This document shows, one piece after another, positions 1-64,000 of a stretch of 64,000 bases of DNA; positions within the stretch are counted from its first letter, which is position 1, and each line of letters opens with the position of its first letter. The position numbers and the translations under genes are program-made. Location: positions 7,998,001-8,062,000 of the forward strand of contig NZ_CP109327.1 of NCBI RefSeq assembly GCF_035918155.1, in the 5' to 3' direction. Source of the stretch: Streptomyces sp. NBC_01591 (GTDB lineage Bacteria; Actinomycetota; Actinomycetes; Streptomycetales; Streptomycetaceae). The notes below the pieces were generated by a model. It made no database searches. It was not told the DNA's origin and worked only from the letters and a program-made list of their open reading frames with translations.

Positions 1-963
1 GTGGAGCGCGGTGCGCAGGGTTTCGGCGGCCAGCGTGATGGCGGCCTGGGCGGCGTGGGTCTCGCGGAGGGCGTTGAGCATGACGAAGTCGTGGATGATG
101 CCCTGGAAGCGGACGGCGGTGACGGGGACGCCGGCTTCGCGCAGTTTGTTGGCGTAGGCCTCGCCTTCGTCGCGCAGGACGTCGGCCTCGCCGGTGATGA
201 CGAGGGCGGGGGGCAGGCCGGTGAGCTGTTCGGTGGTGGCCCGTAGCGGGGAGGCGGTGATCTGGGCGCGGTCGGCCTCGTCGGTCGTGTACTGGTCCCA
301 GAACCACTGCATGCCGTCGCGGCGCAGGAAGTAGCCCTCCGCGAACTGGTGGTAGGAGCCGGTGCCGAAGTTTGCGTCGGTGACCGGGTAGAACAGCACC
401 TGCTGCACGAGCGGGATGTCGCCGCGTTCCTTGGCCATCAGGGTCAGTGCGGCGGTCATGTTGCCGCCGACGGAGTCGCCGGCGACGGCCAGCCGCGAGC
501 CGTCCAGGTTCTTGGACGCGCCCTGCTGGACGACCCACTTCGCGACCGCGTAGTTCTGCTCGATGGCGACCGGGTAGCGGGCCTCGGGGGAGAGGTCGTA
601 TTCGGGGAAGACCACGGCAGCGTTCGAGCCGACGGCGAGTTCGCATACGAGGCGGTCGTGGGTGTGGGCGTTACCGAACACCCAGCCCGCGCCGTGGATG
701 TAGAGGATCACCGGCAGGGTCCCTTCCACGCCGGCGGGGCGCACGATGCGTGCGCGGACGCTGCCCGTCGGACCGCCCGAGACGGTGATCCATTCCTCGT
801 CGATCTGCGGCTTGTCGGTCTCGCCGGACTGCACCTCGTCGACCGCCTTCCGGCCCTCGGCGGGCGGCAGGTCGAACAGATAGGGCGGACTGGCGGTCGC
901 TTCGGCGAAAGCAGCTGCCGCCGGCTCCAGCACCGGCTGCACCGGCTCTACAACGTCGGACAT
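1..963 (-). CDS. HSL-family alpha/beta hydrolase (esterase), 3' end outside window
   Basis: Carboxylesterase/lipase of the hormone-sensitive-lipase family, probably cytoplasmic. Translating the minus strand from the ATG at 963 gives MSDVVEPVQPVLEP..., an oxyanion-hole motif HGAGW about residue 95 and a nucleophile elbow GDSVGGN about residue 170. Acid and His residues should lie toward the truncated left end. AGGAG stands 7 nt upstream of the ATG and supports the start. The frame stays open to base 1, so at least 321 residues are present and the C-terminus is missing from the window. It is divergent from the amidohydrolase at 1388, with 424 bp between that carry direct repeats. It is paralogous to the genes at 8338 and 24314. 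Confidence 0.85.
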   Translation of the reverse strand, partial: MSDVVEPVQPVLEPAAAAFAEATASPPYLFDLPPAEGRKAVDEVQSGETDKPQIDEEWITVSGGPTGSVRARIVRPAGVEGTLPVILYIHGAGWVFGNAHTHDRLVCELAVGSNAAVVFPEYDLSPEARYPVAIEQNYAVAKWVVQQGASKNLDGSRLAVAGDSVGGNMTAALTLMAKERGDIPLVQQVLFYPVTDANFGTGSYHQFAEGYFLRRDGMQWFWDQYTTDEADRAQITASPLRATTEQLTGLPPALVITGEADVLRDEGEAYANKLREAGVPVTAVRFQGIIHDFVMLNALRETHAAQAAITLAAETLRTALH

Positions 964-1078
964 GTGAGTCTCCTGAGTTTCATGTGATGTGCCGGGCCCC
1001 TCCGGGCCAGACATGGAGATCTGCGGGGCCGTCGATCCTTACGCTAAAACCCTGAAGGTGGCGGAGATTGACCGTCAG

Positions 1079-1156
1079 TGCACCGGATCTGACCTCACAA
1101 CGCATGGAAACGGGACGCAGTGCACTGTCGGGACGAATGCTGTGCACTGTCGGGAC
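1079..1156. promoter_or_regulatory. Candidate operator: phased TGCAC boxes, two of them exact 14-bp direct repeats
   Basis: The 424-bp gap between the divergent esterase and amidohydrolase holds tgcactgtcgggac at 1121-1134 and again at 1143-1156, 22 bp apart (about two helical turns). A partial copy (tgcaccgg) starts at 1079, 42 bp before the second box. A 9-bp version (tgcactgtc) recurs at 5542-5550, just inside the start of the MFS gene. Spaced direct repeats suit a dimeric AraC-type regulator, and an AraC gene lies at 7063-8250. The link is inference. Nothing else is seen in this gap. Confidence 0.4.
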
Positions 1157-1387
1157 ACACGGACGCTTCGGCTCGAAATAGCCTGGTGGCGAAGCAGTTG
1201 CGGGCTGTCGGAGTTGGTGCTGTGCATCGCACAGAAGGCCTACCCGGAATTCATTTCGGTTGAGCGTAGACGCATTGATTGCGGTTCTCCCGGTTCTCTT
1301 TGCCCGTCGCTGTCACCGCAGTTGGAAGTCGATGCAGATGAAATCGACGCTGTTCATGCCGCAGGAGGTTGTCCAAAGGTGTCCACG

Positions 1388-3268
1388 ATGCCGGTCGGTG
1401 GGCTGGTTCCCAGCACCACCGACAACCCCGCGGACCTCATCGTCCGCAACGCGAAGATCCATACAGGAGACCCGGGGCGCCCGCAGGCCGAGGCGATCGC
1501 CATACGGGACGGGGTCATCACGGTCGTCGGCGACGACAAGGACGTGGCCCTCCACGTCGGCCCGGCCACGAAGGTGGTCGACGCTCTCGGCCGCCGGATG
1601 ATCCCCGGCCTCAACGACTCCCACCTGCACGTCATCCGGGGTGGGCTCAACTACGTGCTGGAGCTGCGCTGGGACGGCGTCCGCACGCTGCGCCAGGGCC
1701 TGGCGATGCTGCGTGAACAGGCGGCCCGCACGCCGAAGGGCCAGTGGGTCCGGGTGGTGGGGGGATGGTCGGCCGAGCAGTTCGCCGAACGGCGGCTGCC
1801 GACCGTCGCCGAGTTGAATGCCGCCGCGCCGGACACACCGGTGTTCGTTCTGCACCTGTACCAGTCGGCGGTGCTCAACCGGGCTGCGCTCAAGGCCGCC
1901 GGATACACCAGGGACACCCCCGATCCGAAGGGCGGTCAGATCGTACGGGGCCGGGACGGTGAGCCCACGGGCATGCTGCTGGCCGCCCCGAGTGCTCTGA
2001 TCCTCTACTCGACTCTGGCCAAGGCCCCGGTGCTGGAGGGCGAGGACAAGAAGACCTCCACCCGCCACTTCCTGCGGGAACTGAACAGGTTCGGGCTCAC
2101 GTCGGCGATCGACGCGGCGGGGGGCTTCCAGAATTTCCCCGACAACTACAGCACGGTCGTCGAACTGGCCAAGGCCGGTCAGCTTTCGCTGCGCATCGCC
2201 TACCATCTTTTCCCGCAGAACGCCGGTCAGGAAATCGACGACCTCGCCCGCTGGATCGAAATGGCCCGCCCCGAGGACGGGGACGAATGGCTCCGCCTCA
2301 ACGGTGCGGGAGAGAATCTCACCTGGGCGGCAGCAGACTTCGAGAACTTTGCCCAGCCGCGCCCGGAACTCGCTCCCGGCTATGAGACAGAATTCGAGAA
2401 GGCCGTACGTCTGCTCATGGAGAACGGCTGGGGATTCCGGCTGCACGCCACCTACGACGACACCATCCGACGCGATCTCGCGATATTCGAAAAGTTGGCC
2501 GCGGAAGGACTCTTCCCGGCCGGAAACCGGTGGCTGTTCGACCATGCGGAGACAGTCTCTGCGGACAGCCTCGACCGCATCGCCGCCCTCGGCGGCGCCA
2601 TGTCCGTGCAGAATCGCCTGTCCTTCCAGGGCGAGGCGTTCGTACGCCGCTACGGCCCCGGCGCCGCAGCGGACGCCCCTCCGATCCGGGCCATGCTGGA
2701 GCGCGGTCTGACCGTCGGCGCCGGCACCGACGCCACCCGGGTCTCGACCTACAACCCGTGGATCGCCCTGCACTGGCTGATCACCGGCCGCACCGTCGGC
2801 GACCTGGTCATACGCCCGCCGCACAACCGCGTCGACCGGCAGACGGCGCTGTCGATGTTCACCGAAGCAGGGGCTCGGCTGACCGGCGAGGAGGACGTCA
2901 AGGGCGTCCTGAGCCCGGGCTCCCTCGGCGACCTCGCGGTCCTGTCCGAGGACTACTTTGCCGTGCCCGAGCCGGACATTGTGCACATCGAGTCCCTGCT
3001 GACGGTCGTCGGCGGCCGCATCGTCTACGCCGCCGCCGAGTACGAGGGCCTCGACGAGGAACTGCCGCCGGTCAGCCCCGAGTGGAGCCCGGTCGCGCAC
3101 TTCGGCGGCTACCAGGCCACGCCCGGTACCGGCTCGTCGGGCGCCCGCCAGGCCGAGTTGCTCGGCCTGGCCGTCGCGGAGTCGGAGCAGCACCGACAGT
3201 GGCGCGCCCGACGAGGTCTGGCCCCGGATACCGAGAGCACGGTCTTCGACCCCTGCTTCTCGCTCTGA
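1388..3268 (+). CDS. Amidohydrolase family protein (YtcJ-like, Amidohydro_3)
   Basis: Predicted metal-dependent amidohydrolase of the YtcJ type, 626 residues. The N-terminal half carries the beta-sandwich plus metal motif NDSHLHV (about residue 78). Later come a long Amidohydro_3 insertion, DHAET (about 385), and GTDATRVS (about 450) supplying the late Asp, then the C-terminal dihydroorotase-like tail GSLGDLAVLSED. The start is the ATG at 1388, preceded by AAGGT at 8 nt; the reading frame is open further upstream but has no plausible coding character there. The substrate is unknown. It is followed by an isochorismatase-type hydrolase, suggesting successive hydrolyses of an amide or imine compound. 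Confidence 0.8.
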   Translation: MPVGGLVPSTTDNPADLIVRNAKIHTGDPGRPQAEAIAIRDGVITVVGDDKDVALHVGPATKVVDALGRRMIPGLNDSHLHVIRGGLNYVLELRWDGVRTLRQGLAMLREQAARTPKGQWVRVVGGWSAEQFAERRLPTVAELNAAAPDTPVFVLHLYQSAVLNRAALKAAGYTRDTPDPKGGQIVRGRDGEPTGMLLAAPSALILYSTLAKAPVLEGEDKKTSTRHFLRELNRFGLTSAIDAAGGFQNFPDNYSTVVELAKAGQLSLRIAYHLFPQNAGQEIDDLARWIEMARPEDGDEWLRLNGAGENLTWAAADFENFAQPRPELAPGYETEFEKAVRLLMENGWGFRLHATYDDTIRRDLAIFEKLAAEGLFPAGNRWLFDHAETVSADSLDRIAALGGAMSVQNRLSFQGEAFVRRYGPGAAADAPPIRAMLERGLTVGAGTDATRVSTYNPWIALHWLITGRTVGDLVIRPPHNRVDRQTALSMFTEAGARLTGEEDVKGVLSPGSLGDLAVLSEDYFAVPEPDIVHIESLLTVVGGRIVYAAAEYEGLDEELPPVSPEWSPVAHFGGYQATPGTGSSGARQAELLGLAVAESEQHRQWRARRGLAPDTESTVFDPCFSL

Positions 3269-3400
3269 TCTCCCGGGAGAGGCCCGGTCACGAGCCGCCC
3301 CTCCCGGGGCACCACCCCCCACCTCTCGCCGTCGAACGGACGGCTTTGCTCAGCAGCGGACGCCCGTCCGCGATCACATCAGTCATAGAAAGGCCCTCTC

Positions 3401-4063
3401 GTGGTCAACATCTCCGAAGTCACCGCCGCCCCCGGTCCCGACCTGCTGACCCCCGACAACTGCGCCGTGCTGTTTGTGGACCACCAGCCGCAGATGTTCT
3501 TCGGCACCGGCAGCGGCGACCGCACCGCCATCATCAACTCGACCGTGGGCCTGGCCAAGGCAGCCAAGGTGTTCGACGTTCCGGTGGTCCTGAGCACCGT
3601 GGCCGCAGAGTCCTTCTCGGGTCCGATCATGCCGCAGCTGGCTGATGTCTTCCCCGACAAGAAGATCATCGACCGCACCACGATGAACGCCTGGGAGGAC
3701 AGCAACTTCGTCGAAGCCGTCAAGGCGACGGGCCGCAAGAAGCTCGTCATTGCCGGGCTGTGGACCGAGGTCTGCGTCGTACTGCCCACGCTGTCCGCCA
3801 TCTCCCAGGGCTACGAGGTCTACGTCGTCACGGACGCGTCCGGCGGCGTCAGCCCGCAGGCGCACGAGCACGCCATCCAGCGCATGGTCCAGGGTGGCGC
3901 GATTCCGGTGACCTGGGTGCAGGTGCTCCTTGAGCTCCAGCGCGACTGGGCGCGGACGGAGACGTACGTCCCCGTCACGGAGGTGGTGAAGGAGCACGGC
4001 GGGGCCTACGGCCTGGGCCTGGTCTACGCGCAGGCCGTCATCGGCGCCCACGCGGCCGGCTGA
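3401..4063 (+). CDS. Isochorismatase-family cysteine hydrolase (YcaC-like)
   Basis: Cytoplasmic cysteine hydrolase, 220 residues, of the isochorismatase/nicotinamidase fold. The catalytic Asp is in VLFVDHQPQ (about residue 27), a Lys region follows (KKIIDRTT), and the nucleophile Cys is in LWTEVCVVLP (about 126) with the usual preceding cis-peptide turn. The arrangement fits the YcaC-like subgroup, whose substrate is generally unknown. The start is GTG at 3401 with a GAAAGG ribosome site. It lies 132 bp after the amidohydrolase and 46 bp before DoxX, so probably in the same transcription unit. Confidence 0.85.
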   Translation: MVNISEVTAAPGPDLLTPDNCAVLFVDHQPQMFFGTGSGDRTAIINSTVGLAKAAKVFDVPVVLSTVAAESFSGPIMPQLADVFPDKKIIDRTTMNAWEDSNFVEAVKATGRKKLVIAGLWTEVCVVLPTLSAISQGYEVYVVTDASGGVSPQAHEHAIQRMVQGGAIPVTWVQVLLELQRDWARTETYVPVTEVVKEHGGAYGLGLVYAQAVIGAHAAG

Positions 4064-4109
4064 CTCTTCACCTGAGCATCGACGGAACGTCAGGAACAGG
4101 CAGGAACGA

Positions 4110-4634
4110 ATGGATACCGGACTGTTGGTCCTCCGACTCGTGGCGGGGCTCCTCATCGCCGGGCACGGAGTGCAGAAAGTCAGTTTCCGCCTCGGCGGCA
4201 ACGGCTTGGCGGGCGGAACCGAGGAGTTCCGCCACGACGGCTTCCGCGGTGGCAGGCTCACCGCGCTTGCCGCGGGCGGCAGCCAGATCGGCGCCGGCCT
4301 GTTCCTGGCGGCCGGTCTGCTCACTCCCGGGGCGGCGATGGCAGCCATGGGGGTGATGACGGTTGCCGGCACCGTCAAATGGCACAACGGGCTCTGGGTC
4401 CAGAACGACGGCTACGAGTACCCCATGGTCCTCGTCGTGGCCTCCGCGGTCCTGGCCCTCACCGGTCCCGGCCGCTGGTCGGCCGACCACGCCCTCGGAC
4501 TGACCCCCTGGCCCCTGTGGGTCTCGGTCGCAGCCATCGTGGTCGGCCCGGTGAGCGGACTGATCACCCGTGTGCTGCTGCATCGTCCCTCAGCCAAGGA
4601 AGGAACAACTCGGTATGCGCAAGCTGCTGACTGA
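4110..4634 (+). CDS. DoxX-family membrane protein
   Basis: Small inner-membrane protein of 174 residues with four hydrophobic segments (about 5-22, 50-75, 78-100, 115-140). The early motif RLVAGLLIAGHGVQK is typical of DoxX/MauE-like proteins, often tied to thiol or quinone redox functions. ATG at 4110 follows caggaacgA. The last 20 bases overlap the next gene, whose start at 4615 lies inside this frame, implying translational coupling. Substrate is not deducible. Confidence 0.8.
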   Translation: MDTGLLVLRLVAGLLIAGHGVQKVSFRLGGNGLAGGTEEFRHDGFRGGRLTALAAGGSQIGAGLFLAAGLLTPGAAMAAMGVMTVAGTVKWHNGLWVQNDGYEYPMVLVVASAVLALTGPGRWSADHALGLTPWPLWVSVAAIVVGPVSGLITRVLLHRPSAKEGTTRYAQAAD

Positions 4635-5352
4635 CGCGGCCCGCACGCTGGCTCCGCCCAAGGGGGACAGGCACGGCCCGTTGCCGCCGCTCATGCTGAT
4701 GCTGACGGTGGCGACCGGCCTGGTCGACGCCGTCAGCTATCTGGGGCTCGGGCACGTCTTCGTCGCCAACATGACCGGCAACGTGGTCTTCCTCGGGTTC
4801 GCCCTGGCAGGTGCCGACGGCCTGTCCGTGCTCGCCTCCATCGTGTCGATGGCCGCGTTCCTCGTCGGCGCACTGGCGGGAGGCCGGTTCGGCACCCGGT
4901 TCGCGGAGCACCGCGGACGGCTGCTGACCTTCGCCACGGCGCTTCAGGCGTTGCTCGTCGTCGGGGCGGTCATCACGGCCGTGGTCTCGCACGGCAGCGT
5001 GACCACCGAGGCCCGTTACGCCCTGATCGTGCTCCTCGGCCTCGCCATGGGGCTGCAGAACGCGGTCGCCAGACGCCTCGGGGTCCCGGACCTGACCACG
5101 ACCGTATTGACCCTGACCCTGACCGGACTGGCCGCGGACTCCACCCCGGCGGGCGGGGCCGCACCCCGGCCCGGCCGGCGGATCCTGTCCGTACTGGCCA
5201 TATTCCTCGGAGCCCTCGCCGGCGCCGTGCTTCTGGCACACACAGGACTCGTCCTGGTCCTGGTCCTGACGTTGGTGCTGCTCGTGGTGACGTCCGCGGC
5301 TGCCCACCGCCTCTCGGCCCCCGACGCCCCCTGGGTCAAGCCGCAGGCGTGA
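4615..5352 (+). CDS. YoaK family (DUF1275) membrane protein
   Basis: Integral membrane protein, 245 residues, with six or seven hydrophobic helices. It carries the DUF1275 signature near the N-terminus: TGLVDAVSYLGLGHVFVANM followed by TGNVVFLG. Function of the family is unknown; it is treated as a small-molecule transporter-like fold. The start chosen is ATG at 4615, preceded by AAGGAAGGA. It closes the five-part set amidohydrolase, isochorismatase, DoxX, YoaK before a strong terminator. Confidence 0.85.
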   Translation: MRKLLTDAARTLAPPKGDRHGPLPPLMLMLTVATGLVDAVSYLGLGHVFVANMTGNVVFLGFALAGADGLSVLASIVSMAAFLVGALAGGRFGTRFAEHRGRLLTFATALQALLVVGAVITAVVSHGSVTTEARYALIVLLGLAMGLQNAVARRLGVPDLTTTVLTLTLTGLAADSTPAGGAAPRPGRRILSVLAIFLGALAGAVLLAHTGLVLVLVLTLVLLVVTSAAAHRLSAPDAPWVKPQA

Positions 5353-5357
5353 ACTCG

Positions 5358-5385
5358 GCGCCGGCCCCGCAAGAGGGGCCGGCGC
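5358..5385 (+). terminator. Intrinsic-type terminator hairpin
   Basis: Perfect 11-bp inverted repeat gcgccggcccc / ggggccggcgc with a 6-nt loop, starting 6 nt after the YoaK stop codon. There is no U tract, as usual in Streptomyces. Confidence 0.8.
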
Positions 5386-5533
5386 TCTCGTCAGTGAGCC
5401 GCGGGACCACAGACGTTGCACTCCCGGTCGACGGCACCCGCGACTGTCTGCGGCCACCCTCGGCCATGCCCGCACGGCACCCGGGACACCGCCGGAAGCC
5501 AGGTGTCCGTGCCCCATACCGGTAGGGACCGAC

Positions 5534-7273
5534 GTGAACACTGCACTGTCAACGAAGGACTTCTCGGAGGCCGGTTCGGCCTGGGCCCCGCTCGCGGCGC
5601 GTGTCTTCCGGGCGCTGTGGATCGCACAACTGGTTTCCAACATCGGCAGTTGGATGCAGACCGTGGGCGCCCAGTGGCTACTGATCGGCCACGACGCCGC
5701 CCTGGTGACGCTCGTGCAGACCGCGTCCAGTCTCCCCGTCGTGCTGCTGGCTCTGCCTTCTGGCGTGCTGGCCGACCGTTTCGACCGTCGCACGGTGTTG
5801 CTGACCGCTCAGTTCGCCATGCTCGCCGCCTCCACCACGCTGTCGGTGCTGGCGTTCGCGGACGCGCTCACTCCGGCTTTGCTGCTCGGTCTCACCTTCC
5901 TGCTGGGATGCGGCACCGCTCTGATGGGCCCGGCCTGGCAGGCCATCCAGCCGGAACTCGTGGAACGCCGCCAGTTGGGACAGGTGGCCGCGCTCGGCGC
6001 CGTGAACATGAACCTCGCTCGCGCTCTCGGCCCGGCACTCGGGGGAGCGGTGGTCGCGGCAGCAGGCGCGGGCTGGGTCTTCGCCTTCAACGCCGCCTCC
6101 TACCTCGGCACCGCGGCCGTTCTCGCACTGTGGAGACGGCCCGGGGCGGAACCGCCGACTGCGCAGGGCGAGAAGCTCCTGACGGCTCTGCACGCCGGCC
6201 GCCGCTACGTGTGGAACGCGCCCGGCGTCCGCCGAGTCCTGCTGCGCACGGTGCTGTTCATCCCCGGCGGGGCCGCGCTGTGGTCGCTGCTTCCACTGGT
6301 CGCGAGCCGCTCCCTCGGCCTGGGCTCGGGCGGGTACGGGGTGCTGCTCGGTGCGGTCGGAGCCGGTGCTGTGAGCGGGGCCTTCGCGCTGCCCGCGATC
6401 CGCCGCGCTCTGGGCGCCAACGGCACTCTCGCCGCAGGAGCCTTCGTCTTCGCCGGAGTCCTGGCGGTACTTGCCACGGTCCGGGTCCCATGGCTCGCGG
6501 CGGTTGTGCTGCTGCCCGCCGGTCTGGCCTGGATCGGCGTGCTGTCCACCCTCAACGCGGCCGTCCAGGCACGGCTGCCCGGCTGGGTCAGGGCCCGGGG
6601 ACTCGCCGTCTATCTCCTGGCCTTCCAGGGCGGGCAGGCGCTGGCGGCACCCCTGTGGGGTGCGCTGGCCGACAGGCTGGGGCTGACCGTCTCCCTTCTG
6701 GCCGGCAGCGGTCTGCTGCTGCTCGGCGCGGCGAGTGTGCGCCGCTGGCCGCTGTACGGCACGGACGGCATTGACCCGTCCCCGTCCGACCACTGGCCCG
6801 TTCCGCCCCTGGTGTTCGAGCCCGGACCGGCCGACGGCCCCGTGCTGGTCTCCGTCGTATACCGGATCGCGGCCGCGAACAGGGCCGCCTTCATCGACTG
6901 CATGGACCATGTGGCCCGTTCACGCCGGCGCACAGGGGCCCTCACCTGGGGCCTCTACCAGGACGGCAGCGATCCGGGCCGGTTCGTCGAGAACTACCTG
7001 GTCGCGTCCTGGTCGGAGCATCTCGCCCAGCACCACAGCCGGCTCACGGCCACCGACCGCCGTCACGAGGAGAGGGCCCGCCGACTGCTTGTCGAGGGCA
7101 CCGCGCCGGAGGTGACCCATGCATTCGACGCCGCCGCGGGACCCGTGGTGCCCGAGACGGGCGACGCGATGACGGCCCCGGGGCGTCGATGCCCTCCGGG
7201 AGAACGGCCAGGAGCGGGCACGTCCGAGTCAGCCCATGCCGAAGCCTGCCACTCACTGGGCGACATGCCGTAG
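5534..7273 (+). CDS. MFS exporter (EntS-type) with C-terminal antibiotic-monooxygenase-like domain
   Basis: Major facilitator of the MFS_3/enterobactin-exporter group, 579 residues. Twelve hydrophobic helices span about residues 25-410; LADRFDRR after helix 2 matches the MFS A-motif position. After about residue 430 a soluble segment (VLVSVVYRIAAANRAAFIDC... to about 530) resembles the ABM-like tail found in many MFS_3 proteins. The last 50 residues look unconserved and overlap the convergent AraC gene by 211 bp. The start is GTG at 5534 with GGTAGGGA upstream. Confidence 0.8.
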   Translation: MNTALSTKDFSEAGSAWAPLAARVFRALWIAQLVSNIGSWMQTVGAQWLLIGHDAALVTLVQTASSLPVVLLALPSGVLADRFDRRTVLLTAQFAMLAASTTLSVLAFADALTPALLLGLTFLLGCGTALMGPAWQAIQPELVERRQLGQVAALGAVNMNLARALGPALGGAVVAAAGAGWVFAFNAASYLGTAAVLALWRRPGAEPPTAQGEKLLTALHAGRRYVWNAPGVRRVLLRTVLFIPGGAALWSLLPLVASRSLGLGSGGYGVLLGAVGAGAVSGAFALPAIRRALGANGTLAAGAFVFAGVLAVLATVRVPWLAAVVLLPAGLAWIGVLSTLNAAVQARLPGWVRARGLAVYLLAFQGGQALAAPLWGALADRLGLTVSLLAGSGLLLLGAASVRRWPLYGTDGIDPSPSDHWPVPPLVFEPGPADGPVLVSVVYRIAAANRAAFIDCMDHVARSRRRTGALTWGLYQDGSDPGRFVENYLVASWSEHLAQHHSRLTATDRRHEERARRLLVEGTAPEVTHAFDAAAGPVVPETGDAMTAPGRRCPPGERPGAGTSESAHAEACHSLGDMP

Positions 7274-8250
7274 GCGGCCCGGAAGACCCGGCTGAAGTGT
7301 GACGCGCTGGCGAAACCCCAACGGTGCGCCACGGCGGCCACGGCGAGCCTGCGATCCGGTGCCCGGCCGAGTTCGTACCGGCAGGCCGCGAGCCGACGCA
7401 GCCGTATCAACTGACTCACTGTCGTGCCCTCGCTCTGGAAGAGCTTGTGCAGATAGCGGACGGAGATGTGGTGGGCGAGTGCGATCGACTCCGGCGACAG
7501 ATCCGGATCAGTCAGATGCAGTTCGATGAAGGTCCGGATGCGTGAAAGCGTCTGCGCACCGACGCCTGAGGCGTCGACCTGCTGCCCCTCGATGAACCCC
7601 GTGACGAGTGCGGCGAGGAGATCCACGGCGTTGCGGGCGAGCCGGTCGCCGATGTGCGACTGGTGGAGCGCCGTCTCGGAGGCGAGCGTGGACAGGAAGT
7701 TCGACACCAGTGCCCCCACACCCTCTCTGCAGCGCAGGGGCACCCCCATGACCCGGCGCAGGTCGGGCTCGGCGCTCTCCAGGCGGCGTCGCGGCACACG
7801 GAAGACTGTCATCCGGAACTGGTCGCTGAAGCGCGGTGAGTCACCTGGACCCGCATCGCAGAAGACGATGTCGCCCGGTTCCAGGAAGACCTCGCTTCCG
7901 CCGTGGCGGACCGCGACCGAACCGTGGACATGCAGGGCGACGTACAGGACTTCCTCATCGCCGGTGTCCGACAGCCAGGGCAGGACGGGGGCGCGTTCGT
8001 CGTCGGAACACAGGACGGTGGTCCGCAGAGAGCCGAGACCGTCCGTGCCGGTCACTTTTCGACGATGCCCGTGCGGTCCGGTACTCCGGCGGCCGGTTTC
8101 CCCACGGGGCGCGGGCCTTGGCGGCGCCGTCCTTTGCGCTGCGCGTGACATCGGCGCAGAACTCGTGGACAGCACTCCACCGCGTCGCCTCGCGGTGGAG
8201 TCGAGGCCGGGGCCGCCGTTCTCCGTGAAGGAACCAAAGATTGCTGACAT
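7063..8250 (-). CDS. AraC-family transcriptional regulator (AraC_binding_2 type)
   Basis: Cytoplasmic DNA-binding regulator. The N-terminal cupin-like sensor spans roughly residues 75-215 (VLYVALHVHGSVAVRHGG, LEPGDIVFCDAG). The double HTH of AraC spans about 240-335 (ISVRYLHKLFQSEGTTVSQL, WGFASASHFSRVFRAAYGMS). The first 65 residues are low complexity, so the true start may be the GTG near 8055; the furthest start is given. The 58 residues after the HTH overlap the MFS gene. It resembles the AraC protein at 23109 and may control the esterase/MFS genes around it. Confidence 0.8.
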   Translation of the reverse strand: MSAIFGSFTENGGPGLDSTARRRGGVLSTSSAPMSRAAQRTAPPRPAPRGETGRRSTGPHGHRRKVTGTDGLGSLRTTVLCSDDERAPVLPWLSDTGDEEVLYVALHVHGSVAVRHGGSEVFLEPGDIVFCDAGPGDSPRFSDQFRMTVFRVPRRRLESAEPDLRRVMGVPLRCREGVGALVSNFLSTLASETALHQSHIGDRLARNAVDLLAALVTGFIEGQQVDASGVGAQTLSRIRTFIELHLTDPDLSPESIALAHHISVRYLHKLFQSEGTTVSQLIRLRRLAACRYELGRAPDRRLAVAAVAHRWGFASASHFSRVFRAAYGMSPSEWQASAWADSDVPAPGRSPGGHRRPGAVIASPVSGTTGPAAASNAWVTSGAVPSTSSRRALSS

Positions 8251-8337
8251 GCCTGCAAGCGTGCCTTTGTGCAGGGGGAAGACGCATCAGTCGGCCGACT
8301 GGGCCGCGCTCTTTTGCGTGGCGGGCCTGACCGCCTC

Positions 8338-9324
8338 TCAGTTCAGCAGCCTGCGCAGGAAAGCACTGCCCTGCCGTACGGCCGCCCGCGTCGGCGGGCT
8401 GTCGCGCAATGCCGTCAGGGAAACGAAGTCGTGGACCGTGCCCAGAAAACGGGCCGCGGTCACCTCCACGCCGGCACGACGGAGCTGATCCGCGTACTGT
8501 TCCCCTTCGTCCCGCGTCACGTCCGCCTCCGCCGTGATCACCAGCGCCGGCGGCAGCCCCACAAGCTCCGCGAGGCTCGCGCGCAACGGAGACGCGGTCG
8601 GTTCATCCTGCTGCCGGGGATCGTCGGTGTACTGCTGCCAGTAACGGCGCAGGGCCTCCCGGGTGAGCAGATACCCACTGGCGAACTGCCGCTGGGAGGG
8701 GCTGTCGCAATGTGCGTCGGTGATCGGGTAGTACAGCAGCTGGGCACGAATCCTCGGGCCGCCGCGCGACTTCGCCATCATGGTGAGTGCCGTGGCCATG
8801 GTGGCGCCGGCGCAGTCCCCGGCGGCCACCAATCGGTCCGCGTCGAGACCGAGTTCGCAGGCCTGCCGGACCACCCAGATCATCAGGGCATAACACTCCT
8901 CGACGGCCACGGGATAGCGGGCCTCGGGAGTGCGGCTGTACTCGGGGACGACAGCGGCCATGCCTGCGCTGAGCACGAGCTCGCTGATGAGCCGAGCGTG
9001 GGTCTGCGCGTCTCCCAGCATCCACCGGCCCCCGTGGACGTAGAGCATGGCAGGGAGCGGTCCTCTTACGCGGGCTGGTCTGAAGATCCAGAAGCCCACC
9101 AGCCCGGACGGTCCCACGGGCGCCACCTGGAAGGTGGCGTCCACCTCGAAGTCCTCGACCCGGTGGACCTGGGACTCCCTCAGTGCCTGCCGGCCGTCGA
9201 CCGGACCCAGCTCGTGCAGAAACGGCGGGGCCGAGGATGCGTCGACGAGCCGTTGCACCAGCGGATCGAGAACCACGGAGGACGGGCGCTTCCCGCCCCC
9301 GTCCTCCCTGGAGTCCCGCTCCAT
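8338..9324 (-). CDS. HSL-family alpha/beta hydrolase with Cys in the nucleophile position
   Basis: 328 residues, same family as the esterases at 1 and 24314, colinear throughout. The oxyanion motif reads HGGRW (about residue 108) and the nucleophile elbow reads GDCAGAT (about 178), with TGC encoding Cys where Ser is expected. Acid EADVTRDEG and the His of GTVHDF are kept. The start chosen is ATG at 9324 with AAAGG at 8 nt; an in-frame upstream extension to 9441 looks non-coding. It could be a thiol hydrolase, a binding protein or an inactive paralogue. Confidence 0.8.
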   Translation of the reverse strand: MERDSREDGGGKRPSSVVLDPLVQRLVDASSAPPFLHELGPVDGRQALRESQVHRVEDFEVDATFQVAPVGPSGLVGFWIFRPARVRGPLPAMLYVHGGRWMLGDAQTHARLISELVLSAGMAAVVPEYSRTPEARYPVAVEECYALMIWVVRQACELGLDADRLVAAGDCAGATMATALTMMAKSRGGPRIRAQLLYYPITDAHCDSPSQRQFASGYLLTREALRRYWQQYTDDPRQQDEPTASPLRASLAELVGLPPALVITAEADVTRDEGEQYADQLRRAGVEVTAARFLGTVHDFVSLTALRDSPPTRAAVRQGSAFLRRLLN

Positions 9325-9442
9325 CCGGCACACCTTTCGCTCGGCCCTCTGGGCTCTGGTTCGTCGTTCAGCGGCCGAGAAGGATGAACGCTGGTGCACC
9401 TGCCCGTCGGCCCCCGAGGCTGCGTCTGCTGCTTCGCGCACG

Positions 9443-10267
9443 TCACCCGTCGTGCAGCAGAATGTCGCGGAGCTGGTGGCGGCTGCTGATGCCGAGCTTG
9501 GGATAGACGTTGTAGAGGTGCGAGCCCACGGTACGCGGCGAGAGGAACAGCCGTTCGCCGATCTCCCGATTCGACAGGCCGTTCGCCGCCAGCCGCGCGA
9601 TCTGCTGTTGCTGGGCGGTCAACTCGGCCAACCGGTCCGCCGACGCGGGAGCGTGGGTGACCCCGCTCGCGCGCAGCTCGCTGCGGGCCGAGGCGGCAAG
9701 GTGCCCGGCGCCCAGCCGGGTAGCGACTTCCAGAACCGCGGTCAGCTGTGTGCGCGCTTCCAGGGGCCTTCTGCGCCTGCGCAGCCAGATCGCATAGTGC
9801 AAACGAGCCTGGGCCCGTTCCAGGGGCCACTTGACCGCCTCAGGGTTGACCAGGGCCAGCCGGAAGTGGTGCTCGGGCTCGGCATCGTCATCGACGAGGG
9901 CCGCCGCATGGTGCATGAGCAGTGTCATCCGTGTCGTCGGCCGGGGGCCCTGGCGTTCTCGCACGTCCATGAGGATGCGCGCCGCTTCCTGCTGCCGGCC
10001 GACGCGCTGGGCGGCGGCGGCCAGTTCGCTGATGCAGCGGGGAGAAAGGAAGGGATCAAGGGGCGAGCCGTCGTCCCCGAACAGAGCGCGCAAGTGCCGG
10101 AAGGCACTGTCCCCGTCACCGAGGGCCATCGCGGTCAGACCGCATGCCCGCAGCATCCGGGCATGTGTGGCCCGGTTCTCGTCCAGGCTGACGGAGCGCC
10201 AGTTCGGGCCGATGAACTGCATGCCCGATACGCTCTCGCCGAGAAGTGCAGCGACCCCGGCATACAA
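9443..10267 (-). pseudogene. LAL-type LuxR regulator, C-terminal half only
   Basis: About 275 codons encoding the end of a large ATP-binding LuxR (LAL) regulator: TPR-like helices and then the LuxR HTH (LTAQQQQIARLAANGLSNRE, LFLSPRTVGSHLYNV) to the stop. Full-length LALs have some 900 residues with an N-terminal AAA ATPase; here the frame is closed by a stop at 10283-10285, so the ATPase and most of the helical region are missing. A TTG at 10267 could start a short protein, but no good ribosome site is seen. It lies head to head with a second headless LAL. Confidence 0.75.
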
Positions 10268-10280
10268 CTCCGGCGACGCC

Positions 10281-11531
10281 CGCTACCGGCACGAAATCCA
10301 CCGAATCAGCGACCTCATAGCGCCGCAGCCGGACGAGACCGACCGCGTGTGGCCACACGCGGTCAGCCGCCCGTTCACGGACCGTGAGCGGGTTCTGAAG
10401 AGCCTGCCCCAGGCAGTGGACGCCATGCCGGACGGCTCTCTGACCGCCCTCGTCTCGCTCGGTTCCTCGGCCTGGATACTGGACGAAACCGACGAGGCCG
10501 TGCGTCTGTTCGGCCAGGCCAGGGACCAGCTGCGACGGACTGCGACGGCCGGTACCAACTGCACCGTCGCGCAAGCCCTCGCCCTCGCGCTGTTCGAGAG
10601 CGGGGACTGGACCGCGTCGCAGTCTGCCGCCGAAGACGCCTTCTGGATGGCGACAGAGGCAGGCGCGGACAATGTCACCGTGGGATCACCGCTCCTCCAG
10701 GCCACGCTGCGCGCCGCCCGCGGGGACCACGCGGGCGCGCGGGCGCAGGCGGACGCGGCCGTCCGCGGACGCGACCTGCGCAAGTCCAGGAGCCTGTACG
10801 TGCGTCACCGTCACGCGCTCGGCATGGCAGCCCTCGCGGAGGGTGACCACACGGCGGCGTACGAGCAGTTCCGGCAGGCCTTCACCCGGGACTTCCACCC
10901 TGCACCCGTGCACTACCATGCCTCCCCCTACTGCCTCGCCGATCTTGCCGCCGCCGCCGTCCGAGCCGGACAGGCGGATGACGCGCGCACCGTGCTCCGC
11001 GCCGCCGAGGCGACCCTTGGCGAGTCCCGCTCCGCTCGCCTGGAGGCGATCGTGCATCGTGCCTCGGCCCTGCTGAGCGATCCTGACGACGCGGAGACCC
11101 ATTTCCGGACGGCGGTCGACCTGGCCGGTGCTCGATGGCCTTTCGAGCACGCCCTCACGCACCTGGACTTCGGCGAGTGGCTGCGGCGCCGCCGGCGAAG
11201 CACCGAGGCCCGCCCCCTGCTCGGCACCGCCCTTGAGATCTTCGAACGGCTGGACGCACGCCCCTGGATCGAGCGCACCGCTGCCGAACTCCGCGCGGCG
11301 GGCGTGGCCGTGGCGCCTTCGGCAGCGCCCGAAGCCGTGGCCGACCTGACGCCGCAAGAACTGCAGATCGCCCAACTCGCCGCAGAGGGCCTGACCAACC
11401 GGGACATCGGTGCCCGGCTCTACCTGTCTCCCCGCACCATCGGCTTCCACCTGCACAAGATCTTCCCCAAGCTCGGCATCACGGGCCGCGTCCAACTGCG
11501 CGATGCCCTCGGCCACGTTCCGCCGGACTGA
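10281..11531 (+). pseudogene. Second LAL-type LuxR regulator, 5'-truncated
   Basis: About 415 codons of the C-terminal part of another LAL regulator: TPR-like repeats (about 10424-11270) and a LuxR HTH at the end (LTPQELQIAQLAAEGLTNRD, LYLSPRTIGFHLHKIFPKLG). It extends some 170 residues further N-terminally than the opposing fragment at 9443 but lacks the AAA domain. Possible starts are GTG 10349 and ATG 10424, neither with a clear ribosome site. The proteins are related but clearly diverged, so this is not a recent inverted duplication. Confidence 0.7.
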
Positions 11532-11853
11532 CTCAGTGTGTGAGTGCCCCTGCCGGGCCGGTACCGCGGCCGTCTCCTCGGCGTCGAGTGCGCCGTCTCC
11601 GACGGCCAGGTGCGCGGCCCGCCGGTGGCCCGGACGTAGACGGAGCCGGTGGTGGACAGGTCGCGTCCCATGCCGTGTGGTCGGCCTGCCACGAGGAGAA
11701 CCACGTGCGCTCACCGGTCGCCTCGTCGACGCGCTTGTCGTTCAACCGCGAGGCCATCACCTCGACTTCCAGGCCGCCTTGGTCACCCTCCGTGGTTGGT
11801 GGAATTCGTTGCGTACGGCCGATGACTCGGCGCCCGGCCGGGGAGAGACCGGA
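11532..11853. other. Intergenic stretch without a confident gene
   Basis: Between the LAL fragment and the AhpD gene. On the minus strand about 11590-11790 a short frame (MASRLNDKRVDEATGERTWF) has protein-like composition but no recognised family, and then becomes Pro/Arg-rich. I take it as a possible decayed remnant only. Confidence 0.4.
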
Positions 11854-12357
11854 TCACTGCTGGGGGGTCCCGCGCACGGGGTGCTTGCTCATGATGGAGA
11901 CCCGGTTGAACGCGTTGATGGTGATCGCCACCCAGATCACTGCGGAGATCTCGTCGTCGGTGAGGGCTTGGCGGGCTGCGGCGTAGGCGCTCTCCTGTGC
12001 GACAGCGTTCGCGGGCTCGGTGGTCGCCTCCGCCAGGGCGAGCGCCGCACGTTCCTGTGTCGTGAACAGTTCAGTGTCGCGCCAGGCGGCCAGCACGCCC
12101 AGGCGCTGGGTGGTCTCGCCCGCACGCAGCGCGGCCCGGGTGTGCACGCTGAGGCAGTAGGCGCAGTTGTTGATCTGTGACACGCGGAGGTTGATCAGCT
12201 CCACGATCGTGCGGTCCAGCCCCGCGTCGGAGGCGACCGCGCGGACCGCATCGGAGGTCTCGACCAGTGCGTGGTAGGCACTCGGACTCTGCTTGTCCAC
12301 GAAGACCCGCCTGCTCACGGGGTCTGCCACAGTGCCACTCAACCTGGACTCCTTCAT
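11854..12357 (-). CDS. AhpD-like carboxymuconolactone decarboxylase family protein
   Basis: Peroxidase-type protein of 167 residues. The CxxC-x3-H active site is NNCAYCLSVH (about residues 63-70), as in alkylhydroperoxidase AhpD, which reduces peroxides using the Cys pair. C-terminal helices (LTDDEISAVIWVAITINAFN) complete the CMD fold. The start chosen is ATG at 12357 (MKESRLSGTV); the ribosome site is weak and the frame is open far upstream without coding character. It is divergent from the pirin gene with 102 bp between, suggesting joint redox control. Confidence 0.85.
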   Translation of the reverse strand: MKESRLSGTVADPVSRRVFVDKQSPSAYHALVETSDAVRAVASDAGLDRTIVELINLRVSQINNCAYCLSVHTRAALRAGETTQRLGVLAAWRDTELFTTQERAALALAEATTEPANAVAQESAYAAARQALTDDEISAVIWVAITINAFNRVSIMSKHPVRGTPQQ

Positions 12358-12459
12358 GGGACGCTCGGGCCCGCTCGTCTTGTCGTGTGCTTGATGGGGC
12401 GTCGGCTTACCATCAGACGTGATCATTGAACATGAAATCATCCCTGGGAGGGACGTGCG

Positions 12460-13440
12460 ATGAGCGACGTCGAGAGGGAGCCCGCCGAACTTCACTGCGG
12501 GGCCTCGGACCGTGATCAGCATGCGCCGAAGGTCGACGTCCTCTCCGCGCGGGACGTCCCGTTGGGCGGTCCGAGGGCTATGACGGTACGGCGTACGCTG
12601 CCACAGCGGGCCCGGACATTGATCGGGGCCTGGTGCTTCGTCGACCACTACGGCCCCGACGACGTCACCGACACGGGCGGCATGGACGTCGCGCCCCATC
12701 CTCATACCGGTCTGCAGACGGTGAGCTGGCTGTTCAGCGGGGAGATCGAGCACCGGGACAGCATGGGCAGCCACGCGCTCGTGAGACCCGGAGAGCTGAA
12801 TCTCATGACGGGCGGGTACGGAATCAGCCACTCGGAAGTCTCCACCACCCGCACCACGATCCTCCACGGCGTCCAGCTGTGGGTTGCGCTTCCCGAAGAA
12901 CACCGGCACACCGGCCGTGACTTCCAGCACTACGTCCCGAGCCCGGTCCGGGTGGACGGAGCCGAAGTCAGAGTGTTCCTGGGGACGCTGGCAGGTGGCA
13001 CCTCTCCGGTGCGGACCTTCACGCCCCTGCTCGGTGCCGAAATCATCCTTGAGCCATGCTCGACGACCACACTCGCCATCGACACCGGCTTCGAGTACGG
13101 CCTTCTCGTCGACCACGGGGAAGTCTGTATCGCTGGAACAATCCTGCGCCCGGCGGAGTTGGGCTACCTCGGCACGGGAAGCGACACACTGACGCTGGCG
13201 AACGAGACGGATAACGATGCTCGAGTAGTCCTGCTCGGCGGGACGCCGTTCGAGGAACAGATCGTCATGTGGTGGAATTTCATCGGCCGGAGCCACGAGG
13301 ACATCGTCGAGGCCAGGGAAGCGTGGCAGAGCGCATCCGACCGCTTCGGCAAGGTCGATGGTTACGACGGCGACCGCCTTCCCGCGCCCGCCCTTCCCAA
13401 CGCCACCATCGCACCGCGCAAGAACCCGACGCGCCCCTGA
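12460..13440 (+). CDS. Pirin family protein
   Basis: Bicupin of 326 residues. The N-terminal cupin has the pirin metal motif PHPHTGLQTVSWLFSGEIEH (about 78-97) and the following HSEVS, giving the His/Glu ligands; the second cupin is more degenerate. Pirins are iron-binding nuclear regulators in eukaryotes and quercetin dioxygenase-like or redox-sensing proteins in bacteria. ATG at 12460 has GGGAGGGA upstream. The acetyltransferase at 13451 starts 10 bp after its stop, so the two are cotranscribed. Confidence 0.9.
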   Translation: MSDVEREPAELHCGASDRDQHAPKVDVLSARDVPLGGPRAMTVRRTLPQRARTLIGAWCFVDHYGPDDVTDTGGMDVAPHPHTGLQTVSWLFSGEIEHRDSMGSHALVRPGELNLMTGGYGISHSEVSTTRTTILHGVQLWVALPEEHRHTGRDFQHYVPSPVRVDGAEVRVFLGTLAGGTSPVRTFTPLLGAEIILEPCSTTTLAIDTGFEYGLLVDHGEVCIAGTILRPAELGYLGTGSDTLTLANETDNDARVVLLGGTPFEEQIVMWWNFIGRSHEDIVEAREAWQSASDRFGKVDGYDGDRLPAPALPNATIAPRKNPTRP

Positions 13441-13450
13441 AAGGCATACG

Positions 13451-13792
13451 ATGACGCAGCCCGCCGCCGCTCCGACTGTCCAGCGAGTGGACCCCAAACA
13501 CCGTTACGAAATCCTGGTGGACGGCAAAACCGCAGGCCTCACCGCGTACCGCGACCGCGACGACCAGCGCGTTTTCTACCACACCGAAATCGACGACGCC
13601 TTCGCCGGACAGGGCCTGGCCTCGATCCTCGTACAGCAGGCCCTGAACGACGTACGCACCTCAGGGAAGCGCATCGTGCCGGTCTGCCCCTATGTGGCGA
13701 AGTTCCTCAAGAAGCATGACGAGTTCGCCGACATCACCGACCCGGTGACCCCCGAGGTCCTGAAGTGGCTGGACACCGTGCTGCAGCACTGA
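13451..13792 (+). CDS. Small GNAT-like N-acetyltransferase (YjdJ type)
   Basis: 113 residues of the short Gcn5-like family (PF14542 type) that keeps only the acetyl-CoA-binding half of the fold: FYHTEIDDAFAGQGLASILV is the beta4-alpha3 region and VCPYVAKFLKKHDEF the C-terminal signature. Substrate unknown. AAAGG precedes ATG 13451. There are two paralogues in the window, at 20859 (nearly identical through the core) and 36433 (more distant). Confidence 0.85.
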   Translation: MTQPAAAPTVQRVDPKHRYEILVDGKTAGLTAYRDRDDQRVFYHTEIDDAFAGQGLASILVQQALNDVRTSGKRIVPVCPYVAKFLKKHDEFADITDPVTPEVLKWLDTVLQH

Positions 13793-13812
13793 CGCCCCGT
13801 GCCGCCACCTTC

Positions 13813-13848
13813 TCCGAGCCGCCGGTACGTCCGGACCGGCGGCTCGGA
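13813..13848 (+). terminator. Strong hairpin terminator after the pirin-acetyltransferase pair
   Basis: Perfect 14-bp inverted repeat tccgagccgccggt / accggcggctcgga with an 8-nt loop, 20 nt after the stop at 13792. It could also serve the converging lipoprotein gene. Confidence 0.8.
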
Positions 13849-13992
13849 GGCGGAGCAGGATCGGTGACATCAAGGCGGGAGTACCGCATGGGCATGGGCC
13901 GCCGGCACCGGCAGTCCCGGTTCTGTCCCCGCCGGACGCGCTGCTGGGGACAGGACCGCTTCATGTGCTCGAGCCACGGCCGGTGCCGCGGT

Positions 13993-14145
13993 TCAGTTCG
14001 GCGCGGATGCGCAGTCGACGCTCTTCAGGTCGACCGCGTCGGCCACCGCCTGCATGCCCTTGCCGTCGTCCGGTGTGTGGCTCGTGCACCCGGTCAGCGC
14101 GGCACAACAGGCGAGCGCGACAAGGAGGGTTCTACGGTGCGTCAC
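13993..14145 (-). CDS. Small putative lipoprotein, 50 aa
   Basis: Tiny gene starting at GTG 14145 with an excellent ribosome site (GAGGAAG, 6 nt away). It encodes MTHRRTLLVALACCAALTGC, a basic n-region, hydrophobic core and LTGC lipobox, then 30 mostly polar residues ending VDCASAPN. Expected to be lipidated at Cys20 and tethered outside the membrane. It begins 16 nt after the stop of the MaoC-like gene, so it is probably cotranscribed. Family not recognised. Confidence 0.6.
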   Translation of the reverse strand: MTHRRTLLVALACCAALTGCTSHTPDDGKGMQAVADAVDLKSVDCASAPN

Positions 14146-14161
14146 GTTGCTTCCTCAGGAT

Positions 14162-14710
14162 TCACTGACGCCGCAGGAGGTACTTGTGCTGGCCGGACAG
14201 CACCAGTTCGCCGCGTTGGTTGCGGATGGTGGCCGCGGTGACTACGACACCGTTGTCGCCCTGCGGCTCCAGGCCGGTGATGGTGAGCGCCGGGTACAGA
14301 GTGTCTCCGGAGTGCACTTCGGCCAGGAAGGTGCAGGACAGTTCGAGGAAGCTGATGAACACCTCTCCGATGAAGTGGGGGAGCAGGGTGGCGCCCGGCG
14401 CGGTGAAGGCGAGCACCTGCAGGCCGTGCGCCACCGGTGCTGAGTGGCTGTGCCTGTGTGCCCATTCGGCGTCGTAGTGCACCGGGTGGTTGTCTGCGGA
14501 GACTGTCTGGAAGGCCGCGGCGTGGGCGTCTGTCAGGGTGCGGCTGGGGGCTCGGAAGACTTCGCCGATGCGTGGGTCCTCGAAGGTTCTGGCCGGGACG
14601 ACCAGGAATGCGTCGCGGTCGAACGCGGGCGGTGCGGCGGCTGCCGCCTGCTGCGTGTCCTGCTGGTCCATCAACTCTGTCTTCTGGTCCGGTGTTGGGT
14701 GCTGCCGCAT
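14162..14710 (-). CDS. MaoC-like hotdog dehydratase
   Basis: Single hotdog-fold (R)-hydratase-like enzyme of up to 182 residues. The hydratase motif is SADNHPVHYDAEWA (catalytic Asp/His), followed by PVAHGLQVLAF, the hot-dog helix region. Such enzymes hydrate enoyl-CoA or related thioesters. Starts at 14710 (MRQHPTPD) and 14671 (MDQQDTQQ) are both possible; the first 30 residues are Ala/Gln-rich and probably disordered. Followed in the same direction by the small lipoprotein. Confidence 0.8.
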   Translation of the reverse strand: MRQHPTPDQKTELMDQQDTQQAAAAAPPAFDRDAFLVVPARTFEDPRIGEVFRAPSRTLTDAHAAAFQTVSADNHPVHYDAEWAHRHSHSAPVAHGLQVLAFTAPGATLLPHFIGEVFISFLELSCTFLAEVHSGDTLYPALTITGLEPQGDNGVVVTAATIRNQRGELVLSGQHKYLLRRQ

Positions 14711-14811
14711 GCGGCAGCCGCGGCGCCCGCTCGTCGTACGGCGGATCTGATGACCTAGGGGCCCCGTACCGCCGCATCGGGCAGGTGCGGCGGCACCGGC
14801 GCGGGGCCGGC

Positions 14812-15786
14812 TTATTGGGCGGGGGTGATCCGTGCGGCCAGGAGGCTGGGGTCGTTGTTGGTGAAGTAGGCGCCGCTGGCGATGTAGGCCGTGTTGCCGC
14901 GTACGGCGAGCGAGGTCGGGTTCTCCAGCCCGTCGGCGCCGGTCAGCACGACCGTGTGGCTGCCGCCCGGCCTGACCAGGGCCACCTCGTTGTCCGCATT
15001 GATGGCGGCCAGGAGGGTGTCGCCGCGGCCGGTGAACGCGAAGTCGTCGATGTTGATCAGGCCGGTGGCCCGGGTCTCAACGGGGCCGGCGGTGCCGTAC
15101 CGGGTGACCGGGATGCGCAGCACGGTGCCCTTGTCCAGGTTGGACACCCAGACCGCCCCGTTGTGGATTTTGATGCCGTTGGCTCCGAGGAATCCGGCGG
15201 CGGCGAGTTCGGGGGCGGTGGCCCACCGGGTGGGCGTGCCCCCGGTGACGGGCACCCGCCAGACCGTGCCGAGGACCGAGTCGGCCACGTACAGCCGGCC
15301 TTCGTGCCGGTCGAGGGCCAGGCCGTTGGGCAGGCCGTCGGCCGGGAGCGCGGCGATGCGCTGAGGGGCGTCGCCGGGGCGCAGTCGCCACAGGCCGGTC
15401 AGGTCGCTGCTGCCGGTGGCGTACAGGAAGTACAGGGTCCCGTCGTGGGCACGGACGATTCCGCCGAGGAAGGGCGAGGAGAGGGCAGGGGTGTCGGCGC
15501 CGGCCGGAGGCTGGGGCAGGGTGGCGAGGACGTGCACCCGGCCGTCGGGGTGGATGCGGGCCACTTGACGGCTGTAGGCGAAGGTGACGACGGCGCTGCC
15601 GCCAGGCTCCAGAGTGATGTTCTCCGGTCGCTGTCCGTCGGCGATGTCCAGGTGTGCCACGAAGCGCACGTCCGGCTTCGGGGCGGCGGTGGCCGCGGTC
15701 GTGGGGCCGGCCGCGGTCATGGCGAGGGCCGCCGCGACGACCGAGGCCAGGAGGCCGGTGCGCGTCCCTGTCAGGTATCTGGTCAT
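14812..15786 (-). CDS. ScyD/ScyE-like secreted beta-propeller (SMP-30-like)
   Basis: Secreted protein of 324 residues: signal peptide (MTRYLTGTRTGLLASVVAAA ... AAPKPD, cleavage near residue 35), then blades of a six-bladed propeller with repeated Asn/Gly turns (LPNGLALDRHEGRLYVADS, FLGANGIKIHNGAVWVSNLD, LENPTSLAVRGNTAYIAS). Matches the ScyD/ScyE family seen in many streptomycetes; activity unknown. The start at 15786 is favoured by the signal peptide and an AAGAGA ribosome site. The frame is open upstream into a fumarylacetoacetase-like fragment. Confidence 0.8.
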   Translation of the reverse strand: MTRYLTGTRTGLLASVVAAALAMTAAGPTTAATAAPKPDVRFVAHLDIADGQRPENITLEPGGSAVVTFAYSRQVARIHPDGRVHVLATLPQPPAGADTPALSSPFLGGIVRAHDGTLYFLYATGSSDLTGLWRLRPGDAPQRIAALPADGLPNGLALDRHEGRLYVADSVLGTVWRVPVTGGTPTRWATAPELAAAGFLGANGIKIHNGAVWVSNLDKGTVLRIPVTRYGTAGPVETRATGLINIDDFAFTGRGDTLLAAINADNEVALVRPGGSHTVVLTGADGLENPTSLAVRGNTAYIASGAYFTNNDPSLLAARITPAQ

Positions 15787-15819
15787 GTGGGATCTCTTCT
15801 TCTTTCTCTCTGATTGCAG

Positions 15820-16023
15820 GGGCGCGGGCGCACCGAGGCCCGCCGGGTCGAAGGGGACCCCGCCGCCGAGGTCGGCCCGGGCGGCCCAGGCGCGGAACTC
15901 GTCCCAGCGGGAGTAGACCGCCTGCGGGTCGGAGGAGAACAGTGCGCCACTGGCTGTGTGGACGTCGGCCGCCCGGCCGTGGGTGATCACGACCAGTCGG
16001 CCGGCGAGATTGGCGATGCGCAA
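15820..16023 (-). pseudogene. N-terminal fragment of an FAH-family hydrolase, in frame with the downstream gene
   Basis: From a TTG at 16023 (with CAGGGAG upstream) the frame reads about 68 residues typical of the start of actinobacterial fumarylacetoacetate-hydrolase-family proteins (RIANLAGRLVVITHGRAADV, then YSRWDEFRAWA). It stops resembling the family before any metal-binding residue. The frame then runs without a stop through a Lys/Arg linker into the signal peptide of the propeller protein at 15786. I read it as a deletion scar; a fusion product is possible but would bury the signal peptide. Confidence 0.65.
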
Positions 16024-16099
16024 GGCGGGCTCCCTGTTGGATGGAGGGTCGAGTTGCGGGCGGCGGTTCCGCGCCGAAGCGGGTGGCCCGCGCCGGTGC

Positions 16100-17878
16100 T
16101 CAGCTGGTGGGCCGAGTGGCACGTTCGAGTGCGAGCAGCACAGATTGGTAGGGGCGGTCCGTGGTGTGTTGCATGCCGATCTCACAGGTGCGGTTGGCCG
16201 ACAGGCAGGCGTCGAACGCGCCCGAGGTGACCTCGGCGGCCTCGTGTGCCGTCGCCGCCTTGGTCAGTTCCTTGTGCAGCAGTCCCCGGTCGCCGGCGAA
16301 GCCGCAGCACTCCGCGTAGACGGGTACCTGGACGTCCCGCGCGATGAACTCGGCGACGGCCTGAAGCTGGTCGACGTCCTTGAGGTGTCGCATGGAGCAG
16401 GTGGGGTGGAGCACCACGCTGTCGATCGGGTCGGTCACCTCAAGGTGCGGCAGCAGTTCGGTGGCGGCCCAGACGACGGAGTCCACCACGGTGAGAGCGC
16501 GGTGCTTGCGCAGGTTCTCGGCCGTCAGATACGGCGTGACTTCCTGCCCGATGCCGAGTGTGCAGGACGACGCGTCGACGATGAGCGGCAGACGTCCGCC
16601 GTCGGTCCACTCCCAGGCTCGCTCGACGATGCGGTTCGCCATGACGGTGTTGCCGTCGTCGTAGCCCAGGATGCGGCGGCGGCCGTTCGGCGTCAGGTAG
16701 CGGGCGGCCCACACACAGCACATCCCGGTGTCCACGGTGAACACCGCGTCGTCGGCAGCCTCCTCGTCGAGTACCGCCGCCACGTACTCGGGGTGTATGG
16801 GAGTGTGCTTGTCGACGTTGCGGGTGTAGGCACCGACGGCAACCTCCAAAGCGTGGACGTGCCGGTCCAGCATCCGGTCGAGGAACCGGCGGGACGGCTT
16901 CTCCTGCACGGCCGGGATCAGCCACCGCAGCGTCTCACGGATGTCTCCCCAGACGGCGAAGTCCAACTGGGTGCGACGGCCCAGCCGTTCGGGCTGAACA
17001 TCGATCTGCACCGTTCTGACGTGCCGTGGCAGGAAGTCCGTGTACGGAAAGTCGGTGCCGAGGAGCAGCAGCAGGTCGCATTCGTGCATGGCCTCGTACG
17101 CGGCGCCGTATCCCAGCAGTCCGGACATGCCGACGTCGTACGGGTTGTCGTACTGGATGTGTTCCTTGCCTCGGAGCGCATGGCCGACCGGGGCCTTGAC
17201 CTTCTCGGCGAACGCCATCACCTCGGCGTGGGCACCGGCGGCACCCTGGCCGCAGAACACCGTCACCGTCTCGGCGGCGTCCACCAGCTCCGTCAGCCGG
17301 GTCAGTTCCTGATCGGCCGGACGGACTGCGGGCCGGTCCAGCGGCATCGCGAGTTCGGCCCCGCCGACCGGAGAGTTCTCGGCGGCGATGTCTCCTGGCA
17401 GCGCTACGACGGACACTCCGCGCCGGCCGACCGCATGTTGAATCGCCGTCTGCACCATCCGCGGCATCTGCCGGGGCGAGGAAATCAGTTCCGAGTAGTG
17501 ACTGCACTCCTCGAACAGCCGGTCAGGATGCGTCTCCTGGAAGTACCCGGTTCCGATCTCGCCGCTGGGGATCTGCGCAGCCAGCGCGAGGACGGGAGCC
17601 ATCGACCGGTGGGCATCGAACAGGCCGTTGATCAAATGCAGGTTTCCTGGCCCACAGGACCCCGCGCACGCCGCCAGCCTGCCCGTGAGCTGCGCTTCGG
17701 CGCCGACAGCGAAGGCCGCGACCTCCTCGTGTCGGACCTGGACCCACTCCAGGGCGTCGTGCCATCTGATCGCGTCGACGACGGGGTTCAGGCTGTCGCC
17801 CACCACCCCGTACATGCGGCGCACTCCGGCGCGGGCCAGGAGGTCGACGTACTGCTCGGCAACGGTCTGCTTGGGCAT
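16100..17878 (-). CDS. Chimera: pyruvate-oxidase-like N-terminus fused to Fe-S (CCG) oxidoreductase C-terminus
   Basis: 592 residues in one open frame. Residues 1-405 follow ThDP enzymes of the PoxB type: PYR domain with the ThDP-activating Glu (VRHEEVAAF, about 51), central FAD/DHS-like domain, and the start of the PP domain to NGRRRILG. There the family should continue to the GDGG ThDP/Mg motif, but residues 408-592 instead match the end of FAD/Fe-S D-lactate-dehydrogenase-type proteins (SSCTLGIG, HPTCSMRHL, ECCGFAGDRG, NRTCEIGM, LEERA-like tail). ThDP chemistry should be impossible without the PP motif. ATG 17878 has GAGGAAC upstream. Either a fused pseudogene or a novel Cys-rich protein. 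Confidence 0.8.
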   Translation of the reverse strand: MPKQTVAEQYVDLLARAGVRRMYGVVGDSLNPVVDAIRWHDALEWVQVRHEEVAAFAVGAEAQLTGRLAACAGSCGPGNLHLINGLFDAHRSMAPVLALAAQIPSGEIGTGYFQETHPDRLFEECSHYSELISSPRQMPRMVQTAIQHAVGRRGVSVVALPGDIAAENSPVGGAELAMPLDRPAVRPADQELTRLTELVDAAETVTVFCGQGAAGAHAEVMAFAEKVKAPVGHALRGKEHIQYDNPYDVGMSGLLGYGAAYEAMHECDLLLLLGTDFPYTDFLPRHVRTVQIDVQPERLGRRTQLDFAVWGDIRETLRWLIPAVQEKPSRRFLDRMLDRHVHALEVAVGAYTRNVDKHTPIHPEYVAAVLDEEAADDAVFTVDTGMCCVWAARYLTPNGRRRILGYDDGNTVMANRIVERAWEWTDGGRLPLIVDASSCTLGIGQEVTPYLTAENLRKHRALTVVDSVVWAATELLPHLEVTDPIDSVVLHPTCSMRHLKDVDQLQAVAEFIARDVQVPVYAECCGFAGDRGLLHKELTKAATAHEAAEVTSGAFDACLSANRTCEIGMQHTTDRPYQSVLLALERATRPTS

Positions 17879-18295
17879 GGGTGTTCCTCGGATGGTCGCT
17901 CACGGGGCGGTGGCCAGGGTAATGAGGCGCCGAGCAGACCAGTTGTCACTCCGTGCACCGTGTGGGGCCCGGCAGTGCACCACGGCCGGACTCGGCTTCC
18001 TGCCCATGGGCGCCGGACAACCGCCGGTTGAATCGGGCTTGGTGCGACGCCGGTCGACGGCTTACCCCGACCACAGGCGGCCTGTGCGGCGATCCCCGGC
18101 CCTATGTCCACCGACAAGGCACCGCGTCGTTGCCGGAACGGCTGCCGTTGGGGCGGCGGCATTCATGGAGACGCTCGTCGGAACATAGTTCTTTCACGGG
18201 CAATGCTCCGTGCGTTCTTCGACAACCTGTGCCAGCCACCCGAATTTAGGGTCGGGCGTAGAAAACCGCTTCTGCAATCATTCTTTGGGGCAACC
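17879..18295. other. Intergenic region upstream of two divergent genes
   Basis: 417 bp between the chimeric oxidase and the SsgA-like gene. Frames here are open but have no recognisable protein. It presumably holds both promoters; AT content rises near 18175-18290, just before the SsgA-like start. No repeat or clear operator seen. Confidence 0.4.
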
Positions 18296-18721
18296 ATGGA
18301 TCAGCGTCTCAGCACGGTCACGTGCACAGTGACGGCGCACGTCAGCGTCCCGAAGGGCACGCCCGCTCCGTTGTCCGCGGAGCTGTACTACGACATGGCG
18401 GACCCTTATGCCATCCGCCTTTCCCTCGGCGCGCCGATGAAGAGCCCCGTCGACTGGGTGTTCGCTCGCAAGCTGGTGACTGAGGGGCTGCGCCGGCCGA
18501 CCGGTTCCGGTGACGTGCTGGTCATTCCTCGGTATCGCTGCCATCCGCACTCCCTGCGTGTCGTCTTGAGGAACCTCGCCGGCACAGCATTGGTCGAAAT
18601 GGCGGTTTCGGAGGTGACTGCATTCCTTCGGCGGACCTGCGCACTGGTGCCCGAAGGAGCGGAAAGCCTTCACATGGACCTCGACCGCGCCATCAGCGAG
18701 CTCACAGGCAGAAGAGGCTGA
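18296..18721 (+). CDS. SsgA-like sporulation/cell-division regulator (SALP)
   Basis: 141 residues of the SsgA/SsgB family, found only in sporulating actinomycetes, where members recruit FtsZ or steer peptidoglycan synthesis during septation. The core PAELYYDMADPYAIRLSLG-like stretch (here LSAELYYDMADPYAIRL), then WVFARKLVTEGL and the helix EVTAFLRRTCALVPEG, are diagnostic. ATG 18296 follows TTTGGGGC. Which SALP class it belongs to cannot be told. It supports assignment of the window to Streptomyces or a close relative. Confidence 0.9.
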   Translation: MDQRLSTVTCTVTAHVSVPKGTPAPLSAELYYDMADPYAIRLSLGAPMKSPVDWVFARKLVTEGLRRPTGSGDVLVIPRYRCHPHSLRVVLRNLAGTALVEMAVSEVTAFLRRTCALVPEGAESLHMDLDRAISELTGRRG

Positions 18722-18813
18722 CGGACCGCCCCGGTCGCACCCTGTTGGACGCCCAGGCGGGCACTGCACTACAGCCGTTCACTCAGCTCGTATTCACCCG
18801 AGAGGAATTCCGA

Positions 18814-19929
18814 GTGACCCAAAACAGCGAAACGACCTCCACACAGTTCGGCATCTTCACCGTCGGTGATGTCACCCCCGACCCGGCCACGGGCCGTACG
18901 CCGACCGAGCGTGAGCGCATCAAGGCCATGGTCGCCATCGCGCTGAAGGCCGAGGAGGTCGGGCTCGACGTCTTCGCGACGGGCGAGCACCACAACCCGC
19001 CGTTCGTGCCCTCGTCGCCGACCACGATGCTCGGCTACATCGCGGCGCGGACGGAGCGGCTGATCCTGTCCACCTCCACCACCCTCATCACCACGAACGA
19101 CCCGGTGAAGATCGCCGAGGACTTCGCGATGCTCCAGCACCTGGCCGACGGCCGGATGGACCTGATGATGGGGCGCGGCAACACGGGCCCGGTGTATCCG
19201 TGGTTCGGCAAGGATATCCGGGAGGGCATCAACCTGGCCATCGAGAACTACGCCCTGCTGCACCGCCTGTGGCGAGAGGGCGTCGTCACCTGGAAGGGCA
19301 AGTTCCGTACCCCGTTGCAGGGGTTCACCTCCACGCCGCGGCCGCTGGACGGGGTGCCGCCGTTCGTGTGGCACGGTTCGATCCGTTCGCCGGAGATCGC
19401 GGAGCAGGCCGCGTACTACGGTGATGGCTTCTTCCACAACAACATCTTCTGGCCGGCCGACCACGCCAAGCGGATGGTCGAGCTGTACCGGGCGCGGTAC
19501 GCGCACTACGGGCACGGCACGCCGGAGCAGGCGATCGTGGGTCTGGGCGGGCAGGTGTTCATGCGGAAGAACTCGCAGGACGCGGTGCGTGAGTTCCGGC
19601 CGTACTTCGATGTGGCGCCGGTCTACGGGCACGGCCCGTCGCTGGAGGAGTTCACCGAGCAGACGCCGCTGACGGTGGGCTCGCCGCAGCAGGTGATCGA
19701 AAAGACGCTGTCGTTCCGCGAGTACGCCGGTGACTACCAGCGCCAACTGTTCCTGATGGACCACGCGGGGCTGCCGCTGAAGACCGTGCTGGAGCAGCTG
19801 GACCTGCTCGGCGAGGAGGTCGTGCCGGTGCTGCGCAAGGAGTTCGCCAAGGACCGTCCGGCCGATGTGCCGGACGCGCCGACCCACACGTCCCTGCTGG
19901 CCACCGCGAAGGAAGGAGTCCGCGCATGA
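18814..19929 (+). CDS. CE1758-family FMN-dependent luciferase-like monooxygenase
   Basis: TIM-barrel flavin monooxygenase (bacterial luciferase superfamily), 371 residues. FATGEHHNPPFVPSSPTTML (about residues 49-68) and GRGNTGPVYPWFGKDI (about 123) are characteristic of the CE1758 subgroup, which occurs paired with a dedicated FMN reductase. GTG 18814 has GAGAGGAA 7 nt upstream. The stop overlaps the next start by 4 nt (ATGA), indicating tight coupling with its reductase. Substrate unknown. Confidence 0.9.
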   Translation: MTQNSETTSTQFGIFTVGDVTPDPATGRTPTERERIKAMVAIALKAEEVGLDVFATGEHHNPPFVPSSPTTMLGYIAARTERLILSTSTTLITTNDPVKIAEDFAMLQHLADGRMDLMMGRGNTGPVYPWFGKDIREGINLAIENYALLHRLWREGVVTWKGKFRTPLQGFTSTPRPLDGVPPFVWHGSIRSPEIAEQAAYYGDGFFHNNIFWPADHAKRMVELYRARYAHYGHGTPEQAIVGLGGQVFMRKNSQDAVREFRPYFDVAPVYGHGPSLEEFTEQTPLTVGSPQQVIEKTLSFREYAGDYQRQLFLMDHAGLPLKTVLEQLDLLGEEVVPVLRKEFAKDRPADVPDAPTHTSLLATAKEGVRA

Positions 19930-20522
19930 AGCTCGTCGTCGTCTCGGCAGGGCTGAGCGTTCCGTCCTCCACCCGGCTGCTCGGCGACCGGCTGGCCGCC
20001 CGGGTCGCCGAGCGGACCTCGGCGGACGTGACCGTGGTCGAGCTGCGCGATCTCGCCGTGGAGATCGCGCACAACTTCACCAACGGGTTCCCGGGGCGGG
20101 CGCTGGGCGCCGCGTTCGACGCGGTGGCGGCGGCCAACGGCCTGATCGTCGTCACGCCGGTGTTCTCCGCTTCGTACAGCGGGCTGTTCAAGTCGTTCTT
20201 CGACGCGCTGAGCGTGCACGACGAGGGCGCCCTGGCCGGGAAGCCGGTGCTGATCGCCGCGACCGGCGGCACCGCCCGGCACTCCCTCGTCCTGGACCAC
20301 GCGCTGCGCCCACTCTTCGCGTACCTGAGGACCGTCGTCGTTCCGACCGGGGTGTACGCCGCCTCCGAGGACTGGGGCGCCGAAGGGCTCGACGGCCGGA
20401 TCGAACGGGCCGCGGGCGAACTGGCGGCACTGATGACCGGATTGTCCACGGTCGGGACGCCGGCCGGCGAGAGCCCCGTCGCGGTGCCCTTCGAGGCGCA
20501 GCTCGCCGCGCTGAAGCCATAG
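19926..20522 (+). CDS. CE1759-family NADPH-dependent FMN reductase
   Basis: Flavodoxin-fold FMN reductase of 198 residues supplying reduced FMN to the preceding monooxygenase. The N-terminal phosphate loop is SAGLSVPSSTRLLGDRLA, the isoalloxazine-contact region TPVFSASYSGLFKSFFDAL, and ATGGTARHSLVLDHALRPLF completes the family signature. ATG 19926 overlaps the monooxygenase stop; GAAGGAG precedes it. The pair forms a two-component flavin monooxygenase. Confidence 0.9.
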   Translation: MKLVVVSAGLSVPSSTRLLGDRLAARVAERTSADVTVVELRDLAVEIAHNFTNGFPGRALGAAFDAVAAANGLIVVTPVFSASYSGLFKSFFDALSVHDEGALAGKPVLIAATGGTARHSLVLDHALRPLFAYLRTVVVPTGVYAASEDWGAEGLDGRIERAAGELAALMTGLSTVGTPAGESPVAVPFEAQLAALKP

Positions 20523-20602
20523 ACCCAACCAGCGCATTCCCCGTCAGGTCATGGAACTGTTCCTCCCCCAACAGCTCCGCAGGTACATGGAAGGAGAATT
20601 CG

Positions 20603-20728
20603 ATGAAGACACGGACCAAGCCACAGACCAAGCCGCTCCTGCGGGTATGGGAATGGCAGGCCGACGCCGCATGCCGCGGTATGGACAGCTCGGTCTTCTT
20701 CTCGCAGTACTTCGAGGCAGCCCGTTGA
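20603..20728 (+). pseudogene. Truncated WhiB-like gene (41 codons)
   Basis: ATG 20603 has a strong AAGGAG site. The product begins Lys/Thr-rich and then reads VWEWQADAACRGMDSSVFFS, the canonical start of Wbl proteins including the first Fe-S Cys. It stops after QYFEAAR*. The other three cysteines and the G[VI]WGG turn are absent, while Wbl proteins normally have 80-130 residues. Either a deletion remnant or a micro-protein that cannot hold a four-Cys cluster alone. It precedes an acetyltransferase gene by 130 bp. Confidence 0.65.
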
Positions 20729-20858
20729 GGCCCGCCTCCACTCGGTCCGGCCTCCTTCACAGGTGGAGACAGTCGGCCACCGCCATGACAGCGTCGCACG
20801 CTCTGCCCCACGCAACCCTCACTCCACGCACAATCCCGACACGCCTGAGAGGCACGCA

Positions 20859-21194
20859 ATGACACGACCCGCCGACGCTCCGATCGTTCAGCGAGTGGCC
20901 GACAAGCACCGTTACGAGATCCTGGTGGACGGCGAGGTCGCCGGCTTCACCGCCTACCGCGACAGCGCCGACCAGCGCGTCTTCTACCACACCGAAATCG
21001 ACGACTCCTACGCCGGGCTGGGCCTGGCCTCACAGCTCGTGCAGCGGGCGCTGACCGACGTCCGCGCCTCGGGGCGGCGCATCGTGCCTGTCTGCCCCTA
21101 CGTCGCGAAATTCCTCAAAAAGCATGACGAGTTCGACGACATCACCGACCCTGTGACCCCTGAGATCCGGCAGTGGCTGGCAGCCGTGCTGTGA
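20859..21194 (+). CDS. Small GNAT-like N-acetyltransferase (YjdJ type), paralogue 2
   Basis: 111 residues, almost the same as the protein at 13451: FYHTEIDDSYAGLGLASQLV and VCPYVAKFLKKHDEFDDITD. It keeps the acetyl-CoA half-fold of the family. ATG 20859 is preceded by GAGAGGC. The upstream leader also resembles that of the 13451 copy (both translated starts read MT(R/Q)PA.AP.VQRV), so this is a within-genome duplication. Confidence 0.85.
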   Translation: MTRPADAPIVQRVADKHRYEILVDGEVAGFTAYRDSADQRVFYHTEIDDSYAGLGLASQLVQRALTDVRASGRRIVPVCPYVAKFLKKHDEFDDITDPVTPEIRQWLAAVL

Positions 21195-21349
21195 CGTTGA
21201 TCGTTTCCGCCATTGCATGCCCAACAGGTACCGGGCGACGCTGCTGGTCATCTCTGCTGGAGATGACTGATATCCCTGATCATCGCTCCTGGTGAGGAAG
21301 TGAAAGCGGCGTACCCGTGGTTGTGCCTGCGTGACGAAAGAAGGTGCAC

Positions 21350-22597
21350 ATGTCCACAAGGTCTAACCTCCGTACTTCGCCCCGGTCCATCGAGGCCACA
21401 CAAGGCGTGCCAGGCTGGCTGGTCGCGCTCCTGGCCGTCGCGTCCGGGACGACGGTCGCCAACCTCTACTACGCCCAGCCTCTGCTGTCCTCGCTGAGCG
21501 GTGTCTTCCACATCAGCACAGCCACGGCCGGGATACTGATCACGCTCACCCAGGTCGGCTACGTCTTCGGCATGATCTTCCTGGTTCCGCTCGGCGACCG
21601 GCTGGAAAAGCGCAATCTGGTCACCGTCCTCCTGATGATCACGGCCCTCGCCCTCGTGGCAGCCGGCCTCGCCACGAGCTTCCCCATGCTGCTGATCGCG
21701 TCGCTGATCAGCGGTGCCACCTCCGTCGTGGCTCAGATCCTGGTGCCCTTCGCGGCGAACCTGGCCGCGGACCATGCGAGGGGCCGCATCGTCGGACGGG
21801 TCATGAGCGGTCTACTCGCCGGAATTCTGCTCTCACGAACCCTGAGCAGCCTGGTCTCCGACATCGCAGGCTGGCGCGTCGTCTTCCTCGGCTCCGCCGC
21901 TCTGATGGCCGTGCTCACGGTGGCCCTGCGTGCGGCCCTGCCACAGCACGCACCCACCACATCCATCCCGTACCACCACGTGCTGCGCTCCACCGTCCAG
22001 CTGGTGCGCACGCATCCCGCGCTGCTGCGTCGAGGGCTGTACCAGGCGGCGATGTTCGGCGCGTTCAGTGCGTTCTGGACCACTGTCTCGTTTGTTCTGA
22101 CCGGTCCCCGCTTCCACTACTCACCGGTCGGAGTCGGCGTCTTCGCCCTCGTGGGCGCAGCCGGAGCAGCCATCGCTCCGTTCGCCGGGCATTGGGCCGA
22201 CCGAGGGCTCGTACGTCCCATGACCGGGGCTGCGTTCCTTGTGACCGCGCTGGCCTTTGCTGTCGCGGGTCTGGGCGGGCGCAGTATCGTCCTGATCGCC
22301 CTGGCTGCGATCCTGATCGACATGGCTGTGCAGACGACACTCATCCTGGGGCAGCACACCGTTTACCAGCTCGACCCAACCGCCCGCGCCCGCCTCAACA
22401 GCGCCTTCATCGCCATGTTCTTCGTCGGCGGCGCGATCGGCTCCCAGCTCGGGGCGATCGTCTACCACGCTGCCGGCTGGGCCGGCCTGACCGGCTTGGG
22501 CGCCGCTCTCCCGCTGGCCGCTCTTGCCTACTGGGCCGTTGAACGCCAACCGCAGCCGGCCTCGACAGAGAGGACCTCGCCAGACTCGTCCGCCTGA
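21350..22597 (+). CDS. MFS transporter
   Basis: Twelve-helix major facilitator, 415 residues. Signature features are NLYYAQPLLSSLSGVF in helix 1, GDRLEKRNLVT (A-motif loop after helix 2), and a long central loop about residues 190-215. It resembles YgaY/efflux-type drug:H+ antiporters. ATG 21350 is preceded by GAAGG; an in-frame GTG lies 6 nt earlier. It stands alone, with a 155-bp leader. Substrate unknown. Confidence 0.85.
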   Translation: MSTRSNLRTSPRSIEATQGVPGWLVALLAVASGTTVANLYYAQPLLSSLSGVFHISTATAGILITLTQVGYVFGMIFLVPLGDRLEKRNLVTVLLMITALALVAAGLATSFPMLLIASLISGATSVVAQILVPFAANLAADHARGRIVGRVMSGLLAGILLSRTLSSLVSDIAGWRVVFLGSAALMAVLTVALRAALPQHAPTTSIPYHHVLRSTVQLVRTHPALLRRGLYQAAMFGAFSAFWTTVSFVLTGPRFHYSPVGVGVFALVGAAGAAIAPFAGHWADRGLVRPMTGAAFLVTALAFAVAGLGGRSIVLIALAAILIDMAVQTTLILGQHTVYQLDPTARARLNSAFIAMFFVGGAIGSQLGAIVYHAAGWAGLTGLGAALPLAALAYWAVERQPQPASTERTSPDSSA

Positions 22598-22638
22598 CGC
22601 AGACCAGTCGGACCCGATCAAAGCCTCGATTCGGCGAC

Positions 22639-22860
22639 TCAGGCGCCCGAGACGAGCTCGCCGGTGTCGGGGCCGGGCACTGCCGTGGGGCAGGCGATCT
22701 GCTGCCAAGCCTGGTCGGGGGATGGTGGTGATGGCCCGTTTGACGGAGGGGTTCATGCCGGTGGTGATGGAGAAGTGGGCGCGGGCCCGGCGGCAGGTGG
22801 CGATCACTCCGGCGTTGTAGAACTGGGAGTCCGCGCGCAGCACAGCACCGGACGTGCTCG
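22639..22860 (-). pseudogene. IS1380-family transposase fragment, frameshifted
   Basis: Internal piece of an IS1380-type DDE transposase: LRADSQFYNAGVIATCRRAR (catalytic Asp in RADS) followed by HFSITTGMNPSVKRAITTIP. One extra C in a C5 run then shifts the frame; in the next frame it continues DQAWQQIACPTAVPGPDTGE before a stop. Both ends are missing and no terminal repeats are seen. Confidence 0.75.
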
Positions 22861-23108
22861 TCCGCTCCCGCGATTTCTGCCAGTGTTTCTGCCTGGAGAT
22901 AGAAGTGGTCCGCTGCTTGGCTGTTCGTTGCGGGCGGGAACCCGGGCCTCGCCGAAGCGGTCCGGTTGCGCTCCAGCGAGGTCGCTGCCCGTACGACGAG
23001 CCGTCCGGCTCTGCCGGGCACCGGCCGCCGCCTTCCGGGGAGGTGCGGCTGTCCGTCTGTTCCCGTCCGTTGCAGCCCCAAAGTCACTTCCCCTGAGCGG
23101 AGAGCAAC

Positions 23109-24134
23109 TTGAGCTTGGTGTTGACGACCGCCTCCGTGCCGGACCGGGACAAGGTCGCGTACTGGAACGATGCGGTGAGCAGGACGCTGGTGCCGATGAC
23201 GGTCGCCCCGCGGGGCGACGGCCCGTTCGACGGCCGGATCGCCACCGACCGCCTCGGGTATCTCCAGGTCTCCACCATGGAGGCCGACGCGGAGCGGGTC
23301 AGCCGCACCCCGGCACTGATCGCCCGATCGTCCGAGGCGCTGGTGGCAGTCGGTGTCCAGATATCTGGCACGGCCACCTTTATCCAGGACGGCCGGCGGG
23401 CCGAGGTGGGCGAGGGAGACCTGGTGGTGTACGACACGACCCGGCCGTACTCCTTCGACTATCCGCAGCGGTTCGCCACGCACGTCTTCCAACTGCCCCG
23501 CCGCACGCTGGGCGTGCCGGACAGCGACATCCGGCAGGTCACGGGCAACGCCATCGGCACCGGGGACGGCTTCGGCGCGATGCTGCTCCCTTTCCTGGCC
23601 ACCCTGGCCTCCTCGGTCGACGGCTACCCGCCGGCTGTCGCGAACCGGCTGGCCGGCAACGTCGTCGACCTGTTCGCCACCCTGATCGCCGAGCGGGCCC
23701 ACCCGGGCGGCACGGTCGCGGACACCGCCCGCAGCCACCTGCTGCTGCGCGTCCGCGACCACATCAACCGGAACCTGGGCGACCCGGACCTGTCGCCGGA
23801 GCGCATCGCCCGGACGCACCGGATCTCCGTCCGGTATCTGCACCGGCTGTTCGAAGGCGAGGGGACCACCGTCGGCCGGCTCATCCAGCAACGGCGCCTG
23901 GAGGAGTGCGGCCGGGAACTGGCCAGCCGCGGCAGGACAGCCCCCACCGTGTCCGCCGTGGGCCAGCGGTGGGGCTTCGTCAACCCCGCCCACTTCAGCC
24001 GGGTCTTCCGCGCCACCTACGGCGTCTCCCCCCGTGAATGGCGCGACCTGCGCACCACCCAGGGCGACGTCGGGCGGTCTCCGGCGGGCACGCCGGCGCC
24101 GTCGTCCACGGTGGCCGACCGACCGGGGGGCTGA
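23109..24134 (+). CDS. AraC-family regulator (AraC_binding_2 type)
   Basis: 341 residues. The N-terminal sensor (about 8-190) opens with ASVPDRDKVAYWNDAVSRTL, typical of the AraC_binding_2 group, and contains EVGEGDLVVYDTTRPYSFDY. The C-terminal double HTH is at about 215-315 (ISVRYLHRLFEGEGTTVGRL; WGFVNPAHFSRVFRATYGVS). Starts TTG 23109, TTG 23115 and GTG 23118 are all possible behind GGAGAG at 23099. The next gene, 180 bp downstream on the same strand, is an HSL esterase, its likely target. Confidence 0.85.
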   Translation: MSLVLTTASVPDRDKVAYWNDAVSRTLVPMTVAPRGDGPFDGRIATDRLGYLQVSTMEADAERVSRTPALIARSSEALVAVGVQISGTATFIQDGRRAEVGEGDLVVYDTTRPYSFDYPQRFATHVFQLPRRTLGVPDSDIRQVTGNAIGTGDGFGAMLLPFLATLASSVDGYPPAVANRLAGNVVDLFATLIAERAHPGGTVADTARSHLLLRVRDHINRNLGDPDLSPERIARTHRISVRYLHRLFEGEGTTVGRLIQQRRLEECGRELASRGRTAPTVSAVGQRWGFVNPAHFSRVFRATYGVSPREWRDLRTTQGDVGRSPAGTPAPSSTVADRPGG

Positions 24135-24313
24135 CCTCCCACGATCCAGGGGGTAGGGTGCCCGCTCGGAGCCGTGCGGGCTGCCCTGTGCGCGCGGCTG
24201 CAGTGCCCCCGCCCGGCAGCCGCCGCATCGCTTTCCGCCTCTCGACCAGGCACCCGGTGCACCGAACAACCCTTTCGCTTCATGCCCCCTTGGCCCTCTC
24301 GGCAGGAGATCGT

Positions 24314-25303
24314 GTGACCGACTTCGCCCCTCCGTCCGTTCGGCACCCGGTCCTGGACCACACCACCCGAGCGTTCGTGGACAGGCACACCTGCCCACGG
24401 TCGGCGCACGGCCCGGACCCGGAACAGGCCCGGCTGGGCCTGGCCCGGCTGCAGGGTGAGGACGACCCCCTCGACGAGGAGGCCACATCCACGCAGTGGT
24501 TCGCACTGCCGGGCGGGCCGACCGGTCACGTACGGGTGCAGGTGGTCAGGCCCGCCGACAGCGTCGGCAAGATCCCCGTCGTGCTGTTCCTGCACGGGCT
24601 GGGCTGGGTCCTGGGTGATGCCGGCACCCATGAGCGCTTGGTGCGCGCGTTCGCCCTCGGCACGGACGCGGCCGTGGTCTTCGTCGAGTACGAGCGCGCC
24701 CCCGAGGCGCAGTATCCGATCGCCGTCGAGCAGTGCTACGCGGTCGCGAAGTGGATCTGCGAGCGAGGCGGCGAAATCGGCCTGGACGGAAGCCGGATGG
24801 CCGCCGTGGGCGACTCGGCCGGCGGCAACCTGGTGGCGGCACTGACCCTGCTCGCCAAGGAGCGCGGAGGGGTACGGCTGCTGCAGCAGGTGCTGCTCTG
24901 CCCGGTCACTGACGCCGGCTTCGACACTCCCTCGTACCAGGAGTTCGCCAACGGCTACCTCCTCGGCCGCGAGACCATGCGCTGGTTCTGGGACCAGTAC
25001 CTGCCCGACGTGCGGCAGCGGAGCCAGGCCACCGCATCACCGCTGCGGGCATCCCTGGAACAGCTCACCGGACTCCCCCCGGCACTGGTGGTCACCAGCG
25101 AGGCCGACGTGGTACGCGACGAGGGTGAGGCCTACGCGGCGAAGCTCCGTGCGGCCGGCGTTGCGGTGGTCTCCATGCGCTACCACGGGACGATCCACGA
25201 CTTCATGGTGCTCGATCCGCTGCGCGACACGGACGCCGCCCGCGCCGCCCTCATCCAGGCCCTCGACACCGTGCACGTCGCCCTGCACCGGCACCGCGGC
25301 TGA
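24314..25303 (+). CDS. HSL-family alpha/beta hydrolase (esterase)
   Basis: 329 residues. Oxyanion motif HGLGW (about 95; the middle Gly is Leu), nucleophile elbow GDSAGGN (about 165), acid in SEADVVRDEG (about 260) and His in GTIHDFMVLD (about 292): a complete Ser-Asp-His triad. Same lineage as the proteins at 1 and 8338. GTG 24314 follows GGCAGGAG. Cytoplasmic; substrate is probably a small acyl or aromatic ester. Confidence 0.9.
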   Translation: MTDFAPPSVRHPVLDHTTRAFVDRHTCPRSAHGPDPEQARLGLARLQGEDDPLDEEATSTQWFALPGGPTGHVRVQVVRPADSVGKIPVVLFLHGLGWVLGDAGTHERLVRAFALGTDAAVVFVEYERAPEAQYPIAVEQCYAVAKWICERGGEIGLDGSRMAAVGDSAGGNLVAALTLLAKERGGVRLLQQVLLCPVTDAGFDTPSYQEFANGYLLGRETMRWFWDQYLPDVRQRSQATASPLRASLEQLTGLPPALVVTSEADVVRDEGEAYAAKLRAAGVAVVSMRYHGTIHDFMVLDPLRDTDAARAALIQALDTVHVALHRHRG

Positions 25304-25412
25304 TTCCTCCGCTCCGGGACAGGTGCACCCGCACGTCGGGCCGTGATCATCAGGGCCGACGGAAGCACCGCGGGATGCCGGGCCCAGGGCACATCGCGGC
25401 GGCAGGCGCTAC

Positions 25413-27668
25413 TCACTCGGCGGAGAGCGAGTCCAGGAGTTTCTGTGCAGTCTTCAGGTCTTTGCTGTCGGCCGCGTCGCCGAAGGCGAGGGCCTGACGG
25501 AGGCAGGAGCGGGCTTCCTCGGCTTCTCCCAGTTCGATCAGGGCCTCTCCCAGATGCAGTAGCGTGCTGCCCTCTATGTGGGGAATGCTGATGCGGTTGG
25601 ACTGGACCACAGCATCGCGATAGTGGTCGGCGGCCTCGCGCCATCGCCGCAGGACGGCGTAGCCACGACCAAGCGCGCGGGTCGTGTTGGCACGGTAGAT
25701 GTCGGCGAGGTGCCCGCTCACCGGACAGTCGGGCGCATCCAGGAAGGTGATGATGTGCTTGTGCTGGATCAGGGATTCCTCGGCACGGCCGAGCATGCGC
25801 AGGGAGGATCCGTAGGTGAACATGGCACCCAGCCAGCCCTCGCGGTCGTCGGCCTCTTCGTAGAGGCCTATGGAGGCGAGCGACTTGTCGGCAGCCTCCT
25901 CGACCTCGCCGAGCTCCGCCTGGGCCCATGCCGCCTGCGCCAGTGCCGAGGCTTGCTGGGAAGCGTCCTGGGCGCGGCGGGCGCAGTCCAGCGCTTCGTG
26001 GGCCCGTTCGATGGCCTCCCGGTACCGGGATTCGCAGGAGAGGGCCCAGGAGTGCATGTTGAGGTGGAAGGCCTGCATGTACGGGTCGTCAAGTGCGGTA
26101 GCGGCCTCGCCGGCCAAGCGGAAGGCTTCGGGCCAGTGTCCCCAGTGGACCCACAGGTCGCAGAACCATTCCATGGCATAGGTAGTCTCCACGACCTGGG
26201 TGTGCTCACCCCTGTGGGCGGCGCTGCGCAGCGCCGCGAGCCAGGCGGGGGCTTCGCTCTGGAGCCAGGCACGGGCCTGCTCGGCACTCTCCAGCGGGAC
26301 CAGGCCCTGCCAGGAGGACGGCGGCGCCCCGTACTTGGGCTTGTACCAGCGTCCGGCGACCACAGCCGTCTCCAGCAGCCAGGTGCGCAGCCGGTCGTCG
26401 GCTGCTTCCTGCTCGCCGGGTTCCTCCTCGCGGGACAGCCGGGCGCGGGCGAACAGCCGCAGCAGGTCGTGCAGCTGGTAGCGGCCGGTGAAGGTGGCCT
26501 GCAGCAGCCCGGCCTCGATCAGCTCCTCCATCACGTCCTCGGCCTCGAAGACGCCGGTCGCGGTCAGAGCGGCGCCGTAGGCGGCGGTCATGTCCGGCCC
26601 CGGAACCAGACTCAGCAGCCGCAGCATCCGCGCGGCTTGGCCGGTCAGCTGACGGTAGGACAGTTCGAATGCCGCCTCCACCCGCACGTCGCCGGCGGCG
26701 AGCGCGCCCAGTCGGCGTTCTTCGTCGGCCAGGCGCCGGACCAGGTGGTCAACGGTCCATCCAGAACGGACCGTCAGCCAGTTTCCCGCCACCCGCAAGG
26801 CCAACGGCAGTCGCCCGCACAGCTCCGCCACTTGCGCCACAGCCTCGGCTTCCGCGTCCACCCGCTCCTCGCCCAGGATCCGGCGCAGCAGATCGACCGC
26901 CTCGTCCTGCGTCATCTCCGACAGCGCCAGGCGGTCGACATCCTCCAGCCCGGTCAAGGGCCGCCGACTGGTGACCAGCACCAGACTCCGCCCGCCCGCA
27001 GGCAGCAGCGCACGGACCTGCCCCTCGTCGCGGGCGTTGTCCAACACCACCAGGCACCGGTGCTCGCGCAGCAGTGCCCGCAGCAGCCCCGCGCGGCCCC
27101 CCGCATCCTCCTGCGCCAGCCGGCGGTCCGACACGCCAAGGGCCTTCAGCAGCTTCAGCAGCGCCTCGCCCGTGTCCACGGGGCCATCCACCCCGTGCAG
27201 GTCCACCACGAAGCACCCGTCAGGGAACTCCTTCGCCAGATCCGCTGCCGCCTTCAGCGCCAGCGTCGTCTTCCCGCACCCCGGAGGACCCGAGACGACC
27301 CACACCGACACCTCCCCGTCGGCACGGGCCCGTTCCGCCGCCTCCCGCAGTAGCGCCAGCTCCGGTTCGCGCCCCGTGAAGTCCCCCACCGATCGCGGCG
27401 GCACAACCGTCCCCGCCACCGCAACCGCGCGCGTCGGACGCGCCGCCCGCGCCGCGGCCAGCAGCGCCTCCCGCTCCGCGTCCGCAAGCCCCAGCCCCTC
27501 CGCCAGCGCCACCACCGTGCGCCGCTGCGGAACCCGGCTACGCCCCCGCTCCATATCGCCGATCGCCCGGACACTCACACCCGACGCCTCAGCCAACTCC
27601 TCCATCGTCAAACGGCCCCGCTGCCGCAGACCACGCAGAACAACCCCGAACGACTTCTCTCCGGACAT
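25413..27668 (-). CDS. XRE-type HTH, NB-ARC and TPR regulator (AfsR-like STAND protein)
   Basis: 751 residues. An XRE HTH (about 8-65; LTMEELAEASGVSVRAIGDM) is followed by an NB-ARC ATPase (about 100-370) with Walker A SGPPGCGKTTLA, Walker B CLVVLDNAR, and CGRLPLAL, then a winged-helix stretch and C-terminal TPR repeats (about 480-740). STAND proteins of this layout act as nucleotide-gated switches that bind DNA in the active state. ATG 27668 is preceded by AGGGAGAGG. Monocistronic; neighbouring IS remnants start 120 bp upstream. Confidence 0.9.
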   Translation of the reverse strand: MSGEKSFGVVLRGLRQRGRLTMEELAEASGVSVRAIGDMERGRSRVPQRRTVVALAEGLGLADAEREALLAAARAARPTRAVAVAGTVVPPRSVGDFTGREPELALLREAAERARADGEVSVWVVSGPPGCGKTTLALKAAADLAKEFPDGCFVVDLHGVDGPVDTGEALLKLLKALGVSDRRLAQEDAGGRAGLLRALLREHRCLVVLDNARDEGQVRALLPAGGRSLVLVTSRRPLTGLEDVDRLALSEMTQDEAVDLLRRILGEERVDAEAEAVAQVAELCGRLPLALRVAGNWLTVRSGWTVDHLVRRLADEERRLGALAAGDVRVEAAFELSYRQLTGQAARMLRLLSLVPGPDMTAAYGAALTATGVFEAEDVMEELIEAGLLQATFTGRYQLHDLLRLFARARLSREEEPGEQEAADDRLRTWLLETAVVAGRWYKPKYGAPPSSWQGLVPLESAEQARAWLQSEAPAWLAALRSAAHRGEHTQVVETTYAMEWFCDLWVHWGHWPEAFRLAGEAATALDDPYMQAFHLNMHSWALSCESRYREAIERAHEALDCARRAQDASQQASALAQAAWAQAELGEVEEAADKSLASIGLYEEADDREGWLGAMFTYGSSLRMLGRAEESLIQHKHIITFLDAPDCPVSGHLADIYRANTTRALGRGYAVLRRWREAADHYRDAVVQSNRISIPHIEGSTLLHLGEALIELGEAEEARSCLRQALAFGDAADSKDLKTAQKLLDSLSAE

Positions 27669-27848
27669 AACCTCTCCCTGTTCTCCCTCGACGGAAGGAT
27701 ACGGCGTGTTTCTCCAGGTCACAGCCTCAGGGCAGCGGCAGCAGCCGCCCCGGAACGCCCGGCCGACCCCGCCGGGAAAGGGCGGTCAGCAGGACCAGGG
27801 CTGCGGGGAGGAGGCAGGGCACCCGGGCTCAATACATTCACGCCGCTT

Positions 27849-28632
27849 GTGGTCGAGCGACTGTTGCGCGAGTACTACCCAGCTGCTCTGGCCGCCTTCG
27901 AGCCGTGGCAAAACGGACTCTGCCGCCCCGCGGCACACGAACTGCTCAAGCTCGCGCCCACCCCGGCCCGGGCCGCGCGGCTGACCCGCACCCAGCTCCA
28001 GGCCGCCCTGAAACGGGCCGGCCGGGAACGCGGCATCGAAGCCGAAGCCGAGCGACTCCGCGAAGCCTTCCGCGCCGACTGGGCCCACCAGCCACAACTG
28101 GTCGAAGACGCGCTCGGCAAGCAGATGCTCGCCCTCCTGGTCCAGCTGGAGGCCGCCTGCACCGCCGCCGACGACTTGTCCGAGGCGGTCGAAGAGGCTT
28201 TCCCTCAGCACCCGGACGCTGAGATCATCCTCAGCTTCCCCGGCCTCGGCATCCAGCTCGGCGCCCGGGTGCTCACCGAGATCGGAGACGACCGAACCCG
28301 GTTCGCCGACGCCCGCGGCCTCAAGACATACGCCAGCGCCTCGCCCATCACCAGGGCCTCCGGGAAGAAGTCCAGCATCACCCGCCGATGAGTGAAGAAC
28401 GACCGGCTCAACCACGCCGGCTACCTCTGGGCCTTCTCCGCCCTTACCTCACCACCCGGCGCCAAGACGCACTACCGGCCCCGACGCGACGACCACGGAG
28501 ACTGGCACGCCGCCGCCCAGCGCAACCTCTGCAACCGCATGCTCGGCCAGCTCTACCACTGCCTCCAGCACCGTGACCTGTTCGACGAAACCAACGCCTA
28601 CCCCACCCAACTCGCCGCCGCAGCTCGACGAG
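27849..28632 (+). pseudogene. IS110-family transposase, C-terminal part with in-frame TGA
   Basis: The frame carries the second half of an IS110 transposase: the transposase_20 region (IILSFPGLGIQLGARVLTEI, GLKTYASASPITRASGK) and KNDRLNHAGYLWAF to LFDETNAYPTQ. It is interrupted at 28389-28391 by TGA exactly where Trp is usual (ITRR-W-VKNDR), with no frame change. The N-terminal DEDD domain is absent. The end runs in frame into an IS630 fragment. Confidence 0.8.
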
Positions 28633-28890
28633 TTAAGGGCCTGAGGCGTCTGTGGGGCGTCGACCGCGGCAAGAAGGGCGCCGCCAGCACGCTCGCCGCG
28701 CTGAAGTCGATCCGCGCCGTCCGACCTGACGGCGCCCCGATCGACGTAATCCTGGACAACCTGTCCGCCCACAAGGGCACCGACATCCGCCGCTGGGCGA
28801 AGAGGAACAAGGTCAAGTTGTGCTTCACCCCGACCTATCCCTCCTGGGCCAACCCGATCGAGGCCCACTTCGGACCACTGAGACAGTTGA
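28633..28890 (+). pseudogene. IS630-family transposase, C-terminal DDE piece
   Basis: Directly continues the IS110 frame: GLRRLWGVDRGKKGAASTLA, ILDNLSAHKGTDIRRWAKRN (catalytic Asp), then FTPTYPSWANPIEAHFGPLR with the last catalytic Glu. It breaks off after LRQ into a short tandem repeat. The N-terminal HTH is missing. No terminal inverted repeat was recognised. Confidence 0.8.
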
Positions 28891-28892
28891 CA

Positions 28893-28941
28893 GTCGAGCG
28901 ATCGAGCGATCGAGCCATCGGGCATCGAGCAATCGAGCGAG
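28893..28941. repeat. Short tandem repeat of tcgagcga units
   Basis: Two perfect copies of tcgagcga (28894-28909) followed by degenerate copies (tcgagcca, atcgagca, atcgagcg) at the broken end of the IS630 fragment, just before the ribosome site of the next gene. Confidence 0.7.
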
Positions 28942-28987
28942 AACGGGAGTGCGGTGTGAGCGGGGCTGGGGGCAGGATGGGTCGTCC

Positions 28988-30079
28988 GTGTCCGAAGAGG
29001 AGTGGGAGCGGTTCCTCCGTGAATCGGTGACGGGTGCGGCCAGGGCCCCCGTGGAGCCGTCGGCGCGCGCCCGTGAGGTGGAGCGGCGGCTGCGGGAGAG
29101 CTCCGGGCAGCCGGAAGGCTGGCGTACGTACTCACCGGCCCGGCCCCGGCGCAGGACAGGCTGGTACGTGACCGGGCTGGTGGCGGTCGTGGCCCTCCTG
29201 GTCGTGGGGCTCTTCCCGCAGCAGGTCGTCGGCTGGTTCGGTGGCAACGACGGCGAGCAGGACGGGGCGCCGCTGGCCGCCGAGTCGGAAAGCCCGCGGG
29301 AAGCTCCGGGCGCCGAGCGGGATCTGCCCCCTACCCTCGCCGAACCCTTCCGGGGTTCGCCTGCCGCCCGCTGGGCCGACGGAGCGGCAGGGATCACGGT
29401 GCCACCGGCCAAGGCGACCGGCTGGATGGACGCCGCCCAGGTCGAGCGGGAACTGCGGCAGAGCCGGGATTTCCTGGTGGCCGCAGGGCTCAACTCCCGC
29501 GTGCTGCACGGCGAGCGGCCCACGAAGGCGATCGCGCTGCTGAACCCGCACCAGAAGGACATCCAGGAGTATCTCCGTAGCTCCTTGTCGTCGACGGCGC
29601 CCACTGACAAGACCGACCCGCTGCTGTTGTTCAGCCGCTTCCGGCCGGAGCAGTCCCGGCTGGTCGGTGACGTGGTCAAGACACGCGGCCGTCTCACGTA
29701 CCGGGAGGGGAAACAGGGGGCGGTCGAGGTGACGGCGGACGTCACCTTCGTGTACCCGGTCACCCCGGCAGGCGACGGCGGGCGGGACGCCGAGGTCGTC
29801 CGTACGATCGTGCGGCGCCAGGTGGTGATGAGCTGGGACGACCCGGCCAAGGTCATCACCGAACCGGGCACGATGTCCCTCATCTCGTACGCGCTCGACA
29901 TGACCAACGGCGGCTGCTCCGCCCCGACCGGCTACTTCGTTCCACCCTTCGGCGCGGCCGACGAGCAGCCCGCCGGCGAGGCCCACCAGGTCGATCCGTA
30001 CGACCGCAGCAAGCCGATCGACACGAGCAACGGCACGACGGCCACGGGCAACAGCTGCGCGACCGCCACCCGCTCCTAG
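28988..30079 (+). CDS. Conserved actinobacterial membrane-anchored protein of unknown function
   Basis: 363 residues. A short acidic/Arg-rich cytoplasmic head (MSEEEWERFLRES, residues 1-55), one membrane helix (about 58-78, VTGLVAVVALLVVGLFPQQV), then a large extracellular domain rich in charged residues. It has the layout of streptomycete single-pass proteins of unknown role. GTG 28988 was chosen because the upstream frame is transposase debris. The stop codon TAG coincides with CTAG at the edge of an IS701 remnant, so the original C-terminus could have been slightly longer. Confidence 0.7.
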   Translation: MSEEEWERFLRESVTGAARAPVEPSARAREVERRLRESSGQPEGWRTYSPARPRRRTGWYVTGLVAVVALLVVGLFPQQVVGWFGGNDGEQDGAPLAAESESPREAPGAERDLPPTLAEPFRGSPAARWADGAAGITVPPAKATGWMDAAQVERELRQSRDFLVAAGLNSRVLHGERPTKAIALLNPHQKDIQEYLRSSLSSTAPTDKTDPLLLFSRFRPEQSRLVGDVVKTRGRLTYREGKQGAVEVTADVTFVYPVTPAGDGGRDAEVVRTIVRRQVVMSWDDPAKVITEPGTMSLISYALDMTNGGCSAPTGYFVPPFGAADEQPAGEAHQVDPYDRSKPIDTSNGTTATGNSCATATRS

Positions 30080-30083
30080 TACT

Positions 30084-30414
30084 CCAGTCGCGCTTTGCCA
30101 TTTGTCCTGGTCACAGGGCCCTTTTGAAGTCTATCGAGCTGACGCGCCGTCAGAGTGGTGGTTTGTGACTCATCCGATCGGGGCGCGTTGAACCAGTCAT
30201 GGAGACGGAGAGCGATGTCGAAGTCGGTCTGTGGGATGCCGAGTTGGACTCGTTGCTGCTACGGGTGGGAGAGCGGTTCGGCCGGGTCGAGCCGCGGCGG
30301 CGGATGCGGGATTACGTGCGCGGCTTGCTGGGCCCGGTGGGCCGCAAGAACAGCTGGCAGATAGCCGAGCACGCGGGCCACGACACCCCGTACGGACTGC
30401 AGCGGCTGCTGTCG
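30084..30414 (+). pseudogene. IS701-family transposase, N-terminal fragment
   Basis: From ATG 30199 the frame reads the start of an IS701 transposase: FGRVEPRRRMRDYVRGLLGP, then VGRKNSWQIAEHAGHDTP and GLQRLLS, where similarity ends. The 115 bp before it (tactccagtcgcgc...) look like the IS left end. IS701-type elements target 4-bp YTAR sites, and the left edge here follows CTAG, the stop of the preceding gene. Confidence 0.7.
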
Positions 30415-30968
30415 TGGTGCCAGTTGTGGGTGTGGCCGCTCTCCGCCCCGCACGCGCAGTACGCCTGGGCCCGAGGTGCCGCAGCGGCCTTCAGGCGGGC
30501 CTTTAGGTGGGCCTTGAGGTGGGCGACCGCGGCCGCACGGCCGGCGGCCGCCGACGGCAGACGCTGCTCAGGACAGGAGGGGCGGCTGTACGAGATGCGC
30601 ACCGCTGTACCGCCTCGCCCGGCAGCGTCCAGGCGCACGGTCCATCTTGCGTCCCAGGACCCGCTCGTCCAGCTCGCTCACCGCGGCCTGCGTCGTCTTG
30701 AACTCGCCTTGCGACCAGCGCGAGCACCATTGCCTCCCGGAAATCGGGACTGAGCCGACATCGGTGCTGCTGCTCGGCCGGCCCGCAACGTCGATCGGCC
30801 CAGGCTCAACTCGCAAGCGCAGCAACCCGGCCCGGCAGGGCGTCAGCGGGCCGGGCCTTCCACATCGATCGGGTGATCTGACCCAGTGGGAAGGGTTACT
30901 CCCTGGACGGCTGTAAATGATCAGCAGGACTTCAACTGCCAGCTACCTCTCCAGCTCCAGGGAGTCCC
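30415..30968. other. Decayed stretch without a confident gene
   Basis: Open but unconvincing frames on both strands. The minus strand about 30640-30740 reads GEFKTTQAAVSELDERVLG, which looks protein-like and may be another transposase scrap. A near-repeat of ggtgggcctt occurs about 30500-30525. Nothing else can be supported. Confidence 0.4.
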
Positions 30969-31423
30969 GTGCGTGCACCCCTTCTGTCTGTGGTCTTCGC
31001 TTCGGCGATCTCTGTCAGCCTTGCCGCACCACCGGCCTACGCCGCCTCTGGGATGACGGCCTCAGACGTCGGCGGGTTCGTCACCGACGGAGACCACGTC
31101 CACGTGTCCAGCACTCCGCCCGCAACAGCATCAGCACATGGATGGTGGCTGGACCCGCTCGGCAAGCACAAGAATGTGAAGGCAAAGGTCACCATCTGGC
31201 TTCAGACCAAGCATGGACACACCTGGAAGACTGTCGCAGAGGGGTCCAAGAACGTGAAGGCCGGTGGCAAGGCGCCAGCTCCCGCCGCGCCAACGCTCGC
31301 AAGACATGCGAGAACAGGGACAAGACCCAGTGGCGCAGCGTCATCGATGTCGACCTGATCGGCATCGCGGACTCCCCTGAGAAGGCGGTCACCAAGACCG
31401 TCACCCTGTCGTGCGGAGCGTAG
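30969..31423 (+). pseudogene. Small secreted protein, broken by a one-base frameshift
   Basis: GTG 30969 (GGGAG upstream) starts a signal peptide (MRAPLLSVVFASAISVSLAA ... AYA) and a mature part with VKAKVTIWLQTKHGHTWKTV. After KAGGK near 31272 the sensible reading moves to the next frame, ending SSRRANARKTCENRDKTQWR ... VTLSCGA* at 31423. Restoring one G (aaggcgcc to aagggcgcc) rejoins the frames into about 151 residues. The family is a common streptomycete exported protein of unknown function. It may be a sequencing error. Confidence 0.7.
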
Positions 31424-31444
31424 AAGCAGAAGGAGTGCAGTGAC

Positions 31445-32251
31445 ATGGACGTGAGCGATCCGACCCTCATCATGGGCCTGCACGGGGTCTTCCACCGGCA
31501 CCCGTGGATCGCTCGCGTCCTTGCCGAGAACTACCTGGAGGACGAGGACGTGTTCAGTCTCGCCGTGGCCAGGGCGGAAGCCTACGGCTGGAGCAGCACT
31601 CACCTGGGCCGCGGTCCGCTGGACGGCTGCCGATGGGGACACAATGACGCCGGTGAAGACTGGACCGAGGACGACCGTGTCCGCCAACTGGCCTGGCTCC
31701 AGGTCGCCGTGGAGGTACAGCTGCACGGCCAACGGCTGCCCCTTCTGCCGGTGGCCACCGTCCTCAGCGATGTACTGCATCACATGGGCACGTACACGCT
31801 CACCGGCTTGCACACGGTCGTGCCCCTGCAGCTGTCCACGGACGACGGTCCCGTCTACTTGTCGCAGGCCGCGGACTGGGTGGCCACTGCGGGGCCGGGA
31901 CCGGCGGCTGACTGTGTCATCACCATCGCGGCCCGGGAATCCGCCGGTCTGTCGAACCGAGCGCAAGACGTGAACGTGCTGATCCTCGAATGCTCCTATG
32001 GTCGCCTGGCCATCCATCCCGGCAGACCCTCTGCACCCACAGGGGGGCTGGCTCCCTCCCTCGTAGGTGAGGTACAGACCGAGGGAATGCAGAACGTGGC
32101 GTCGATCCATTGCTCCTTGCCGGCCTGGTCGCTCGACAGCGCCATCTGGGCGGCCGAGGTCACCGCCACCGCAGTACGCGATGTCGGCGTGACAGAACCA
32201 GTGCTCCTGACCATCTCCCAGAATGGCGATGACCCCGCACAGAACGTGTGA
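31445..32251 (+). CDS. Hypothetical protein
   Basis: 268 residues starting at ATG 31445 with AAGGAG 9 nt upstream. Acidic, Trp/His-containing, no signal peptide or membrane segment (DPTLIMGLHGVFHRHPWIAR at the start, ETVDW-like stretches absent). Composition and codon use are those of a real gene. No domain recognised. It begins 21 bp after the secreted-protein frame and may be cotranscribed with it. Confidence 0.6.
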   Translation: MDVSDPTLIMGLHGVFHRHPWIARVLAENYLEDEDVFSLAVARAEAYGWSSTHLGRGPLDGCRWGHNDAGEDWTEDDRVRQLAWLQVAVEVQLHGQRLPLLPVATVLSDVLHHMGTYTLTGLHTVVPLQLSTDDGPVYLSQAADWVATAGPGPAADCVITIAARESAGLSNRAQDVNVLILECSYGRLAIHPGRPSAPTGGLAPSLVGEVQTEGMQNVASIHCSLPAWSLDSAIWAAEVTATAVRDVGVTEPVLLTISQNGDDPAQNV

Positions 32252-32522
32252 GTGGGCTACCGGTCCTCGGGACCGGAACCGGTGACGGGCGAGTACACGA
32301 CCGCGCGCGGCACGCCCGTGGTAATTGCTGAGGTCACTACGCAGGCGACGCGGCAGCCTTGTCCGGCGGTATGGTGCGGCGCCCAGAGCCGCTCGTCACA
32401 CCATGCCCGCTGTACGAACGGCCGGGGGTGGCAAGGAGCAGTGCGGGCCCGTGCCGACCGACACCCTACGGCTACCGACCGAGTGTCTGGGGTCGATTCA
32501 ACAAGTCAGGAGCCTGACCAGG
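32252..32522. other. Short region without a supported gene
   Basis: 271 bp between the hypothetical gene and the methyltransferase fragment. No frame with convincing coding features and no hairpin was noticed. Confidence 0.3.
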
Positions 32523-32729
32523 GTGCCTGTGGCCGCACCCCACGACGCCCGGTCCCGGTCCACGATCACAGCCCGCCTGTACGCCGAGGCCCTCGGCGAA
32601 GATCACCCTGGGCAGGTAGCAGCCTCCGGGGCGTGCGACTGGACACTGCTCGCCCTTCTGGTGGCGCGGCTGCGGCTGTGCCCCCGGCAGGTCCTGGTGG
32701 ACGCAGGATGCGGCACGGGCGGGATCGGC
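32523..32729 (+). pseudogene. Class I SAM methyltransferase, N-terminal fragment
   Basis: From GTG 32523 (CAGGAG upstream) about 69 codons read VPVAAPHDARSRSTITARLY, a helical lead-in, then motif I VLVDAGCGTGGIG. The sequence then stops matching: right after GGIG it becomes the antisense of another methyltransferase. About two thirds of the enzyme is absent. Confidence 0.65.
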
Positions 32730-32733
32730 CGAA

Positions 32734-33261
32734 CCCGGCCATGTGCTCGTCCCGTTCGACACCGACCGCCCGACCGGGCCCGGTGAGCGCTGCGGCGAGC
32801 GCGAGCGAGACGCCCGGCCCGGTTCCGAGGTCCAGGTACGTGTGCCCGGCAGCGATCCGCATCCTCTGGAGGACTTCCACGGTGTACGGGGTGAACGTCG
32901 ACATCGCCGTCATCCGTCCTCCACGCACGATGCCACGGGCCTGACCCTCCAGCCGTTCGCCGTCACGCTGGACAAGGACCGACTCGCCCGAGTACACGAG
33001 GTCCTGCCACTCGGCCCGGTCCTTGGGGTGTGCTCCGTCGAGCAGCTCCCACACCACTGGCTCGCCGGCCTGTTCACCACGGCGTACATACGCCCGTGGC
33101 ATCAGCACGCCGCGGTCCAGGAGCGACAGCGCATCCCGCAGGCGTGGATCGGTCAACACCCCATCTTCTTGCAGGCGTTCGACCAGCGCCAGACGCGCCG
33201 ATGCCACGTCGGTGAGCCGGCCCTCGGTCACCGAGTCGGCTGTGCCGGATTCGGCATTCAC
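32734..33261 (-). pseudogene. PCMT-like methyltransferase, 3'-truncated
   Basis: About 176 residues from GTG 33261, beginning 7 nt after the Nudix stop, so translationally coupled to it. It resembles protein-L-isoaspartate O-methyltransferase-type enzymes: FTPYTVEVLQRMRIAAGHTY, motif I LDLGTGPGVSLALAAAL, motif II VGVERDEHMA. Similarity ends there at the junction with the opposite-strand methyltransferase. The frame continues to 32566 through the antisense of that gene. The SAM site is only half present. Confidence 0.7.
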
Positions 33262-33267
33262 CGCAGT

Positions 33268-34251
33268 TCACCTGCCACCGGTGGCACGCACTGGGGGTGC
33301 CCAGCCGAGCTCGGTGTACGCGGTGCCGGTGAGGATGCCCTCGATCGCGGCACGGGTGTAGCCGACCATCGGGTCCGGCAGACCGTCCAGCGGCCACCAC
33401 TGCCAGGCCGTGCACTTGTCGGGCTCGCGGACCTCCGGCTCTCCGGACCACTGAATCGCCCGGAAGAACAGCTGAATCCGGGGTTCGGCGTTCTCATGAT
33501 CGTCGAGCAGGTGCACGGTGTGCACCAGGGTGAGGTCTGCGGGCTCGATGACGATCCCGGCTTCCTCATACGCCTCTCTGACCAGGCACGCGCGAACGCT
33601 CTCCCTCTCGACATGACCGGCCAGGGCATGCCACTCGCCGCCCGCGAACTCCACATCAGGGTGACGCAGACCGAGGAGAGTACGGCCGTCACGTTCCAGG
33701 AACAGGTGCGCGCCGATCACGTTCTTCACCGCGCCCGCCCCGCCCTGACCGGTGTCGTCCCGTGGTCCAGGCAGCGGTGGAGCGGGGTGCTCGGTGTGGT
33801 GGGCCTTGATCACCTCATGAGCCCACCGGCACATGGACAGCTGCTCCATGGTGGCGATGTCGAACCAGGCGAACATGATCCCTTCGGTGACGGGCAGGTC
33901 ATGGGCGGTACCGTCCCAGCGGGCCGCATAGACCTGGATCTTCCCCTCGGTGACGTTCGGGCCGTGGGTCTGCACGGTCGTGCAGGGGGTGATACCGGAG
34001 AGGACGAGCCCCGTCTCCTCAAGGATCTCGCGGGCGATCGCTTCGTCCAGAGTCTCGCCGGGCTCGGGCCCGCCGCCGACCAGGGACCAGGTACCGGGGT
34101 CGCAGATCGGTTTGTGTGCATCCCTCAGGTGAAGGAGGTACTCTCCGCGGCCGTTGACGATCAGGACGGCGGTGCTTGTGGGCTGAGACGAAGTGGACGC
34201 GTTCAAGGAAATACCGCCTGGGCGTGGGGAGTTGGTTGGCGTTTGGGGCAT
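33268..34251 (-). CDS. Tandem Nudix hydrolase (two Nudix domains)
   Basis: 327 residues, two Nudix folds. The first box, GGGPEPGETLDEAIAREILE with ETG, is complete. The second (GHVERESVRACLVREAYEEA) has four instead of five residues between the leading Gly and Glu, a one-residue deletion in the metal-binding loop, so the second site may be weak. Substrates would be nucleoside diphosphates linked to another moiety. The first 25 residues are Ser/Thr/Pro-rich; a later start is possible. Coupled to the truncated methyltransferase downstream. Confidence 0.8.
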   Translation of the reverse strand: MPQTPTNSPRPGGISLNASTSSQPTSTAVLIVNGRGEYLLHLRDAHKPICDPGTWSLVGGGPEPGETLDEAIAREILEETGLVLSGITPCTTVQTHGPNVTEGKIQVYAARWDGTAHDLPVTEGIMFAWFDIATMEQLSMCRWAHEVIKAHHTEHPAPPLPGPRDDTGQGGAGAVKNVIGAHLFLERDGRTLLGLRHPDVEFAGGEWHALAGHVERESVRACLVREAYEEAGIVIEPADLTLVHTVHLLDDHENAEPRIQLFFRAIQWSGEPEVREPDKCTAWQWWPLDGLPDPMVGYTRAAIEGILTGTAYTELGWAPPVRATGGR

Positions 34252-35462
34252 GCTTCGCAGCGCTCGGAACGGGGAGGTTCTGCAACCTGGGGCTACTGAG
34301 GGGAAAGGCGTGGCAGCAGGTCATCGCGCTCGAAGTAGGAGTGTGTGCGGCGTGGGTCACCGGTAAGCAGCTCCCGCGCTTGGTCTGCGGAGATCACGGG
34401 ATGGGAGTAGTTGGGGTGCTCCGTACTGGAAAGGCCGGGCCGGCAAAGGCGGTAACCTTCCGTTCCGCGGTAGCAGGAGAGGGGGACTCACTCGGAGTGG
34501 AGGCGATGTGAAACCCGCCAGGGTATTTCTCCTGATGCCTGCACCCGATGCCCTCTGCGACGCAGTTCAGGAATGACTTCCTCGTACGAGAAACGGGATA
34601 GAGGATTTCCCGTCACAGGTCATTGAGAGTGAACGGGGGGCGACGGCCGAGCGCGTCCGACAGGGCTTCGGACAACGAGCCGAGTCAGCGTGCCTTCGTA
34701 GCGCACGTAGCTCCGGTCCCACCGGAGTCGGCCTCGTAGAGCTCTTGCTCGGCTCGCGAGACGCCACCCTGCTCCTGCTTCCTGCGCGCTCTCACCGTCG
34801 GCCCCCCGCCCGACGGACAGCCGGCGGCCCGGCGTGCACGTCCCCCGGTGATCGGCGGGCTTGGAGCCGGTCGGCTGCCCACCCCGTATCCGGCCGTGCC
34901 GAGCAGCGGGCGGACACGCCAACTCGCTGCGCACCAGTGGCGGGATGGGCAGGGGCGGGCGCAATCGTTCGAAACCGAGGGGCTTGTCCACGGAGGCGGG
35001 AAGAGAAGTCATCGTGTCCTCCAGCAGGTCATCGAATGGCACGGGTGCTCTAAGAACGGGCCCCGCGGCTCGCCGTAACGGGTGACGACGAGGGGAATCC
35101 TGGATGTCTGTGCGAATACCGCGATTCACGCCGGGTGTGCGGGGGCGGGGCGTTTGAAACGTCTCCGTTCGATGGATGGTCCCCCCTTCGGCCGCATCCG
35201 CCGCGGGTTTCCGGCCAACCTGAAACCCTTGCCGACCCGTGCAGCGACTGCGCCGCTCCAGTGGGCGCCGCGCGGCGTCACGGGGTCGGCAATGGCCCGA
35301 TTTTGCGCGGCCGCACCACGGCCGCGGAACCGGCGTGCCAGGCTGCCGTCCCCGAGGCGCACTCAGACGCCCCGGACTCCGCCCGCCGCCCCGGAACTGG
35401 CCCGCTTCCCGGCACACGCGGACTTGGTGGCCGCGAAAGACAGCCCTGCTCGGGCATCTTCA
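34252..35462. other. Decayed non-coding stretch with minus-strand gene scraps
   Basis: No intact gene in 1.2 kb. On the minus strand three scraps look translated: YSHPVISADQARELLTGDPR ending at a stop near 34299; [20 protein letters not shown] near 34580-34500; and LGSLSEALSDALGRRPPFTL ending at 34620, preceded in frame by TGA (34685-34687) and EQELYEADSGGTG. MTSLPASVDKPLGFERLRPP (near 35010) may be another start. They could be one or two small genes broken by indels and a nonsense change; family unknown. Confidence 0.45.
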
Positions 35463-35693
35463 TCACCGGGCTCCTCCGGGAGCGACGCTGTGGTCGACTC
35501 GGCGGCGGTAACTCAGCCACTGCTCGGCTGCGTCCGCCAGCCGCAGCGCCCACGGAAACGACGTCTGACGCGCGATCCGGGCCCACGAGCGGGCGTTCAC
35601 CGATGGGTGCACGGCGATGCCCGGCGCGGGCGCGATCCAGTGGAATGCGTCGCCGGTGGTCACCAGGCAGATGTCGTCGATCTCGGGTAACAA
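35463..35693 (-). CDS. Small hypothetical protein with TTA second codon
   Basis: 76 residues if started at TTG 35693, which has GGAAAGGAG 8 nt upstream. It reads MLPEIDDICLVTTGDAFHWI and continues Trp/Arg-rich to VDHSVAPGGAR*. The second codon is TTA, the rare Leu codon read by bldA tRNA in Streptomyces, so translation may be confined to late growth. No family recognised, no signal peptide. Confidence 0.5.
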   Translation of the reverse strand: MLPEIDDICLVTTGDAFHWIAPAPGIAVHPSVNARSWARIARQTSFPWALRLADAAEQWLSYRRRVDHSVAPGGAR

Positions 35694-35928
35694 CGTACGA
35701 GCTCCTTTCCTGCCAGGCGAAGTCGCCCAGGGCAGCGGGACGGGGCGCCGCTCGGCGGGGCTGCGTAGGCTTGTGCAGTCGTTGCGGTGGGGTCCGGGAG
35801 AGCGGACGAAGCCCCCTGCAGCCGCCTGGCGATGTGTCAGGAGAGTCGGCAAGTGGTCAGCATGAGTCCTGAAAAATCTGGGGAATGCTGCCCGAACATG
35901 CGACTCGTTATAGGGTGGGAAAACGCCC

Positions 35929-35948
35929 TTGACCTGCAAAAATGCAGG
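35929..35948 (+). promoter_or_regulatory. Candidate panD promoter element with small palindrome
   Basis: TTGACC at 35929-35934 could be a -35 box and overlaps the perfect palindrome cctgca-aaaa-tgcagg (35933-35948), 28 bp before the panD start. No convincing -10 element; a regulator site or an mRNA hairpin in the leader are both possible. Confidence 0.3.
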
Positions 35949-35976
35949 CAGGGAGCCTATGTCCAGGAGTGCCGCG

Positions 35977-36402
35977 ATGCTGCGTACCATGTTCAAGTCC
36001 AAGATCCACCGGGCCACCGTGACCCAGGCCGACCTGCACTACGTCGGTTCCGTCACCATTGATGCCGAGCTGATGGAAGCAGCGGATCTGTTGCCCGGTG
36101 AGCTGGTGCACATCGTCGACATCGACAACGGCGCTCGTCTGGAGACGTACGTCATCGAGGGCGAGCGCGGCTCCGGTGTCATCGGCATCAACGGCGCCGC
36201 CGCCCACCTCGTCCACCCCGGTGACCTGGTCATCCTGATCAGTTACGCCCAGGTCGACGACGCCGGGGCACGCGGCCTGGTCCCGCGTATCGTGCACGTC
36301 GACGCCGACAACCGGATCGTCGAGCTCGGCTCCGACGCGTCGGCTCCCGTACCCGGCACCACCACCGAACGGAGCCCGCACGCCGTTCCCGCGGCGCGCT
36401 GA
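35977..36402 (+). CDS. panD: Aspartate 1-decarboxylase proenzyme
   Basis: Pyruvoyl enzyme that converts L-aspartate to beta-alanine for pantothenate and CoA synthesis, cytoplasmic tetramer. 141 residues. The self-cleavage site is HYVGSVTID with Gly24-Ser25, Ser25 becoming the pyruvoyl group; Lys9 and Tyr residues of the active site ([20 protein letters not shown]) are present, and [19 protein letters not shown] follows. ATG 35977 has CAGGAG at 8 nt; an upstream in-frame ATG at 35959 is less likely. The C-terminal 20 residues are a typical actinobacterial extension. The gene is separated from panBC, as is common. Confidence 0.95.
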
Positions 36403-36432
36403 TCCGGTCCGACCTCTTCAGGGAGCACCGTC

Positions 36433-36792
36433 ATGGCAGAACGGACCGAGCGGATCGAACTCGACATCCGCGACGACCGCGCGAGCGGCAATCTGCTCGC
36501 GTACGAGAACGGCAAGGCCGCCGGAGTCATCGCGTACTTCGTGATGGACGGTGACCCCGCCGCGCTCGTCGCCGTGTACACGGTCGTCGAACCCGGCCAC
36601 GAGGGCAAGGGCATCGCGGGCGCCCTCGTCCGGGAGTTCTACGCCATGGCGGCCCGCGAGGGTGTCCCCGTCGTGCCGCTCTGCCCGTACGCCGCGAAGT
36701 GGGCGGTGCGCCACCCCGACCTGGCTCCCGAGGCCCCGGCCGAACTGGTGGAACAGGCGAAGACGCAGCTCAAGTCCCACCCCGAGCTGTAA
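36433..36792 (+). CDS. Small GNAT-like N-acetyltransferase (YjdJ type), paralogue 3
   Basis: 119 residues: VEPGHEGKGIAGALVREFYA is the acetyl-CoA pyrophosphate loop and VPLCPYAAKWAVRHPDL the C-terminal family signature. More distant from the copies at 13451 and 20859. ATG 36433 has GGGAG. It begins 31 bp after panD and is likely in the same operon, an arrangement seen in other streptomycetes. Confidence 0.85.
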   Translation: MAERTERIELDIRDDRASGNLLAYENGKAAGVIAYFVMDGDPAALVAVYTVVEPGHEGKGIAGALVREFYAMAAREGVPVVPLCPYAAKWAVRHPDLAPEAPAELVEQAKTQLKSHPEL

Positions 36793-36828
36793 CGACCCGC
36801 GTCGGCCGGGGGCTGTACTGTTTGGCCG

Positions 36829-37455
36829 ATGACCCTCGCCCTGCTGCACACCTCCCCGGTCCACGTACCGGTCTTCGACGCGCTCCGGGACGCCGACCAT
36901 CCCGAACTTACCCTGCGCCATCTCGTGCACGAGGACCTGCTCGCCAGGGCCAGGGAATCGGGTCCCGAAGCGGTGTCGGGCGAGGTCCGGGCACTGCTCG
37001 CGGGCGCCGTCGCGGACGGTGCCCGCGCCGTTCTCTGCACCTGTTCGACGATCGGCGCCGTCGCCGAGGCGGAGTCGGCCTCGCTCGGTGTTCCGGTGCT
37101 GCGTGTGGACCGCCCGATGGCGGCCGCCGCCGCGGCACAGGACCGCGTGGTGGTTCTCGCGTCGATCACCGGCACGCTGGCGCCGACCCTCGCGCTGCTC
37201 GCCGAAGAGGCGGGGGACCGGCCCGTCGACGTACGTACCGTCGTGGTGGACGGCGCCTGGGCGCGCTTCGAGGCCGGTGACCGCGACGGCTATCTGGACC
37301 TCGTCGCGGCCGCCGCCGATGCGGTCACGGACAGCGATGTGATCGTGCTGGCGCAAGCGTCCATGGCCGACGCGGTCACCCGTACGGTCACCCGCGTTCC
37401 GGTGCTCTCAAGCCCCCGGCCGGGTCTCGCCGCCGCGGCTGCCGCCGCACGCTGA
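36829..37455 (+). CDS. Aspartate/glutamate racemase-superfamily protein
   Basis: 208 residues with the two-domain Asp/Glu racemase fold. The first catalytic Cys lies in VLCTCSTIGA (about residue 66); the second, expected near VIVLAQASMAD (about 180), is Ala, so a two-base racemisation mechanism is not possible and a one-sided lyase/isomerase or unknown reaction is more likely. Starts at ATG 36829, 37 bp after the acetyltransferase, probably the same transcription unit. Confidence 0.75.
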   Translation: MTLALLHTSPVHVPVFDALRDADHPELTLRHLVHEDLLARARESGPEAVSGEVRALLAGAVADGARAVLCTCSTIGAVAEAESASLGVPVLRVDRPMAAAAAAQDRVVVLASITGTLAPTLALLAEEAGDRPVDVRTVVVDGAWARFEAGDRDGYLDLVAAAADAVTDSDVIVLAQASMADAVTRTVTRVPVLSSPRPGLAAAAAAAR

Positions 37456-37579
37456 CCTCGTACGGCTCCCGGATCCCGGCAGATCATCCGGAAGCCGTGC
37501 GCATGGACTCACCAGGCGCGGGCAGCCGCTCCGGGAGACGGTGGGAGGAGATCCACCCCGAACCGTTCGGAGGCCCCCG

Positions 37580-37768
37580 ATGACGAACCCTTACCCCGAC
37601 CCGGTGCCGCCGGCGCCCACCCCCGGACCGATGCCCGGACCACCGTCGCCGCTGCCGGAGCCGCCGCCTCCGCCGCCCGGACCCGTCCCGCCCGGCCCGG
37701 CACCGGACCCCATTCCGAAACCGCCCGAACCGCGCCCCGAGCCGGTGCCGGAGCCGTCGCCCCGGTAG
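37580..37768 (+). CDS. Small proline-rich protein
   Basis: 62 residues, about half proline (MTNPYPDPVPPAPTPGPMPG ...), starting at ATG 37580 with GGAGG 7 nt upstream. The good ribosome site and strict Pro/Glu/Gly composition suggest a real small protein, perhaps an extended linker or surface peptide; it has no signal peptide. A GC-rich frame artefact cannot be excluded. Confidence 0.5.
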   Translation: MTNPYPDPVPPAPTPGPMPGPPSPLPEPPPPPPGPVPPGPAPDPIPKPPEPRPEPVPEPSPR

Positions 37769-37787
37769 GCCGGATGACGGCGGCCGG

Positions 37788-37835
37788 GCGAACGCGGCGG
37801 CGAACGCGGCGGCGAACGCGGCGGCGAACGCGGCC
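37788..37835. repeat. Four tandem copies of a 12-bp unit
   Basis: gcgaacgcggcg repeated at 37788, 37800, 37812 and 37824 (last copy ends in c). The unit length keeps frames, coding for Ala-Asn-Ala-Ala or Arg-Thr-Arg-Arg. It directly precedes the start of the next gene and could vary in copy number. Confidence 0.85.
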
Positions 37836-37837
37836 GG

Positions 37838-38155
37838 GTGCGCCCGACGGGTTCGGTGCCCCCTGGTGGCGTGCCTCGGCCGCAGCTCCGACTGCCGCTG
37901 AGCCTGATCGCTGCCCGGGCGCGCGCCCTCGGTGTCGAATTCGACCACGGGCACCGCCTGGAGGCGGCCGCCCTGCGCAGCGCCGAGCCGTGGTTCGCGG
38001 CCGGGTACGAAGCCTGTGGCCGGGTCTGGACGGGTGCCGCCACCGACGCCGACTTCGGGGCAAGCGCCCCCTTCTTCCACCCCTGGCTCGACGACCCCTG
38101 CTGGTTCACCCGGACCGTCGAGACGTTCCTCGCCCGGGGGCCGGCGAGCCGCTGA
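37838..38155 (+). CDS. Hypothetical protein
   Basis: 105 residues from GTG 37838 (other starts possible, such as GTG 37871). Core EFDHGHRLEAAALRSAEPWF then HPWLDDPCWFTRTVETFLAR has normal amino-acid variety with aromatic residues. Family not recognised. The converging regulator ends 21 bp downstream. The tandem repeat lies just before the start. Confidence 0.5.
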   Translation: MRPTGSVPPGGVPRPQLRLPLSLIAARARALGVEFDHGHRLEAAALRSAEPWFAAGYEACGRVWTGAATDADFGASAPFFHPWLDDPCWFTRTVETFLARGPASR

Positions 38156-38176
38156 ACCGGTTCCGCCGGGCCGGGC

Positions 38177-39553
38177 TCAGGTGGTGGGTGGCCGGACCGG
38201 TGCCGGTCCCAGTGTGGTGCTGCCGGGGGAGGCCCGATGGCCGAGCCCGGTCCGGTACGCGTCCATCGCCGCCTCGGTCCGGCCCACGCGCCGCAGCAGA
38301 TCGCCCAGCAGCCGGCAGATGTCCGCGAGATCACCGGCGGCACCCGCCCGTTCCAGCAGGGCCAGCGCGGTGACGTAGTGCTCCTCGGCGGACTCGAGTT
38401 CGCCCTGTTCCTCGTGGATCAGACCGAGCAGTCGGTGCGCGCCGCCCGCGTGGACCGAGCCCCGGTCCGGGTGCAGTTCGCCGAGGAGCCGGTGCAGCAG
38501 CTCCCGGGCCTGGGTGGTCCTGCCGCGCCGACGCAGCACATCGGCCAGCTCCACTTCGACCTGGGCCGTGTACAGGGAGGCCCGCTTCGATGCCAGCATG
38601 TCGCGGGCGGCGCGCAGTTCGGTCTCGGCGCCGGACAGATCGCCGTCCTGCGCGTGTACGTAGCCGCGCATCCAGTGGCAGTGTGCGAGCTCCGTACGGA
38701 TCTGTAGCTGCTGGTAGATCTCGGCCGCCCTGGCGAGCGAGGCGTCCGCCTCGGCGGTGCGGCCCGCCGCTATGAGCGTACGGGCGACGCTGCGGTGCAG
38801 TCCGGCGACCAGCTCGGGATCGGACACCTGCGGTGCGAGGGCCAGTGCCAACTCGCCCGCCTGGGCGGCGCGGGCGTGGGCTCCCATGTCCATGTACGGG
38901 GCGATCGCGGCCGTGTACAGCAGCAGGAGCGCGCCGGGGTCCTGGAGGCCGGAGGTGTTGAGCTCGTCGATGGCGCTCTCCAACAGGTAGCAGGCGTAAC
39001 GGAGTTCGCCTGCCAGGAGGTGGGCGACGGCCCTGCCCCGGACGGCCGGCGCGCGCCGGGGCAGGGGAGCGTCGGCGAGCAGCTTCTCCGCGGCCTCGAA
39101 GTGCTCGCGGGCCGTGGGCAGATCGCCCGTCTCCAGCGCGCAGTGGCCGAGCCCGAGCAGGGCCGTGGCGCGTTCCTCGTCGAGCCCGTGCCGGCCGGCC
39201 TCGGCGAGCAGGCCGGCGTAGGCGACGGCGGCGTCCTCGGCGGCGCCGGTGGCCAGTGTCCGCTGGGCCTCGACGAGTTTCAGCCGCAGTCCGGTCGCGA
39301 GATGGGCGGGGCGTCCCGTCGCCAATTCCTCGTACGTGATGCCGAGCCGGTCCGCGAGGTGGCGTACGGCCGCCTCCGACGGGCGTACCCGGCCCGCCTC
39401 CAGCGTGGAGATGTAGGCGGGGGTGTAGGCGGGCTCCGCCAGCTGTCGCTGCGTCAGGCCACGTTCGGTACGCAGCCGTTGGACGCGACGGCCGACGGCT
39501 CCGGGATCGTCTTCCGGCCCCGCGTCCCGCCCTGCTGTGCGCCTCTCGTTCAT
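38177..39553 (-). CDS. XRE-family HTH regulator with C-terminal TPRs
   Basis: 458 residues. HTH at about 22-78 (LRTERGLTQRQLAEPAYTPA, YISTLEAGRVRPSEAAVRHL), then about nine TPR-like helical pairs to residue 440 (LLGLGHCALETGDLPTAREH; RGYVHAQDGDLSGAETELRA). Resembles Rap/PlcR-like peptide- or ligand-sensing regulators of actinobacteria. The start chosen is ATG 39553 (AGAAGGGG upstream). Divergent from the M64 peptidase with an AT-rich, repeat-bearing 204-bp gap, so the peptidase is its natural target. Confidence 0.85.
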   Translation of the reverse strand: MNERRTAGRDAGPEDDPGAVGRRVQRLRTERGLTQRQLAEPAYTPAYISTLEAGRVRPSEAAVRHLADRLGITYEELATGRPAHLATGLRLKLVEAQRTLATGAAEDAAVAYAGLLAEAGRHGLDEERATALLGLGHCALETGDLPTAREHFEAAEKLLADAPLPRRAPAVRGRAVAHLLAGELRYACYLLESAIDELNTSGLQDPGALLLLYTAAIAPYMDMGAHARAAQAGELALALAPQVSDPELVAGLHRSVARTLIAAGRTAEADASLARAAEIYQQLQIRTELAHCHWMRGYVHAQDGDLSGAETELRAARDMLASKRASLYTAQVEVELADVLRRRGRTTQARELLHRLLGELHPDRGSVHAGGAHRLLGLIHEEQGELESAEEHYVTALALLERAGAAGDLADICRLLGDLLRRVGRTEAAMDAYRTGLGHRASPGSTTLGPAPVRPPTT

Positions 39554-39671
39554 CGCGCCGCCCCTTCTGCCTCGCTCCGCCTCGAAATGCGGTCCATGCA
39601 TCGTAAATGCCCGGTTACGAGCCTCAACCACCGGGCATCCGGGCCTTGTTCGGCGGTCCGCACCCCTCTAG

Positions 39672-39715
39672 GTTAAGCGTTGCGTTAATTCAACTTAACT
39701 CACGAGTTACGTGAG
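39672..39715. promoter_or_regulatory. AT-rich operator/promoter region with phased TTAA boxes
   Basis: Within the divergent gap, TTAAG (39673), TTAAT (39685), TTAAC (39695) and TTACG (39707) recur at 12, 10 and 12 bp. GTTAAG 39672-39677 pairs with CTTAAC 39694-39699, and CTCACG 39699-39704 pairs with CGTGAG 39710-39715. It stands out sharply from the GC-rich surroundings and is the likely binding site of the neighbouring XRE-TPR protein. Confidence 0.45.
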
Positions 39716-39757
39716 GGTTGTGCCCTGGAAGTCCCCCCGGACCCGAAGGAGTTGTCC

Positions 39758-41170
39758 ATGCACATACGCCCCCGTACGCGCCGAGCGGCAGGAGTCATGG
39801 CGGGGCTCGCTCTCGCCGGCCTCCTGGCGGCGACCGCCGCCACCGCACCGGCGTCGGCCGCCCCCACCGGTCCTGACGGCGGCCGTCGCATCGCGGCCGA
39901 GTACTTCCCCGAACCCGGTGGCTCGGGCCGGACCGTCGAGGTCCCGGCCGGGGCCCCCGCACGGAAGGGCGCAACCGCCGCCCCGCTGAGCGCGGCCGAG
40001 GCCGCCGTCGACGGCACGGTCGGCGAACAGGCCGTGACCGGTCCGTCCGACGACCGCCTGGACGTCGTGATCATCGGTGACGGCTACACGGCGGGCCAGC
40101 AGGCCGACTTCCACGCCGACGCCACCGCCAAGTGGGCCGACATCACCGCCCTGGAGCCCTACAAGAGCTACCAGGGCCTGTTCAATGTCTGGACCGTCGA
40201 CGCGGTCTCCAACGAGTCCGGCATCAGCGGCGATCCCGGTGCCGACACCGTCAAGGACACCGCGCTCGGCAGCTACTTCTGGTGCTCCGACATCGAGCGG
40301 CTGATCTGTACCGACATCGACAAGGCGGCCGCGTACGCCGCCAAGGCCCCGGCCGCCGACCTCGTGGTCGTCATCGCCAATTCCACCAAGTACGGAGGCG
40401 CCGGCTACTCCGGGCTCCAGGCCGAGGGCCATCCCTTCAACGGAGTCTCCACCCTCTCCTCCGACCACGCCTCGTCCAGCCTGATCGCCGCCCACGAGAT
40501 AGGGCACTCGGTGGGTCTGCTGGACGACGAGTACACCTACGCCGAGTACGGGACCTGGACCGGTGGCGAGCCGGGCGGGATCAACTCCACCACCTACACC
40601 CCCGCGCAGCTCACCGAGAAGCAGGCCAAGTGGTACCGCTGGCTGGGCCAGGCCGACCCGGCGGGCGGCACGGTCGGTACGTACGAGGGAAGCGCCTACT
40701 ACCCGCTCGGGCTCTACCGCCCCACCGCGTCATCGATCATGCGCGAGCTGAGCAACACCGAGTTCAACCTGCCGGGGCGCGAGGCGATGATCGCCGGGTT
40801 CTACCGCGCGGGCAACGCACTGAGCAGCACCGTCGACACCGGCACCGCCGTCGGACCGGGCCGGCGTATCACCGTGAGCCGGGCGGACCTCCGGACCGCC
40901 GGCGCCGGGACGCAAACCCACCGGCCCGGCGCTGTCACCGGTCTCGCCAGGGCCGATCTGCGCTGGTACGTGGACGGCGTCGAGAAGGTCTCCGCCCGGG
41001 GACGTACCTCCGTCACCCCCGCGGCGCTCGGCGTCCGTGCGGACGGCCGCGGACACCGGGTGACTGCCGAGAGCGTGGACCGTACGGATGCCATCAGCGA
41101 CCCCGCCGTCCGCGCCCTGGCCACCGACACCCTGACCTGGAACGTCAGGGCGACCGGCCGCAGGAGGTAG
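39758..41170 (+). CDS. Secreted M64-family (IgA-peptidase-like) metallopeptidase
   Basis: 470 residues. Signal peptide MHIRPRTRRAAGVMAGLALA to ASA (about residue 35); pro-region to about 95; catalytic domain from LDVVIIGDGYTAGQ with zinc motif HEIGHSVGLLDDEY (about 246-259), the Glu acting as base and Asp as third ligand. The C-terminal 120 residues form a beta-rich domain. Named after Clostridium IgA protease but its targets in soil bacteria are unknown. ATG 39758 has AAGGAG. Convergent with encapsulin, 5 bp apart. Confidence 0.9.
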   Translation: MHIRPRTRRAAGVMAGLALAGLLAATAATAPASAAPTGPDGGRRIAAEYFPEPGGSGRTVEVPAGAPARKGATAAPLSAAEAAVDGTVGEQAVTGPSDDRLDVVIIGDGYTAGQQADFHADATAKWADITALEPYKSYQGLFNVWTVDAVSNESGISGDPGADTVKDTALGSYFWCSDIERLICTDIDKAAAYAAKAPAADLVVVIANSTKYGGAGYSGLQAEGHPFNGVSTLSSDHASSSLIAAHEIGHSVGLLDDEYTYAEYGTWTGGEPGGINSTTYTPAQLTEKQAKWYRWLGQADPAGGTVGTYEGSAYYPLGLYRPTASSIMRELSNTEFNLPGREAMIAGFYRAGNALSSTVDTGTAVGPGRRITVSRADLRTAGAGTQTHRPGAVTGLARADLRWYVDGVEKVSARGRTSVTPAALGVRADGRGHRVTAESVDRTDAISDPAVRALATDTLTWNVRATGRRR

Positions 41171-41174
41171 TGCC

Positions 41175-41972
41175 TCAGGCGATGATCGGGATCACGGCCT
41201 CGGGCGTCAGCATCCGGAAGGTGAACGCCTGATGGAAGTAGAGCCGGATGCTGGTCGCGTCATGGTCCTGATAGCCGATGGACAGGTCCTGGCCGAGGCA
41301 CAGCTCGAAGTCACCGCCACGGGTGGACAGCAGCACACCGCCCTTGACGGCGGGCGCCCACAGGATCTGGTCGTCGAGCAGCCGGGCCAGATGGGTGGCG
41401 ACCGGGTACCCGTGGTCGGAGGTCTCGGTGGCCTCGGTGAAGGCATCGGCGCCCAGCAACAGCCGGTACGGCCCGTCGACACCGGCCAGTCGCAGCTGGG
41501 TGAGGGCCTGGCTGACGGTGGTCGGGTAGTCGCGGGCGTCGGCGGGCAGCGTCAGCGGCGTGTGCGAGGAGCCGTCCCGGAGCCCGGTGATCCCGGCCGA
41601 CGCGTACCCGTCGATGATCGCCATGTCCTCCGCGAACGCACAGGTGCGGGCGGCGTCCTTGACGGGCTGCCAGTCGCTGTCGTCCGAACCACGCTCGACG
41701 TCGTCCACGGCCGACCGGGTCACCGTGAACGGCACGCGCCACTCGATGACCGGCACCGAGGTACGGGCCCGGGCGATGACGTCCGGAGCGGGCGGATCGA
41801 TGTCGCGCAGATGACCGTCCCCGATGGCCGCCAGTTCGGGGCCTTCCGGGTCGGTGACATCGACGACTCGGCGGCCCGCCACATGGCGGCTGAAGGTGCG
41901 CCGGGCCTCTTCTTCGATCTGGTCCCAGGCGGCTTCCGTGACAGGGGCGAGTTCGCGGTGGAGATTGTTCAT
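41175..41972 (-). CDS. Encapsulin shell protein (family 1, HK97 fold)
   Basis: 265 residues. Forms a protein nanocompartment. Begins MNNLHRELAPVTEAAWDQIE, with the conserved EEARRTF and ATRKVVDV-like segment (here HVAGRRVVDVTDPEGPELAA), and ends FHQAFTFRMLTPEAVIPI, all typical of family 1 encapsulins. Its ATG overlaps the stop of the peroxidase gene (TGATG), so the shell and its cargo are made together. Confidence 0.95.
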   Translation of the reverse strand: MNNLHRELAPVTEAAWDQIEEEARRTFSRHVAGRRVVDVTDPEGPELAAIGDGHLRDIDPPAPDVIARARTSVPVIEWRVPFTVTRSAVDDVERGSDDSDWQPVKDAARTCAFAEDMAIIDGYASAGITGLRDGSSHTPLTLPADARDYPTTVSQALTQLRLAGVDGPYRLLLGADAFTEATETSDHGYPVATHLARLLDDQILWAPAVKGGVLLSTRGGDFELCLGQDLSIGYQDHDATSIRLYFHQAFTFRMLTPEAVIPIIA

Positions 41973-43045
41973 CACTGGGCGCTTTCTTGCAGGCTGCCGA
42001 TGTGCAGCGAACCGTCGGCCGGAGCGGCCGGGACCGTGGCCTCCGCCGTCACCGGCGCGGACGCGGGCTCCGGCAGGGCGTCGGTTCCGGCCGACGAGGG
42101 CGAGGGCGGCAGGGCGTCCAGGAAGTCGGCGCCGGGGGCGTAGAAGAGCGTGCCGGTGACCGCGGTCGAGAAGTCGAGAATGCGGTCGTGCGTGCCGGGT
42201 GGACTGCCGAGGAACATATTGCGGAGCATCTGCTCGGTCACCCCCGGATCGGCGGCGTAACCGATGAAGTACGTGCCGAACTCGCCCTGTCCGAAGCTGC
42301 CGAACGGCATATTGGCCCGCAGGATGTCGCGCTCCGTGCCATCCGGGTCGGTGATCGTGTTGAGGGCGACGTGCGAGTCGGCGGGTTTGACGTCGTCGGC
42401 GAACTCGACGTCGTCGAACTTCGTACGGCCGATGACTCGCTCCTGCTCCTCGGTGCTCAGCGCGTTCCAGGACGCGAGGTCGTGCAGATACTTCTGCACG
42501 ACGACGTAACTGCCGCCTGCGAACGGGGGATCCTCGGCGCCGACCAGGGCCGCCGACCGTGCGTCCGCCCCCACCGGATTCTCTGTGCCGTCGACGAATC
42601 CGAGCAGATCCCGGTGGTCGAAGTAGCGGAACCCCTGCGTCTCGTCGACCACCGTCACCGCCCCGCCGAGCCGGTCGAGCAGCTGGGCCGCCCATGCGAA
42701 ACACACGTCCATCCGTTCGGCCCGGATGTGGAACAGCAGATCCCCCGGGGTGGCGGGCGCGTGGTGCCGGGCGCCGTGCAATTCCTGGAACGGGTGGAGC
42801 CGGGCGGGCCTCGGCCCGGCGAACAGCCGGTCCCAGGCACCGGAACCGAAGCCGGTCACACAGGCCAGACCGGCGTCGGGGAACCGGAACCCGATGGAGC
42901 GGGCGAAGGCCGCGAGATCCGGCAGCACCTCGCGTACGGCGGGCTCGCCACCGGGCTCGATCGTGGCGACCAGGATCAGTGCGGCGCTGGTCAGCGGCGC
43001 GACCACGGGCTGGGCCGCGGCCGGTTCCGCGGTGGCGTCGGGCAT
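41972..43045 (-). CDS. DyP-type heme peroxidase, encapsulin cargo
   Basis: 357 residues. Dye-decolourising peroxidase: GFVDGTENP (about 149-157; catalytic Asp152), proximal heme His in ADSHVALN (about 225), Arg243 in ILRANMPFGS. After a Pro/Ala linker (about 310-343) the tail DGSLHIGSLQESAQ is a classic encapsulin targeting peptide (DGSLxIGSL). No Tat signal is present, as expected for encapsulated DyP. ATG 43045 with GGGAG upstream. Role: peroxide-dependent oxidation inside the shell. Confidence 0.95.
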   Translation of the reverse strand: MPDATAEPAAAQPVVAPLTSAALILVATIEPGGEPAVREVLPDLAAFARSIGFRFPDAGLACVTGFGSGAWDRLFAGPRPARLHPFQELHGARHHAPATPGDLLFHIRAERMDVCFAWAAQLLDRLGGAVTVVDETQGFRYFDHRDLLGFVDGTENPVGADARSAALVGAEDPPFAGGSYVVVQKYLHDLASWNALSTEEQERVIGRTKFDDVEFADDVKPADSHVALNTITDPDGTERDILRANMPFGSFGQGEFGTYFIGYAADPGVTEQMLRNMFLGSPPGTHDRILDFSTAVTGTLFYAPGADFLDALPPSPSSAGTDALPEPASAPVTAEATVPAAPADGSLHIGSLQESAQ

Positions 43046-43213
43046 ACGGGGGCTCCCTGGGGCGGCAACGGCGGGAAACGGCGACGGGCTCGTGGTGCGG
43101 GGCGGAAAGAGGGCTCGCTGCTACTTACGCACAGGCGCGACCACGCCGCACCCCGGGCCACCCGGCCGGGGCGAGCGCGAAGGCGGCCCGGCGGTCCGCC
43201 CGCCGTCCGCGCG

Positions 43214-44112
43214 TCAGCCCGCGACGACCTCCGACCGGTCGCCGCCCCAGAGCGTGTGGAAGGAGCCCTCGCGGTCGGTCCGGCGGTAGGTGTGCGCGCC
43301 GAAGAAGTCGCGCAGCCCCTGGGTGAGCGCCGCGGGCAGTCGGTCGGCGCGCAGGCCGTCGTAGTACGAGAGCGCGGCGGCGAACCCCGGTGTCGGCACC
43401 CCCTGCCGCACCGCTTCGGCGACCACCGCCCGCCAGTCGTCCTGGGCGGCGCCGATCTCCTCGGCGAACTGCCGGTCGGACAGCAGGCTCGGCAGGTCGG
43501 GACGGGCGTCGTAGGCCGCCCGGATCCGGTCCAGGAACGCAGCCCGGATGATGCATCCGGCCCGCCAGATCGCCGCCACCGCGCCGAGGTCGATCTTCCA
43601 GTCGTACGCCTTGCTGCCCGCCCGGATCTGATGGAATCCTTGCGTGTACGAGACGATCTTGGACGCGTACAGCGCCTGCTCCACCCGGTCTGCGAAGGCC
43701 GCGGCTGCCTCCTCGCCGAGCGGGGACGCCGACGGACCCGCCAGGTCCCGCGCCGCCTCGCGCAGATCGGCGTGCCCGGACAGCGAACGGGCGAAGACGG
43801 CTTCCGCGATACCCGAGACGGGCACCCCCAGATCCAGTGCGATCTGCACCGTCCAGCGGCCCGTGCCCTTCTGCTCGGCCCGGTCCTGCACGATGTCCAC
43901 GAAGGGCTTTCCGGTGGCCGCGTCGGTGTGGGCGAGGACCTCCGCCGTGATCTAGATCAGATACGAGTCGAGGCGGCCGGTGTTCCAGCTGCGGAAGGTC
44001 TCGGCGATCTTCGCGGGGGAGTAGCCCGCCACGGCACGCAGCAGGTCGTACGCCTCCGCGATCAGCTGCATGTTCGCGTACTCGATGCTGTTGTGGACCA
44101 ACTTCACGAGTG
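43214..44112 (-). pseudogene. gnd: 6-phosphogluconate dehydrogenase remnant: 5'-truncated, amber stop
   Basis: Reading leftward from about 44112: [20 protein letters not shown] (catalytic Lys and His-Asn region), [12 protein letters not shown], then TAG at 43952-43954 where Glu is expected (LIEITAEVL), then ITAEVLAHTD and QDRAEQKGTGRWTVQIALDL to the normal end SFHTLWGGDRSEVVAG*. The NADP-binding Rossmann domain is missing and the frame is cut by the stop, so it is inactive. The good 3' half may be recent; a working gnd must be elsewhere. Confidence 0.85.
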
Positions 44113-44346
44113 CTGGAAAGTGATGCTAGCACTGGGCCCGCTACCTGCATTTTCCCAGGTCACGGTTTCGTTCTTCGCCTTGTCGACCTTGGCGCCTCTT
44201 GGCAGTTCGAGGCGGTCCTCAGCGGGGGTGATGCTGACCTTTTGCTGAGTTTGCTGACGAGGTGTCAAGGGCGAGTGTGGGTGATGCCCCCTCATAGCCG
44301 GGGTGCGGGGTGCGGGAACTCGAGCCGTTCGGTTCTGGCTGGCCAA
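44104..44346 (-). other. Possible short gene remnant
   Basis: Minus-strand frame reading KVSITPAEDRLELPRGAKVD, then [20 protein letters not shown] and a stop, abutting the cut 5' end of the gnd remnant. Lys/Glu-rich composition looks coded; upstream it turns Pro/Arg-rich. No family recognised. Confidence 0.3.
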
Positions 44347-44572
44347 CCGAGGCCAACAAGTTGATCATTGAATGGGGTGTTGTCGTGTCTCCACAGCGCA
44401 GGCCTCCCCGGTTCTCCGGAGCCACTTTGCTGGTGCTGAGGGCCATTTCGCGCTTGAAGGCGCTGGCATCGATCGACTCGGTGGGTGACGAGGTCGGCAC
44501 CGGGAACGATACGCAGCGACAAGGCCACGGCCAGGTGCGCACGTTCCTCAGCGATATCCGGATTGTCCCTGG

Positions 44573-44797
44573 CTAACTGCTTCTCGAGATGCTGACCAGG
44601 TGCGGCAAAGCGGCGAGGGTGTCGGCGACACGGGCGGCGGGCAGGCCACCGCCCTAGGCGAGCTCGGCGGAGCCGCCACCGCGGCCGCCGAGCAGCGCCT
44701 TGACCAGAGCGGCTGCGTTCAGCCCGGCCTCGCGGGCCGACTTGTTCAGGGCGACAGCCATGATCCAGCTGCGCGTGCCCACTGCGACGGTGCCGGG
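44573..44797 (-). pseudogene. Alanyl-tRNA-synthetase-like DHHA1 fragment with amber stop
   Basis: Fragment of the DHHA1 C-terminal domain of AlaRS/AlaX-type proteins: GTVAVGTRSWIMAVALNKSA, REAGLNAAALVKALLGGRGG, GSAELA, then TAG (44654-44656) in place of the usual Gln of the AQGGG motif, then GGGLPAARVADTLAALPHLV to a stop at 44573. It joins directly to an acetyltransferase fragment. Confidence 0.6.
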
Positions 44798-45120
44798 GGC
44801 TGAGGAACACGGCACAGCCAGTTCCCTGTGGGGCCGGGTGAGTGGCCTGCGCCAAGCCGAGATGCCGGTAGAGGGACAGGGCCGATTCGGCACGCACGGA
44901 CGTCAGCAGCCAGCACCGGCCATCGGGTGCGTCCGCGGTCACGGCGTTCAGGAGTGCGGCGCCTATGCCCCGGGTGTCGGGCACCCCGATCGTGCCGGGT
45001 CCGGGGTCCCTGTCGAGGAGTCCGGTCCCGGACCAGAATCATGCCGACCGCTGTTCCGGCTTTTTGCAGTTCAGCCAGTGCGTGGTCAGGCACACGTCGG
45101 GCCCTCTTGGCGTCCCGCAC
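44790..45120 (-). pseudogene. GNAT acetyltransferase fragment, frameshifted
   Basis: Two frames together give a partial acetyltransferase: ALAELQKAGTAVGMILVRDR, then after a shift PDTRGIGAALLNAVTADAPD (acetyl-CoA loop RGIGAAL), CWLLTSVRAESALSLYRHLG and GTGCAVFLSPRH at the normal C-terminus. There the sequence passes within ccccggcaccgt into the AlaRS-like fragment. Confidence 0.6.
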
Positions 45121-45213
45121 GGCGAGCGAACCCGAGTTTTGACAGCACTGGGCTCCGTGGGGGTCTGTCAGGCCCGCAGAGTGCTGTCAGCGGCTGGGGC
45201 TAGGGTCCCTGAT

Positions 45214-45678
45214 GTGAGTGACTACTACGACCTGTTCCTGGCGGTGGACCTGCAGCCGGACCTGCCCGAGCCGGTGCTTCTGGAACTGAGGTGGCTCCTG
45301 GGGCAGGCGGACATGCCGACAGAGTTGAAGTCGACCGACTGGGATTCATGGGGTGGTTCCTGGCAGGCCTTCGACGGTGGCTCGGCGAGCCACTCGTTCG
45401 ACGGGGCCGATGTCTCCCTGCTGGTTCGTGCCGTGGACAGGCCGAACCTGGACGGCAGCGAACCGTGGGCCCTGACCGTCCGGACGTGCGTCCACGAGGA
45501 CGACTTCGGGGTGACGATGGACGTCGTCGGGTGGCTTCTTCGACACGCGACCACGCAAGGGTGGGTCGGGTTCGTCCGTGACTCCGGCCTGGGCCAGGTC
45601 CAACATCTCGTGCGCCACGAGGGTGGCTTCGATCTTGTCGATGTCCGCCCGGTCGGCCAGCAGGAGCGTGTTCCCTGA
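45214..45678 (+). CDS. Hypothetical protein
   Basis: 154 residues from GTG 45214 (AGGGT upstream): MSDYYDLFLAVDLQPDLPEP, a Trp-rich centre (DWDSWGGSWQAFDG), and VTMDVVGWLLRHATTQGWVG near the end. Acidic, soluble, no signal or membrane segment. No family recognised; small acidic proteins like this are often immunity or SMI-like proteins, but nothing here proves that. Confidence 0.55.
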   Translation: MSDYYDLFLAVDLQPDLPEPVLLELRWLLGQADMPTELKSTDWDSWGGSWQAFDGGSASHSFDGADVSLLVRAVDRPNLDGSEPWALTVRTCVHEDDFGVTMDVVGWLLRHATTQGWVGFVRDSGLGQVQHLVRHEGGFDLVDVRPVGQQERVP

Positions 45679-45856
45679 TCATCGCAGTAGCCCGTCTCCG
45701 GGCGGGGCATGCGGAACGACTGAAAAGGTCAGCTGACGGTGTTCTCGGCTCGTGCTCGGTGCTGGCGAGAAGGCCTATGGCTTTATCGACCGCTCGCGAA
45801 GTTACTTCTCGACGGCTTTGGGAGTCGCTTACTGGGCCCGGACCTCGATGTCGACG

Positions 45857-46492
45857 AGTGCGGGAGGCGCCTCCGCGCTCGCCTGCCGCTACATGACCGC
45901 CTTCCACGGCGTCGTTGACCAGGCGCGGGTCCGCGGCGGTGAATGGGTCGCGGCGTACGGCGCCGGTGGCGGCATGGGCCTGTCGACGGTGGAGATCGCC
46001 GCGGCGACGGGTGCCAACGTCATCGCGATCGACATCACGGACGAGAAGCTGGAGGCCGCGCGGGCCCTGGGCTCGGTCCACACCATCAACGCGGCGAAGG
46101 ACGAGCCCACGGAGGCGGTGAAGACCCTCACCAGGGGCGGCGCCCACGTGTCGGTCGACGCCGTGGGGATCGCTGCCGCCTGCCGCAACTCCGTCCTGTC
46201 CCTGCGTACGCGGGGCCGCCACCTCCAGCTCGGGCACACCACCGCCACGGAGAAGGGGGACGTCGCGCTGCCGATCGACGTCATGATGGTCAAGGAGCTG
46301 GAGATCCTGAGCGCCTTCGGCATGCAGGGCCAGCGGTTCGGCACGATGCTGAACATGATCGCCGCCGGCCGCCTCGATCCCGGCCGGATCGTGACCCGCA
46401 CCGTCGGCCTCCACGAGGCGAGCGGGGTGCTGGAGTCCCTGGAGACGTACGGACCGACCGGCGTGGTCGTCATCGACGAGTTCCAGGCCTGA
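45857..46492 (+). pseudogene. Zinc-type alcohol dehydrogenase, N-terminal half missing
   Basis: From about 45857 the frame matches the nucleotide-binding domain of zinc MDR dehydrogenases: CRYMTAFHGVVDQARVRGGE, WVAAYGAGGGMGLSTVEIAA (GxGxxG-type loop) and GRLDPGRIVTRTVGLHEASG to VVVIDEFQA*. The GroES-like catalytic domain with zinc ligands is absent; 100 bp upstream are unrelated. Its intact end is 60 bp before the esterase remnant, so these once formed an operon. Confidence 0.75.
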
Positions 46493-46553
46493 GCCGTCCC
46501 ACCCGGCGGCGCCCGGAGCGGCGCCCCCTCACGAAAAGAAAGCAGGCACGATC

Positions 46554-47535
46554 ATGCCCGTTTCCCGTCTGCTGATGGACCGGGAACTGAGCCAGGCACT
46601 CGACGGCGTCCCCATGACGTCCAACGGCGCGTTCGACCTCACCGACATTCCCGCGACGCGCGCGGCGTTCCGCGCGCAGGCCGAGTCGATCGCCGAGAGC
46701 GAGCTCCCTACGACCCGTCGGTCACCACGGAGGAGCACCGCGTCAGCCGGGCGGACGGCCCCGACGTGCCGGTCCGCCTGCTGCGGCCCGCGACCGCGCA
46801 GGGACCGCTGCCGGTGATGCTCTGGTTCCACGGCGGTGGCCAGGTGCTCGGCTTCGCCGCCCAGGACGATCCCTGGCTCAAGCGGTTGTGCTCGCGGCTC
46901 GGCTGCGCCGTCGCCGCGGTCGACTACCGGCTCGCCCCGGAAACACCTTCTCCCGGCGCCGCCGAGGACGGTTTCACCGCCTACCAGTGGCTCGTCCGTG
47001 AAGCGGAGGCCCTGGGTCTGGACAACGCCCGGATCGGCATCGCGGGCCAGAGCGGCGGGGAGGCATCGCGGCGGCCACCGTACTGCTGGTCCGGGACCGC
47101 GGCGGCGCGGCGCCCCTGTTCCAGTCGCTGACGTACCCCATGCTGGACGACCGCAACCTGACCGCGTCGAGCCACGAAATCACCGACATAGGTATCTGGG
47201 ACCGCTCCACGAACATCCTGGCCCGGCAGGCGATCCTGGGGGACCGCACCGGAACCGACGACGTCTCCCCGTACTCGGCGCCCTCCCGCGCGGAGGATCT
47301 CAGCGTGCTGCCGCCGACCTTCATCGCGGTCGGCGAACTCGACTGCTTCCGCGACGAGGACCTCGACTACGCCGCGCGCCTGCGCGCCCACGGGGTCCCG
47401 GTCGAACTGCACCTCTATCCGGGCGCCTACCACGCCTTTGACCTGTTCGCCCCCGAGTCGCGGCTCGCGGCCACCTTCCAGCAATCCTGGTTCAGCTACC
47501 TCGCCCGCCGGTTCCAGGACACGTCCACCTTGTGA
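46554..47535 (+). pseudogene. HSL-family esterase with two frameshifts
   Basis: Starts at ATG 46554 (MPVSRLLMDRELSQALDGVP). Near 46708 the frame moves (a C lost from a C run) and continues VSRADGPDVPVRLLRPATAQ, LWFHGGGQVLGF, LAPETPSPGAAEDG, IGIAGQSGGE (nucleophile). Near 47062 a G lost from a G run shifts it again to ATVLLVRDRGGAAPLFQSLT and VGELDCFRDEDLDYA, GAYHAFDLF to the stop. Repaired, it is a complete esterase of about 325 residues. Confidence 0.8.
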
Positions 47536-47756
47536 TGCCCCCGTCCGGCTCGGAAACCGCGAAGCGACGCGAGCGCCGACGCGGAAACCGGTGCGGGCCC
47601 CGACCGAACTCCTCGGTCGGGGCCTGACGGCGCGGCCATCAACGAGTGGTTGTGACGGCGATGGCGTGGTGTTCGTCCAGGCCGGGGAAGACATCGATGT
47701 CGTCGGTGTCGATCACGTGCAGGCCCCTCCGTCACGCTTTCGTCACTGCCTGGCCC

Positions 47757-48003
47757 CGCGGACCGCGATCCCAAGCCGGTGTGGCTGTGGTGGTCACGCG
47801 CCGATGCCACGGCCGCCGATACGGACCGGCTCTGGCAAATCGTTTCTGCGCAGGTTCGATCTCGAGCACACCTTCAGGATGATCAAGCAGACGCTGGGCT
47901 GGACAGCTCCGAAGCTCCGCGAACCGGATGCTGCGGACCGCTGGACCTGGCTGGTCATCGCCGCCCACACCCAACTCCGCCTCGCCCGGCCCCTCGCAGT
48001 GCC
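47757..48003 (+). pseudogene. Transposase fragment (NF041680-type)
   Basis: Frames on the plus strand read PKPVWLWWSRADATAADTDR, then FLRRFDLEHTFRMIKQTLGW and DRWTWLVIAAHTQLRLARPL, the C-terminal part of a transposase-like family common in streptomycetes. The frame shifts between segments; it ends where an opposite-strand IS110 fragment begins. Confidence 0.65.
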
Positions 48004-48390
48004 TCGCCACTCCTGGGAGTCGCGGTGGCGGTGCCAGCCAGGACCGCGCGGGCGGTGTTCTCCGCGTCGGTCGGGTCGGACTTGCCTCGCTGGCGGCGCA
48101 CTCGCCGGTCGGGTCGGTTGACCTCGACCAGCTTGTGGCCGTGTCTGCGCAGGTGGGAGGCGGGTCCGGCGCCGTAGGAGCCGGTGCCGCGTCGCGCCGA
48201 AGGCGAGGGCCTGGCCGAACTGGCGGGCCCAGCTGTCGAGTTGTTCATGGCCGCCACGGTCGGCGGACACGCGGGTAGTGCCCTGGACCCCGCCGACGAT
48301 GTCCACGGCGACGGCGGTGTGGATGTACTTGTGGGTGCCGACTCCGACGACGACTTTCCCGATCGGTTCTGCCTGCAGGATGCTGGTCAT
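47998..48390 (-). pseudogene. IS110-family transposase, N-terminal fragment, catalytic Asp lost
   Basis: ATG 48390 starts MTSILQAEPIGKVVVGVGTH, KYIHTAVAVDIVGGVQGTTR. The canonical GVDTHK is GVGTHK, losing the first Asp of the DEDD motif. After ALAFG the reading shifts to GTGSYGAGPASHLRRHGHKL, VEVNRPDRRVRRQRGKSDPT, DAENTARAVLAGTATATP and then ends. Complementary in extent to the C-terminal IS110 piece at 27849 but not necessarily the same element. Confidence 0.75.
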
Positions 48391-48590
48391 GGCTGTCGGT
48401 TCCCCTCCCGGGAGCGGCGGTCAGCGCGAGACCGTCGGCCGGGCGGGAGGACAGGACTGTGACGAGTGCCTGGGGGCAACAGGCTCCTATTCGGTCACTG
48501 CCGCGCGGTCGGCGGACCGCATCGAGCCCGCCGCCGGAGTGACCGACAGATCAACAGCAAGGACACCCGAGGGGTCAGTCGTAACACCAG

Positions 48591-49210
48591 TCAGGCCGCC
48601 CCGGCGACGGTGACCCCATCCTCACAGTCGAAGCAGCTCCCGGTCCGGCCCATACTTTGCCGGTGTCCCAACTTCACAATTCTGGAGCGGAGTTTGGTGG
48701 AGGTGTATTCCGATCCGCGGTCGCTGTGGATCACGCAGCCGGGCTCCAGCCGGCCCAGCGCGGCGGTCATGTCCTGGGCGTCGACGACGAGTTCGGCGCG
48801 GTGGTGGTCGGCCATCGAGCAGCCGATCACCTCGCGTGTGGCCAGGTTCAGCCACGCGGCGAGGGAGAGACGGCCCTCGGCGGCGGGGATGTAGGTGCTG
48901 TCTCCGACGATCTTCGTGCCGGGACGGGCGGCGGTGAAGTCCCGGCGGATCGGGTCCGGCGACGGCGCCGCGGTGGTGTCGGCCTTGGTCGGGCTGCGGC
49001 GTACGGTGCGCCGGCCGTTCCCGGCGATGCCGTGCTCCCGCATGACCCGCTCCACCCGCTTGTGGTTGACCGGTTGGCCCTGCCGGCACAGTTCGGCGGT
49101 GACACGCGGGACATCGTAGTTCCGCCGGAAGACGATGTGGATCACCGCGATCTCGTGGGCCAGGGCCTCATCGGCCCGTCGCCGCGCCTCCCGGGCCTCG
49201 GCTCCGGCCC
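48591..49210 (-). pseudogene. IS3-family transposase OrfB, 3'-truncated
   Basis: Integrase-core transposase: RRADEALAHEIAVIHIVFRR, HKRVERVMREHGIAGNGRRT, catalytic Asp in VGDSTYIPAAEG, second Asp in VIHSDRGSEYTSTKLRSRIV. It ends right after SMGRTGSCFD, before the catalytic Glu, and runs out 10 codons later. OrfA is absent. Confidence 0.8.
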
Positions 49211-49336
49211 TTACTGTGGGCCACGCGGGGGCACAGGGCGTATCTGCTGCGAGGATCCGGCAGCTCGCGAACTGAGATTCCGCGTCCCTGCGGTCAAAAC
49301 CGCAGGGACGCGGGCGTCCACGAGTTTTCTTTCAGA

Positions 49337-50611
49337 TCATCCGACACCACCGATGAAACGTACCTCCGGATACCGGGGTGACGGTCCTTCGAGGATCGGG
49401 GCGCGACAGCCGCGCAGGTGAAGGTCGAAGTAGGCGAGCAGGAAGTGCCGCTGGATGTCGATGCCGCGTGTCCCGTCGAGTGGGCCTATGAACGCGGCCA
49501 GCTGCTCGTCGGTCGCTCCGAGCCGGGAGGCGGCCTGCGGCATGAATGTCTCATAGTCCGTGTACGAGAAGTGCCGGGTACCGGTCAGCCGGAGATGGCG
49601 ACGCCATCCTCGCAGCCGGGGCCAGATCTCCGGCCAGCTCGGCTTGTTGTCCGCATCTTCGCTCATCAGGAGGAACGGCTTGCGCAGCCCCTTGGCCACC
49701 ACAGGACCGAAGAGACTGCCGTCGAGGTTCGCGCCTGCCATGATCGGCACCCCTGCCGCCATCGCCGAGGCCGCGGTCGCACCGCCCAGGGAGTGGCCGA
49801 ACATGCCGGTCCTGGAAAGGTCGAGGATGTCGCCGAGTCCGTGCGGAAGCGGGCTCTGGCGGCCCCGTACGCGCCGTGACAGCTCCTCCAGTACGAAACG
49901 GGTGTCGGCCACCCGCACGTCGACAGCCTTGAGGATCGTTGGGTCGTCGTCCTCCCCCGTGAGAGGCGGCATCGCATACTTCTCGACCCGGCCACCGGGG
50001 AACTCGACCTGCCCGGCGTCATATGTGTGGTCGATGGCGGCCACGATGTATCCGTGGCTGACGAGCTCCTCGACCAGCGCCGTGCTGGAGCCGCGGTGCT
50101 GCCCGTGTCCGTGGGAGTGGAGGATCACCGGACGTCGGCCCCCGCGCGTGTCCGCTGCCGCGCCGATACGGGCGTGCGTGTCCGGCAGCGTGGCGTACTC
50201 GGGGAGGAGATATCCCGTCTGCTGGAAGACCGCGGCGGCCTGTCCGGTCATCCAAGGCGCCCTGGGCAGGCCGGCTGCTGCACGTGCGGGGTACCAGAGC
50301 TGAACCATCAGCTCCCGTACCGGCCGTGTGGCGACCCAGGGGTCCCGGCGGCTGCGGTCGCTGAGATGCAGCGCCACGGTGCCGAGGGCATGAGGACTGC
50401 TCGGCGGCGGAAGGACGAGCCGTACGGGCGGCCGGAAATCACCCGGCGCTCGGCGGGGCGACGCGGCGACGGCGGGGGTGCCGGGGGCGGCGGTCAGAGC
50501 GAGTCCCGCAGCGAGCGCGGTGCCCATGGTGACCATACGTCTCCTGCTGATTCCGGCGGTCCTACTGGTCCTGCGGATGCTGCTCGGTGAGGATGAGGCC
50601 GGACGCGGCAT
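49337..50611 (-). CDS. Exported alpha/beta hydrolase (PAF-acetylhydrolase-like)
   Basis: 424 residues. N-terminus with a Tat-like motif SRRRMVTMGTALAAGLALTA (about 23-45) and AVA cleavage. Catalytic core: SHGHGQHRGSS (oxyanion region), nucleophile elbow FGHSLGGATAASAM (about 262), acid near EDADNKPSW, His in GTRHFSYTDY. It fits platelet-activating-factor acetylhydrolase/dienelactone-hydrolase-like secreted lipases. ATG 50611 has GAAGGAG 6 nt upstream; an earlier in-frame GTG is less likely. Confidence 0.85.
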   Translation of the reverse strand: MPRPASSSPSSIRRTSRTAGISRRRMVTMGTALAAGLALTAAPGTPAVAASPRRAPGDFRPPVRLVLPPPSSPHALGTVALHLSDRSRRDPWVATRPVRELMVQLWYPARAAAGLPRAPWMTGQAAAVFQQTGYLLPEYATLPDTHARIGAAADTRGGRRPVILHSHGHGQHRGSSTALVEELVSHGYIVAAIDHTYDAGQVEFPGGRVEKYAMPPLTGEDDDPTILKAVDVRVADTRFVLEELSRRVRGRQSPLPHGLGDILDLSRTGMFGHSLGGATAASAMAAGVPIMAGANLDGSLFGPVVAKGLRKPFLLMSEDADNKPSWPEIWPRLRGWRRHLRLTGTRHFSYTDYETFMPQAASRLGATDEQLAAFIGPLDGTRGIDIQRHFLLAYFDLHLRGCRAPILEGPSPRYPEVRFIGGVG

Positions 50612-50850
50612 GGCGATCTCCTTCGCGGGTCGTACGCGCGGCACCCAGGCACGTGGATACCTACCGAAAGGCTATGAACCGCACTGCCGACGAACTGCTG
50701 CGATTCCTCATCGTTTTCACTGACATTTGTCACTCAGCCGATGTCGCACGAAGCAGTCCGGGCGTGCGCGCAGTCGTACGCGAGGAGCGTGACCGGGCCG
50801 CAACCAGCGCCTCCAACACCATGGTCCTGCCGTCGGTGGCTCCTGCAGAC

Positions 50851-50945
50851 TCAGGCGCCCACAGTCCCGTCGAAACCCTCACGCAGAAAGCCCGCATGCC
50901 CATTGTGGCGGCCGTACTCCAGGAGCACATGCACCATCACCATTC
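50851..50945 (-). pseudogene. Scrap of a DinB/DUF664 protein C-terminus
   Basis: Minus strand reads MVMVHVLLEYGRHNGHAGFL then REGFDGTVGA*, the usual end of DUF664 DinB-like proteins (thiol-dependent transferase fold). Only about 30 codons remain. The rest of the 448-bp gap between the hydrolase and RidA (50612-51059) shows nothing else. Confidence 0.5.
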
Positions 50946-51059
50946 GCTGCTCCTCGTCATCTGCGGAGCCACGGCTGTCTCTCGGGAAACGCACAGATCC
51001 CTCCCTACCTGCCTTGATCCCGATGGAATGGGCAGGTCGGTGCACGTGTTGAAAAAGGC

Positions 51060-51464
51060 ATGACGACCGATCAGCGCGCGATCACCAACCCAGCCACCCT
51101 CCATGACCCGACACCGTTTGGCTACAGCCACGCTGTCTCGGCGCCCGGCGAAACCGTCTTCATCGGCGGTCAGTACGCCTCCGACACCACCGGTGCTCCT
51201 GTGCCCGGTGATTTCGCGGCCCAGGTGAATCTGGCGTTTGACCGGCTGTGCTCCGCGCTGGAGGGGGTCGGCCTCGGGTACGAGCACGTGGTCCGCCTCG
51301 GTACCTTCATCGTCGACCACGACCTCGACAAGCTGGAGATCCTCGGCAAGGCGCTGCACGCCCGTTTTGGCGACAGGCTGCCGGCCCAGACACTGAGCGG
51401 CGTGGCCTCGCTCGCACTGCCGGGGATGCTGTTCGAGGTTGATGCGGTGGCGATACGGCCGTAG
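51060..51464 (+). CDS. RidA (YjgF/YER057c/UK114) family protein
   Basis: 134 residues, chorismate-mutase-like trimer. RidA proteins hydrolyse reactive enamine/imine intermediates. Seen: GYSHAVSAPGETVFIGGQYA near the start, conserved FDRLCSALEGVG, VVRLGTFIVDHDLD, and the C-terminal SGVASLALPGMLFEVDAVAI. The Arg that binds the carboxylate in canonical RidA (R105) is not found at the VASLA position, so it belongs to a divergent subgroup. ATG 51060; AAAAAGG lies close upstream. Confidence 0.85.
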   Translation: MTTDQRAITNPATLHDPTPFGYSHAVSAPGETVFIGGQYASDTTGAPVPGDFAAQVNLAFDRLCSALEGVGLGYEHVVRLGTFIVDHDLDKLEILGKALHARFGDRLPAQTLSGVASLALPGMLFEVDAVAIRP

Positions 51465-51659
51465 CGGATCATCCGCAAGCAGCATCAGCCCGATCCCGCG
51501 ATGGTTGGCCCGGCCGCAACGACTCGCGGTAGTGGGAGGCCCCTTCAACGACGAACCTTGCCCCAGACCGGCCCGGGAGATTGACCGCCGAGTCAACTCT
51601 GGCCCGGCGCCGACCCCAAGAACCTCCAGTTCCGCTTCATGGTCTCCCAGAAGGGCGCT

Positions 51660-52448
51660 CGCCCGAGATCCCCCGACGGCGTCAGGCACTCGCGCCATGC
51701 GGTGGTGTGCCGGCCCTTGCCGTCGCTCTCGCGCACCGCGCCGGTGGCCAGGCGGTCCTCGCCCAGCAGGCGGTTGCCGAGGGTGGACTTGCCCGCGCCC
51801 GAGGGCCCGAGCAGGACGACCGTGCCTGGCAGGACGGCGGCGACGATGTCCATGCTCTCGCCGGTGGCGGCGCTGGTGACCAGCACTCTCCACACCCGGG
51901 GCGACCGCGGCCACCTGGAGGCCACCGGTCCGGGGTCGGCGCACCGGTCGGCCTTGGTGAGCACCACCACCGGCGGGGCGCCGCTGTCCCAGGCCAGGGC
52001 GGGCATTCGCTCGATCCGCCCGTGCCTGAGCGGTTCGGCGAGGGAGACGGCCCCCGCCACGGTGTCGACGTTCGCGACCAGTACCTGGCCGTGGGAGGCG
52101 CGCGACGCGGTGGAGCGGACCACAGCGGTCCGGCGCTCCAGGACCTCCACGACGGTGGCGGAGGCGGCCACGGTGGCCGGCCGGACGGCCACCCAGTCCC
52201 CGGTGCACGGCGTCAGCCGGTCACCGGGGCCCGACCGCGGGGACGACCACCGCGCGGACGGGCCCGGTCTCGGCGACGACGTCGCACAGGCCGGGCTCGG
52301 CCCGCACCACGCGGCCCGGAACCAGTCCGTCGGCCCGCGACGGGGCGAAGGAACGCTCACGTTCCACGTCCCAGCCGTAGTCGGCCAGAGTCAGAACGCG
52401 CGCAGGAGAAGAGCGAGCAGGTTGGTGTGAAGTGGGTCGATGCAACAA
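51660..52448 (-). pseudogene. rsgA: Ribosome-small-subunit GTPase RsgA remnant
   Basis: N-terminal OB region LTLADYGWDVERERSFAPSR then GLVPGRVVRAEPGLCDVVAE; after one extra base in a G run near 52228 the frame moves to GDWVAVRPATVAASATVVEV. G domain: NVDTVAGAVSLAEPL, LTKADRC (NKxD equivalent), LGPSGAGKSTLGNRLLGEDR (P-loop) and GKGRHTTAWRE. The G3 DTPG motif and zinc domain are missing. Circularly permuted order of G motifs confirms RsgA. Confidence 0.8.
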
Positions 52449-52518
52449 TGTGGAGACCCTTGAAAGGGGCCCCGCCGGACGGCAGGCGTGTCGGGACTAC
52501 TCCCCCAGGGAAGGAAGG

Positions 52519-52960
52519 CAGGCGAAGGTCAAGGCGCACGCCCCGCACTGCCGGGTCATCTTCACCGTGTACGAGATGAAGCGGCTCGGCCGCGACGCCG
52601 CCGAACTTACCGCGCTCGCCGACCACCTCACCGCCCACTGCCTGGTCCTGGAAAATGCTCGCCGGGCCCTGCCAGGCATCTACAACCACCGGCCCGGGCA
52701 AGCTGCTGTTCGCGTTCTTCGCCGCGATGGCGGCAGTCGAGCGGGAGTTCATCCACGAACGGACCCTGATCGGCCTGGACACCGCCGCGGCCAACGGCAA
52801 CAACGGCGGCCGCCCGCCCGCGATCGACGGCGACATGCTCGCCGTCGCCCTCCGGCGTCGGACACGAAAGAGTCAGTCACCGCTATCGCCAAGCACCTCG
52901 GCGTCGGCCGCTCCACCCTGTACCGCACCCTCGCCGCATACGACAAAGCCACCGCAACCA
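52519..52960 (+). pseudogene. Serine recombinase (resolvase), C-terminal part, several frameshifts
   Basis: The plus strand reads KAHAPHCRVIFTVYEMKRLG, RDAAELTALADHLTAHCLVL, then in other frames KLLFAFFAAMAAVEREFIHE, RTLIGLDTAAANGNNGGRPP and KHLGVGRSTLYRTLAAYDKA (HTH). At least three small indels. The N-terminal catalytic part is missing here but a matching piece lies on the opposite strand at 55213-55341. Confidence 0.75.
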
Positions 52961-53118
52961 CTGGCAGCCGGTGGCTGACAGAACCCTGCGCGACACGGAC
53001 AGGTGACGGCCGCCCCGCGCCCGTCCCGGTGCTACGCCACGGACCATTTGCCCTGTCCGCCAAGGGCAGGGGCAGGCCGCGATGCGTCGCCGTCCGAGTC
53101 GAAACATCCGGCCACCCG

Positions 53119-54120
53119 TCAAGCCACTGGTACTTCGGAGGGTGCACCCCGGGGAGCGCTGTGGACTGTGCGGTGCTGGCTGGGTGTGGTTCCGTAGTGG
53201 TCCAGGAACACCTGCCTCATTGTCTCGGCGGAGCTGAATCCGCAGCGCCTCGCGATCGAAGCCAGCGGCAGTGCTGTGGAGACGAGGAGTTGTGAGGCCG
53301 CCTCGGCTCGGGCGGTCCGTACGAACTGGGCCGGTGTCTGTCCGAGGTGGTCAAGGAACAGCCGGGCCAGATGACGCCCGCTGACTCCCGCGTACGCGGC
53401 GAGCGCGGTGGCGCTGAGGTCGCCGTCGAGGTGCCCGGTGATGTGCTCGACGGTCCGTCGCACGGTCCGGTGCTCCGGAGCCGGTGCGTCGACGAACATG
53501 CTGATCTGGGCCTGGTTGCCGGGCCGCTGGAGGTAGGTCACCATCATCCGGGCCAGCGTCCGGGCAAGGGCCGGGTTGTGGTCCTCCTCGACGAACGCGA
53601 GGGTGAGGTCGAGCGCCCCGGTGACCCCGGCCGATGTGCAGACGTGCTCGTCGCGGAGGTACAGCGGCGCGGGGTCGACTTGGACGGCCGGGTGACGCTG
53701 CGCGAGGTCGTGCGCGTACGCCCAGTGGGTCGTGGCGCGCCGGCCGTCGAGCAGCCCGGTCGCCGCCAAAACACTGGCGCCCGTGCACACCGATGCGACC
53801 CGACGGCCGATTCCGGCCAGGCGGCGCACGTGCTCGACCAGCCGGGGGTTCTGCGCCGCCGCGGCGTGGCCCGGCCCGCCGACGACCAGCAGCGTGTCGA
53901 CCGGGCCGCGGGTACGCTCCAGCGCCGCCTGCGCGCCCAGGACCAGTCCTGAGGAGCAGCGCACCGGGCGGCCCTCCGGGGTGACCAGGCGGACGTCGTA
54001 GGGCGGATTCGCACCGAGGCGGTTCGCCCCGTCGAAGGCACTGGTCACGCAGGCGACCTCAACGAGTTCCACGTCGTCGTAGGCCACGACCACCACGCGG
54101 TGGCGGACAGCTGTCGTCAT
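53119..54120 (-). CDS. GlxA-like regulator: DJ-1/PfpI domain plus AraC HTH
   Basis: 333 residues. DJ-1/PfpI domain (about 8-175) with nucleophile-position Cys in ASVCTGASVLAATGLLDGRR and THWAY; AraC double HTH (about 225-320; LAAYAGVSGRHLARLFLDHL, CGFSSAETMRQVFLDHYGTT). GlxA-type proteins are amidase-like-domain activators; one controls development in Streptomyces, but which subgroup this is cannot be told. Starts at ATG 54120, divergent from a free-standing DJ-1 protein. Confidence 0.9.
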   Translation of the reverse strand: MTTAVRHRVVVVAYDDVELVEVACVTSAFDGANRLGANPPYDVRLVTPEGRPVRCSSGLVLGAQAALERTRGPVDTLLVVGGPGHAAAAQNPRLVEHVRRLAGIGRRVASVCTGASVLAATGLLDGRRATTHWAYAHDLAQRHPAVQVDPAPLYLRDEHVCTSAGVTGALDLTLAFVEEDHNPALARTLARMMVTYLQRPGNQAQISMFVDAPAPEHRTVRRTVEHITGHLDGDLSATALAAYAGVSGRHLARLFLDHLGQTPAQFVRTARAEAASQLLVSTALPLASIARRCGFSSAETMRQVFLDHYGTTPSQHRTVHSAPRGAPSEVPVA

Positions 54121-54266
54121 GCCTACGACCCTACCGAATCCGTCTGCAGGACAGGTATCCCAGGATTTCGGACATAGAGTCCAGAGGCTCCTGTCTCTGG
54201 TTGCGGCGGTGGGTGAGGGTGGTCAGGCCGGCCACCGGCCACCCACCGACATTCAGGAGTCCTGTC

Positions 54267-54986
54267 ATGACCGAAACCTCGCCCGCGCCGTCGGCCCCGG
54301 TGAAAACCATCGCCTTCGTGCTGTACCCGGGCCTCACGCCGCTGGACATCGTCGGCCCGCTGCAGGTCTTCGCAGCGCTGGCTGATCTGGTTCCCGGCTA
54401 CCGCACCGTCGTGATCGGCGAGCGGATCGAGCCGATTGGAAGCGACACCCCGCTGTCCCTGGTACCCAGTCACACCTTCGAGGAAATAGCGGATCCGCAC
54501 GCAACGATCGTGCCCGGCGGCCTCGTCCCCACCCTTGCCGCGATGGCCGACGAGAATTTGCTGGGGAACCTACGCGAGACCGCGGCGCGGTCCCAGATCG
54601 TCGGCTCGGTGTGCACCGGCTCGCTACTGCTCGCGGCGGCAGGGCTCCTGGAGGGCCGCCAGGCCACCACGCACTGGATGTACCGCGACTTGCTCGCCCG
54701 CTTCGGGGCAACGCCGGTCACCCGGCGCTGGGTCGAGGACGGGCACTTCATCACCGCCGCCGGTGTCTCGGCCGGCATCGACATGGCACTGCACCTTGTC
54801 GGCCGCCTCGCCGGCAACGAGGTCGCGCGCATAGTCCAGCTGTTCATCGAGTACGACCCCGAGCCGCCCTTCGGCCCGATCGACTGGACAGCTGCCGACA
54901 GCGGCCAGTACGCGCCCTTCGCCCGACAGCTGCTCCAGAACGCTCTCGCCGACCACCCTGCCCTGCTGGCGCACCTGAGTAACTGA
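54267..54986 (+). CDS. DJ-1/PfpI family protein (isonitrile-hydratase-like)
   Basis: 239 residues. Nucleophile Cys in SVCTGSLLLAAAGLLEGRQA (about 114) followed by TTHWMYRDLL; N-terminus VLYPGLTPLDIVGPLQVFAA with the conserved Asp/Glu; FITAAGVSAGIDMALHLVGR near the end. This pattern is that of isonitrile hydratase InhA and related glutamine-amidotransferase-like proteins. ATG 54267 follows AGGAG. Divergent from the GlxA-like regulator, its probable controller. Confidence 0.85.
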   Translation: MTETSPAPSAPVKTIAFVLYPGLTPLDIVGPLQVFAALADLVPGYRTVVIGERIEPIGSDTPLSLVPSHTFEEIADPHATIVPGGLVPTLAAMADENLLGNLRETAARSQIVGSVCTGSLLLAAAGLLEGRQATTHWMYRDLLARFGATPVTRRWVEDGHFITAAGVSAGIDMALHLVGRLAGNEVARIVQLFIEYDPEPPFGPIDWTAADSGQYAPFARQLLQNALADHPALLAHLSN

Positions 54987-55212
54987 GCGCCGTGGGCTGC
55001 TGGGCGGGAGGGGAAAGGCAGACGGCGCAGTGGTCATGAGAGGTCTCCTGGGTCGGTCGGGCCGAATACTCCCGGCAGGCTGGGATGCGCGCTCCGGCGG
55101 CGTTCACGGACTGCGTTCTCAGCTCGGCCGGCTCGGTGGTGCTCGGGTCGTCGTCATCCGGTCCGGACCAGCGGCCGAGCGGTCCGTCCTGGCCGGGCAG
55201 TACACCCAGGGC

Positions 55213-55341
55213 GCTGAAGATTTTGTCTCTCGGGATGCCGTGCTCGGCCAGGGCATCCAGCTGAGACCGGAGCTCTTGGCCCAGGTGCGAGCATCTCGCG
55301 TACCCGATGCGGATGTTCGCGCTCGGGGTGTCCGGGTTCAT
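55213..55341 (-). pseudogene. Serine recombinase, N-terminal fragment
   Basis: ATG 55341 starts MNPDTPSANIRIGYARCSHL, with the catalytic Ser in YARCS, then GQELRSQLDALAEHGIPRDK and IFS, where similarity stops. It supplies the part missing from the plus-strand piece at 52519. Confidence 0.75.
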
Positions 55342-55440
55342 CGGCGCCGGGGGAGGGGTGCCGGGCCGCCACGGCTGCCCCGGGCTCCGGTCCGCCGGAG
55401 TGACAGCGGCGCGGGAATCGACCCCGAAAGGCACCACATC

Positions 55441-55706
55441 GTGACCCGCACCATCACGGCACCGGAATACCGCGGTACAGCCCGCGCCACCCTCACCGCG
55501 CTCGCTGTCGCCGCCGTATTCCTCGTCCCGGCCGCCCAGGCCGAGTCGACCGCCGAGTGCGCACCGGACACCACTGGCGTGTGCAAGGCCGGCAGTCCGC
55601 ACCCGGCGGGCGCGACCGCCGAGTGCAAGGACGGGACCCACAGCTACGCGGAGAAGTTCCGCGGCACCTGCAGCGCCATGGCGGTGTCCGCTACTGGTAC
55701 AAGTAG
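55441..55706 (+). pseudogene. Small secreted protein (DUF3761-like), one-base frameshift near the end
   Basis: GTG 55441 (GAAAGG upstream), signal peptide ARATLTALAVAAVFLVPAAQ-A, then CAPDTTGVCKAGSPHPAGAT and AECKDGTHSYAEKFRGTCS. Adding one C at gccat (about 55677) gives AHGGVRYWYK*, the typical end of this family, at 55706; as written the frame runs on to 55875. About 88 residues when repaired. The single-base loss may be a sequencing error. Confidence 0.7.
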
Positions 55707-56020
55707 GCACGCCAGCCGGCCAGGGCGGTACTGCCGGGACAGTTGGAGCGCCGGACGGCGGACTCGACAACGTGGCCAACTGCCCGCCTGTGGGCAGCAC
55801 CAGCCTTCCCGTCTGACGCCAGCCTGCACACCGAGGGGCCTGTCGGTAAGGACAGGACCCCGCGGCGTGCAGTAGACCGAGCCGAACGGGTCCCGTTTAC
55901 AACGGAGGTTCCCCGAAACCGCCCCCGCCGACCGCGACCGGGACAGCGCATCACGAGCAGAACGAGTCTCGGGGTGTTCGTCGCTCTGCAGCCGCTCGCA
56001 TTCGGCAGGGTGAAGCCGTC

Positions 56021-56199
56021 ATGATCGGCGCGGACGACGATGCGTCGGAGATTCTCCGCACGATGAGCGAGCACAAAGTGCGTCGACTGCCGGTCATCGA
56101 CGGTCACGTGCTGGTGGGGCGGTCGCCCAGGCCGATGTCGCCCGTGCACTGCCCGATCCGGTCGTGGGCGACCTCCTCGAAGCGCTGTCCGCCGGCTGA
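56021..56199 (+). pseudogene. CBS-domain protein C-terminal fragment, frameshifted
   Basis: DDDASEILRTMSEHKVRRLP then VIDGHVLVG is the second CBS motif; restoring a G in ggggcgg (about 56118) continues VAQADVARALPDPVVGDLLE and ALSAG*. The first CBS domain is missing. CBS pairs bind adenine nucleotides; the fragment cannot. Confidence 0.65.
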
Positions 56200-56269
56200 C
56201 CGACCAGGTAGCAGCACCGCACGCAGAGAAGGGTGTCCCCCCGCAGGGTGGTCGGGCGACCGGGCCGAG

Positions 56270-56515
56270 GGGTTCCGGCGTGATCCACGAGCTGGGACTG
56301 GGACAGACCTTTCTCACGCGCGCAGTGTGCGCAGCAGAAGAACTGGCCGTCGGCCTGCATGCCGTGGCCGAGGATGCGGCACTGGCAGCTGACACAGATC
56401 GGGGCGATCTTCTGCGCAGCGCACTCGATGCTGTCGAAGACGTGGACCGCCCTCCCGCGGCACGCACCTCGAACGCCAGCTCGTAGTCATTGTGGCAGAC
56501 CTCGCACACGGCCAT
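56270..56515 (-). pseudogene. Small Cys-rich zinc-binding protein, one-base frameshift
   Basis: ATG 56515 starts MAVCEVCHNDYELAFEVRAA; restoring one G in gggcgg (about 56450) continues AVHVFDSIECAAQKIAPICV, SCQCRILGHGMQADGQFFCC, AHCAREKGLS. This is a streptomycete metallothionein/zinc-ribbon-like family with CxxC, CxxC and CCxxC pairs. Only the single-base shift breaks it; the C-terminus runs past the usual length. Confidence 0.65.
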
Positions 56516-56740
56516 GGTGACCATTCCTTGCTGCCGGAATCGATGAGCTGGGGCACCTTCACGTTCGCTCGCCCGCGAAGACGCGGCGCCCCGGACATTA
56601 GCGAAAGACCGCACCGATCCTCCGACAGCGCGTGCACTGCGACCGACCGTTCCGCCGGAATCACTCACACAGAGTCCTCGCCCCACGCCCGGGTCCCGAT
56701 GGATCTCGGTGAGGGCTGTCCCACGCCCGGGTCCGGACGA

Positions 56741-56935
56741 AGACGTGCCCGACGAGGTCGCGGACTACTTGTGGGACACAGCGGCATGCAAAGCGTTCGT
56801 GATCCTCGACGGCACGCCGCTGGCGATCGACCGCATCGCCGCCGACCGGCCGTACTACTGCGGAAGCGCGGGTTGAACGTGCAGGTCGTCGCCGACTTGG
56901 CGGGAAGATTGCTTGTGGGCCTCGCACGGGGCCGT
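56741..56935 (+). pseudogene. IS5-type (DDE_Tnp_4) transposase fragment
   Basis: VADYLWDTAACKAFVILDGT (catalytic Asp), PLAIDRIAADRPYYCG, then after a shift KRGLNVQVVADLAGRLL and a further Asp. Truncated at both ends; it meets a hydrolase fragment on the other strand. Confidence 0.65.
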
Positions 56936-57185
56936 CCGGGTTCGGACCGCCGGGGCCGGCCTCGATGAGGACGAGCGCGCTAACGAGTCTGCGATGTGCA
57001 GCAGCGGTGAGCATGGCCGTGTGCCCGCCCAGCGACTGGCCGACCAGGACAGGCCGCCGCAGCGCCATCTGATTCACAACGGCGATGACGTCGGCGACGT
57101 AGGCGGCGCGCGAGATGTCCTGCGGGTGGCGCGCGCTGGAGCCGTCAAACTCGTCGCCTACCTGTGGAAAGTGCACGGCCGGGCG
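56922..57185 (-). pseudogene. Alpha/beta hydrolase internal fragment
   Basis: AVHFPQVGDEFDGSSARHPQ, AAYVADVIAVVNQMALRRPV, nucleophile elbow LVGQSLGGHTAMLTAAAHRR, LVLIEAGPGGPNPDGPV. The oxyanion strand before it and acid/His parts after it are missing. Confidence 0.65.
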
Positions 57186-57204
57186 CACTCTCGGAACGCC
57201 GCCG

Positions 57205-57402
57205 GCCGGCCTGATCGAGGAGGTCACGAAGACCGTTCTGGCGGCCGCCGGGCTGCCCCCGCAAGAGGTGCTGCGGGTGTGGGTGCTGATCCATGAACAG
57301 CCCGACGGCACCTGGGGCGCGGGCGGCTCGGTCGTCCGCTACGCCGACCTCGTTGCCCTGGCCCAGAAGGAACGTGCGGGCGTGACGGAAACCCGGGTCT
57401 AG
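57205..57402 (+). pseudogene. Tautomerase-family (4-oxalocrotonate type) 3' fragment
   Basis: LIEEVTKTVLAAAGLPPQEV, LRVWVLIHEQPDGTWGAGGS, VVRYADLVALAQKERAG to a stop at 57402: the latter part of a tautomerase/MIF-fold protein. The N-terminal catalytic Pro is not there; upstream bases are antisense hydrolase debris. Confidence 0.65.
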
Positions 57403-57636
57403 AACTGTCGTCGAATTCCCGCCTGCTGGCAGGAGACGTGTGCAGTTCCTCCTCGCACTCTGGACCGGCGCCTGCCCCACCCGTCACCGCGACACCCCCG
57501 ACCCCGCACCAACCTGACCAAACCCAACTAGCTAGCGACCTGGTCGTGAGTTGTTTCGGCACCACGTGAGTCGCTTTGCGTACCAATTCGCGGGTTTGGC
57601 TGACGGCTGTCGGTCGGCTTCGGTCTGCTGTGGGTT

Positions 57637-57795
57637 GTGGGTGACAACAGGCTGGAGCCACTGGTCCTGAGCGAGGCTGAGCGGCAGGTACTGAGCAACT
57701 GGGTCAAGCGCCGGACGACCGCGCAGGGTCTGGCCCTCCGGGCCAGGATCGTACTGGTGCGTGCGGAGGGCGGGCCGAACCTGTCGGTCGCCGCC
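57637..57795 (+). pseudogene. IS630-family transposase, N-terminal HTH fragment
   Basis: GTG 57637 reads VGDNRLEPLVLSEAERQVLS, NWVKRRTTAQGLALRARIVL, VRAEGGPNLSVAAQ and then loses similarity at the HTH. The counterpart C-terminal IS630 piece is at 28633, from an element of the same family. Confidence 0.7.
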
Positions 57796-58150
57796 CAGCA
57801 CCGGGCCGCGATCTACCGGAAGGGATCACCGGCAGCCAGACCACGGGAGATCTCCTCCCGCTCCGCCTACGACAGCACCCTGTCGGATCTCGCGCGAAGG
57901 AGAGCAATCGGTGAGCACGGCATGCCGGTTCATCCACGCGGAGAAGGCGCACTACCCGGTCACGCCGCTGTGGCGGATCCGCCCGGATTCCGTTCCGAGG
58001 CCGCCGCCTCAAGAGGTGGAAGCGCCGCCAAAACAGCACCCACGCCAAGATCTGCTGCCTCGGTGAACAAGCCGTGGCCACCCTCAAGGCTGGCGCCTCC
58101 TGCGGAAGATCCGCTGCAGCACCAACTGGAGGCTCACTGCGGGAGCTGAT
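57796..58150 (+). pseudogene. Mixed IS3 and IS5 scraps
   Basis: GTG 57911 starts STACRFIHAEKAHYPVTPLW, the opening of an IS3 OrfB, ending after about 18 codons. From about 58000 another frame reads KRWKRRQNSTHAKICCLGEQ and AVATLK, the C-terminal motif of IS5/DDE_Tnp_4 transposases, up to about 58150. No terminal repeats identified. Confidence 0.5.
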
Positions 58151-58186
58151 CCAGTCGGCACCGCATGAAAGGGAGGACCCACCTGC

Positions 58187-58300
58187 ATGACAACCCCGCC
58201 GTCCGGACGCACCCTCACCTACGCCGAAGACCTCGGGGCCGAGGACGTCTGCACCCTGGAGACGTCCTTCGCCATGCGGGCTCTGCTCTGCCTGGTCTGA
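58187..58300 (+). other. Short open frame, possible remnant
   Basis: ATG 58187 (GGGAGG upstream) encodes 37 residues, MTTPPSGRTLTYAEDLGAED then VCTLETSFAMRALLCLV*. The first 25 residues are loosely like the N-terminus of MaoC-type proteins. Could be a gene scrap or a micro-protein; weak. Confidence 0.3.
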
Positions 58301-58459
58301 TAGCTCCGTCGTCGGGCGTCGGACACGTAGCCGGGACGGTTGCGCGGCTGGCCGTCCAGAAGATTCCGCCACGGCCGTACCGCCGCCGTGTCCCCCCTCG
58401 TGCGGCACTCCTGACTGTGCGAGGGGGGACGCGCAGTTCAGCGCTGGGCCGGCGGCCGG

Positions 58460-59131
58460 TCATCCCCGGCCGAGGGCTTCGCTGTAGACGCGCATCGCCG
58501 ACAGGATGTGCTCCTCGGCCGCCCGGCGGGCGGCGTCCTCGTCTCCGGCGATCATGGCCCGGCATATTTCCTGGTGCTGGGTGAGCGCGGCCCGCGCCCA
58601 CTCTCCGTCGGAGAGGTTCGACACCGTGGAGATCGCGATACGGTCCCACACCCGGTGCAGCGCGTCCGTCAGGAACGCGTTGCCGGGAGCTTGTCCGAAT
58701 GCCCGGTGGAAGGCCAGGTTGGCCCGCGCCGACTGCTTCGCGTCACCCTCGGCAACCGCTCGCTCCACCTCTTCCGCGGCCTTCTCGATGTCCCGGAGGT
58801 GCGCGGGTGCGATCTGCCCGGCCGCTTGCAGGCGGGCGGTCTGGGCCGCGGCCAGCCCCTCCAGCACGGCGCGCAGATTGTAGAGCTGTTCGACCTCGTC
58901 GCTGCTGAGCGTCGCCACCGCGACCCCGCGCGCCATCGGTACGACGAGACCGTCCGCCTGCAGGCGGCCCAGGGCCTCGCGCACCGGCGTGCGGCTCACT
59001 CCGAGCTCCTGCGCCAAGGCGGCCTCGGTGAGTCGCTCGGCCGGCGCGAGCTCCCCCTCCGCGAAGCGCCGGCGCAACGTCAGATACACGATGTCGGCGC
59101 TGCTCGCCGCCGGGTTAGAAAGCGATCCCAT
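58460..59131 (-). CDS. GntR-family repressor with FCD ligand domain
   Basis: 223 residues. Winged HTH about 5-70 (YLTLRRRFAEGELAPAERLT, EAALAQELGVSRTPVREALG, GLVVPMARGVAVATLS), all-helical FCD domain about 78-215 with metal-ligand positions (NLAFHRAFGQAPGNAFLTDA, LTQHQEICRAMIAGDEDAAR). FCD regulators respond to carboxylates and small catabolites. Start ATG 59131 chosen; ATG 59152 is in frame. Divergent from the TSUP operon, with its presumed operators between. Confidence 0.9.
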   Translation of the reverse strand: MGSLSNPAASSADIVYLTLRRRFAEGELAPAERLTEAALAQELGVSRTPVREALGRLQADGLVVPMARGVAVATLSSDEVEQLYNLRAVLEGLAAAQTARLQAAGQIAPAHLRDIEKAAEEVERAVAEGDAKQSARANLAFHRAFGQAPGNAFLTDALHRVWDRIAISTVSNLSDGEWARAALTQHQEICRAMIAGDEDAARRAAEEHILSAMRVYSEALGRG

Positions 59132-59160
59132 GTGGTCCACGGCCAAGAGCATACAGGGTG

Positions 59161-59232
59161 TGCATTGCATGCAAAAGGCATGCCTAATTGCACACATCAA
59201 CCGTTGACATGCATTGCATGCAGTGCATACCT
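59161..59232 (+). promoter_or_regulatory. Duplicated 13-bp operator and promoter of the catabolic operon
   Basis: tgcattgcatgca occurs exactly at 59161-59173 and 59210-59222, 49 bp apart; the core ttgcatgcaa (59165-59174) is a perfect palindrome. The second copy fills the 16-bp spacer between TTGACA (59204-59209) and a CATACC -10-like box (59226-59231) that would drive the operon at 59262. The first lies 30 bp upstream of the GntR start. Placement suggests repression of the operon and autoregulation. Confidence 0.65.
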
Positions 59233-59261
59233 TCCCTCTCACGAAGGGAGGTGGTTGCGAC

Positions 59262-60026
59262 GTGACGACCGATCTGTGGGAGCTCGGGCTCTTGGCCGTG
59301 GTCGGCCTGCTGGCCGGCTCGGTGAACGCGGTGGCAGGCGGGGGCTCGATGATCTCCTTCCCCGTACTGGTGGCCATGGGCGTCCCGCCGGTCACGGCGA
59401 ACGTCACCAACTCCGTCGCGGCCCTGCCGGGCTATCTCGGCGGCTCGCTCGGCTACCGGGCCGAGCTGACGGGCCAAGGTCGGCAGGTCCGTACATTCGC
59501 CCTGGTCAGCATCCCCGGCGCGATCGGCGGGGCGCTCACCCTGCTCGCGGTGAGCGACGAGGTGTTCCGCGCCGTCGTGCCGTGGCTGGTTCTCGCGTCC
59601 GCCGTGATGCTCGCCGCGCAACCCCGAGTCGCGGCCCTGGCTGCGCGGCACGGTGCCGGGTCGAGCCGGATCGGACTGCTGTCCGCGCAGTTCGTGGTGG
59701 CCTTCTACGGCGGATTCTTCGTCGCCGGGCTCGGCATCGTCATGCTGGCAATGCTCGGCGTCTTCTTGACCGACACAACACATCGGCTCAACGCCCTCAA
59801 GAGCGTGCTCTCGCTCATCGTCGGGTCGGTGTCCGCTCTCGCGTTTGTCGCTCTCACCTCGGTGGCCTGGGGCCCTGCCCTGCTCCTGGCCGTCACCGGA
59901 CTCGTCGGCGGCCGACTGGGCGTGTCGGCTGCTCGGCGAATATCACCATCGGCACTGCGCCGGGGTGTCGCCGTGTGGGGTGTGGGCGTAGCCATAGCAC
60001 TGGAAGTGAGCTTGTATGTTTCCTGA
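59262..60026 (+). CDS. TSUP (TauE/SafE) family membrane transporter
   Basis: 254 residues, eight hydrophobic helices in two similar halves: VVGLLAGSVNAVAGGGSMIS (first signature) and FVVAFYGGFFVAGLGIVMLA (second). TSUP proteins move small organic or sulfur anions such as sulfoacetate or sulfite. GTG 59262 follows AGGGAGG; first gene of the operon behind the GntR operators. The next gene starts 11 bp before its stop. Confidence 0.85.
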   Translation: MTTDLWELGLLAVVGLLAGSVNAVAGGGSMISFPVLVAMGVPPVTANVTNSVAALPGYLGGSLGYRAELTGQGRQVRTFALVSIPGAIGGALTLLAVSDEVFRAVVPWLVLASAVMLAAQPRVAALAARHGAGSSRIGLLSAQFVVAFYGGFFVAGLGIVMLAMLGVFLTDTTHRLNALKSVLSLIVGSVSALAFVALTSVAWGPALLLAVTGLVGGRLGVSAARRISPSALRRGVAVWGVGVAIALEVSLYVS

Positions 60027-61371
60027 ACCTGAATCCGACCTGCCCGAACGCGGGGATCTGGTCCTCAGCGGTGTCACCGCGGTCACGATGGACCCGTGCC
60101 TGGGCGACCTTGAGCACGCGACGGTGACCGTGACCGACGGCGTGATCACCTCGGTCACCACCGATGCGGACGCGGCCACCCCACCGGGCGCCACGGTGAT
60201 CGACGGAAGCGGACTCCTCGCGCTGCCCGGCTTCGTCGACACGCACTGGCACCTGTGGAACAGCCTGCTGCGCGGCTCCGTGAGCGACGCGCCCGGCCGC
60301 GACTACTTCGCCGTCAAGCGCGCGCTCGGCCCGCACCACGACCTTGAGGACTTCTACTGGGCCGCCCGGTTCGCCCTTGCCGAGGCGGTCACCGCCGGTA
60401 TCACCACCGTGCACAACTGGGACCACAACGTCCGCTCGCCCGAGGACGCCGACGTCAACGTCAAAGCCCAGCTCGACGCCGGTGTCCGCGGCCGGTTCTC
60501 ATACGGACCGCGCGACTCCACCCCGGCGGATGAGCCGATGGACCTCGACGACCTCCGGCGCTTCTCCGCGCGCTGGCCCGCCGAGCGGCTCGACGGCCTG
60601 CTGGACTTCGGTGTGGCGCTGCGCGGCCCCTACCGCACCCCCAACCGGGTCTGCCGCAGCGAATGGGGAGCCGCCCGTGAGCTGGGCCTCCCGATCACCA
60701 TGCACTGCGACCGCTGTCTGCGCGAGGAGGGCTGTCGTTCCTGCGGCCTCACCCGGCTCGCCGACGAGGACCTGCTCGGACCCGACGTGCAGATCGTGCA
60801 CGCCGTACACGCCTCTCCGGACGACATCGCCGCGCTGGCCGCCACCGGCACGCGCATCTCGCTCAGCCCGATCACCGAGATGCGCACCATGGGATTCCCC
60901 CTGTTCAGCGAGCTGTTCAAGGCCGGGGTGCCGGTGTCGTTGTCGACCGACACCCTGGCCATGCCGACCGCACCCGATGTGTTCACGACGCTGCGCGCGG
61001 TGGAGGCCGTCGAGGCCGCCCGAACCGGATCGCCCGAGGTCACCCCGCGCCGGCTGCTGCAGATGGCGACGCTCGACGGCGCGCATGACCTCGGCCTCGG
61101 CGACGTGACCGGGTCGATCACCCCCGGCAAGCGGGCCGACCTGCTGCTGATCGACGCCCGCACCCCCAACCTCCTGCCGTCGGGCGACCCCGCCGAGGCA
61201 CTGGTCAGGCAGGGCCGGGCCACCGACATCGTCACGGTCGTCGTCGACGGCCGGGTGCTGCTCGACCGCGGCCGGCTCACCCAGCCCTCGGCGCAGGCCG
61301 CGATCTCCGGTGCCGATGACCGCCGTGACGTGCTCGTTGAGCGGGCGCGTGCCGCCGGTGACTGGAGATGA
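60016..61371 (+). CDS. Amidohydrolase, chlorohydrolase/deaminase type (ATZ/TRZ-like)
   Basis: 451 residues, metal-dependent amidohydrolase of the SAH/cytosine-deaminase group. Metal ligands: FVDTHWHLWNSLLRG (HxH, about 74), HCDR region (about 233, LPITMHCDRC), VHAVHAS (about 258), SLSTDTLAMPTAPD (Asp about 315). A Cys cluster CDRCLREEGCRSCG is unusual for the family and could bind an extra metal. ATG 60016 overlaps the TSUP frame. Substrate is likely a nitrogen heterocycle. Confidence 0.85.
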   Translation: MFPEPESDLPERGDLVLSGVTAVTMDPCLGDLEHATVTVTDGVITSVTTDADAATPPGATVIDGSGLLALPGFVDTHWHLWNSLLRGSVSDAPGRDYFAVKRALGPHHDLEDFYWAARFALAEAVTAGITTVHNWDHNVRSPEDADVNVKAQLDAGVRGRFSYGPRDSTPADEPMDLDDLRRFSARWPAERLDGLLDFGVALRGPYRTPNRVCRSEWGAARELGLPITMHCDRCLREEGCRSCGLTRLADEDLLGPDVQIVHAVHASPDDIAALAATGTRISLSPITEMRTMGFPLFSELFKAGVPVSLSTDTLAMPTAPDVFTTLRAVEAVEAARTGSPEVTPRRLLQMATLDGAHDLGLGDVTGSITPGKRADLLLIDARTPNLLPSGDPAEALVRQGRATDIVTVVVDGRVLLDRGRLTQPSAQAAISGADDRRDVLVERARAAGDWR

Positions 61372-61441
61372 GGCCGTCCCGTGGCAGCGTCTCCCGCGCG
61401 GCCACAGCTCTCCCATCGATCACGATCCGGGCGGTGTGCGG

Positions 61442-62686
61442 ATGACCATCAGAGCGGCATCGATCCGGCCCGCGACCCATGCTGTCGTGGGTTTCCCCGC
61501 CGTCGCCATGTACGCCCTGCTCCTGCTGGCGTACTCGGTGAACGCGATGGACCGGATGGTCTTCCCCGTCCTGCTCCCCGAGGTCCGGCACGAGTACGGA
61601 TTCAGCCTCGACCAGTCCGGCCTGCAATCCACGATCTTCGCCCTGGGAATGGGGATCGTCGGCATACCCGCCGGAATCGCGCTCGCCCGCTTCAGCCGCA
61701 AGATGCTCGTCGTCGTCGGCACCAGCATCTTCTCCGTCGCGACCGTGCTGACGGTCTTCAGCGCAGGCTTCGCCGACATGCTGCTGTGGCGCATATCCTC
61801 CGGCGTCGGTGAAGCACTGCAGCTGGCCGCGATCCTGACCGTCGCAGCCGGAGCCTTCCCACGCCACCGGGGACTGGCGATCGGCGCGGTGAACATGGCG
61901 TTCGCCACCGGGTCGGTCATCGGTCCCTGGGCGGCGACCGCCCTCCTGGAGCACTACGGCACCTGGCACGCGCCGATGTTCGCGTTCGGCGGGCTGGGCC
62001 TGCTGGTGACCCTCGCGGTGGCCCTCTTCGTGCCGCGCCGGTTCACCGAGGCCACCGGTACGCAGACGCGGGAGCCCACCGTCGGCGGGTCCCCGTCCCT
62101 CCTGAGCTGGAACCCGATACTGCTCGCCGTCATCACCGTGCTGTTCGGGCTCGCCGACTTCGCCTACATCGGCCTCTACGCCACCTACCTGCGCGACGAA
62201 CTCGGCTTCACCTCGGGCCAGGCCGGCCTCGCCATCGGGCTGTCCGGACTGGCCGCGTTCGCCTCGCCCCTCGGCGGCTGGCTCACCGACCGGATCGACC
62301 CGCGCGTGTGCATCGGCTCGATGAACGCGCTGGCGGCCGCGTCGGCGGCCGCCCTATTCCTGGGCCCGCACGACGTGGCCTGGCATGCCGCGTTCTCGTT
62401 CCTGTTCGGGCTGTTCGCCAGTGGCGGGACCTACGTCGCCCTCGCCGGCCTGCTGGTGAAGTCCGTCCGACCCGCCATCGCGGGACACGGCTCGGGCATG
62501 TTCATCACCTGCGTCTACATCGCCGCCGGCGTATCCGGCTGGGTCTTCAGCCAGTTCGTGTCCGCCCTCGGATGGACCGGCGCCGGACTCCTGCAGATCG
62601 CCGGCTTCTTCCTGGCCGGCGCGCTGCTCGCCCTCCTGCTGCGCCCGGCCCTGTTCAGCACCACAACCCCATCGGAGCTCTCATGA
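61442..62686 (+). CDS. MFS transporter of the catabolic operon
   Basis: 414 residues, twelve helices; MYALLLLAYSVNAMDRMVFP in helix 1, ALARFSRKMLVVVG after helix 2, and FLFGLFASGGTYVALAGLLV. Similar to aromatic-acid/organic-anion uptake permeases of the MFS. ATG 61442 was chosen; the frame is open upstream. Its stop overlaps the next ATG (ATGA). With TSUP the operon has two transporters, perhaps for uptake and product export. Confidence 0.85.
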   Translation: MTIRAASIRPATHAVVGFPAVAMYALLLLAYSVNAMDRMVFPVLLPEVRHEYGFSLDQSGLQSTIFALGMGIVGIPAGIALARFSRKMLVVVGTSIFSVATVLTVFSAGFADMLLWRISSGVGEALQLAAILTVAAGAFPRHRGLAIGAVNMAFATGSVIGPWAATALLEHYGTWHAPMFAFGGLGLLVTLAVALFVPRRFTEATGTQTREPTVGGSPSLLSWNPILLAVITVLFGLADFAYIGLYATYLRDELGFTSGQAGLAIGLSGLAAFASPLGGWLTDRIDPRVCIGSMNALAAASAAALFLGPHDVAWHAAFSFLFGLFASGGTYVALAGLLVKSVRPAIAGHGSGMFITCVYIAAGVSGWVFSQFVSALGWTGAGLLQIAGFFLAGALLALLLRPALFSTTTPSELS

Positions 62687-63393
62687 CTCTGTTGTTCACC
62701 CCGCCGACCGTGTCGGTGCCCGTCACCGGAATCGCCGAGCGCTTCCCCGTACGCCGCGTCTACTGCGTCGGCCGCAACTACGTGGACCACGTCCGGGAGA
62801 TGCGCGAGGGCGACGAGCGGGACGATCCGTTCTTCTTCCAGAAACCGACCGACGCGGTTGTGCCCGGCAACGACCAGGTGCCCTACCCGCCCCGCACCTC
62901 AGACTTCCAGTTCGAGGGCGAACTCGTCGTCGCGATCGGCGCCGAGGGCGTGGACGTATCGGTGGCACAGGCGCTGGACCTGGTGTACGGCTACGCCGCC
63001 GGCATCGACCTGACCCGCCGCGACCGCCAGCGTGACTGCCGGGACCGGCAGATCTCCTGGGAGGCCGGCAAGTCCTTCGACGCCTCCGCGCCGTGCGGCC
63101 CGATCACCCCCCGCGCGTCGGTGGGCGACCTCGCCGCAGCCGAACTACGGCTCGATGTCAATGGCGAGGCCCGCCAGCGCACCCCGCTCGCGCTGATGAT
63201 CTGGAACGTCGCCGAAATCATCTCCCACCTCTCCACCGACTACCGGCTCCGCCCCGGTGACCTCATCTACACCGGCACGCCCGCCGGCGTCTCCGCGATC
63301 GTCCCGGGGGACGTCGTCCACGTCGAGATCAGCGGCCTCGCACCCCTGTCCGTCACCATCACCGAGAACGGGAGCCACCGTGATGCCAAGTAA
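62683..63393 (+). CDS. Fumarylacetoacetate-hydrolase-family protein
   Basis: 236 residues, short FAH/acylpyruvase-like enzyme. VRRVYCVGRNYVDHVREM (early signature), metal ligands FEGELVVAIG (ExE, about 83) and an Asp in AAGIDLTRRDRQ (about 106), SFDASAPCGPITP and GDLIYTGTPAGVSAIVPGDV. Family members hydrolyse or decarboxylate C-C bonds of beta-keto acids. ATG 62683 overlaps the MFS stop; the following gene begins 11 bp before its own stop. Confidence 0.9.
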   Translation: MTLLFTPPTVSVPVTGIAERFPVRRVYCVGRNYVDHVREMREGDERDDPFFFQKPTDAVVPGNDQVPYPPRTSDFQFEGELVVAIGAEGVDVSVAQALDLVYGYAAGIDLTRRDRQRDCRDRQISWEAGKSFDASAPCGPITPRASVGDLAAAELRLDVNGEARQRTPLALMIWNVAEIISHLSTDYRLRPGDLIYTGTPAGVSAIVPGDVVHVEISGLAPLSVTITENGSHRDAK

Positions 63394-64000
63394 CGCCCGC
63401 ATAAGGCCCAGTGAGCGGATCGACTACGACCCCATCGAGGGACGCCGGGCCCTGCAGCTTCCGGGCGGAGCGCGGGTCGCCGTCTGGCTCATCGTCAACA
63501 TCGAGGAGTGGTCGGACTCCGAGCCGATGCCGCGCACCGTACTCTCCCCGCCGGCTGGCGGAGTGCCCTCGCCGGACGTACCGAACTGGGCCTGGCACGA
63601 GTACGGCAACCGCGTCGGATTCTGGCGGATGCTACGGGTGATCGACCGGCACGAGATCCCCGCGGTCCTCGCTGTCAACGGCTCCGCGATCTCCGCCTAC
63701 CCGCAGATTACCGAGGCCGCTCTCCAGCGCCGGTGGGAGTTCATGGGCCACGGCTTCACACAGAAGAACATGCAGAAGGTGCCCGACGAGCGGCTCGATA
63801 TCCAGCGCACCCGCGACGCGATCACCGCCGTTGTGGGCAAGCCGCCCCGCGGCTGGCTCGGCCCAGGTCTCACCGAGACCTGGGAGACCCCCGACCTGCT
63901 GGTCGAGGAGGGCTACGCGTACGTCTGCGACTGGGTGCTGGACGACCAGCCGACCCAACTGCGCACCCGCACCACCCCCATCGTCAATGTGCCCTATACA
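63383..64000 (+). CDS. Polysaccharide-deacetylase-family hydrolase (PuuE-like), 3' end outside window
   Basis: At least 206 residues of a NodB-fold deacetylase of the PuuE (metal-independent allantoinase)/peptidoglycan-deacetylase-like group: VAVWLIVNIEEWSD (where classic NodB has DD), MLRVIDRHEIPAVLAVNGSA, WEFMGHGFTQKNMQKVPDER, KPPRGWLGPGLTETWETPDL. Such members cleave cyclic amides or ureides. ATG 63383 (GTG 63380 also in frame) overlaps the FAH gene. Operon context with a deaminase suggests ring opening of a nitrogen heterocycle. Confidence 0.85.
   Translation, partial: MPSNARIRPSERIDYDPIEGRRALQLPGGARVAVWLIVNIEEWSDSEPMPRTVLSPPAGGVPSPDVPNWAWHEYGNRVGFWRMLRVIDRHEIPAVLAVNGSAISAYPQITEAALQRRWEFMGHGFTQKNMQKVPDERLDIQRTRDAITAVVGKPPRGWLGPGLTETWETPDLLVEEGYAYVCDWVLDDQPTQLRTRTTPIVNVPYT

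Follow-up and report, generated by a model that had tools for sequence, protein, structure and literature searches.

A chimeric poxB–dld reading frame in Streptomyces sp. NBC_01591, most likely a pseudogene left by deletion in a decaying catabolic cluster

A reading frame that begins as a pyruvate oxidase and ends as an iron–sulfur oxidoreductase raises the question of whether it encodes a new protein or is the open residue of an accident. Such a frame, 592 codons in length, lies in the stretch of 64,000 nucleotides analysed here (the window) from Streptomyces sp. NBC_01591, and combines residues 1–405 of a PoxB-type pyruvate oxidase with residues 789–976 of a D-lactate-dehydrogenase-type FAD/Fe-S protein (Dld; Table 1). 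An earlier, sequence-only reading had described the frame as a chimera of these two families and had left the choice between a new FAD/Fe-S-type protein and a young fusion pseudogene. The chimera itself is borne out by Pfam, by NCBIfam and by comparison with Streptomyces atratus, whose PoxB is 97.5% identical over residues 1–405 and whose Dld is 98.4% identical over the last 188 residues at the amino-acid level. The PoxB half matches NCBIfam PRK06546 (E=7.4e-206, best stretch 3–415) and PDB entry 3eya over residues 3–416, and in the highest-scoring matches of the fused protein the PoxB similarity stops at residues 415–417. For residues 370–592 the best matches in the protein collection are 976-aa FAD/Fe-S proteins, with 90% identity over 93% of the stretch.

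Table 1. Features of the fused locus in the window and of the undeleted S. atratus JCM 3386 locus (L022), each in its own numbering
Feature	Position	Strand	Basis
Fused frame, 592 codons	16100..17878	minus	ORF list, no internal stop
poxB-derived part: PoxB residues 1-404, TPP_enzyme_N and central domain, without TPP_enzyme_C	16668..17878	minus	Alignment, Pfam
dld-derived part: Dld residues 790-976 and stop, CCG domain match	16100..16662	minus	Alignment, Pfam
Deletion scar 1: GGGCT, 5 bp common to both parental break sites	16663..16667	minus	Alignment vs S. atratus
GAGGAA Shine-Dalgarno-like site, inherited from poxB	17884..17889	minus	Sequence
Deletion scar 2: loss of 731 bp with a 2-bp overlap (CC), FAA_hydrolase domain removed	15821..15822	minus	Alignment vs S. 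atratus
FAA-hydrolase N-terminal remnant, ~120 codons from the ORF's first start codon (putative start)	15821..16185	minus	Alignment
SMP-30-like gene, own ATG downstream of scar 2 (start inferred from sequence)	14812..15786	minus	Alignment, Pfam
MaoC-like dehydratase, next cluster gene	14162..14710	minus	Alignment, Pfam
S. atratus L022 poxB	2082-3824		No internal stop
S. atratus L022 dld, 976 aa	7637-10567		No internal stop

The fused protein resembles PoxB/PQO enzymes (E. coli PoxB, 3ey9; C. glutamicum PQO, 9ev3) in its N-terminal and central domains (residues 1–405), where TPP_enzyme_N and TPP_enzyme_M score 99.4 and 115.2 bits, both over their Pfam cut-offs, and it has in common with E. coli PoxB an RHEE stretch whose Glu we take to be the ThDP-activating residue. 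Unlike these enzymes, its C-terminal ThDP/Mg domain and everything beyond it have been replaced. Specifically, Pfam did not find TPP_enzyme_C (PF02775, containing the ThDP/Mg motif) in the fusion, whereas the S. atratus PoxB parent carries it at residues 383–529 (145.7 bits), and the Pfam listing gives it for the best 120 PoxB matches listed of 8,000. The NCBIfam equivalog scores fall short as well, at 685 bits for PRK06546 (cut-off 893) and 574 bits for PRK09124 (cut-off 792). The remainder resembles the last 188 residues of the 976-aa Streptomyces Dld-type protein, including a match to the cysteine-rich CCG domain (PF02754, fusion residues 488–568) that scores 26.6 bits in the C-terminal piece and 23.7 in the whole fusion against a cut-off of 20.6. 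In contrast to that protein, the fusion is without the 788 N-terminal residues: FAD_binding_4, FAD-oxidase_C and the 4Fe-4S dicluster domains, all present in the S. atratus Dld parent, were not found in it by Pfam, and the first CCG-like motif of S. atratus Dld, being encoded upstream of the join, has gone too. Because the ThDP domain and the FAD and 4Fe-4S domains of Dld are missing, both chemistries should, from what is known of the two families, be gone, and the hybrid is thus most likely non-functional.

The origin of the frame is best read from relatives. The C-terminal piece, scanned against genome contigs, returned 18 loci, among them that of S. atratus JCM 3386, where the neighbourhood is undeleted and runs poxB, three alpha/beta hydrolases, dld, FAA hydrolase, SMP-30-like gene and MaoC. 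The reversed window region aligns with it (blastn) in three collinear blocks of 97.5%, 98.9% and 97.0% DNA identity, separated by two deletions, of 6,707 bp and then 731 bp. In loci L021, L024, L026 and L039, too, poxB and dld are separate, covered end to end and devoid of internal stops; the order poxB, three alpha/beta hydrolases, dld, FAA hydrolase is kept in L024, and in L039 the two genes are separate and adjacent. Since poxB and dld stand apart in all five of these loci, the comparison indicates that separate genes are the ancestral state and the fusion is derived.

At base level, the 6,707 bp absent from the window are bounded in S. atratus by the 5-mer GGGCT, which occurs at the poxB edge and again at the dld edge; they comprise poxB codons 406–580, the three alpha/beta hydrolases and dld codons 1–788. 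The resulting scar spans codons 404–406 of the fused frame, and the chance of sharing at least 5 bp at a random join is about 0.9%. The sequence-only reading had proposed recombination at short homology, placed at a G-x-x-MAN motif found in both families. Its short homology is there, as the 5-bp GGGCT, but the site has to be moved: the DNA switches some 8 codons before the MAN stretch, and the base-level alignment rules out the common motif as the join. Approximately 840 bp downstream of this first scar lies the second. The Pfam FAA_hydrolase domain occupies residues 127–332 of the S. atratus protein, and what remains in the window matches residues 1–122 of the FAA hydrolase at 99%. A second accidental open frame, 14812-16185 on the minus strand, places this remnant in frame with the SMP-30-like gene across the 731-bp scar. 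The Pfam match of the latter gene (SGL) is just at the cut-off.

These observations suggest the following course of events. An ancestral cluster of poxB, three alpha/beta hydrolases, dld, FAA hydrolase, SMP-30 and MaoC would have suffered a double-strand break in the window lineage, repaired by microhomology-assisted end joining at GGGCT; the loss of 6,707 bp follows from comparison with S. atratus, and the end joining is read from the scars, for which slippage at short repeats is a possible alternative. The ends would have met in frame by chance, placing a 592-codon hybrid under the start codon and ribosome site of poxB, and an adjoining second deletion of 731 bp would have taken out the FAA-hydrolase domain. 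The product, lacking the ThDP/Mg2+ domain of PoxB as well as Dld's first CCG half, its FAD domains and its ferredoxin-type domains, would have no function and be subject to drift, and the frame would be a fusion pseudogene within a redundant catabolic cluster that is itself decaying. That a microhomology deletion produced such a pseudogene here is, on the sequence evidence, very probable.

Such a repair has a precedent within the genus. According to a study on Streptomyces ambofaciens (PMC5869714), repair of induced breaks left deletions of 191–23,591 bp, with microhomology of 1–6 nt in 50% of the scars. Both window scars appear by analogy to fit this NHEJ-type pattern, in deletion size (0.2–24 kb) as well as in microhomology; they differ from those induced scars in being natural, close together and, in one case, in frame between genes. 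The genome of the window itself has nine matches to Ku; four of these lie equally far from the four contig ends, which leaves fewer than nine distinct copies. The right end of contig C1 is some 0.79 Mb away from the fused locus. When the ends of C1 (8,806,301 bp) and C2 (1,272,728 bp) were compared by sampling at 0–20 kb and 135–155 kb, they proved 99.985–99.995% identical to the C1 left end, and the chromosome and the second replicon, of 1.27 Mb, apparently have terminal inverted repeats of 155 kb or more in common.

The open frame had been offered, together with a good ribosome site and normal codon use, as a sign that the hybrid may be made. The open frame and the ribosome site are present: all 592 codons are open and GAGGAA precedes the start, at the place where S. 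atratus has GAGGAG. As an argument for function, the open frame and normal codons carry little weight. The GC content of the window is 69.5% and the GC3 of the fused frame 0.86; the antisense frame at the locus is itself open for 691 codons, and 40% of 20,000 simulated random joins between poxB and the dld region remain open over 561 nt or more, one third of joins being in frame. For these reasons the lack of a stop is a weak argument for function at this GC content. For annotators the lesson is one of caution: with GC near 70%, a frame that stays open across two families says little in favour of a functional fusion.

To gauge selection, changes were polarised with outgroup loci and are given as replacement:silent counts, unpolarisable changes being left out (five in PoxB, two each in Dld, SMP-30 and MaoC, none in the FAA remnant). 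PoxB codons 1–404 show 8:4 on the window branch and 0:4 on the S. atratus branch, and the Dld part 2:1 and 0:1, respectively, so that the pooled fusion stands at 10:5 versus 0:5 (Fisher p=0.033, uncorrected and based on small numbers). Within the window branch, the fusion at 10:5 also differs from SMP-30 at 2:9 (p=0.021, with the same reservations), SMP-30 being at 1:2 on the S. atratus branch. Neutrality predicts a ratio of 1.9 when only transitions are counted and of 2.9 with all changes, a range that 10:5 fits, and a smaller outgroup set agrees (window versus S. atratus branch, PoxB 8:5 versus 0:3, Dld 2:1 versus 0:1). The residues tell a similar story. Eight window residues in the PoxB half occur in none of the 120 PoxBs listed, five of them at sites invariant across all 120; in the Dld half one window residue occurs in 0/120, and two more that differ from S. 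atratus in 3/120 and 5/120. No S. atratus residue in either part is carried by two or fewer of the 120, a control that is slightly lenient for Dld, where an S. atratus protein (P0002) is itself among the 120. Taken together, these sequence comparisons suggest that the fusion drifts near neutrality, with purifying selection relaxed on the window branch.

This relaxation need not be confined to the fused frame. The MaoC gene (157 codons) shows 7:2 on the window branch and 0:2 on that of S. atratus, and the FAA remnant (65 codons) 1:0 and 0:0. Pairwise dN/dS is approximately 0.31 for the PoxB half and 0.34 for the Dld half, exceeding the neighbouring monooxygenase (0.21) and SMP-30 (0.16) but not MaoC (0.37). 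Relaxed selection may therefore be cluster-wide, beginning before the deletion, and its cause need not be the fusion, because the undeleted MaoC is at 7:2 as well.

The strongest competitor to a pseudogene is a young functional fusion, in which the hybrid is made, perhaps as a CCG protein that binds FAD, or within mixed tetramers in which it would be an inactive partner of the PoxB paralogue. The frame is open and retains the poxB start and its GAGGAA site, and in an AlphaFold2 model (mean pLDDT 73.4) local confidence is for the most part good in both N-terminal PoxB domains and in most of the CCG part, while a Foldseek search with this model ranks PoxB and PQO structures at the top. Against this stand residues 336–405, predicted at pLDDT below 50 right up to the seam (block means 24–48), and a pTM of 0.43 for the model as a whole, built from a shallow alignment of 41 rows, as well as the loss of the ThDP domain and of most Fe-S/FAD parts, and the near-neutral substitutions, some of them at sites invariant in 120 PoxBs. 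The distribution of the fusion argues in the same direction. A full-length match was found in one of 392 genomes of the genus, its own (the best of the others, at 862 bits, ends at residue 416), in a scan that scored three candidates per genome and reports the best matches listed; a 33-base seam pattern, allowing up to 3 mismatches, likewise occurs in one of 395 relatives, again the genome of the window. The two sets overlap and records close to this genome are possibly absent from some of them, and sister strains sharing the fusion may exist. On balance a functional fusion is improbable, and the idea of a new FAD/Fe-S-type protein finds no support, given the missing domains, the near-neutral changes and the want of a second case in the sets searched; the reading as a young fusion pseudogene is supported. 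Slimmer again are the prospects of a specific version, in which the hybrid is expressed and selected, its FAD-binding two-domain PoxB core joining a PoxB paralogue with the half CCG domain as a tail. Were it true, a bacterial gene would have been born by a single deletion.

An artefact is very unlikely. The seam is known from assembled sequence alone, and an assembly could in principle have joined two separate genes. However, the breaks fall in matches of 5 bp and 2 bp, probably too short to collapse an assembly, and a search of the three contigs of the assembly did not find the missing 6.7 kb at any other place. The long matches of this segment in its own genome are paralogues of 68–76% identity (74% for the longest, which extends over about 2.4 kb), the others pieces of at most 72 bp at 79–86%; with no copy found in its own genome, translocation of the segment is also rejected. 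Moreover, conserved positions of the PoxB half have already drifted, as would befit a loss that is real and not very recent.

Least credible, to the point of dismissal, is that the frame belongs to an established fusion family or arose by recombination between distant paralogues, since the paralogues that its genome does possess (poxB at C1:6970485, an open frame of 595 aa, 70% identical over residues 1–429; dld at C1:1301574, an open frame of 1011 aa, 66% over residues 404–590) fall far below the 97.5% and 98.4% of the S. atratus cluster copies, which sit in an equivalent neighbourhood, and no second case of the fusion appeared in the listed protein matches, the 392 genus genomes or the 395 relatives. 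Of 8,000 matches in the protein collection, the best 120 are PoxB proteins that cover no more than 68% of the query; the best 120 of 6,838 matches to residues 370–592 contain no ThDP-enzyme domain, and neither set of 120 includes a protein with domains of both families. A tblastn search of plasmids matched 1,363 records, in the best of which (L021) poxB and dld are separate genes; in three records a single joined place spans 80% or more of the query, and none of these three can be picked out from the 20 rows listed. A pattern search of viral contigs yielded 19 stretches, none of them a relative, and the literature search gave, among the titles listed, none that looked related to such a fusion or to chimeric pseudogenes formed by deletion. 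Thus, as far as the compared sequences allow, the fusion is real, derived and in frame, and most likely a pseudogene. It provides a worked example of how a deletion in a Streptomyces chromosome arm gives rise to a plausible-looking chimeric frame, one for which the parent, both breakpoints and the substitution record are known.

Decay of this cluster is, to judge from other sequences, not unique to the window, two further loci being broken differently. In Embleya scabrispora DSM 41855 (L037, 7285-10318), fragments remain of poxB (40–83), the first hydrolase (35–98) and dld (871–974), and two hydrolases are full-length at 95–97% identity to S. atratus despite the other genus. In Streptomyces atroolivaceus NRRL ISP-5137 (L027, 4849-5787), poxB is without its first 267 residues, PoxB 268–580 remaining, and the translation directly upstream of this remnant is something other than PoxB. 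The S. atratus locus has a luciferase-like monooxygenase-like fragment at 3925-4240, between poxB and the hydrolases, and the parental cluster may thus already have carried debris. Locus L021 belongs to a 1.7-Mb linear plasmid of Streptomyces sp. NBC_01340 that carries most of the cluster, including poxB and dld as two distinct open genes; this plasmid location may partly explain the spread of the cluster. In the window the cluster is flanked on both sides by similar GCN5-type N-acetyltransferase genes (PF14542), at 13358-13792 and 20763-21194, both on the plus strand.
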